From a virus: 25,726 nt of DNA. Shown here in pieces: positions 1-25,726 of the stretch (positions within the stretch are counted from its first letter, which is position 1; the number at the start of each line of letters is the position of its first letter). The notes beneath the pieces were generated by a model. That model was not told the origin of the DNA. It did no database searches and saw only the letters and a list, made by a program, of their open reading frames with translations. Both the position numbers and the translations under genes were made by a program. The stretch covers positions 1 through 25,726 of the IMG/VR virus record IMGVR_UViG_3300045978_000203, one strand, 5' to 3'.

Positions 1-2
1 TG

Positions 3-527
3 GTCGTCGCGCGGCATGGCGACCAGCTGCGCGGCGACAAGGGCGATCGCGGCGAGCAGGGCCTGCCCGACGCCCCCTGCGAGCCGTGGACCCCTGGCGT
101 GTACCGCGTCGGCGTGCGGCGCTCGCACTTCGCGGGCCGCGTCTACGAGGCCGTCGTCGACACCGTGGCCGAGCCGGGCGACTCCCCCGACTGGCGCCGC
201 CTCGACAGCACCGGCTGGCGAAACATCGGCGGCGCCGAGCCGCGCGAGCCCGGCGACCTGCACGCGAAGGAGGGCGCCACCTTCCTGTTCGACGGCACCC
301 GCAGCCAGCTCGTGTTCGGCAAGGCCTTCGGCGCCGGCGATGCCGAGAAGCTGTTTCGCCCGCTGCAGAAGCGTGGCCAGGATCTGACCGCCCACGTCGC
401 GCGCATCGAGAGCCAGCGCCAGGCCGACACCGAGGCGATCGCCAAGGCCAACGCCGGCATCGCCGAGCTCGCGCGCTGGATCGCGGCGCACGCCGAAGCG
501 CTCGACCGATTGATCGCGGAGGCCTGA
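3..527 (+). CDS. Collagen-like / carbohydrate-binding virion protein (5' end outside window)
   Basis: The frame is open from the window edge, so the start lies to the left; the visible part is 174 residues. It opens with four consecutive Gly-X-Y triplets (GDK GDR GEQ GLP), as in phage collagen-like proteins. A segment follows with Trp, GVYR and AGRVYEAVVDT that resembles the CBM5/12-type carbohydrate-binding fold (Gly-Tyr, a Val, His, then a Gly-x-x-Tyr strand). The last 60 or so residues (from KLFRPLQKR to LDRLIAEA) are Ala/Glu/Arg-rich and look like a coiled coil. It lies directly upstream of the head-tail connector, where capsid decoration or accessory proteins are often found. I infer a virion surface protein, but the exact role is unknown. 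Its stop overlaps the next start by one base. Confidence 0.7.
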   Translation, partial: VVARHGDQLRGDKGDRGEQGLPDAPCEPWTPGVYRVGVRRSHFAGRVYEAVVDTVAEPGDSPDWRRLDSTGWRNIGGAEPREPGDLHAKEGATFLFDGTRSQLVFGKAFGAGDAEKLFRPLQKRGQDLTAHVARIESQRQADTEAIAKANAGIAELARWIAAHAEALDRLIAEA

Positions 528-667
528 TGCGCATGCTGATCCTCACCGCGCTGGCCGTCCTCTTGATCGTGGCGTGCACGCTCGTGGGTGGCGACCGCCA
601 CATCTGCATCGGCGATTGCGACGCGCCTCGGCCGGCAAGCGCCCCCGACCCCGGAGCGTCGCGGTGA
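527..667 (+). CDS. Small phage lipoprotein
   Basis: This 46-residue protein starts at an ATG sharing one base with the upstream TGA. Residues 1-16 form a signal sequence (MRM, then a Leu/Ala/Val-rich core) that ends in IVAC, a good lipobox with Cys17 as the lipidated residue. The mature part is about 30 residues with two further cysteines (HICIGDC) and a Pro/Ala-rich tail. Its stop overlaps the GTG of the connector gene, so it is translated with the head-tail module. No function is recognised. Small lipoproteins in phages include superinfection-exclusion factors and spanins, but this is not in a lysis cassette and has no partner membrane protein beside it. Confidence 0.6.
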   Translation: MRMLILTALAVLLIVACTLVGGDRHICIGDCDAPRPASAPDPGASR

Positions 668-1248
668 TCCTCGACCTGTGGAACCGCACGGCCGTCGACT
701 GGACGGTGCTGGCCGATGGCCTGCTGGACCTCGCGAAACAACACTCGCGCGTCTACCACGACCGCGACGACGACCTGATCCGCGAGTACCTGCAGCAGGC
801 GGTCAACATCGTCGAGCGCCGCGCCAACGTCAACCTGGTGCAGGCCACCTACGAGGCGGACGGCGCCTACCCCCAGCCATACCCGTGCACGTGGTGGGCG
901 CGCTGGCAGTCGTGGGGCGTGCTGCTGCCCTTCAACAACGTGCGCGCGATCCGCTTCCTCGACGACTCGGACCCACCGGGCGAGATCACCGGCGCCTGGC
1001 GCATCGCACAGCAGGAGTTCGGGAGCAACCGCGACGCGTTCCTGCTCCTGCCGGACCAGACCTGGCCGGGCGCGACCACGGTGGAGCTTGACGTCGGCGT
1101 CGACGACAAGGACGACCTGGCCCCCGCGCTGCGCTCGCTGGTGCTGCGCATCGCCGCGTCGCTCTACGAGTACCGCGAGGCCAACCTTGCGCTGACCGAA
1201 GATCACTTCGCGCCCGAGCTGATGGCCGCGTGGAGGCCCACCGCATGA
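664..1248 (+). CDS. Phage gp6-like head-tail connector protein
   Basis: The 194-residue product matches the HK97 gp6-like connector family in layout. It has an N-terminal helical region with DDLIREYLQQAVNIVERRAN, a middle beta-rich part with WGVLLPFNNVRAIRFLDD, and a closing helix (LVLRIAASLYEYREAN) before a short tail. Proteins of this family form a ring under the portal, to which the head closure protein binds. The GTG start is chosen because it overlaps the stop of the lipoprotein gene (GTGA), as at most junctions here; an upstream extension in the same frame would overlap that gene. Its stop overlaps the next ATG. Confidence 0.85.
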   Translation: MILDLWNRTAVDWTVLADGLLDLAKQHSRVYHDRDDDLIREYLQQAVNIVERRANVNLVQATYEADGAYPQPYPCTWWARWQSWGVLLPFNNVRAIRFLDDSDPPGEITGAWRIAQQEFGSNRDAFLLLPDQTWPGATTVELDVGVDDKDDLAPALRSLVLRIAASLYEYREANLALTEDHFAPELMAAWRPTA

Positions 1249-1580
1249 AAGCCGGCCGCATGCGCCACATGCTCGAGCTGCAGCAGCCCGCGAAAGACGT
1301 CGACGGCTTCATGGGCGAGGACCGCACGTTTGTCCCCGTCGTGCAGGTGCCGGCGTCGATCGATCCGGTCAGCGGGCGCGAGTTCTTCGGCTCCGACCGC
1401 GAGCTCGCGGGCATCACCTACCGAATCACGATGCGCGAGACCCCCGGCATCAAGGTCGAGGCCGACTGGCGCGGCGTCGACGCCGACACCGGCTGGGTCT
1501 ACGACTTCCATTCGATCCTGCCCTCACACGATCGGGCCGTGCTCGTTGTGATGGCCTCAAGCGGCGCGGCTCAGGCATAG
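1245..1580 (+). CDS. Head closure / head-tail adaptor protein
   Basis: The 111-residue protein begins MKAGRMRHMLELQQP and has the compact all-beta character of the SPP1 gp16 / HK97 gp7 head-tail joining family. Typical elements are an N-terminal arginine-rich strand, a short loop with DVDGFMGED, a strand with VPASIDPVSGREFF, and a C-terminal strand with DTGWVYDFHSILPS. It should close the portal channel below the connector ring. The ATG at 1245 overlaps the connector stop (ATGA); an upstream in-frame start at 1230 would extend the overlap without gain. A strong AGGAGAGGAG ribosome binding site for the tail tube gene follows its stop. Confidence 0.8.
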   Translation: MKAGRMRHMLELQQPAKDVDGFMGEDRTFVPVVQVPASIDPVSGREFFGSDRELAGITYRITMRETPGIKVEADWRGVDADTGWVYDFHSILPSHDRAVLVVMASSGAAQA

Positions 1581-1595
1581 GAGAGGAGTCCCCAC

Positions 1596-2276
1596 ATGGC
1601 CAAGATTCGCAGCGATGCAAAGCTCTACTTGACCCCCACCGGGGTTGCAGCACCCCCCGCCGACGTCAACATCACGAGCGTCACCAAGGCGAACCCGTGC
1701 GTGCTGACCGCGGCAAGCGCGATCGGCGCGGCCACGTTCGCGACCTTCGAGGGCACCGGCGAGGCACTGCTCGACGGCAAGACCTTCCGCCTGGTCAACA
1801 TCGCTGGCAGCGCCGGCACCCTCGAAGGGTTCGACGGCACGCAGCTGGGTGCCGCGGTGGCGAGCGGCGCCGGCAAGGTCGTGCAGCTGTGGGAGGTCAG
1901 CGATACCGACCCAGCGGCGGATCTGCTGTGCGCATGCCTGGCCACGGTCACGATCGCCGGCCAGGAGCCGGACGCGCTGAACCTGGACGATATGTGCACG
2001 AGCACCACCGTGCTCGGCACGCCGAAGCCGCCCACGTTCCAGTTCACCGGCTGGGTGGACCAGGACTCGGCCGGGTTCAAGAACCTGATTCAAGCCTCGC
2101 TCGAATCGCCCAAGACCACCCGCTACATGCTGATCGACTTCGGCACCGCGGGCGGCTACATCTTCGGGCCGGTCGAGATCGGCGCGATCAGCGTCACCGC
2201 CGGCGTCAACGCGGGCCTGGCCTTCTCGGGCTCGGGCGTGTTCACCGAGGTGCCGACGTACAGCTGGGCGCTCTGA
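1596..2276 (+). CDS. Major tail tube protein
   Basis: The 226-residue protein fits siphovirus tail tube proteins of the lambda gpV/TTP type. It is beta-rich, with repeated Thr/Ala/Gly strands, VTKANPCVLTAASAI near residue 30, and a C-terminal strand FGPVEIGAISVTAGVNAG that ends in FSGSGVFTEVPTYSWAL. The subunits stack into hexameric rings around the tape measure. It has the only strong purine-rich ribosome binding site (around 1578-1587) in this module, which fits the high expression needed for a tube subunit. It is flanked by head closure and tail assembly chaperone genes, which supports the call. The family is divergent at sequence level, so the assignment rests partly on position and size. 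Confidence 0.75.
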   Translation: MAKIRSDAKLYLTPTGVAAPPADVNITSVTKANPCVLTAASAIGAATFATFEGTGEALLDGKTFRLVNIAGSAGTLEGFDGTQLGAAVASGAGKVVQLWEVSDTDPAADLLCACLATVTIAGQEPDALNLDDMCTSTTVLGTPKPPTFQFTGWVDQDSAGFKNLIQASLESPKTTRYMLIDFGTAGGYIFGPVEIGAISVTAGVNAGLAFSGSGVFTEVPTYSWAL

Positions 2277-2277
2277 C

Positions 2278-2583
2278 ATGGGCCATGAGCTGATGGTGCG
2301 GCCAGCCCCCGAGCGCATGGCGGCGATCTTTCCGGGCCAGCGCGTCGAGCTGCACGAGCTCAGCTACGGCGCGCTGCGCGAGGCGATGCGCCAGGTCGGC
2401 GAAGCGGAACGCTACACCGAGGCCGTGCTCGCCGCGTCGTTGCATGTCGACGATGCTCCCCTCGGGCTCGAGGCGCTGTATGCGCTGCCGGGGCGCTTCG
2501 CGGGCGCCATCACCGAAGGCCTGCGCGCCGCCGCCGAGCTGCACCAGGACCAGCTGGCCGGGGGCGAAGGCCCAAAAGCGTAG
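2278..2583 (+). CDS. Tail assembly chaperone G
   Basis: The 101-residue product is largely helical. It sits between the tail tube and tape measure genes, where lambda gpG-type chaperones lie. These proteins bind the tape measure and help tube subunits polymerise, and they are not part of the finished tail. The last sense codons carry a CCCAAAA heptamer in the reading phase needed for -1 slippage. The next open frame is displaced by -1, so a minority of ribosomes should make a longer G-T product. The zero-frame product stops at the TAG four bases after the heptamer. Confidence 0.8.
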   Translation: MGHELMVRPAPERMAAIFPGQRVELHELSYGALREAMRQVGEAERYTEAVLAASLHVDDAPLGLEALYALPGRFAGAITEGLRAAAELHQDQLAGGEGPKA

Positions 2584-2783
2584 CCCCGGAGGATCGGCCC
2601 TTGTTCTTCATCGCGGAGCGCCTGCAGAAATCGGTCGTCGAGATCGAGCGCATGAGCTCGCGCGAGGTGAACGGGTGGCTCGCGTGGTTCGGTGAGGCGG
2701 CGCGCAACCAGGCGCCCACCAACGACGACGCGATCGACATGCGCCAGCTCTCGAAGGCCGAGCTGCGAAGGATGTTCGGATGA
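2278..2783 (+). CDS. Tail assembly chaperone G-T (programmed -1 frameshift product)
   Basis: Slippage of one base back on AAA at 2575-2577 continues at 2577 (AGC) and runs to the stop at 2781-2783. This gives about 168 residues: 100 from G and 68 from the T part. The T segment (from SVAPEDRPLFFIAERLQ to the end) resembles small DUF4035/gpT-like proteins, with an AERLQKSVVEIERM helix and a SREVNGWLAWF motif. If the second frame were translated alone, the only start would be a TTG at 2601 with no ribosome binding site, which favours the frameshift. The T domain would recruit tail tube subunits to the chaperone-coated tape measure. I infer the fusion; it is not proven. Confidence 0.75.
2571..2577 (+). 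promoter_or_regulatory. Slippery heptamer CCCAAAA for -1 frameshift
   Basis: The heptamer is in phase as C CCA AAA, the X XXY YYZ form used for -1 slippage. It ends four bases before the zero-frame stop of the G gene, and it joins G to an open -1 frame of 68 codons. I see no strong pseudoknot or long stem immediately downstream; only short GC-rich pairings are possible. Confidence 0.75.
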
Positions 2784-3163
2784 CCAGCGAGCGCGAGCTG
2801 TCGCAAGCGCTGGCGGTCGGACTCGCCGGCGTGTCGCTGTTCCGCTGGGGCTGGGCAGCCCTCGAAACCGACGTGCAGCCGCCGTCGCTGCCCCTCGTGA
2901 CGCTCACGCGCCTGAGCGCCGACGTCGACGTGCTGGCCGACATGTGCGAGCAGCACGCCGACGTCGACGCCGAGACCACCGTCGAGACCCATGCCTGGCA
3001 CCGCGTCTACGAGGAGGCCCGCCTGCTGCAGGACCAGGTGCGCGCGATCGTGCTGCCCACCGGCTGGCGGCTGCGCGGCGAGCAGGACGTGTACGACGCG
3101 ACGTTCCGCGCATGGCGCATCAGCGCGCAGTGGACCCACAACGGCCCGATGCTGGCGGGGTGA
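2780..3163 (+). CDS. Minor tail / tail-completion protein (possible tail terminator)
   Basis: The 127-residue protein is alpha/beta in character. It has a hydrophobic start (LAVGLAGVSLFRWGWAAL) and a C-terminal part with VRAIVLPTGWRLRGEQDVYDATF and AWRISAQWTHNG. Size and content fit a gpU/DUF3168-like tail terminator or another small tail-completion protein, but I cannot assign a family with certainty. The ATG overlaps the stop of the T frame (ATGA). It lies after the chaperones; in HK97-like phages the terminator comes before the tail tube, so this order is different. Confidence 0.5.
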   Translation: MTSERELSQALAVGLAGVSLFRWGWAALETDVQPPSLPLVTLTRLSADVDVLADMCEQHADVDAETTVETHAWHRVYEEARLLQDQVRAIVLPTGWRLRGEQDVYDATFRAWRISAQWTHNGPMLAG

Positions 3164-3166
3164 GCG

Positions 3167-3898
3167 ATGGCCATTCCCGCCACCGCCCCCGCGGTCGTTC
3201 CCAAGACCCGCACGACGACCATCGGCGGGCAGACCTTCGAGCGGCAGACCCTCACGCTTGACGTGCAGGCGCAGGGCCTGGCCGACCTGCGCTGGATGCT
3301 GCGCTCGATCGCCGCCAACGAGACCGCGCAGCAGGTCCGCCTGCACAACCCGCCCTCGGCGGTCGTGGTCGACAACCGGCCCGCGCGCGAGTTCGACGAC
3401 GCGCAACGCAAGGTCGTCGTGCTCTACGGCACCAGATTGGCCACGGCCGCGATGCGCCTGGTCGAAACGACGCTGCGGCAGAACATCATCAAGACCACGT
3501 TTCGCCGCAGCGGCCGGCTGCAGGACATCTCGGGCTCGTGGCGGTGGCGGCTGATCATCCCGGGCGCCGGCAGCCGCGTGGTCACCGCCGGCAGCGAGCT
3601 GCCAACCTTCGTGCGCGGCTCGATCCTGGTGCTCGAGCCGTTCGGCGCCCCCCACGCGACGCGGGTCAACCAGCTGGTGATCGCCGGCGGCCAGCTGATG
3701 TCGCGGCGCAGGAGCAGGGAGACCAAGCAGAAGCAGCCGGTCGGGTTCCTGCGTGCCACCGTCGAGGCACTGCGCGCCCGCCAGGAGTTCCGGCAGTTCG
3801 CGGTCACCGTCGTGTTCACGAAGCAGCACGCCGTTCCCGGCGAGCTCTCGCGCAAGCAGGGCACCGGCGCGATCGTGATCCAGCTCAAGCGGAGGTAG
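3167..3898 (+). CDS. Phage structural protein, possibly HK97 gp10-like neck/tail-completion
   Basis: The 243-residue protein is not firmly recognised. A helical segment (residues about 85-110, with LATAAMRLVETTLRQNI) followed by RRSGRLQDISGSWRWRLI recalls the gp10/neck-type pattern of a long helix, a Gly-Arg-Leu turn and a strand. The remainder is beta-rich and basic near residues 183-190 (RRRSRETK). It lies immediately upstream of the tape measure gene and four bases after the previous stop. A role in joining head and tail or finishing the tail is inferred from position only. Confidence 0.45.
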   Translation: MAIPATAPAVVPKTRTTTIGGQTFERQTLTLDVQAQGLADLRWMLRSIAANETAQQVRLHNPPSAVVVDNRPAREFDDAQRKVVVLYGTRLATAAMRLVETTLRQNIIKTTFRRSGRLQDISGSWRWRLIIPGAGSRVVTAGSELPTFVRGSILVLEPFGAPHATRVNQLVIAGGQLMSRRRSRETKQKQPVGFLRATVEALRARQEFRQFAVTVVFTKQHAVPGELSRKQGTGAIVIQLKRR

Positions 3899-3902
3899 CA
3901 CG

Positions 3903-5774
3903 GTGGCCACCGAGAATCTCGAGCGCATCTACAAGCTGACGGTCGAAGGCAGCCAGGCCGAGCGCCAGCTGCGCGAGATCGCGGGCTCGACCGCCGGCGT
4001 CGACAAGCAGATCAACGAGTTCTCCAAGTCGCTGCAGAGCTTGCAGCGCAACCTGCTGGCCGGCCTCACGTTCGGCGCCGTCGTCGCGGGCTTCAAGTCG
4101 ATCGTCGACTCGATGAGCGAGATCGTTGACACGTCGGCCAAACTGGGCGTGGCCACCGACGAGTTGCAGAAGCTGCGCTTCGCTGCGAGCCAGCTCGGGG
4201 TCAACGCAGGCGCCCTCGAAACCGGCATCAAGAAGCTCTCGGTCGGCCTGACGGAGATCGACGACAAGAGCAGCGAGGCCGGCGCGCAGCTGCGCGCCCT
4301 CGGCGTCACGTCCAAGGACACCGTTGGCACGGCGATGGAGAAGATCGCCGATGAGTTCCAGCGCGCGGGCGATGGCGCCGGCAAGACCGCCGTCGCGATC
4401 AAGGCCTTCGGCAAGTCGGGCAACGAACTGGTTCCGATGCTCAACGAAGGCGCCGATGGCCTGCGCAGGTTCGGCGACGAAGCCGAGCGCCTGGGCCTCA
4501 TCGTGAGTGGGCGCGACCTGCAGCTGTTCGACCAGTTCGGCGACAACATGGACCGGCTGCAGCGCGTGCTGGGCTCGGTGGGCATCCAGATCGCCGGCGG
4601 CGTGGTGCCCGCCCTCACGGCACTGACCGACTCGCTGCTCAACGCGGCCAAGAGCGGCGACGCGTTCAAGAATCTCGGTACCGCGATCGGCGATGCGGTC
4701 GTGTTCCTCGCGTCGCGCTTCATCGAGCTGTGGGCCGCGGTCAAACAGTTCGCCTCGGGCCTCGGCGCGGCCGCGGGCGCCCTGGTCGCGTTCTTCTCGG
4801 GCGACTTCCGCGAGGCGGGGACGATTCTCGTCGAGTGGGTCAACGACACCAACAAGGCCGGCGAGGAGGCGAGCGCGGCGGTCAAACGGCTGCAGGAGTC
4901 GTACCAGAACTATGTCGCCAACGGCGTCGAGCCCACCATCGCGAAGCAGACCGAACTCGCGACCTCGACCAAGAAGGTCAAGGAGGCCTTCACCGAAGTG
5001 TCGGCGGCGCTGATGATCCTTGAGGAGGATCTGCGCGTGGCCTCCGAGGCTGCGAAGGCCACTGCCGATTTCAACGCGAAGATGGCCAAGCAGAAGCAGG
5101 ACGAGCTGCAGGCCGAACTCGACACGCTGAAACAGATCGAGGAGGGGCGCCTCGAAGAACTGCGCATCGCCAGCGAGGCCGCCGAAGCCACCGCCAAGTT
5201 CTACGAGAAGCAGCGCAAGGCAGCTCAGGACCTGATCACCCCCGTCTCGATCCTCAATGACAACTTCGAGGCCTTCTTCCGCAACCTAGAGAACGGCACC
5301 GCCGACGCCGAGGAGGCGTTCAAGCGCATGGTGCAGTCGATGATCGCGCAGATGCTCAAGCTGGCGGCGCAGTGGCTGGTGCTCAAGGCCTTCGGTATCG
5401 ACCTCGGCTGGGGCACCAAGAGCGGCGCCGCCGCAGATGGTTTCCAGGCGGTGGCCACCGCGCAGGCGAGCGCGCCGGCCTTCGGGCCGCGCAGCCTCGG
5501 CGCCACCCCGGTGACGGTCGATGCATCGCAGGCCTCGCTCGCACCGCTAGCGCGCACTGCGCCGCAACAGCAGCAGGGCGGCAAGGGCACCGAGGTCCAC
5601 GTCCACAACAACAACGGCTCGGCCGTCGAGGTGCAGACCAGCGAGGACGGTCGCCGCATCGACGTGCTGATCGAGCGCACGCGCCGCGCGCTGGCCGCCG
5701 ACCTGCGCGCCGGCGGCAATGTGTTCGCCTCGGCGGTGGAATCCACCTACGCGCTCGGCCGCGCGCGAGGCTGA
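3903..5774 (+). CDS. Tape measure protein
   Basis: The 623-residue protein starts at a GTG four bases after the previous stop. It has the normal tape measure composition: long helical, Ala/Glu/Lys/Gln-rich stretches, including a coiled coil around residues 320-440 with repeated ASEAAKATADF / ASEAAEATAKF units. Hydrophobic segments occur near residues 53-65 (LAGLTFGAVVAGF) and 275-300 (LGAAAGALVAFF). KLRFAASQLGVNAGALE near residue 90 is typical of the family. It would scaffold the tail tube and be ejected at infection. At about 1.5 angstroms per residue the tail would be near 90-95 nm, which is short for a siphovirus. The Gln-rich C-terminus (APQQQQGG) and LAADLRAGGNVFASAVESTY end are typical. 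Confidence 0.88.
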   Translation: MATENLERIYKLTVEGSQAERQLREIAGSTAGVDKQINEFSKSLQSLQRNLLAGLTFGAVVAGFKSIVDSMSEIVDTSAKLGVATDELQKLRFAASQLGVNAGALETGIKKLSVGLTEIDDKSSEAGAQLRALGVTSKDTVGTAMEKIADEFQRAGDGAGKTAVAIKAFGKSGNELVPMLNEGADGLRRFGDEAERLGLIVSGRDLQLFDQFGDNMDRLQRVLGSVGIQIAGGVVPALTALTDSLLNAAKSGDAFKNLGTAIGDAVVFLASRFIELWAAVKQFASGLGAAAGALVAFFSGDFREAGTILVEWVNDTNKAGEEASAAVKRLQESYQNYVANGVEPTIAKQTELATSTKKVKEAFTEVSAALMILEEDLRVASEAAKATADFNAKMAKQKQDELQAELDTLKQIEEGRLEELRIASEAAEATAKFYEKQRKAAQDLITPVSILNDNFEAFFRNLENGTADAEEAFKRMVQSMIAQMLKLAAQWLVLKAFGIDLGWGTKSGAAADGFQAVATAQASAPAFGPRSLGATPVTVDASQASLAPLARTAPQQQQGGKGTEVHVHNNNGSAVEVQTSEDGRRIDVLIERTRRALAADLRAGGNVFASAVESTYALGRARG

Positions 5775-5776
5775 CC

Positions 5777-6298
5777 GTGGTCGCCACGCCCCAGTACCTG
5801 CCGCCGGCGCAGCGCGTGCTCGCGTCGGCGCCCGCTGGCCAGATGCCGCTGTGGGGCATCACGCTGACGCACCCCCTGTTCAGCCCGATCGACCACGCCT
5901 TCCGGCTGGTCAATCGCCCCGCAGCGATGGACCTCACGCACGAGGACGACCTGGTCTACACCTACTCCCCCGCGTGGTTCGAGCTGACGCTGCCCAAGCT
6001 CGACGGCGCCGGCCAGCAGGAGGCGCAGCTGTCGGTGCAGAACGTCGACCGCATGATCGTCGACGAGCTCGAGCTGGCGGCGGCCGACCCATCGCAGCGC
6101 ATCGAGGTGACGCTTCGCCTATTCCTCGAAGAGGACCCCGAGGCCGGCCCGCAGAACGTGCCGCTCACGCTGTCGTTCTCGCGCGTGCAGGCCACCTCCG
6201 CCGCGGTCACCGGCGTCGCCGGCCGGCCCGACATCCTCAACCGGCCGTTTCCGATGGAGGTCTACCGGATCGACCGCTGGCCGGGCCTCGACAGATGA
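5777..6298 (+). CDS. DUF1833-type minor tail protein
   Basis: The 173-residue product fits the phage DUF1833 family. It has an N-terminal strand with GITLTHPLFSPIDHAFRLVN, a central segment with FELTLPKLDGAGQQEAQLSVQNVDR, and a C-terminal region ending in MEVYRIDRWPGL. These proteins lie between the tape measure and the NlpC/P60 gene and probably form part of the tail tip hub, like lambda gpM/gpL. The GTG at 5777 is two bases after the tape measure stop. A longer in-frame ORF reaches back into the tape measure gene but is only its shadow. The stop overlaps the next ATG (ATGA). Confidence 0.75.
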   Translation: MVATPQYLPPAQRVLASAPAGQMPLWGITLTHPLFSPIDHAFRLVNRPAAMDLTHEDDLVYTYSPAWFELTLPKLDGAGQQEAQLSVQNVDRMIVDELELAAADPSQRIEVTLRLFLEEDPEAGPQNVPLTLSFSRVQATSAAVTGVAGRPDILNRPFPMEVYRIDRWPGLDR

Positions 6299-6684
6299 CC
6301 CCCTGCCTGCGCATCGCCGACGTGCAGGACCTCATCGGCAAGCCGTACCAGCTCGGGGCGCGCGGGCCCGATGCCTTCGACTGCTGGGGCCTGTGCGCCG
6401 AGGTCTACCGCCGCGGCGGCATCGTGCTGCCCGAGTTCCGCGCCGAGTGCATGACGCACGCGCAACGCGCGGCGCTCGTCGATGACCTGGCCGACGACCA
6501 CGTCGACCTCGTGCACCTGCCCGACGACTGGTGCTTCGTCTACGTGCGGCGCGAGGGGCACATCGGAGTGCACTGGCGCGGCTCGGTGCTGCACTGCGCG
6601 CGCCCGCACGGCACCGTGCTGCAGCGGCTCGACCTGTTCCGCAGGGTGCACCCCGGCGTCGAGTTCGCGAGGTGGCGCGCATGA
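6295..6684 (+). CDS. NlpC/P60-family tail-tip peptidase
   Basis: The 129-residue protein is a small papain-like NlpC/P60 domain. The catalytic cysteine is Cys30 in DAFDCWGLCAEVY. The histidine is His89 in GHIGVHW, followed by the usual VLHCARPHG strand. An N-terminal IGKPYQLGARGPDAF strand is also typical. In tails, these domains (as in lambda gpK) cleave or bind the peptidoglycan peptide during DNA entry or help tip assembly. It lies directly before the gpJ-like gene, the expected position. Lambda gpK has an added Mov34 domain, which is absent here. Confidence 0.85.
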   Translation: MTPCLRIADVQDLIGKPYQLGARGPDAFDCWGLCAEVYRRGGIVLPEFRAECMTHAQRAALVDDLADDHVDLVHLPDDWCFVYVRREGHIGVHWRGSVLHCARPHGTVLQRLDLFRRVHPGVEFARWRA

Positions 6685-9600
6685 GCGTCACCCTCGTCAC
6701 GCTCGCCAATCCGCTCAAGCCGCACGAGCGCGAGGTCGAGCACGCCAGCGCCCCCCTGCGGCTGGACACCTGGCTGATGCAGCGCTGGCCCGGCGGCGTG
6801 CGCGGCACCCTCTCGGTGGTGATCGACGGCGTGCCGGTCGCCCCCGAAGCCTGCGAAGGCCTGGTGCTGCGCGACGGCCAGCACGTGCTGCTGATGGTGA
6901 CGCCGGGCGGGCTCTCGACCATCGCGGTCTACGTGGCCAAGGCGGTCATCGCCTACATGATCTCCAAGATCGTGTCGGCGATCTTCGGCCCCAAGAAGCC
7001 GACCGCCCTCGTCGACCAGCCGCAGGCCTCGCCCGTCTACTCGATCAGCGGCTCGCAGAACGCCGCGCGCCTGGGCGAGCCGATCCCCGTGGGCTACGGC
7101 GAGGTTATCCAGGTCCCCGACTTCGGCTCGCAGCCGTACACCTACTTTCTCAACCACGACCAGTACCTCGACGAGATCCTGGTCATCGGGCAGGGCGAGT
7201 ACGAGATCCGCGAGATGTTCGTCGGCGATTCAACCATCATGTCGCTCGAGCCGGGCATCGTGCAATGGTGGCACTACCCCGCCACGGCGCACCTTACGAG
7301 TGAGGGCGTGATCGAGGACCAGCTCACCGAGTCGTCGGGGCAGGCCTTCTATGAGAACGTCGTGTCCAGCCCCGAGGTCGGCGACCAGGAGCTGCGCAAG
7401 GGCGCGCCGATCCAGGTGCCGCCCGATATCTTCTGGGCCGGGACGTTTTTCTCAGGCTCGGCCTACGGGGATGACATCTCGGTCGAGCCGCCCGGCACCG
7501 AGGCGACCTACGCCGAGCTCGCCGCGTGGGACGACGCCCCCGAGGGTACCGAGCGCTGGGTGTTCAGCGAGACCTTCGTCGGTGAGGCTGCGGTCCACGT
7601 GTGGTCGTACTACACCTTCGTCGCGACCGCGTGGCACGGTCCTCCGTACCCGGAAGGCTCGATCCTCCCGCCCTACAACACGGTGACGCCCTCGGCCGAG
7701 CCGATCGGCTGGTTCGACTGCTGCAAGCCGGGCCGGCGCGGCAACCGGATCATGTTCGACTTCGTGTTTCCGCAGGGGATCTATACCGTCGGCGAGAGCT
7801 CGCTGGAGTCGCGCAGCTGCGTCGTGGCGATCGAGTACCAGCGTATCAATGACCTCGGCGCCCCCATCGGCACCGTCATCACGCAGACCGAGACCTTCAC
7901 CGAGTCGACGGTCAACCCGCGGCGCTACACGCTCACCTACGACCTCCCGACCCCGGGCCGTTACCGCGCCCGCTGCACGCGCACCAGCACCGAGCCCAGC
8001 TCGACGAGCGCCGCCGACCGCGTCATGTGGACAGGGTTGAAGTTCCGCATCGTGCGGCAGACCGAGCCGGTCTACGGCGACCAGGTGACGCTGGCCTGCG
8101 TGCGCATCAAGGCCACCAACGGCATCGCCTCGGCCGCTACCTCGCGCATCCGCTTCCGCGTGCGCCGCATGCTGCGCCCGCTCGGCGACCCGGCGCTCGA
8201 GATGGCGACCACGCGCAACCCTGCCGATGCCTTCGTCGACATCTACACCGACACCATCTACGGCGCAGCGCGCGACCGTTCCGAGGTCGACCTGCCCGCG
8301 CTGGCCGCGTGCCGCTCCGCCTGGTACGTGCACAACGGCTTCAACGCGGTGTTTGCTCAGCGCTCGACCGTCTTCGAGGCGCTGACGATGGCGCTGCAGG
8401 TCGTGGCTGCCGGCCCACTGCCGGTCGGCGGCCTCATGTCCGTGCAGGTCGACAGCGTCAAGGACAGCCGCGTCGCGATGTTCACCGAGGCCAACCTGCG
8501 CGACCTGGTCGTCGGCTACGAGTTCGACAAGATCGGCGAGCCGGTCGGCGTGCGCATCGAGTACCGCAGCCCCGAGAGCTTCACCCCCGCCTACGTCGTA
8601 CTGCCCGAGGGCGAGATCGATGTCGAGAACTCGACGCTGTTCGGCTGCACCGACGAGACCACCGCCGGCCAGTACGCGCAGCTGATGCTCAACCGCAAGC
8701 AATACCAGCGCAAGACCGCCACCTTCGACACCGAGCTGGAAGGCCTGATGCTGCTGCCCGGCGATCGCATCGCGATCCAGCACCAGATGCCTCGGTGGGG
8801 GCAGGTCGGCATCGTCGACGAGGTCACCGAGGGCGAAGCCGAGCCCGATCCGACGACCCTGCTCGTGCACGCCGATACCGACATCAGCGATGCGTCGCTG
8901 AACGACGCGACGCTGACGGTCGGCGGCGGGGCGCAGGTGGTGGCCTCGCCGGTCGTGTTCGGCGCGGGCTCGCTCGCGCTCGATGGCGTGGGCGACTACG
9001 TCGCTACACCCGCCCACGCGCGCTACGACCTCGGCGCTATCTCGGCTGCGACGAATCACACGTGGCGGGTGCGCGCGCGTTGGGGCGTGGCGCCCGATGC
9101 CGGCACGCGCGCGCTGCTCTCGCACGGAGCACCCGGCAACAGCGCGAGCGCGGACCTCGGCGGCTTTATGCTGTACGAGGTCGCCGGCAAGCTCGGCCTC
9201 AAGGTCAGCCAGAACGCAGCGACCAGCGCGGCGGGCGATCCATCGTTCTCCAGCGTCGTCGCGCTGCTGCACATGGACGGCGCCGATGGCTCGGTGGTGT
9301 TCACAGACAGCGCGGCCACCCCCAACACGTTCACGGTCAACGGACACGCGCAGATCGACACGGCGCAGTCGAAGTTCGGCGGCGCGTCGATGCTGCTCGA
9401 CGGCACGGGCGACTGGATCGAGTCGGCGAGCTTCGGCCCGCAGAACTTCGCCACTGGCGACTGGACCATCGAGCTGTGGGTGCGGCCGAACGCAGTCGCC
9501 GTCAAGCTGCTTGTGAACAAGGGCATCACGACGAGCTTCTCGCCGTTCCTGCTCTACCTCACCGCATCGAATCAGCCAGCGGTGCAGGGGCACAACAGTG

Positions 9601-11441
9601 CGACCGGGCTCCAGTACAACATCGCCGGCGCAGGGGCACTCTCGGTCGGGACTTGGTATCACGTTGCAGCCGTGCGCGACGGCAACACGATCCGCCTGTA
9701 CCTCAACGGCGTGCAAGTGAACAGCGTCGCCATGTCGGCGACCCTCTATCACGACAGCGCGGCGCCGCTGTCCATCGGCGCCTACGAGAACGGCACCAAT
9801 GCCTTTAATGGCTGGATCGACGAGGTGCGGATCACCAAGGGCGTGTGCCGCTACCCGAGCGGGACGACGTTCTCCGTGCCGACCGCGCCGTTCCCGGCTG
9901 CGCTCGCCCCTCAGTGGTCCGACTGGCGCACGACGAGCACGCCCATCGCCGCGCCCTCCACTTGGTACGCACTCGCCTTCGTGATCGAGGCCGGCGAGCC
10001 GCACATCTACGTCGACGGCGTCGAGCAGGCCGGCGCGTTTGTCGCAGGCGTCGATGCCGTGTCATCGTTCATCGGGCTGGACACGACGCGCGAGGACTTG
10101 CCGCTGCGCATCGGCGCGCTCGATCCAGCGGCGGCCCCGCTGGGCGACCCCCACTGGTCGAACGTCGTGCTGCTGCTGCATGGCGACGGCACGAACGGCG
10201 GCACGGTGTTTACCGACAGCAGCCCTAGCCCCAAGTCGCCGAACGTGTCGCTGGCGTCGACCTCGACTGCGCAATCGAAGTTCGGCGGCTCATCCATTCG
10301 ATTGACCGGGACCAGTGGGCAGGGCCTCAAGTACGCGGACAACGCCGCGTGGACGCTCGGCTCGGGTGCCTTCACCGTCGAGTTCTTCGTGCGCTTCGAC
10401 GACAGCGGCACGCAACGGATGCTGTTCGCACAAGCCGACTTCAGCGGCACGGCGGCGGGCTCCTCGATCTGGATCATGCGCACGGCGTCGACCGACAAAA
10501 TCGAGGCCTATGCGTTCAGCGGGTCCGCCTTCGTTTTCATCACGAGTTCGAGCACGGTCGCGGCGAACACGTGGCACCACATCGCTTTCGTGCGCAGCGG
10601 CTCGACGTACACGCTCTACATCGACGGCGTCAGCGTCGGCACGGTCAGCTCGGCCGCTGCAATCAACGACTCCAGCTCGAATCTCGGCATCGGGTCGTTC
10701 GGCTCGGCCTCCGGGCTCGTGCTGCTCGGGTACATCGACGAGCTGAGATTCACCGTCGGCGTTGCGCGCACGATCACCGTGCCGACTCGTGCATATCCGG
10801 GCTATGCGCTCGACTCGGCCGCCGTCGGTCTGTTCGAGGGCTGGCTCGACGAGCTGCACGTGATCCCCGAGGCCGCCGTCACGGGCGACTACACGCCGGA
10901 GTCCGCGCCGTTCCCCGATCCCGAGGAGGGCGGCGGCGAAGGCGGGCCCCCCGTGCTGCACCTCGACCGCGGGCTCGATTGGGACAACACGCCAGAGCCG
11001 CACGCCGTGCTGCTGTCGAGCGAGCTCAACGGCGTCAGCGCGTCCATCGAGTGCACGCGCGGCGACGACGATCACATCGTGGTGCTTGCCGAGGCGCCGC
11101 CGTTCGATCTGTTCGGCAAGGGCCAGCATCAGGAGCAGACCCGCGTCGCCTTCGGCACGATGGGCTACGAAGTGCGCGACTGGATCGTGACCGCGACGAC
11201 GCCGAACGCCGAGGTCGGCGTGCACGTCGAGGCGCTGACCTACGATCCGCGCGTCTACGAGGGTGCGATGCCTCACCAGGGGTTCCCGCCCACCGAGGGC
11301 GAGATCCCGGTCGGCGCGTGGATCGTCGCCGGCACCCCCGAGGCCCCATCGCTCGAAGTGGTCGGCGCCGGCGAGCCGGCCGACGAGTTGCCGACCGACA
11401 TCGTCGGCGGCACCCCCACCGACCCGAGTGCAGAACTCTAG
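6681..11441 (+). CDS. gpJ-like central tail tip protein with nested LamG domains
   Basis: The 1586-residue protein starts at an ATG overlapping the NlpC/P60 stop. Residues 1-75 are a gpI/gpJ-type N-terminus. Residues about 80-105 are hydrophobic (IAVYVAKAVIAYMISKIV), and the TipJ-type core follows with SPVYSISGSQNAARLGEP. The gpJ core continues to RWGQVGIVDEVT near residue 716 and resumes at VLHLDRGLDWDN near residue 1425, ending with YDPRVYEGAMPH. Between them are three LamG/concanavalin-like domains. LamG1 is in three pieces (about 725-852, 1073-1155 and 1374-1405). LamG2 (about 853-1072) and LamG3 (about 1156-1373) lie in its loops. Each inserted unit starts with DPxxSxVVxLLH and has SKFGGxS and a GWIDEVRIT/GYIDELRFT end. 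The protein forms the tail tip and probably sets host specificity. The LamG block could bind surface sugars. Confidence 0.88.
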   Translation: MSVTLVTLANPLKPHEREVEHASAPLRLDTWLMQRWPGGVRGTLSVVIDGVPVAPEACEGLVLRDGQHVLLMVTPGGLSTIAVYVAKAVIAYMISKIVSAIFGPKKPTALVDQPQASPVYSISGSQNAARLGEPIPVGYGEVIQVPDFGSQPYTYFLNHDQYLDEILVIGQGEYEIREMFVGDSTIMSLEPGIVQWWHYPATAHLTSEGVIEDQLTESSGQAFYENVVSSPEVGDQELRKGAPIQVPPDIFWAGTFFSGSAYGDDISVEPPGTEATYAELAAWDDAPEGTERWVFSETFVGEAAVHVWSYYTFVATAWHGPPYPEGSILPPYNTVTPSAEPIGWFDCCKPGRRGNRIMFDFVFPQGIYTVGESSLESRSCVVAIEYQRINDLGAPIGTVITQTETFTESTVNPRRYTLTYDLPTPGRYRARCTRTSTEPSSTSAADRVMWTGLKFRIVRQTEPVYGDQVTLACVRIKATNGIASAATSRIRFRVRRMLRPLGDPALEMATTRNPADAFVDIYTDTIYGAARDRSEVDLPALAACRSAWYVHNGFNAVFAQRSTVFEALTMALQVVAAGPLPVGGLMSVQVDSVKDSRVAMFTEANLRDLVVGYEFDKIGEPVGVRIEYRSPESFTPAYVVLPEGEIDVENSTLFGCTDETTAGQYAQLMLNRKQYQRKTATFDTELEGLMLLPGDRIAIQHQMPRWGQVGIVDEVTEGEAEPDPTTLLVHADTDISDASLNDATLTVGGGAQVVASPVVFGAGSLALDGVGDYVATPAHARYDLGAISAATNHTWRVRARWGVAPDAGTRALLSHGAPGNSASADLGGFMLYEVAGKLGLKVSQNAATSAAGDPSFSSVVALLHMDGADGSVVFTDSAATPNTFTVNGHAQIDTAQSKFGGASMLLDGTGDWIESASFGPQNFATGDWTIELWVRPNAVAVKLLVNKGITTSFSPFLLYLTASNQPAVQGHNSATGLQYNIAGAGALSVGTWYHVAAVRDGNTIRLYLNGVQVNSVAMSATLYHDSAAPLSIGAYENGTNAFNGWIDEVRITKGVCRYPSGTTFSVPTAPFPAALAPQWSDWRTTSTPIAAPSTWYALAFVIEAGEPHIYVDGVEQAGAFVAGVDAVSSFIGLDTTREDLPLRIGALDPAAAPLGDPHWSNVVLLLHGDGTNGGTVFTDSSPSPKSPNVSLASTSTAQSKFGGSSIRLTGTSGQGLKYADNAAWTLGSGAFTVEFFVRFDDSGTQRMLFAQADFSGTAAGSSIWIMRTASTDKIEAYAFSGSAFVFITSSSTVAANTWHHIAFVRSGSTYTLYIDGVSVGTVSSAAAINDSSSNLGIGSFGSASGLVLLGYIDELRFTVGVARTITVPTRAYPGYALDSAAVGLFEGWLDELHVIPEAAVTGDYTPESAPFPDPEEGGGEGGPPVLHLDRGLDWDNTPEPHAVLLSSELNGVSASIECTRGDDDHIVVLAEAPPFDLFGKGQHQEQTRVAFGTMGYEVRDWIVTATTPNAEVGVHVEALTYDPRVYEGAMPHQGFPPTEGEIPVGAWIVAGTPEAPSLEVVGAGEPADELPTDIVGGTPTDPSAEL
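9237..9896 (+). repeat. Inserted LamG unit 2 within gpJ
   Basis: About 220 codons form a full LamG unit, opening with DPSFSSVVALLHMDG and closing with DEVRITKGVCRY and PTAPFP. It sits in frame between two parts of the outer LamG1 domain, and it is similar to the unit at 10146-10799 in boundaries, length and motifs. Boundaries are judged from the protein and are accurate to a few codons. Confidence 0.65.
10146..10799 (+). repeat. Inserted LamG unit 3 within gpJ
   Basis: About 218 codons form a second full LamG unit, opening with DPHWSNVVLLLHGDG, with TAQSKFGGSS in common with unit 2, and closing with DELRFTVGVARTITVPT and RAYP. It interrupts the outer LamG1 between its RIGALDPAAAPLG strand and its FEGWLDELHVI strand. 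Confidence 0.65.
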
Positions 11442-11449
11442 GAGCCCCC

Positions 11450-11920
11450 ATGGCCACCGACATCCTCGCCCGCATGCGCCAGCTCATCGGCACCACCGAC
11501 GAGTGGGAGGACAACGACATCGTGATCGGCGACGGCGAGCTCGCCCTCGAGCGCCTCGACAGCGGCATCGTCGCTGCCAAGGTTGGCAACGGCGAGGACG
11601 CATACACCGACTTGCCGTACTTCGCCTCGACTTTCGGCGCGGGCTACACGTGGCGCGCAGCGGCATCGGTGACGAGCGGCGCTGCTCGCATCGCGCCCGA
11701 CCACCCGATTCAGTGCAACTTCGTGCTGCACACCTCATCGAGCAACGACGGCGCGGCCACCATCACGGTCGACGGGCTCGCCGTTGCTGTTGCGAATGCC
11801 GCAGGCAACGGGCAGATGGTCCTGACGGGCTCGGCAATCGTGCCCCCCGGCGCGACGTACTCCTACTCGTGGTCGGGCGGCATCACGAACGTGTACTTCT
11901 ACGAGCTGCGCGCCGACTGA
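11450..11920 (+). CDS. Tail appendage protein with Mtd_N-like N-terminal domain
   Basis: The 156-residue protein starts at an ATG eight bases after the gpJ stop, with GGAG just upstream. Residues 15-60 (TTDEWEDNDIVIGDG, LERLDSG, VGNGEDAYTDLPYF) match the pattern of the major tropism determinant N-terminal domain (Mtd_N): Trp, GE(I/L)A, a tDtG turn, KvGDG and a final W/Y-x-dLPyf. In Bordetella phage BPP-1 this domain attaches a receptor-binding protein to the tail. The rest is beta-rich (about 95 residues, Ala/Ser/Thr/Val strands) with no C-type lectin fold recognised. I infer a tip-attached accessory or receptor-binding protein. Confidence 0.6.
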   Translation: MATDILARMRQLIGTTDEWEDNDIVIGDGELALERLDSGIVAAKVGNGEDAYTDLPYFASTFGAGYTWRAAASVTSGAARIAPDHPIQCNFVLHTSSSNDGAATITVDGLAVAVANAAGNGQMVLTGSAIVPPGATYSYSWSGGITNVYFYELRAD

Positions 11921-11930
11921 GGAGCGCCCC

Positions 11931-13043
11931 ATGCCTGTCACCGTCGACTACCCCGAGGACCTGCCGTGCGTCTCGCGCATCGACGGGTTCGGCATGACCG
12001 CGGCGGCCGCCGTGATCCGCACCCCCTTCGAGGCCGGCAACGCGCGCCTGCGGCGCATGCACGCGGTGCTCCCCCAGGAGATCGCGCTCGCTTGGCGCTG
12101 CTCCAACGAGGACCTGCACCCCTTGATCGCCTGGCTCAACACCTTCGGCTACGACTGGTTCAACCTGCGGCTGGCCGGCATCGAGGCCTCCGAGCTGGGC
12201 GATCAGTCGACGCCGATCGCCGTGCGCCTCATGAGCGACCTGCAGATGACCCTCATGCAGTTCCACCGGCAGAACTGGTGGACGGTGCGCGCCACCGCCG
12301 AGTACCAGCCCCCCGTCGCAACCGTGGTGAGCACGGCCACCCCCATCGAGGAGAGCAGCATGATGTTCATCGAACTGACGCGAACCGAGCCCGATCCCGT
12401 CTACGGCGAGAAGGCGCTGGTCAACATCGAGCAGATCGTGGGCATCTCGCGGGCGCTCGACGACTCGTCGACGCGTCTGCGTGCGCTGCTCGTCTATCCC
12501 GTCGCCGACAGCGGCGACGCTGGCGACAGCAGCCGCACATACGCGCTCGATCAGGAATGGACGTTAGACAGCCTCACGACCGAGGGGCCGGGATCGGGGC
12601 GCGCTCGTCTGAACACTGCCTCGCAGACGGCAGCCACACGGCTGTGGGTGCATTACGTGACAGCCGATTCGATCGACGTGCAGAACATCCTTCGCCGGCT
12701 GACGGTCGACGCCGACGCGTACCTGCAAGACAAGGCAGACGGCTCGAAGTGGGCGCAGTTCCGGGTCGTCGGCGCCGTGATCGACAAGGCGACTTACTTC
12801 GAATTGCCGGTCGCGTTCGACAAAGGGGGCTTGCAGATCCCGGCCGGTCGCATGCTCGTGATCATGCGCAACGCGCCCGCCGTGTCGGTGCAGGGTCGGG
12901 CAAATTCCGGGTCGCTGAACGAGCTCGTCGAACTGCGCGTCAAGGAAACGCCCGCCGAGATCGCCGCGCTGGTCAACCAGCAGACCCGCGCCGGCACGCG
13001 CTTCGTCGGCGCGCCTCGCGTGTCACCCGCTAGGGTGCGATGA
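11931..13043 (+). CDS. Modular phage tail protein
   Basis: The 370-residue protein appears to have three parts. Residues 1-130 (PVTVDYPEDLPCVSRIDGFG to AEYQPP) look like the short tail protein often found after gpJ in beta-proteobacterial phages, with an ARLRRMHAVLPQEIALAWR segment. Residues about 145-190 (MMFIELTRTEPDPVYGEKALVNIEQIVGI) resemble a FlbD-like beta motif. Residues about 205-320 are a beta-rich domain of the type seen in tail fibre proteins (YALDQEWTLDSL to RMLVIMRNAP). The parts are joined in one frame. Function is not known beyond a likely tail-tip structural role. Its stop overlaps the next ATG. Confidence 0.6.
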   Translation: MPVTVDYPEDLPCVSRIDGFGMTAAAAVIRTPFEAGNARLRRMHAVLPQEIALAWRCSNEDLHPLIAWLNTFGYDWFNLRLAGIEASELGDQSTPIAVRLMSDLQMTLMQFHRQNWWTVRATAEYQPPVATVVSTATPIEESSMMFIELTRTEPDPVYGEKALVNIEQIVGISRALDDSSTRLRALLVYPVADSGDAGDSSRTYALDQEWTLDSLTTEGPGSGRARLNTASQTAATRLWVHYVTADSIDVQNILRRLTVDADAYLQDKADGSKWAQFRVVGAVIDKATYFELPVAFDKGGLQIPAGRMLVIMRNAPAVSVQGRANSGSLNELVELRVKETPAEIAALVNQQTRAGTRFVGAPRVSPARVR

Positions 13044-13306
13044 GAAAGACTCCCGAGCAGCGGCTGGCCGCGTGGCTCGCGCTCGAGCGCGCGATCGTGC
13101 GCCCCCCTGCAGAGGTTGCGGTGCGCTGGTACGACACCCGACACAACGCGCCGATCACGCGCGAGCAGGCGCAGGAGCAGTCTCAGCGGGCGCTGGCGCT
13201 GCTCACAGTAGCAGCGCCGCCAACAGGACGAGCGTCAGCACCAGCCCCCAGCCGGCGAGCGCCAGCAGCAGCGCCCACGCCCACGCGCGCAGCTTGTGAG
13301 GCTTAG
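13040..13306 (+). CDS. Small hypothetical protein, last gene of the tail operon
   Basis: The 88-residue frame starts at an ATG overlapping the upstream stop. Residues 1-55 look like a real helical protein (MRKTPEQRLAAWLALERAIV, then REQAQEQSQRALALL). Residues 56-88 are Ala/Pro/Arg-rich and overlap an antisense membrane microprotein, so the last third may have little function. No family is recognised. Confidence 0.5.
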   Translation: MRKTPEQRLAAWLALERAIVRPPAEVAVRWYDTRHNAPITREQAQEQSQRALALLTVAAPPTGRASAPAPSRRAPAAAPTPTRAACEA

Positions 13307-13310
13307 GCAT
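13203..13310 (-). CDS. Putative single-TM microprotein (left copy)
   Basis: The antisense frame from ATG 13310 gives 35 residues: MPKPHKLRAWAWA, followed by a Leu/Ala/Val-rich segment that could span a membrane. It is antisense to the end of the 13040 gene, so alone it would be weak. The support is an ungapped match to the microprotein at 24960-25076: a KP pair, then W-x-W-A-x-x-L-A-L-A-x-W-G at the same spacing, 14 of 34 positions identical by eye. The ribosome binding site is weak. The frame is open for about 70 codons upstream, so the start is uncertain. Confidence 0.4.
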   Translation of the reverse strand: MPKPHKLRAWAWALLLALAGWGLVLTLVLLAALLL

Positions 13311-13505
13311 CTCGAGCCATTGCCTGCGCTCATCCGCGAAGGCCTCGCGCGTGCTGCGCGGATAGCAGCGCGTGGTGGGAGTGTCGGGGTCTGGGTCGGC
13401 GGTGGAACCTGACCCTGATCTAACCCCAGGCAGGGCGTTTTCTGGGGTCAGGCGGCGTAACCTGGCGGGCATTCTCATAGGTAGGCCGCAACTGCGCCAG
13501 GCTGC

Positions 13506-13526
13506 GTCAGGCTTGGTCAACCTGAC
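13506..13526. promoter_or_regulatory. Candidate Int arm-type sites beside attP core
   Basis: The CCTGAC hexamer recurs near the attachment core: at 13408-13413 and 13521-13526 on the + strand, and at 13447-13452 and 13506-13511 on the - strand. The AACCTG form occurs at 13406, 13459 and 13519. This range marks the closest inverted pair. Int arm sites are short repeats of this kind, but no binding sequence for this integrase is known, so the assignment is speculative. Confidence 0.25.
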
Positions 13527-14217
13527 TCGAAATCCGGTTCACGGGTTCTCCCGTGACGTGGGTTCGAATCCCACTCTCTCCGCCAAGTTGTTGATTACAT
13601 TGTGGTTTCAGGGAATTTATTGACATCGACGCGTCGTCGTTTGCAGACCCCAAACCCTGTGTAAACCCCATGTCTGCCAGTTCTGCCAGCTTTTTTGTCA
13701 CAACGGCCGCCGCGACAGCGTAGAACACCCGCTCGCCCCAGTGGCTCATGCAGTAGTTGACCGCTAGGCACACCATCCGCAGGTTGTCGGCCTCGTAGCC
13801 GCGCGACGAGTCGATGCGATCGATGCTCGGCTGCTGCGGGTGCCTGGAATCGGTGCCGATGTAGAACGGCATCCCGGATACCTCGCAAAGGCCGCCGGTT
13901 CGCGCCGCGATGTACTGCAGCACATTGATCCCAACGCCGCCGCCCTTCTTCTTCGCGCGAACCGACACGTTGGCTGCCATCGCTCGAAGCCAGCCGCCGC
14001 GGCGCAGACCGTCTTCAACCTTGCGAGTCCAACCCCGTGATAGTGCGTCTTCGTGATACTGACCGAGCACGGCGGCTGCTCGTCGCTCCGCGATCTTTCG
14101 ATTGCTCGTTCCGAGCGCAACTTCCAGCCGCTTCCCACCGGGCAGCCACTTTCGAAGCTGCCACAGGCCATTCGGGCGCCGGCGGATGGCCGGTTTCTCG
14201 GTGTTGACGAACTTCAT
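13507..14217 (-). CDS. HNH-like protein with integrase/AP2-like N-terminus, ending in attP
   Basis: The 236-residue frame starts at ATG 14217 with a strong GAGGAGGAAACG site and overlaps the int stop. Residues 15-55 (PNGLWQLRKWLPGGKRLEV then LGTSNRKIAERRAA) resemble the AP2-like arm-binding domain of integrases. Residues 108-165 (GLCEVSGMPF, then PSIDRIDSSRGYEADN, then MVCLAVNYCMSHWG) match an HNH-like nuclease group in which SIDRID stands in place of the DH pair. From about residue 211 the protein is only the antisense of the tRNA core (GGESGIRTHVTGEPVNRIS), and the stop lies 15 bases beyond the core. After integration the last few codons would come from the host tRNA. Function unknown; a mobile endonuclease or an Int accessory are both possible. 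Confidence 0.65.
   Translation of the reverse strand: MKFVNTEKPAIRRRPNGLWQLRKWLPGGKRLEVALGTSNRKIAERRAAAVLGQYHEDALSRGWTRKVEDGLRRGGWLRAMAANVSVRAKKKGGGVGINVLQYIAARTGGLCEVSGMPFYIGTDSRHPQQPSIDRIDSSRGYEADNLRMVCLAVNYCMSHWGERVFYAVAAAVVTKKLAELADMGFTQGLGSANDDASMSINSLKPQCNQQLGGESGIRTHVTGEPVNRISSQVDQA
13524..13585 (+). other. attP core: 3' half of tRNA-Ser(CGA)
   Basis: This stretch folds as the 3' half of a tRNA-Ser. It has an anticodon loop CTCGAAA (13526-13532, anticodon CGA at 13528-13530), the 3' anticodon strand TCCGG (13533-13537), and a long class II variable arm with a six-base stem CACGGG/CCCGTG (13540-13545 and 13550-13555). A T arm GTGGG-TTCGAAT-CCCAC (13558-13574), the acceptor strand TCTCTCC, a discriminator G and CCA (13583-13585) follow. 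The 5' half, with a matching acceptor strand and D arm, is absent from the bases before it, so it is not a working tRNA gene. Phages that integrate in a tRNA carry this part so the gene is rebuilt on insertion. The adjacent int gene supports attP. The left core edge is near 13524, where the anticodon stem gains a mismatch. Confidence 0.85.
13584..13596 (-). promoter_or_regulatory. Consensus IHF-type site next to attP core
   Basis: On the - strand the 13 bases read AATCAACAACTTG, a full match to the IHF consensus WATCAANNNNTTR. It directly adjoins the tRNA CCA end, on the int side. In lambda, IHF sites bend attP arms so that Int can bridge core and arm sites. A chance match is possible, but position supports function. 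Confidence 0.5.
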
Positions 14218-15188
14218 CGTTTCCTCCTCGCGCTCATCAGTTTCGGCAGCCTGTCCACCGCCCGCCTGGCGCTCTCGGGGGCGCTTTGCAGGTAGCGGCT
14301 GGTGACGCTGAGCGAGCTGTGCCCCATCACGTCGCGGATGGTCGGACCGTCGGCGCCGGTTTCGGCCAGCCAGGTGCCGAACGCATGCCGCAGGTCGTGA
14401 AACCGCAGCTTCGGCAGGCCTGCGGCCGTCCTGGCTGCGTCGAAACGCTTGTGCAGCAGCGAGACACCTATCCCGAACGGCAGGCGCCTGCGCGCGATCC
14501 TGGCGGCTTCCAGCGGCAGCGGGACAACCCTCGGTCGGCCCGACTTGCTGCGGCTGTCCACGATCGCGACCCCACCGCGCACGTCGGCCGGGGTCAGGCG
14601 CAGGATCTCGGAGCGGCGCAGGCCGGTCAGCGCCGCGAACAGGATCACGTCGCGGGTCAGCGGCTCGGCGGCAGCGGCCAGTCTGCGCACCTGGGCCGGG
14701 GTGACGTAGAGCTCGCGCGCTCGCTCGCCGGGCACCAGCTCGACGCGGCGCCCCAGCGGCTCGCGGGTCCAGCCCCAGCGCTCGGCCAGGTTGCCGACCC
14801 GGCGCAGGATGGCGAGCAGCCGGTTGATCGTGGCCGGGGCGACGTCGGCCTCGATGCCGATGCGCTTGATGGCGTCGGCCACGTCGGGCAGGGATTCGAG
14901 GCGCCGGCCGGCCGTGTGCGTGCGCACCGTCTCGACCCGGTAGCGCAGATCCTTGGCCCAGCTGCGCAGGCCCTTGGCGCTGGATTCGACCCAGCGATCG
15001 AGCGCCTGGTCGATCATGTATCGCGGTCGGCGACCAGCCGCAGCGTCGATGCGCGCGCGGCCAAGCGAGACCTCGAGCGCGCGGGCGTCGGCGAGCGTTG
15101 CGCCAGGCGGAAGTGTTCGCTCAAGGCGGCGACCGCCGCCGACGCGGACGCGGACCTGGTAGCGGTCGCCTCGCTTGCGGATTGACAT
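14214..15188 (-). CDS. int: Tyrosine recombinase (phage integrase)
   Basis: The 324-residue protein begins MSIRKRGDRYQV, with an N-terminal arm-binding region, a SAM-like core-binding domain (about 55-140) and a catalytic domain. The full active site is visible: Arg191 in TGLRRSEILRL, Lys215 in DSRSKSGRP, His264 and Arg267 in FHDLRH, His290 in MGHSSLSV, and Tyr299 in SRYLQ. It should recombine attP at 13524-13585 with a host tRNA-Ser(CGA) gene. ATG 15188 is chosen over an upstream extension, which runs antisense-like through xis and the HNH gene. It overlaps xis at its start and the HNH-like gene at its stop (ATGA). An active enzyme is likely. Confidence 0.93.
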   Translation of the reverse strand: MSIRKRGDRYQVRVRVGGGRRLERTLPPGATLADARALEVSLGRARIDAAAGRRPRYMIDQALDRWVESSAKGLRSWAKDLRYRVETVRTHTAGRRLESLPDVADAIKRIGIEADVAPATINRLLAILRRVGNLAERWGWTREPLGRRVELVPGERARELYVTPAQVRRLAAAAEPLTRDVILFAALTGLRRSEILRLTPADVRGGVAIVDSRSKSGRPRVVPLPLEAARIARRRLPFGIGVSLLHKRFDAARTAAGLPKLRFHDLRHAFGTWLAETGADGPTIRDVMGHSSLSVTSRYLQSAPESARRAVDRLPKLMSARRKR

Positions 15189-15355
15189 GCGCGCACCTGG
15201 CTGTCGGCAACGTAGCGGTCGAGCTCGGCCGGGTCGACCATCCGGCGCGATCGGATGCGCACGATAGCAAGCCGGCCGTCGGCGGCCTCGCGCTCGATTG
15301 AACGAACCGACACCCGCAGTTGCTCGGCAGCCTCTAGCAAAGTCAGCAGCCGCAT
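15014..15355 (-). CDS. xis: Excisionase (Xis), MerR-like HTH
   Basis: The 113-residue protein begins MRLLTLLEAAEQLRVSVRSIEREAADGRL and continues VRIRSRRMVDPAELDRYV. This is the normal HTH_17/excisionase form: helix-turn-helix, a wing, then a helix that starts with P-x-E-L. It would bend attachment DNA and steer Int to excision. Residues after about 57 are low-complexity Ala/Ser/Arg and overlap the int start in another frame by about 175 bases, an unusually long overlap. ATG 15355 has a GGGAG site nine bases upstream, inside the end of the HNH-AP2 gene. Its first codons repeat those at the start of that gene. Confidence 0.8.
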   Translation of the reverse strand: MRLLTLLEAAEQLRVSVRSIEREAADGRLAIVRIRSRRMVDPAELDRYVADSQVRACQSASEATATRSASASAAVAALSEHFRLAQRSPTPARSRSRLAARASTLRLVADRDT

Positions 15356-15873
15356 GCGATTTGCTCCCGCTTTGCGGCCAGATAGGCCCGCTCGGCCTCT
15401 GCCTCGGTATCGAATGACCCGAGGTAGATGTCGCGCTTGTTGACGCGGATCCGCGCCCAGAAGCGCCCGTTCTTCCCCATGGTCTGCACACCCTGCGCTG
15501 GTTGGCGGCTATCCTTTCTCGCGAACCATCGATTGTGCTGATTGACGTTCTTCGGCACGTCGCGAAGGTTCGACCACCGGTTGTCGGCGCGGTTGCCATT
15601 GATGTGGTCCACCTCGCCCCTTGGCAGCCGACCCATTTGGAGCAGGAACACCAAGCGATGCGCTTTCATGCGCTGGCCGCAAACCGTCAGAGTGACGTAG
15701 CCCTCATTGTTCAGGCCGCCAGCCACATCCCCGGCCTTGGCGCATCTGCCGCGGTCGACTCTCCAGTGAAGAACGCCCGTCATTGGGTCGTATGAAAGCA
15801 CGCGCAGCGCCTCGACGCGCAGGTGCTGCGCGGCCTCGGCCAACGTCACGAGCAGGTGCGGCGGCGTGGTCAT
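15343..15873 (-). CDS. HNH-AP2 homing-type endonuclease with a Xis-like start
   Basis: The 176-residue protein starts at ATG 15873 (GAGGAAG site), overlapping the upstream stop. Residues 24-114 are an HNH_3 domain: LSYDPMTGVLHWRV, AHRLVFLLQMGRLP, VDHINGN with Asp89-His90, then Asn102 in SNLRDV and His113 in NQHN. Residues about 125-172 are an AP2-type DNA-binding domain (GRFWARIRVNKRDIYLGSFDT then EAERAYLAAK). The first 20 residues (HLLVTLAEAAQHLRV) match the start of Xis, encoded next, and break off in the middle of the HTH. The stop overlaps the xis ATG by 13 bases. Family knowledge supports a mobile, site-specific endonuclease; inserted into xis is my inference. Confidence 0.85.
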   Translation of the reverse strand: MTTPPHLLVTLAEAAQHLRVEALRVLSYDPMTGVLHWRVDRGRCAKAGDVAGGLNNEGYVTLTVCGQRMKAHRLVFLLQMGRLPRGEVDHINGNRADNRWSNLRDVPKNVNQHNRWFARKDSRQPAQGVQTMGKNGRFWARIRVNKRDIYLGSFDTEAEAERAYLAAKREQIACGC

Positions 15874-16400
15874 TCTTCCTCGCCCTCGTCCTCGAGCGGC
15901 GCGCCCGCGCTCAGCACGACATGCACTTCGTGCTGCACGCGCACCCCCAGGCGGCCGATGGCCTGCTCGCTGACGTGCGAGGCGCTGACGGTGAAGCTGA
16001 CCGTGACGGTGCCGCCCTCCTTGAGCGCCAGGGCGTGGCGATGGCACTTGACCTGGTGCAGCTCGATGTTCGACTTCTTGCCGCCCATGCCGTAGTCGAT
16101 CTCGAGGTTCTCGTGCACGGTGGCGGCCTTCCACTTAAGCGGGCCGAGCTGCGGAAACCTCAGGTGCGTGTTCGCCGGCCCGATGTCGGGAATCGAGGAT
16201 TGCGCGTCGACGTGCATGCGGTCGTACATCGCGTCGAGCAGTTCGCTCGCGTAGGCGGGCAGCACCTGCGCGTTGGGCAGATCCATCTCGAAGCGCACGT
16301 CAACCGCCGGCACCAGTTGGTCGCCGTGGTTCTCGCTGCGCGCGTTGACGCTGGTGATCTTGGCCTTGGTGGGCTTGGCGAATTGCAGGCTCATGCTCAT
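15870..16400 (-). CDS. Conserved phage protein of unknown function (recombination operon)
   Basis: The 176-residue protein is beta-rich, with no recognised domain. Visible features are an opening strand AKITSVNARSENHG, a central GPLKWKAATVHENLEIDYGMGGKK, a long strand block ending with EVHVVLSAG, and a very acidic C-terminus (PLEDEGEEE). Acidic tails of this sort occur in single-strand DNA-binding proteins, where they dock partners, but I see no OB-fold signature, so this is only a lead. It sits downstream of the exonuclease and annealing protein genes. Start and stop overlap the neighbouring genes by four bases (ATGA), so it is cotranslated with them. Confidence 0.6.
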   Translation of the reverse strand: MSMSLQFAKPTKAKITSVNARSENHGDQLVPAVDVRFEMDLPNAQVLPAYASELLDAMYDRMHVDAQSSIPDIGPANTHLRFPQLGPLKWKAATVHENLEIDYGMGGKKSNIELHQVKCHRHALALKEGGTVTVSFTVSASHVSEQAIGRLGVRVQHEVHVVLSAGAPLEDEGEEE

Positions 16401-16771
16401 TGATCCTCAGGACTCAACTCTTGACGGACCTCGAGCCCTTCGGGCAAGGCCGGGCGGTCGGGCGCGCCGAACTGCCGCATCGATTGGCTGATCTGGAATG
16501 CCGCGACCCTGCGCGCTTGCGCCATTCGTCGCTGCGTGATGGTGCGCAGCCAGATCTCTCCGACGTGTTTGGCGTCGTCCAGCGACGGCATGGACGCGTA
16601 GCGGGTCGAGGTCCCTCCGCGATCGGTGCGCGATGACACTTCGACCTGGCCCTGCCGCCACTGGGTGATCGTGTAGAACATGCCGAGCACGAGCGCGTCG
16701 CTTCGCATGTGCACCATCGTTGCAGCGGCCGTCGTTGTCGCTACCCATGCAATCGGGATGCGCTCGGGCAT
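16397..16771 (-). CDS. Hypothetical protein
   Basis: The 124-residue frame begins MPERIPIAWVATTTAAATMVHMRSDALVLGMFY. No family is recognised. The middle contains RTDRGGTSTRYASMPSLDD, and a basic helix WLRTITQRRMAQARRVAAFQI precedes a Pro/Glu tail. The first 20 residues are mildly hydrophobic but lack a clear signal peptide. No good ribosome binding site is seen at 16771; an internal ATG (MVHM or MRSD) could be used. It lies between the polysaccharide-lyase-like gene and the 15870 gene, overlapping the latter by ATGA. Confidence 0.5.
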   Translation of the reverse strand: MPERIPIAWVATTTAAATMVHMRSDALVLGMFYTITQWRQGQVEVSSRTDRGGTSTRYASMPSLDDAKHVGEIWLRTITQRRMAQARRVAAFQISQSMRQFGAPDRPALPEGLEVRQELSPEDQ

Positions 16772-16774
16772 GGT

Positions 16775-17749
16775 CTACAGGCCGATCAGCGTGAACCGTG
16801 CCGCCTCGAACAGATCCTCATTACCCGTGTTTTGCGCTGACCAGATCTCGGTGCCGTACACGGCGACGCTGTCCTTCCCGTTGTGCCAGAAGGTGCCCGC
16901 CCATTTGTAGATGCCGATTCGGTTGTACGACTGCTCGGGGCAGTTGTATTCATTGAAGTCGGTATTGGCGGTCGACGTGACGATCTTGGTGTACGTGTCG
17001 TTGCCCACTGCTTCCCATACGTGCATGCACGGTTCATGCGATGTCAGATAACCCGGTCGAAAGTGCACGATGTACTTGTGCCAGACGTCGGGTTGCGGGA
17101 ACGCGCCGATTGGATAGTCCGCGTATGCCTCGGTGTCGGGGTTCGGCCCCCCGTTCACCTGCCATGTGTTGTTCGGCTTCGTGTTCCACGCGCGCCGCCA
17201 AAAGCGTTTGTTGTGCCCGATGTCGTGTTGCAGTGACATGGGTGGCTGAGTGCTTCCTGCGGTCTGGCTGTGCGTCTGCCAGACGAGGTGAATGTTGTTC
17301 GGCACGTTGCCATCGTTCGTCGTCGGGTACTCGTCGCCCTTGGTACGAATCGCGAAGGTGAACCAGTGATCCTGAAACAGCGGAAAGAAACTGTCCGGTT
17401 GATAGATGTATTGCTTCTCCGACCGGACTGTCTTCGTGCTCTTGCCGTTCGACCCGATTGCGGCATCGGCTTTCAACGTGCGATGCAGGTAGGTCGTGCG
17501 CCGCGACCCGCCCGGGTCTTCGACCTGCACCAGACGACTCACGCCGCCGAAGGTCAGGTCGGTATCGGGCATGAACGTATTCGATGCCTGCGGCGTCACT
17601 GCTCCCCATACGGGGTACGTCAACTTCTTGAACTTCTCGAACCCGGGCGGCGGTGTCGGCGGTGTCGGAGTCGGCGTTGACGTGAGTGCTGCGTCGACTT
17701 CATCGCGCCATTGCTCGAGGTTCTTGCCGTCGGGAAAGACGATGTCCAT
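16775..17749 (-). CDS. Polysaccharide lyase-like protein (heparin lyase I fold), probable cargo gene
   Basis: The 324-residue protein starts at ATG 17749 behind AAGGA. Residues 1-25 are a short leader (MDIVFPDGKNLEQWRDEVDA), followed by a Thr/Pro linker (about 25-37). The rest looks like a jelly-roll lyase of the PF14099 heparin-lyase-I type: HWFTFAIRTKGDEYPTT, NNIHLVWQTHSQ, MSLQHDIGHNKRFW, PDVWHKYIVHFRPGY and YNRIGIYKW. Such enzymes cleave acidic polysaccharides by beta-elimination. No signal peptide is visible and the gene is in an early operon, not with tail genes, so export or virion attachment is unclear. Local GC is near 57% by eye, lower than its neighbours. That suggests recent acquisition. 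Substrate unknown; catalytic residues not verified. Confidence 0.65.
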   Translation of the reverse strand: MDIVFPDGKNLEQWRDEVDAALTSTPTPTPPTPPPGFEKFKKLTYPVWGAVTPQASNTFMPDTDLTFGGVSRLVQVEDPGGSRRTTYLHRTLKADAAIGSNGKSTKTVRSEKQYIYQPDSFFPLFQDHWFTFAIRTKGDEYPTTNDGNVPNNIHLVWQTHSQTAGSTQPPMSLQHDIGHNKRFWRRAWNTKPNNTWQVNGGPNPDTEAYADYPIGAFPQPDVWHKYIVHFRPGYLTSHEPCMHVWEAVGNDTYTKIVTSTANTDFNEYNCPEQSYNRIGIYKWAGTFWHNGKDSVAVYGTEIWSAQNTGNEDLFEAARFTLIGL

Positions 17750-17761
17750 TGCTGTTCCTTT

Positions 17762-18142
17762 CTACCGGGAAAGCTCGAACAGTTCGATGTAGTCCGTCGC
17801 CACCAGCCGGATCGGGGCGATGTAGCCCGCAGCAACGATCCGTTCGTGCGCGACGGTGCCGGGGATGATGCGCACGCCCTTGTCGCCGCTGTTGACCAGC
17901 TCGATGTGCAGCGTCGGCCTGGCGGGCGCGCGCCAGTCCCGCCACTTGTCGAGCAAGGCGCCACGCAGGCCCTTGCCTTGCTTCTTGGCCGGCTCGGGCT
18001 TGGCGCCGATCAGCCAGACGGTCGTGTCCCTGCTCTCGATCTCCTGTTGCACGCCGGGGTCCAGCAGCAATGACCACCCATTGCCCTGCGTGCTGACAAC
18101 GTGCACCGGGGTCGGCCCCTTGTTCGTCAGGGTCAGCAGCAT
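17762..18142 (-). CDS. Hypothetical protein downstream of bet
   Basis: The 126-residue frame starts at ATG 18142 (MLLTLTNKGPTPVHV), sharing one base with the bet stop (TGATG). It is beta-rich with a basic insert (KPEPAKKQGKGLRGALLDKWRDW). The order of strands (LTLTNKG, HIELVNSGDKGVRII, PIRLVATDYIELFEL) suggests a small beta-sandwich. No family is recognised. Cotranslation with bet suggests an early function, but nothing in the sequence states it. Confidence 0.55.
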   Translation of the reverse strand: MLLTLTNKGPTPVHVVSTQGNGWSLLLDPGVQQEIESRDTTVWLIGAKPEPAKKQGKGLRGALLDKWRDWRAPARPTLHIELVNSGDKGVRIIPGTVAHERIVAAGYIAPIRLVATDYIELFELSR

Positions 18143-18984
18143 CACTCGGTCCACCGCTTGCGATACACGGCCTGCGCCTGCGCATAGTCTTCCGGCGCCA
18201 GCATCGAATGCGCGCGGTCGATGACCAGCGCCGCCTCCTCGGCTTCCGGCGCCCGCTCGATCGCCTCGATGAACTGCGCCAGCGTCTGCGCTGGTGGGGA
18301 CAGCGGCGCGTCGGCCTGCGCGACATCTGCGGGCTCACTCGCTGGCTTTGGCGTCGCTGCCCCCTTCGACTTGCGGCCCTTGGCGATCAGCTCGTCGAGC
18401 TTCGCGGCGCCGGCCGGCGCCGGCTCGTTGGCCTCGGCCAGGTCCGCTGGCCCCATGTGCACGATGCGCCGTGCCTCGTCCTCGTCGTACAGGCCGGCGA
18501 ATCCGAACGCAATGCGCGCGCACTGGATCATCGCCTTGTGCCTGAGCATGCGGCGCGGGTGCGTGCCCCAGGGAGCGGTGCCGCGCTTGCACTCGGCCAG
18601 GTACTCGGTGATGCGGATCGGGTGCGAGCGGTCCTTGCGGTACATCGTGCAGGTGCACGATCCACCGTCCTCGGCGAACGCGAAGTCCATGCCGTCGAAC
18701 TGCGCGTGCTCGTTGATGATGCGCGCCCAGCCATCCACCGACACGAAGGGCACGATGCCGCCGTTCTTGTCGAGAAACGCGAACAGCTCGCGCGTGAACG
18801 GGTTCAGGTTGTACTGCTCCGAGACGATCAGCAGACCCATCATCGCCTCGTTGCTGATGGGCTTCTCGCTCTTGAAGCAGGTGGCTTTCAGCGTCTCGAG
18901 CATGCGCGCGGGCTCGATGCCGAAGCGTTGCGCGAAGCGCGCCACGAGCGGCATGCGGGTGGGTGTTTCAATCACTGCGTTCAT
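18142..18984 (-). CDS. bet: Bet/RecT-family single-strand annealing protein
   Basis: The 280-residue protein carries the core of the lambda Bet/RecT annealing family: SEKPISNEAMMGLLIVSEQY (about 39-58), NLNPFTRELFAFLDKNGGIV, FVSVDGWARIINEH, and TAPWGTHPRRMLRHKAMIQCARIAF. It binds single-stranded DNA made by the partner exonuclease and anneals it to complementary strands. ATG 18984 overlaps the exonuclease stop (ATGA), so the two subunits are translated together. A Pro/Ala-rich linker (about 195-235) precedes a C-terminal helical part. The longer open frame through the exonuclease gene is a shadow. Confidence 0.9.
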   Translation of the reverse strand: MNAVIETPTRMPLVARFAQRFGIEPARMLETLKATCFKSEKPISNEAMMGLLIVSEQYNLNPFTRELFAFLDKNGGIVPFVSVDGWARIINEHAQFDGMDFAFAEDGGSCTCTMYRKDRSHPIRITEYLAECKRGTAPWGTHPRRMLRHKAMIQCARIAFGFAGLYDEDEARRIVHMGPADLAEANEPAPAGAAKLDELIAKGRKSKGAATPKPASEPADVAQADAPLSPPAQTLAQFIEAIERAPEAEEAALVIDRAHSMLAPEDYAQAQAVYRKRWTE

Positions 18985-19886
18985 GCGTTCTCCATCGCGT
19001 TGCGAAGCCACTTCCAGTCCGGCGGCTCGAGCACCTGCACCCCCTGCGGGTAGCCCGGCCACGAGTCCTCGCGCGTGCATTGCGCCCAGATGTCGAGCGC
19101 GCGCCGGCAGCGCTTCCAGCCGTAGGCCACCCAGTCGTCTGGCAGCGCGTACAGCGCGGCGGCGTGCGGGAACGCGCTCTCGACGCAGCCGAACAGGAAG
19201 GCGTGCACCGGCAGGCCGGTGGCGCGCCCCCAGCCGTGCGTGTACCAGGCGGCCTGCTCGGCATAGCCGAAGTTCACCACCGAGCTGGCGAACGCTTCCG
19301 GCGCCGCGCTCACCGTGGTCTTGGCGTCGACCAGCACCCAGCCCCAGGTCTCCCGGTCGTCGCCGACGAGCACCGCCAGGTCGGGCCGGCACTTGCACAG
19401 CGCGCCGGTGACGTCGTCGCTCCAGTAGGCCGAGTGCTCGGCCAGCACCACCGGCATGTCGAGCAGCTCGGTGATCTGCGGCACGGCCAGCAGCGCGTCG
19501 GACTGCGCGTACGCGATGTCGCGCTGCGCCGGCGTGACGTGTTCGCGATCCGTGTTCGCTGCCTCGAAGGCCTTCCACTCCTTCGAGGCGCGCGTCTTGA
19601 CCCGCGGCCCCACGGCGTAGCGCACGTCGAACTGGTCGCGCTCGAGCAGCGCGCAGTGCATCAGCGTGCCGGCGAACATCGCGTCGGTCGGCTCGGCGTG
19701 CACCCCGTCCTGGTGTTCGGCCAGGTGCAGCTCGTGGAAGTGGAACGGGGTCTTGAGCAGCCGCATGAGCTCGGTGCGCGAGAGGCCGGGGCCAGCGTGG
19801 TAGTCCTCGGCGCTGTTGCGCATCACGCACGGCGCGCTCAGCACCGCCGAGATCGCGCCCTCGTGCCAGGCGACGGTGTCGTTCAC
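18981..19886 (-). CDS. PD-(D/E)XK exonuclease, RecE/DUF3799-like
   Basis: The 301-residue protein has the RecB/RecE nuclease plan: SRTELMRLLKTPFHFHEL near residues 36-53, His77 in GTLMHCALLE, Asp169 in CRPDLAVL, Asp187 and Lys189 in VLVDAKTT, and the QxxxY motif at Gln211-Tyr215 in QAAWY. It should digest one strand of double-stranded DNA ends and hand the other to Bet. The GTG start at 19886 is chosen because it overlaps the stop of the upstream microprotein and precedes the first conserved segment. The preceding in-frame residues are Arg/Pro-rich and look non-coding. Confidence 0.88.
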   Translation of the reverse strand: MNDTVAWHEGAISAVLSAPCVMRNSAEDYHAGPGLSRTELMRLLKTPFHFHELHLAEHQDGVHAEPTDAMFAGTLMHCALLERDQFDVRYAVGPRVKTRASKEWKAFEAANTDREHVTPAQRDIAYAQSDALLAVPQITELLDMPVVLAEHSAYWSDDVTGALCKCRPDLAVLVGDDRETWGWVLVDAKTTVSAAPEAFASSVVNFGYAEQAAWYTHGWGRATGLPVHAFLFGCVESAFPHAAALYALPDDWVAYGWKRCRRALDIWAQCTREDSWPGYPQGVQVLEPPDWKWLRNAMENA

Positions 19887-19978
19887 GCGATCACCCCCCA
19901 GGCCATCAGCGCGAGCACCAGCGTGCCCAGGCACAGCGCGAACCAGCCGACGAGCTGGTCGACGTCGGGGACGCTCAT
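19883..19978 (-). CDS. 31-residue membrane microprotein
   Basis: ATG 19978 overlaps the upstream stop (ATGA) and the TGA overlaps the exonuclease GTG (GTGA). The product is MSVPDVDQLV followed by a hydrophobic stretch of about 21 residues (GWFALCLGTLVLALMAWGVIA), enough for one membrane span. The exact nesting between two coding neighbours supports translation. Function unknown. Confidence 0.5.
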   Translation of the reverse strand: MSVPDVDQLVGWFALCLGTLVLALMAWGVIA

Positions 19979-20178
19979 GCGGCGCAGTCCTGGAAGAACT
20001 GCTCCTCGCACTCGCAGTAGGCATCAAACCAGCCGTCGTGGAACGGCCCGTGATGGCTCGGCTGCGCGCTGCCTTCGGCGAACGAGCGCCAGCCGGCGTC
20101 GTAGGCCCTCGCGTCGGCCTGGCTCAGGAATGCGCGCCGGCGTCCGGTCTGCGCGGCGTAGAACTGCGGGCGGTCCAT
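19975..20178 (-). CDS. Small protein with Rmf/CrpP-like pattern
   Basis: The 67-residue protein starts at ATG 20178 (MDRPQFYAAQTGRRRAF). Its central part (ADARAYDAGWRSFAEGS, then PFHDGWFDAYCE) follows the spacing seen in the Rmf/CrpP group: a Gly-rich helix, a short Pro loop, then a W/F-x-x-GW turn. The fit is by eye only. Family members include ribosome modulation factor and small phage or plasmid proteins. It ends in CECEEQFFQDCAA with three cysteines. It overlaps the next gene by ATGA and lies third from the leftward promoter end. Confidence 0.5.
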   Translation of the reverse strand: MDRPQFYAAQTGRRRAFLSQADARAYDAGWRSFAEGSAQPSHHGPFHDGWFDAYCECEEQFFQDCAA

Positions 20179-20180
20179 CT

Positions 20181-20324
20181 TCAGCGCGCCCGGGCCAGAA
20201 ATGCGCTGGCTTCGCGCTGGGCTCGCTCGAAGCCGCTGCGCCGGGCGCGCGACTGCTGCAGCAGCCAGCGATAGCTGTCGCGGATGCGCTTGGATTGCTC
20301 GGGGGTCAGGCGGGTGTAGGTCAT
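20181..20324 (-). CDS. First gene of the leftward operon, 47-residue basic protein
   Basis: ATG 20324 has GGAGA eight bases upstream (20331-20335 region) and lies about 20 bases from the predicted leftward start site. The product begins MTYTRLTPEQSKRIRDSY and is a helical, Arg/Gln/Ala-rich protein (WLLQQSRARRSGFERAQREA). It is probably the first early protein made. In lambda this place is taken by N, which is also small and basic, but I see no evidence of antitermination here. Two bases separate its stop from the next ATG. Confidence 0.6.
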   Translation of the reverse strand: MTYTRLTPEQSKRIRDSYRWLLQQSRARRSGFERAQREASAFLARAR

Positions 20325-20350
20325 GGGGGTCTCCGGTTGCGATGGGAGAC

Positions 20351-20379
20351 ACTTTAGTCGAACCTAAACCTCGCGTCAA
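20351..20379 (-). promoter_or_regulatory. Leftward early promoter (PL-like)
   Basis: On the - strand there is TTGACG (20379-20374), a 17-base spacer and TAAAGT (20356-20351). The start site would be near 20344, about 20 bases before the first leftward ATG. An operator lies between and over these elements, as expected for a repressor-controlled promoter. Confidence 0.65.
20352..20370 (-). promoter_or_regulatory. Operator OL1
   Basis: The - strand reads GGTTTAGGTTCGACTAAAG, with TTTAG and CTAAA inverted around six bases. The first 15 bases match the site at 20775-20789 at 14 positions. It overlaps the leftward -10 box and spacer, so bound repressor would block that promoter. Confidence 0.65.
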
Positions 20380-20385
20380 GCCAAA

Positions 20386-20393
20386 GGTAAACC
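20386..20393 (-). promoter_or_regulatory. Candidate operator half-site OL2
   Basis: The - strand GGTTTACC repeats the GGTTTA arm of the other sites, upstream of the leftward -35 box. Only one arm is clear. Confidence 0.35.
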
Positions 20394-20426
20394 GTCAAGC
20401 ATTCGACAGCGGAAAAGTACCTAGCT

Positions 20427-20440
20427 TGACCCAGGGGTCA
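20427..20440. other. Perfect palindrome at the end of the repressor gene
   Basis: TGACCC and GGGTCA face each other around AG, overlapping the repressor stop codon. There is no T-run directly after it on the - strand, so it is a weak terminator candidate. It could be a binding site. Confidence 0.3.
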
Positions 20441-20749
20441 CGGCTGGGGCGGTGGCTTCCCCAGCATGGCAGCGAGCTGCTCCCACTGCGCCTTCACGTT
20501 GTCCGGCAGCGCTTCGAACGCGGTGGCCCAACGGACCGTTCGCGGGTCCATGGAATCGAAGTAGCCGACCGGCAATTTCAGCCGCCCTTCCAGGTTGCGT
20601 GCGGCGACATCCCCGAATGGCTCTTTCGGGTCGAGCAATTGCGTCACCCGCCCCTTGCTCAAGCGCGACTCCTTCAGAAAACGGCCTCTTTCGCCCTTGT
20701 ATACGCGCTCGAGTAGGTCGCGCAGTTTCTGCTTTCGAAGCGCGTGCAT
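20438..20749 (-). CDS. HTH repressor (CI-like, short form)
   Basis: The 103-residue protein starts at ATG 20749 (MHALRKQKLRDLLERVYKGE). An HTH follows: RGRFLKESRLSKGRVTQLLD with the N-terminal DNA-binding layout of Cro/CI proteins. The C-terminus is helical (RTVRWATAFEALPDNVKAQW). There is no S24/LexA-type peptidase domain with Ser-Lys dyad, so it cannot be self-cleaved with RecA in the usual way. It is flanked by matching operators at both early promoters, the position of lambda cI. The longer open frame upstream overlaps the rightward promoter and is rejected. A 14-base palindrome (20427-20440) lies at its stop. Confidence 0.75.
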   Translation of the reverse strand: MHALRKQKLRDLLERVYKGERGRFLKESRLSKGRVTQLLDPKEPFGDVAARNLEGRLKLPVGYFDSMDPRTVRWATAFEALPDNVKAQWEQLAAMLGKPPPQP

Positions 20750-20774
20750 GGTAGGCGGAAGCGTAATCCCCCAT

Positions 20775-20789
20775 GGTTTAGGTTGGACT
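20775..20789 (+). promoter_or_regulatory. Operator OR1
   Basis: GGTTTAGGTTGGACT matches the leftward operator (opposite strand) at 14 of 15 positions. It lies just upstream of and touches the rightward -35 box. In the other direction it is about 25 bases from the repressor start, so it could also regulate the repressor's own promoter. Confidence 0.6.
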
Positions 20790-20816
20790 TGCCATGATGG
20801 TTTAGAGAGATATAAA
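20789..20816 (+). promoter_or_regulatory. Rightward early promoter (PR-like)
   Basis: TTGCCA (20789-20794), a 16-base spacer and TATAAA (20811-20816) form a good sigma70-type promoter in a GC-rich genome. Transcription should start around 20823, only about three bases before the Cro-like ATG, so the transcript would be almost leaderless. Confidence 0.7.
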
Positions 20817-20817
20817 C
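20800..20817 (+). promoter_or_regulatory. Operator OR2 over the rightward -10 box
   Basis: GTTTA (20800-20804) and TAAAC (20813-20817) are inverted around eight bases and cover the -10 box. The spacing differs by two bases from that of the leftward operator, so one protein may prefer one kind of site. Confidence 0.5.
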
Positions 20818-20825
20818 TTAGCGGG

Positions 20826-21053
20826 ATGGACCTGCACGAATGGCTCGACAGTGAAACGGGCCGAGCGACTGCGTTGGCCGATGCGATGGGCGTGACGAAA
20901 GCCGCGGTTTCGCTCTGGCGCGACAACGGCGTGCCCATGACTCAGATGAGCAGGATCGCGGAGTTCTCTGCGGGCATCGTCACGGTGGACGAGATGCTCA
21001 GGCATGCGTTCAGGTGTCGCGAAGAACGCAAGCGCTCAGCCAAGGTTGCCTGA
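20826..21053 (+). CDS. Cro-like HTH regulator (YdaS/Cro type)
   Basis: The 75-residue protein starts at ATG 20826 (MDLHEWLDSETGRATALADAM). An HTH follows, ALADAMGVTKAAVSLWRDNGVPMTQMSRIAEFSAG, typical of the YdaS/Cro group that binds operators in the lytic choice. It is divergent from the repressor and first in the rightward operon. No ribosome binding site is visible before the ATG (CTTAGCGGG only), in agreement with a nearly leaderless transcript from the promoter at 20789-20816. Confidence 0.8.
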   Translation: MDLHEWLDSETGRATALADAMGVTKAAVSLWRDNGVPMTQMSRIAEFSAGIVTVDEMLRHAFRCREERKRSAKVA

Positions 21054-21057
21054 CGCA

Positions 21058-21276
21058 ATGGCCGAGCCGCGCAAGGACGTGAAGGTGTATTTCGACCCCG
21101 ACGTGCACGCGGCTCTCAAGGCCATCTGCGCGTCCAGGGATGTCGGTTTAGCCGAGTACGTTGAATCCATCGTCGCCCCCCACGTCCGAGGAATTGTTCG
21201 TGACGTCATGGTGCTTGCCGACGAATTCCGGCGTTCAGGAATTTCAAGGGACGGGCAGGAAGGGGGCGGCAAGTGA
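21058..21276 (+). CDS. Ribbon-helix-helix-type regulator
   Basis: The 72-residue protein (MAEPRKDVKVYFDPDVHAAL) has the RHH pattern: a short beta strand VKVYFDPDVHAALKAICASR, then a turn and a second helix VGLAEYVESIVAPHV. It probably binds DNA as a dimer. Its place after the Cro-like gene is that of cII in lambda, but it is not a CII homologue. ATG 21058 is four bases after the previous stop. Its stop overlaps the GTG of an eight-codon mini-ORF (21273-21299) that ends three bases before the next ATG. Confidence 0.65.
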   Translation: MAEPRKDVKVYFDPDVHAALKAICASRDVGLAEYVESIVAPHVRGIVRDVMVLADEFRRSGISRDGQEGGGK

Positions 21277-21302
21277 ACGAACTCACGCAGGCAGCCTGAC
21301 CC

Positions 21303-22337
21303 ATGGCCCGTGCACGACTCCTCAAGCCGGGGTTCTTCACGAACCCCGAACTCGGTGCACTGCCGTTCGAGGCGCGCCTGCTGTTCGCTGGGTTGTGGAC
21401 GATCGCAGATCGTGAGGGTCGGCTGCAGGATCGACCGCAGCGCATTCGCGCTGAGGTGTTCCCGTTCGATGACCTTGACTGCGATGAGCTGTTGCAGCAG
21501 CTGCACGAGGCAGGGCTGATCGTGCGCTACCGCGTCGACGACGCTGCGCTCATCGCGGTCCCGACGTGGGTTGTGCATCAGCAGTGTCACCGTCGCGAGT
21601 CCGCGAGCAATCTGCCGCCGCCCGAGCCTGGGTCAGGCCTAGGCATGTCCAAGGGCGAGCCTGGGTCAGGCCTAGGCATGTCCAAGGGCGAGCCTGGGTC
21701 AGGCCTAGGCATGTCCAAGGCCGAGCCTGGGTCAGGCCTAGGCATGTCCAAGGCCGAGCCTGGGTCAGGCCTAGGCATGTCCAAGGCTGCCGGTATTCGG
21801 TATACGGTATACGGAAGCGGTATTAAGCGCGCTTCGCGCGCAACGCGCGCGCGCGAGGCCGAACCCCCGGACCCCGAACCCCCGAACCCCGAACCCCCGG
21901 ACCCCGAACCCCCGAACCCCGAACCCCCAACCTCGAACACCGCGACTCCCGAAGCCGCGGTCTGCCTCGCGCTGCGGCGCGCCGGCATCGCTCGCGTGAA
22001 CCCTGCGCACCCGACACTGCACGCCCTCGTGGCAGCCGGTGCGGAGCCGCAGGAGTTCCTCGACGCAGCGAGCGGCGCGCTCGGCAAGGCGCACCCCTTC
22101 GCCTACGTCCTCGGCGTGGTCGAAGGGCGCCGCCGCGATGCGCTCAACGTCGCCAACGGGACGCACACCCTGCCACCGGATCCCGAGGCCTGGCGCGACA
22201 CCCACGACGGGGTGCTCAACCGCGCGAACAACCTCGGACTCGAGCGCTGGGACCAGGGCATCACCGAGGACTGGCACACCTTCCGCCGCCGCGTGATTGC
22301 GGCGCACGAAGCGCGGGCGAAGGGGAGCAGCGCATGA
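21303..22337 (+). CDS. Replication initiator, O-like, with internal iterons
   Basis: The 344-residue protein begins MARARLLKPGFFTNPELGAL and continues PFEARLLFAGLWTIADREGRLQDRPQRIRAEVFPFDD, the well-known N-terminal winged-helix domain of phage replication proteins. Residues 108-162 are five tandem copies of an 11-residue repeat (EPGSGLGMSK plus G/A), and residues 188-215 are a Pro/Glu-rich repeat (EPPDPEPPNP). The C-terminal part (about 215-344) contains AAVCLALRRAGIARVNPAHP and an end with RVIAAHEARAK. It probably recognises the iterons and loads host replication proteins, as lambda O does. Its position after the regulators fits. Confidence 0.8.
   Translation: MARARLLKPGFFTNPELGALPFEARLLFAGLWTIADREGRLQDRPQRIRAEVFPFDDLDCDELLQQLHEAGLIVRYRVDDAALIAVPTWVVHQQCHRRESASNLPPPEPGSGLGMSKGEPGSGLGMSKGEPGSGLGMSKAEPGSGLGMSKAEPGSGLGMSKAAGIRYTVYGSGIKRASRATRAREAEPPDPEPPNPEPPDPEPPNPEPPTSNTATPEAAVCLALRRAGIARVNPAHPTLHALVAAGAEPQEFLDAASGALGKAHPFAYVLGVVEGRRRDALNVANGTHTLPPDPEAWRDTHDGVLNRANNLGLERWDQGITEDWHTFRRRVIAAHEARAKGSSA
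21624..21788 (+). repeat. Five tandem 33-bp iterons (probable origin)
   Basis: Five units start at 21624, 21657, 21690, 21723 and 21756. The first 30 bases are the same in every unit by eye (GAGCCTGGGTCAGGCCTAGG, then CATGTCCAAG); only the last bases vary (GGC, GGC, GCC, GCC, GCT). Each unit has short palindromes, AGGCCT and CCTAGG. Lambda's origin likewise consists of iterons inside gene O. There are no spacers, so it is not a CRISPR array. Confidence 0.7.
21789..21828 (+). other. AT-richer element with CGGTAT repeats (candidate unwinding region)
   Basis: Directly after the iterons, CGGTAT or CGGTATA occurs four times (CGGTATT, CGGTATA, CGGTATA, then CGGTATT). It contains much more A/T than the sequence on either side. 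In lambda an AT-rich stretch follows the iterons and is where strands separate. The role here is inferred. Confidence 0.5.
21863..21930 (+). repeat. C-rich tandem repeat (quadruplex-prone on - strand)
   Basis: CCCCC and CCCC runs separated by GAA or GGA repeat about ten times, encoding EPPDPEPPNP units. The - strand has regularly spaced runs of four to five G, so it could form a quadruplex. It lies next to the probable origin and could affect fork or polymerase movement. It could also be just a linker repeat. Confidence 0.55.
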
Positions 22338-22699
22338 GCGCGAAGCAGCAGCAGCCCGACGACGAACCGAAGCGCGACCCGTCGCTGTGCGCCGCCCAAG
22401 GCTGCCCGATGCGATGGAGCTGCGACATGGGCAACGGCAGACTGTGCTCCTGGCACGATCGCGCGCCGCCGCACGCATGGCCGCAGATCGCCGCCGAGCT
22501 GCAGCGCACGCTGCGTGACGGCTCGACGCCGTTGATGCCGAAGCCAGCACGCATGCCGAGCCTGCCGCATCCGGGTTGCGGGATGGACGACGGCCTGCAC
22601 TGGGCGCGCTCGCTGCGCCACCGTGAATCCCAGGGCGAGCGCCTGACGCTGTTCCAGCGCGAGGCCTGGCACAAGGGGCTGAAGGCGAGCACCCCATGA
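22334..22699 (+). CDS. Cys-rich zinc-binding phage protein
   Basis: The 121-residue protein overlaps the initiator stop (ATGA). Residues 19-42 hold CAAQGCPMRWSCDMGNGRLC followed by SWHD, a C-x4-C-x5-C-x7-C-x2-H arrangement that suggests a zinc ribbon or finger. The remainder is Pro-rich (PLMPKPARMPSLPHPGCG) and ends in a helical, basic part (LFQREAWHKGL). In lambda this location holds P, the helicase loader; there is no ATPase motif here. A DNA-binding or helicase-recruiting role is possible but unproven. Confidence 0.6.
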   Translation: MSAKQQQPDDEPKRDPSLCAAQGCPMRWSCDMGNGRLCSWHDRAPPHAWPQIAAELQRTLRDGSTPLMPKPARMPSLPHPGCGMDDGLHWARSLRHRESQGERLTLFQREAWHKGLKASTP

Positions 22700-23169
22700 G
22701 CTTCACCCTGCAGCTCAGCGACAGCACCGAGATCCACGTCGACGCACGCATCCGCATCGTCGCCGAGGCGCCACCACCCCCCGGCCCGTTCGTGCGACTC
22801 ACGACGCGATTCGAGGGCATCACCACCAAGCACATAGGAGCAACGGACATGGCCTACACCCTCCGCAACGACCAGCAGATCGGGCTGGCGATCGCCTACG
22901 TCGACGCCGACGGCAACCCCGCCGCGATCGATGGCGAGGTCAGCTGGTCGTCGAGCGACGAGAACGTGGCGCGCGTCGACCCCACCTCGGGCGACGAGGT
23001 CACGCTGATCGCCGAGAACAACGGCACGTGCCAGATCCGCGCGGAGGCCGACGCCGACCTGGGCTCCGGCGTGCGCTCTCTCATCACGCTGCTCGACGTC
23101 GAGGTCGTGTCGGGCGAGGCAGTGGCCGGCGTCATCACCCCGGTCGGCGAGCCGATGCCGAAGCCGTGA
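22696..23169 (+). CDS. Ig-like domain protein with an internal start
   Basis: The 157-residue frame starts at ATG 22696, overlapping the upstream stop. Residues from about 52 on form one bacterial Ig-like (Big_2-like) domain: MAYTLRNDQQIGLAIAYVDA, GEVSWSSSDENVARVDPTSG, NNGTCQIRAEADADLGSGV and LDVEVVSGEA. An internal in-frame ATG at 22849 has AGGAG at 22836-22840, eight bases upstream, better than the first start. Thus a full 157-residue and a short 106-residue product are both possible. Residues 1-51 have no recognised domain (FVRLTTRFEGITTKHIGATD at the end). Ig-like domains are common in phage virion proteins, but this is in an early operon. Confidence 0.65.
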   Translation: MSFTLQLSDSTEIHVDARIRIVAEAPPPPGPFVRLTTRFEGITTKHIGATDMAYTLRNDQQIGLAIAYVDADGNPAAIDGEVSWSSSDENVARVDPTSGDEVTLIAENNGTCQIRAEADADLGSGVRSLITLLDVEVVSGEAVAGVITPVGEPMPKP

Positions 23170-23975
23170 ACATCTTCGAGATGCCGGTGCATCCGGCGGC
23201 AGCGGTCTTTCCGATGCTGCCGCCGGTCGAGCTGCAGGAGCTGGTCGAGGACATCAAAGCCAATGGCCTACAGCACCCCCTGGTGGTCAAGAGCGGCCAG
23301 CTGATCGACGGTCGCAACCGGCGCGAGGCCTGCAAGATCGCAGGCATCCTGCCGCAAACAGTGGAGTTGAACGGACAGGACCCCACCGCCTACGTGCTGT
23401 CGAGCAACATCGCGCGGCGGCACATGACGAAGGGCCAGCGCGCGATGGCGGTGGCGATGCTGTACCCGGAGCCGACCAAGTACCGGCGCGGTGGTGCCAA
23501 TGCTGGAAATACTCCAGAATTGGACAAGGGCTACCTCTCGCACGCCCGCACGGTGCTCAAGTGGGCGCCCGAACTCGCTGACGCCGTGCTCCATGGTGCG
23601 CAGTCGCTCGACACCGCCTACGCTGTGGCGCAGGACCGCAAGGCGAAAGCCGAGGCACCGCAGCGCCGACTCGATGCGCTGCGCGTGGCCGACACCGACC
23701 TCGCTGACAAGGTCGTCGAGGGCGACCTCAACCTCGACGACGCCGAGGCTGCTGCGCGCGGCCGCCGCGAGCGCGAACGCGCGGACCGCCAGGGGCTCTA
23801 CGACGGGCTGCGCGCCGTCGAGGCGTGGAAGTTTCTGTTCTCGGGCAAGAACCTCGACTACCTGGTGCGCGTGTGTCGCGAGCATCCAGACGAGCTGAAG
23901 GCGGCAACGGTCGTCACGACGCTCGACGAACTCACCGACCTGTTCGCAGCCGCGAAGAAGGAGCTTTCCGCATGA
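23166..23975 (+). CDS. ParB-like nuclease-domain protein
   Basis: The 269-residue protein starts at a GTG overlapping the previous stop (GTGA). Residues about 20-70 form a ParB/Srx N-terminal domain: LQELVEDIKANGLQHPLVVK, then GQLIDGRNRREACKIAG. The next segment (about 75-105) has YVLSSNIARRHMTKGQRAMA, which corresponds to the second ParB box. A long charged helix follows (ALRVADTDLADKVVEGDLNL and RRERERADRQ). No ParA gene is present beside it. Phage ParB-like proteins can act in DNA binding, CTP use or host regulation, and here the role is undecided. Its stop overlaps the next ATG. Confidence 0.75.
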   Translation: MNIFEMPVHPAAAVFPMLPPVELQELVEDIKANGLQHPLVVKSGQLIDGRNRREACKIAGILPQTVELNGQDPTAYVLSSNIARRHMTKGQRAMAVAMLYPEPTKYRRGGANAGNTPELDKGYLSHARTVLKWAPELADAVLHGAQSLDTAYAVAQDRKAKAEAPQRRLDALRVADTDLADKVVEGDLNLDDAEAAARGRRERERADRQGLYDGLRAVEAWKFLFSGKNLDYLVRVCREHPDELKAATVVTTLDELTDLFAAAKKELSA

Positions 23976-24553
23976 GCGATGACCGCGAGAGCAACGACGA
24001 GGCGCCCTCGGACGCTACCCCCACCGCGAAGGTGCCCAGTGGCCGCAGCGTGGTCAAGCGCTTGCGTCGAGACCTCAAACCCAAGTTCGATGCCGCGCTG
24101 CTGCGCCTCAGCGCAACGGGCACGTTCACGCACGAGCAGGCGCAGGCCGAGGTCGAGGCGGTGCTCGCTGGCATCAACCTAAACGAGTACCGGCGCGAGT
24201 TCGCGGCGCGCATCGAAGCGGCGGAGTCGCACACACGCCATGCCAACTTCGGGCGCGCCCTCGGCTTCTGGAAGCAGGGCCAGTTCGACCTGTTCACGCG
24301 CGAGCTGACCGATCGCGTGTGGCTGACCACCGACGAAGGCACGCAGGTGTCGCTGACGAATGCGAAGTGGACCCACCTGGTGCACAAGCAGCTCGAGCAG
24401 GACGAAAACGTCGACCAGGCGACGGTAGCCCGCGACACCTCGAAAGGAATGTGCGACAGCGTCAGGCCCTACATGGAGCGTGACCCCGAGTGCAGCTTCG
24501 GTCACGCGATGGTCAAGCTCGGGCATTGGCAGCAGGAGCAAGCCGCCGCGTGA
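23972..24553 (+). CDS. Hypothetical early protein
   Basis: The 193-residue protein starts at ATG 23972, overlapping the ParB-like stop. It has an acidic, low-complexity start (MSDDRESNDEAPSDATPTAK), a basic helix (SVVKRLRRDLKPKFDAALL), then a helical body with EQAQAEVEAVLAGINLNEY and GFWKQGQFDLFTRELTDRVW. No family or catalytic motif is recognised. It is cotranslated with ParB-like and RusA-like proteins. A DNA-related role is only suggested by the company it keeps. Confidence 0.6.
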   Translation: MSDDRESNDEAPSDATPTAKVPSGRSVVKRLRRDLKPKFDAALLRLSATGTFTHEQAQAEVEAVLAGINLNEYRREFAARIEAAESHTRHANFGRALGFWKQGQFDLFTRELTDRVWLTTDEGTQVSLTNAKWTHLVHKQLEQDENVDQATVARDTSKGMCDSVRPYMERDPECSFGHAMVKLGHWQQEQAAA

Positions 24554-24963
24554 GGCTCCGCCCCCCGATGGACGAGCGTGCAGAGTACCCGCCCCCGGTC
24601 GTGGTCCCCATGAAGACCAAGCGCGGCCTCAACGATCGCGAGCACTTCATGGCGCGCTACCGCCGCACCACCGCCGAGAAGCGGATCGTGCTCGGCATGC
24701 TCAAGGGCACCACGCGCCCCACGCTGCCGTGCACGGTCACGCTCGTCAGGCTTGCACCTGGCGGCTCGGGCCTCGACGACGACAACCTGGTCGGTGCGCT
24801 CAAGACCACGCGCGACGCCGTCGCGAAGTGGCTGCGCGTCGACGATCGCTACGCGCAGACCGTGCGCTACCGCTACTCGCAGGGCCACGCGCCCGCGTGG
24901 GCGGTGCGCATCATCTTCGGCGAGCCCGGCCCAGGCCAGCAGCTCGCGCTCGAGGTCGGGTGA
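24550..24963 (+). CDS. RusA-like Holliday junction resolvase (divergent)
   Basis: The 137-residue frame starts at a GTG overlapping the previous stop, with GGAG upstream; an ATG at 24568 is another option. The core (LPCTVTLVRLAPGGSGLDDDNLVGALKTTRD, then AKWLRVDDRYAQTVRYRYSQ) follows the RusA plan: strand, an acidic DxDN cluster with Asp residues before a helix, then a VDDR turn and strand. RusA enzymes cut four-way junctions with two metal-binding aspartates. It is divergent, so I call it by pattern. It is followed by a membrane microprotein that overlaps its stop. Confidence 0.65.
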   Translation: MRLRPPMDERAEYPPPVVVPMKTKRGLNDREHFMARYRRTTAEKRIVLGMLKGTTRPTLPCTVTLVRLAPGGSGLDDDNLVGALKTTRDAVAKWLRVDDRYAQTVRYRYSQGHAPAWAVRIIFGEPGPGQQLALEVG

Positions 24964-25076
24964 TCGTGCACGGGAAGCCTGTCATGCGGGCGCGCTGGTG
25001 CTGGGCCTTCTATCTCGCGCTGGCGGCTTGGGGTTGCATCGCGCTGCTGGTGTTGGTGATCTGGTGGGTGGTGTGA
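24960..25076 (+). CDS. Single-TM microprotein (right copy)
   Basis: The frame from GTG 24960 (overlapping the resolvase stop) gives 38 residues; ATG 24984 gives 30. RARWCWAFYLALAAWGCIAL and the following LVLVIWWVV make one membrane segment. It matches the 13203-13310 antisense protein without gaps (see that entry). Function unknown; possible holin-like, exclusion or host-membrane roles cannot be told apart. Confidence 0.5.
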   Translation: MIVHGKPVMRARWCWAFYLALAAWGCIALLVLVIWWVV

Positions 25077-25088
25077 ACACCTGTCCGC

Positions 25089-25508
25089 TCAGGTGACATG
25101 CACCTCGAGATGCCGTCCGAGCACCCGCGCGGCGGCTTCGATCTGATCGAGCCGCGAGGCGTGCCGCAGATCGAACAGCCGATCCACCTGCGGCATGTGC
25201 CAGCCCAGGCGCCGCGCCAGCTCGGCCTTCTTGATGCCCTGCTCGGTCATCGCCTGGTACACGCCCAGCTTGGCGCCTTCCAAGGCCGATGGGCGCACGG
25301 TGCGCTGCCCACGCTTGGGTTTGCTGGGCACCGGCAGCGGCCTGCGTGCCTCGACGTAGAACGACAGCGCCGTTTCCAGCGCATCGACAGCCTGCAGCAG
25401 CGCCTCTTCCTTGTCATCGCCCTGGGTGATCGCCTCGGGCACGTCGACGAACGTCACCAGCACGGTGTCGCCGTCAGGGGTCAGGGTCACAGGGTAGTCA
25501 AACATCAT
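25089..25508 (-). CDS. hicB: HicB antitoxin
   Basis: The 139-residue protein has a HicB-type N-terminal fold: MMFDYPVTLTPDGDTVLVTF, then DVPEAITQGDDKEEALLQAV and a helix. The C-terminal HTH is EQGIKKAELARRLGWHMPQVDRLFD and next RLDQIEAAARVLG. It should bind HicA and repress the operon. It lies 10 bases downstream of hicA on the - strand and converges on the replication operon, with only 12 bases between the stops. Confidence 0.9.
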   Translation of the reverse strand: MMFDYPVTLTPDGDTVLVTFVDVPEAITQGDDKEEALLQAVDALETALSFYVEARRPLPVPSKPKRGQRTVRPSALEGAKLGVYQAMTEQGIKKAELARRLGWHMPQVDRLFDLRHASRLDQIEAAARVLGRHLEVHVT

Positions 25509-25518
25509 GTGGGCAGCC

Positions 25519-25698
25519 TCACTTCAATCCGAGTTGGCGCTTGATCGCGGTTTCGAGTCCCTTGCCCAGCTCGTTGGTGCCGTGCATGGGCAGCGTGGAC
25601 TGCTTGCCGTTCAGGAAGACCTTGAGGTGCGAACCCTTGCCGGGCTGAAACGTGGCCCCTTGTTGTTCGAGCCACTTCTTCATCTGCTTCGAGTTCAC
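25519..25698 (-). CDS. hicA: HicA toxin (mRNA interferase)
   Basis: The 59-residue protein from GTG 25698 (VNSKQMKKWLEQQGA) is a typical HicA: a dsRBD-like fold with the catalytic His24 in GKGSHLKVFL and a C-terminal LGKGLETAIKRQLGLK. The open frame extends to 25716 but the conserved start is at VNSKQ. HicA cleaves mRNA and is held in check by HicB. Such pairs on phages may protect the prophage or exclude other phages. Position at the window edge means upstream signals are only partly visible. Confidence 0.88.
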   Translation of the reverse strand: MNSKQMKKWLEQQGATFQPGKGSHLKVFLNGKQSTLPMHGTNELGKGLETAIKRQLGLK

Positions 25699-25726
25699 GG
25701 GGTCAATGCTAAACACTTCTGTTGCG

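Follow-up and report, generated by a model that had tools for sequence, protein, structure and literature searches.

A LamG domain proposed to hold two further LamG domains in its loops in the gpJ-like tail hub protein of an uncultured virus

The window analysed here (the whole stretch of 25,726 nucleotides, positions 1 to 25,726 of IMG/VR record IMGVR_UViG_3300045978_000203) encodes a gpJ-like tail-tip protein. A hairpin of its hub probably displays a LamG domain, two loops of which have accepted two complete LamG domains. The probability of this reading, in which cassettes are inserted recursively and the resulting head has a putative binding role, is estimated at about 0.83. An earlier note on this DNA, made from the letters alone, had described the first LamG of the protein as broken twice by complete LamG units, and the order of the segments, the Pfam matches, and the homology to L005, a relative with an uninterrupted domain, all agree with that description (Table 1).

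Table 1. Features of the gpJ-like protein and of its LamG nest, in window coordinates
Feature	Position	Strand	Residues	Basis
gpJ-like tail-tip / baseplate hub protein, 1586 aa, carrier of the nest	6681..11441	+		phrog_469, phrog_31; Pfam Phage-tail_3, FNIII-A_GpJ
gpJ hairpin strand ahead of the nest (GIVDEVT)	8808..8828	+		phrog_469 profile reaches 781; empty site in L010
Outer LamG, segment 1	8853..9236	+	725-852	blastp to contiguous LamG of L005, E-value 2 × 10−18; tiles onto L005 LamG
Insert A, full LamG unit (DPSFSS...PTAPFP), 220 codons	9237..9896	+	853-1072	Pfam Laminin_G_3; unit HMM; sandwich model
Outer LamG, segment 2	9897..10145	+	1073-1155	blastp to L005, E-value 1 × 10−18, 53% identity
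Insert B, full LamG unit (DPHWSN...RAYP), 218 codons	10146..10799	+	1156-1373	Pfam; unit HMM; sandwich model
Outer LamG, segment 3 (FEGWLDELHVI...TPESAPFP)	10800..~10916	+	1374-~1412	blastp to L005, E-value 2 × 10−7
gpJ resumes (VLHLDRGLDW...), remaining hub and C-terminal tail	10953..11438	+		phrog_469 789-893; homologous to L004, L005, L008, L010

Profile searches revealed that residues 1–716 of the protein match phrog_469 ('tail protein'; E-value, 1.4 × 10−96) as well as phrog_31 ('central tail fiber J'; E-value, 2.5 × 10−47). The gpJ identity is supported on both sides of the nest: positions 403–781 of phrog_469 are matched before it and positions 789–893 after it, where the last 162 residues of the protein hit the same profile again (E-value, 6.6 × 10−11). 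Between profile positions 781 and 789, where the match is continuous in the relative L010, the window protein is cut by about 700 residues of LamG sequence. The flanking matches bear out the placement of the block given in the earlier note, between VDEVT and VLHLDRGLDW of gpJ. The gpJ sequence is back by residue 1425 and ends about 160 residues past the nest, and in this part the profile matches were to phrog_469 only, with none to FNIII-1, FNIII-2 or the central fibre. The C-terminal tail (11300–11438) carries short repeated motifs of the type (I/V)xAGTPxDPS, which are also found at the C-termini of the gpJ proteins of L008 and L010. Antisense to gpJ lies an 850-codon open frame (7452–10004, − strand), which is probably a by-product of high GC3. 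The window also encodes an integrase (14214–15599, −), a Bet/RecT-like annealing protein (18142–19830, −), and a replication initiation protein (21303–22337, +); judging from these genes, the contig appears to be a portion of a temperate siphophage genome. Bacterial and archaeal genomes, scanned twice, yielded no relatives of the gpJ hub.

Within the gpJ ORF, the Laminin_G_3 family (PF13385) was found three times (overall E-value, 1.4 × 10−49), with a score of 168.6 bits for the whole protein and 80.0 and 63.6 bits for the two inserts alone, against a gathering cut-off of 27.6. The lengths of the inserts are those given in the earlier note, and each of them is directly preceded by a glycine (G852 before insert A, G1155 before insert B). 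The outer LamG, at about 235 residues, is close in size to the inserts (about 220). Since the window has linker residues that are missing in the uninterrupted LamG of L005 (AATSAAG and AALAP at one junction, DPAAAPLG and GYALDS at the other), the exact edges of the inserts are uncertain by some residues. The start proposed for the block (8853) holds, but the end (10900) falls short, as the conserved DYTPESAPFP carries the outer domain further, to about codon 1412. A single open frame runs across all four junctions, and the third-position GC content is uniform (0.88–0.94).

The comparison with L005 carries most of the argument for the split. The gpJ hub of L005 is 56% identical to that of the window over gpJ residues 1–716, and has one uninterrupted LamG at the equivalent place. 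When aligned pairwise to the window, L005 falls on residues 599–844, 1078–1147, and 1385–1534 in all five MAFFT modes, and the three outer pieces are colinear with its contiguous LamG (blastp E-values in Table 1), tiling it in order, without overlap, and supplying every LamG strand. The joined outer LamG of the window and the LamG of L005 share 46.7% identity over 225 aligned residues, and the second outer segment is 53–60% identical to its counterparts in L005 and L008. Judged on the sequences, the match of the outer pieces to the L005 domain is not due to chance. Other outer-type LamGs (that of L004, the last of L008, and that of L111), aligned singly to the window, fit the contiguous inserts A or B instead, and direct support for the split therefore comes from close relatives only; these other LamGs were left out of the evidence. 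A search of viral contigs in which just outer segment 1 served as the query gave no matches. When nested relatives, or mixed fragments, were put into a global multiple alignment, the segments were misplaced; the only usable alignments were pairwise ones to L005 and sets composed with care. The earlier note had suggested looking for homologues with just the outer LamG, and L005 is one, while L010 is without any LamG.

The predicted structures were examined next to the alignments. An AlphaFold2 model was built for window residues 599–1534 from an alignment composed by hand, which kept the three-segment fit of L005 and in which one homologue covered the outer pieces. Inserts A and B were modelled as confident full LamG sandwiches, and the fold search of this model gave VIA Z-scores of up to 20.3 for insert A and up to 20.9 for insert B. 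The best solved neighbour of both is domain 4 of the arabinanase AbnA (insert B: Z, 20.9; rmsd, 2.4; 189 aligned residues; insert A: Z, 20.1). All of the 50 VIA matches listed were to the two inserts, and none was informative on the outer domain, the pieces of which were modelled with a pLDDT of mostly 40–70 (pTM of the model, 0.38). The outer LamG of L005 was modelled as a single sandwich (pLDDT about 80–98) with one continuous match to AbnA domain 4 (residues 127–358; Z, 20.0; rmsd, 2.6; 191 aligned residues). The structure prediction proposed in the earlier note has thus returned sandwiches for both inserts and for the outer domain of L005, whereas for the outer pieces of the window the interleaving comes by way of homology. 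These pieces thus probably form one interleaved sandwich, with homology carrying most of the weight and the pieces themselves being modelled at moderate confidence.

On the L005 model, junction A falls into the loop between strands 245–251 and 258–263, and junction B into that between strands 320–322 and 335–344. Every junction of the window and of L008 maps to an inter-strand loop, although location in a loop is by itself weak evidence, given that some 63% of the residues of a LamG lie outside strands. When 193 places were ranked by indel-richness over 144 independent LamG units of other contigs, junction A came first and junction B 11th; the window and L008 junctions together (ranks 1, 11, 16, and 8) are among the most indel-rich places.

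Inserts A and B match a 215-position HMM of the LamG unit over its full length. They are 37% identical in protein and 53.5% in DNA, and hence do not represent a recent duplication. The family to which they belong is very common in viruses, a single scan having found at least 587 such stretches, and its units stand either alone or in head-to-tail rows of as many as nine or ten. The ends of the cassette are conserved, from DP...LLH.DG to an APFP-like motif. With the same boundaries and fold, the two inserts are ordinary members of the group of Laminin_G_3 units that form tandems in the tail and baseplate proteins of phages (PHROGs 3545, 13163, 32294, and others). However, in nearly all scanned loci these units stand alone or head to tail, not one inside another, whereas those of the window are nested.

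The relatives form a graded series at the same site. In L010, the gpJ hairpin is bare and closed by a short turn, and it is likewise empty in the gpJ proteins of seven cultured phages and in L014 and L017; L005 has one LamG, the window a LamG with two LamG inserts, and L008 a LamG with four extra domains. The outer LamG of L008 is 58% identical to the joined pieces of the window. It holds one LamG in a loop unlike those used in the window, between strands 219–224 and 237–242, and at the loop equivalent to the second of the window it has SPRY, LamG, and LamG. The SPRY domain (8287–8859) thus shares the loop of insert B with two LamGs. In L004 (3282–4820), a LamG is found at the same gpJ hairpin, flanked by sequence with neither a Pfam match nor LamG character; its ends are insert-type and its middle is outer-type, as if recombined. 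In L015 (11035–11520), a different gpJ has an insert of another type, of about 145 residues and with no Pfam match, at the same hairpin. As L004, L015, L005, the window, and L008 all have inserts at one hairpin, it is a repeatedly used landing place.

The hairpin may itself belong to an inserted domain. In gpJ of phage lambda, a β-sandwich (residues 483–569) is inserted in the hub domain HDIV (PMC10721106), and the window hairpin lands shortly past chain residue 481 of the solved gpJ 9e7m in a weak alignment (E-value, 0.056). It appears, as far as this alignment goes, to lie in the counterpart of the HDIV-inserted sandwich. If so, the full order of the nest would be HDIV, inserted sandwich, outer LamG, and inner LamGs. 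The three levels of nesting claimed in the earlier note would then be a minimum. Both proteins have domains inserted in a hub of the same gpJ/BHP family, but the inserts of lambda gpJ are single, of differing folds, and do not host more copies of the same family.

A LamG split by another LamG was also found in L056, at model position 58 (the pieces covering positions 6–58, 6–214, and 58–214). This nest occupies residues 160–589 of the ORF starting at 4527 (+), which encodes a structural protein with no relationship to gpJ; in eight relatives of the L056 protein (L114–L121), LamG is absent from this place. Its junction is outside of the indel-rich loops (rank 76 of 193). Since this nest is in an unrelated protein with relatives that lack LamG, the LamG-in-LamG arrangement has arisen at least twice.

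The most likely explanation of the arrangement in the window is as follows. The gpJ-like hub would present a LamG, a concanavalin-like jelly-roll, from the tip of a β-hairpin, and the displayed domain would then act as an acceptor, with full LamG units entering two of its loops. The ends of a LamG unit presumably lie next to each other, and units of the insert type also follow one another head to tail in other viral proteins; because of this presumed closeness, a loop could take up a whole cassette while the receiver stays folded. In-frame cassettes would be supplied by recombination among phage genomes, either illegitimate or homologous, and selection would retain those at exposed, indel-tolerant loops, favouring tail tips with new or extra binding heads. 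The outcome would be a branched head with three lectin-like sandwiches per gpJ chain. The gpJ protein of lambda is trimeric, and a trimer of the same kind would carry nine sandwiches per tail tip. The added sandwiches would add or alter the binding of glycans on the host surface, or of other receptors, leaving the hub core unchanged.

By analogy, the LamGs of the nest may bind receptors or carbohydrates. In the evolved Dits of siphophages, one loop of the galectin domain accommodates a carbohydrate-binding module (CBM), and binding was assayed for some of these modules (PMC9692632, PMC6669499). The closest fold match of inserts A and B and of the L005 outer LamG, a LamG-type domain of AbnA, was solved with an arabino-oligosaccharide. 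These two lines support, rather than demonstrate, a putative binding role. They also argue against the view that the nest is real but serves chiefly to space out or enlarge the tail tip, ligands being bound by the innermost domains only or not at all, which we consider unlikely: the fold match to a domain solved with a sugar ligand extends to all three LamGs, and the inserts of evolved Dits in other siphophages are carbohydrate-binding modules that have been put to binding assays.

A former tandem of three or more LamGs, the first and last of which have decayed so that the outer pieces are non-domain leftovers or stem from two LamGs, is an improbable origin. The LamG unit family is very often tandem, and deletion from a tandem array could also yield the split halves of L056, but the ordered and complete set of strands that tile the L005 domain, the single-LamG and empty states of L005 and L010 at the same site, the L008 outer domain cut at another loop, and the conservation of segment 2, which is hence not decaying, all speak against it, and this origin was rejected. 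An assembly chimera of several LamG genes is hardly credible and was likewise rejected, for although the window comes from one record of an uncultured virus and assemblers can be misled by repeated LamG sequences, the frame is continuous over the four junctions with uniform GC3, inserts A and B have diverged to only 37% identity, and the parallel nest of L008 is present as an identical protein in two contigs and as a truncated copy in a third.

The preferred reading, in which complete LamG domains are nested in the loops of a third, has precedents in part. Evolved Dits likewise place a glycan-binding β-sandwich in a loop of a tail-tip β-sandwich, binding in the window being by analogy; they differ in that the protein is Dit and not gpJ, that there is one level of insertion, and that insert and host are of different families. 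Multi-level nested insertions have been catalogued in ECOD, where the RNA polymerase of cyanobacteria reaches six levels, and most of these insertions join different superfamilies, with inserts smaller than their hosts (median of 115 versus 199 residues) (PMC13114784). A recursive A1-B1-C-B2-A2 architecture with several inserts per host is therefore already known in principle, whereas in the window, host and inserts are of the same family and of nearly equal size (about 235 versus 220 residues). A literature search, which covered few subscription journals, found no description of a LamG nested in a LamG, nor of such nesting in a phage tail hub; the remark of the earlier note that two domains in the loops of a third are not known to have been described agrees with this result within the same coverage. 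Domain insertion and nesting are both known, but their recursive form within one family, as proposed here for the tail hub of a phage, appears to be a new variety of them.

The nest departs from the usual pattern, in which a host receives smaller inserts unrelated to it, and it calls for caution, as nested proteins are misread when they are annotated as colinear, non-interleaved domains or put through an ordinary multiple alignment. Natural series graded from an empty site through one domain and two same-family inserts to four extra domains, in part at other loops, are rare, and the present one makes the stepwise growth of a viral adhesin directly testable. The chances are about even, in our estimate, that the hairpin and the LamG loops together act as a recursive landing platform, where lectin cassettes of the same family nest and a branched, tree-like adhesin grows at different loops in different relatives. 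If this is true, self-nesting would be a general route by which phages gain more receptor-binding heads, beside tandem repetition.
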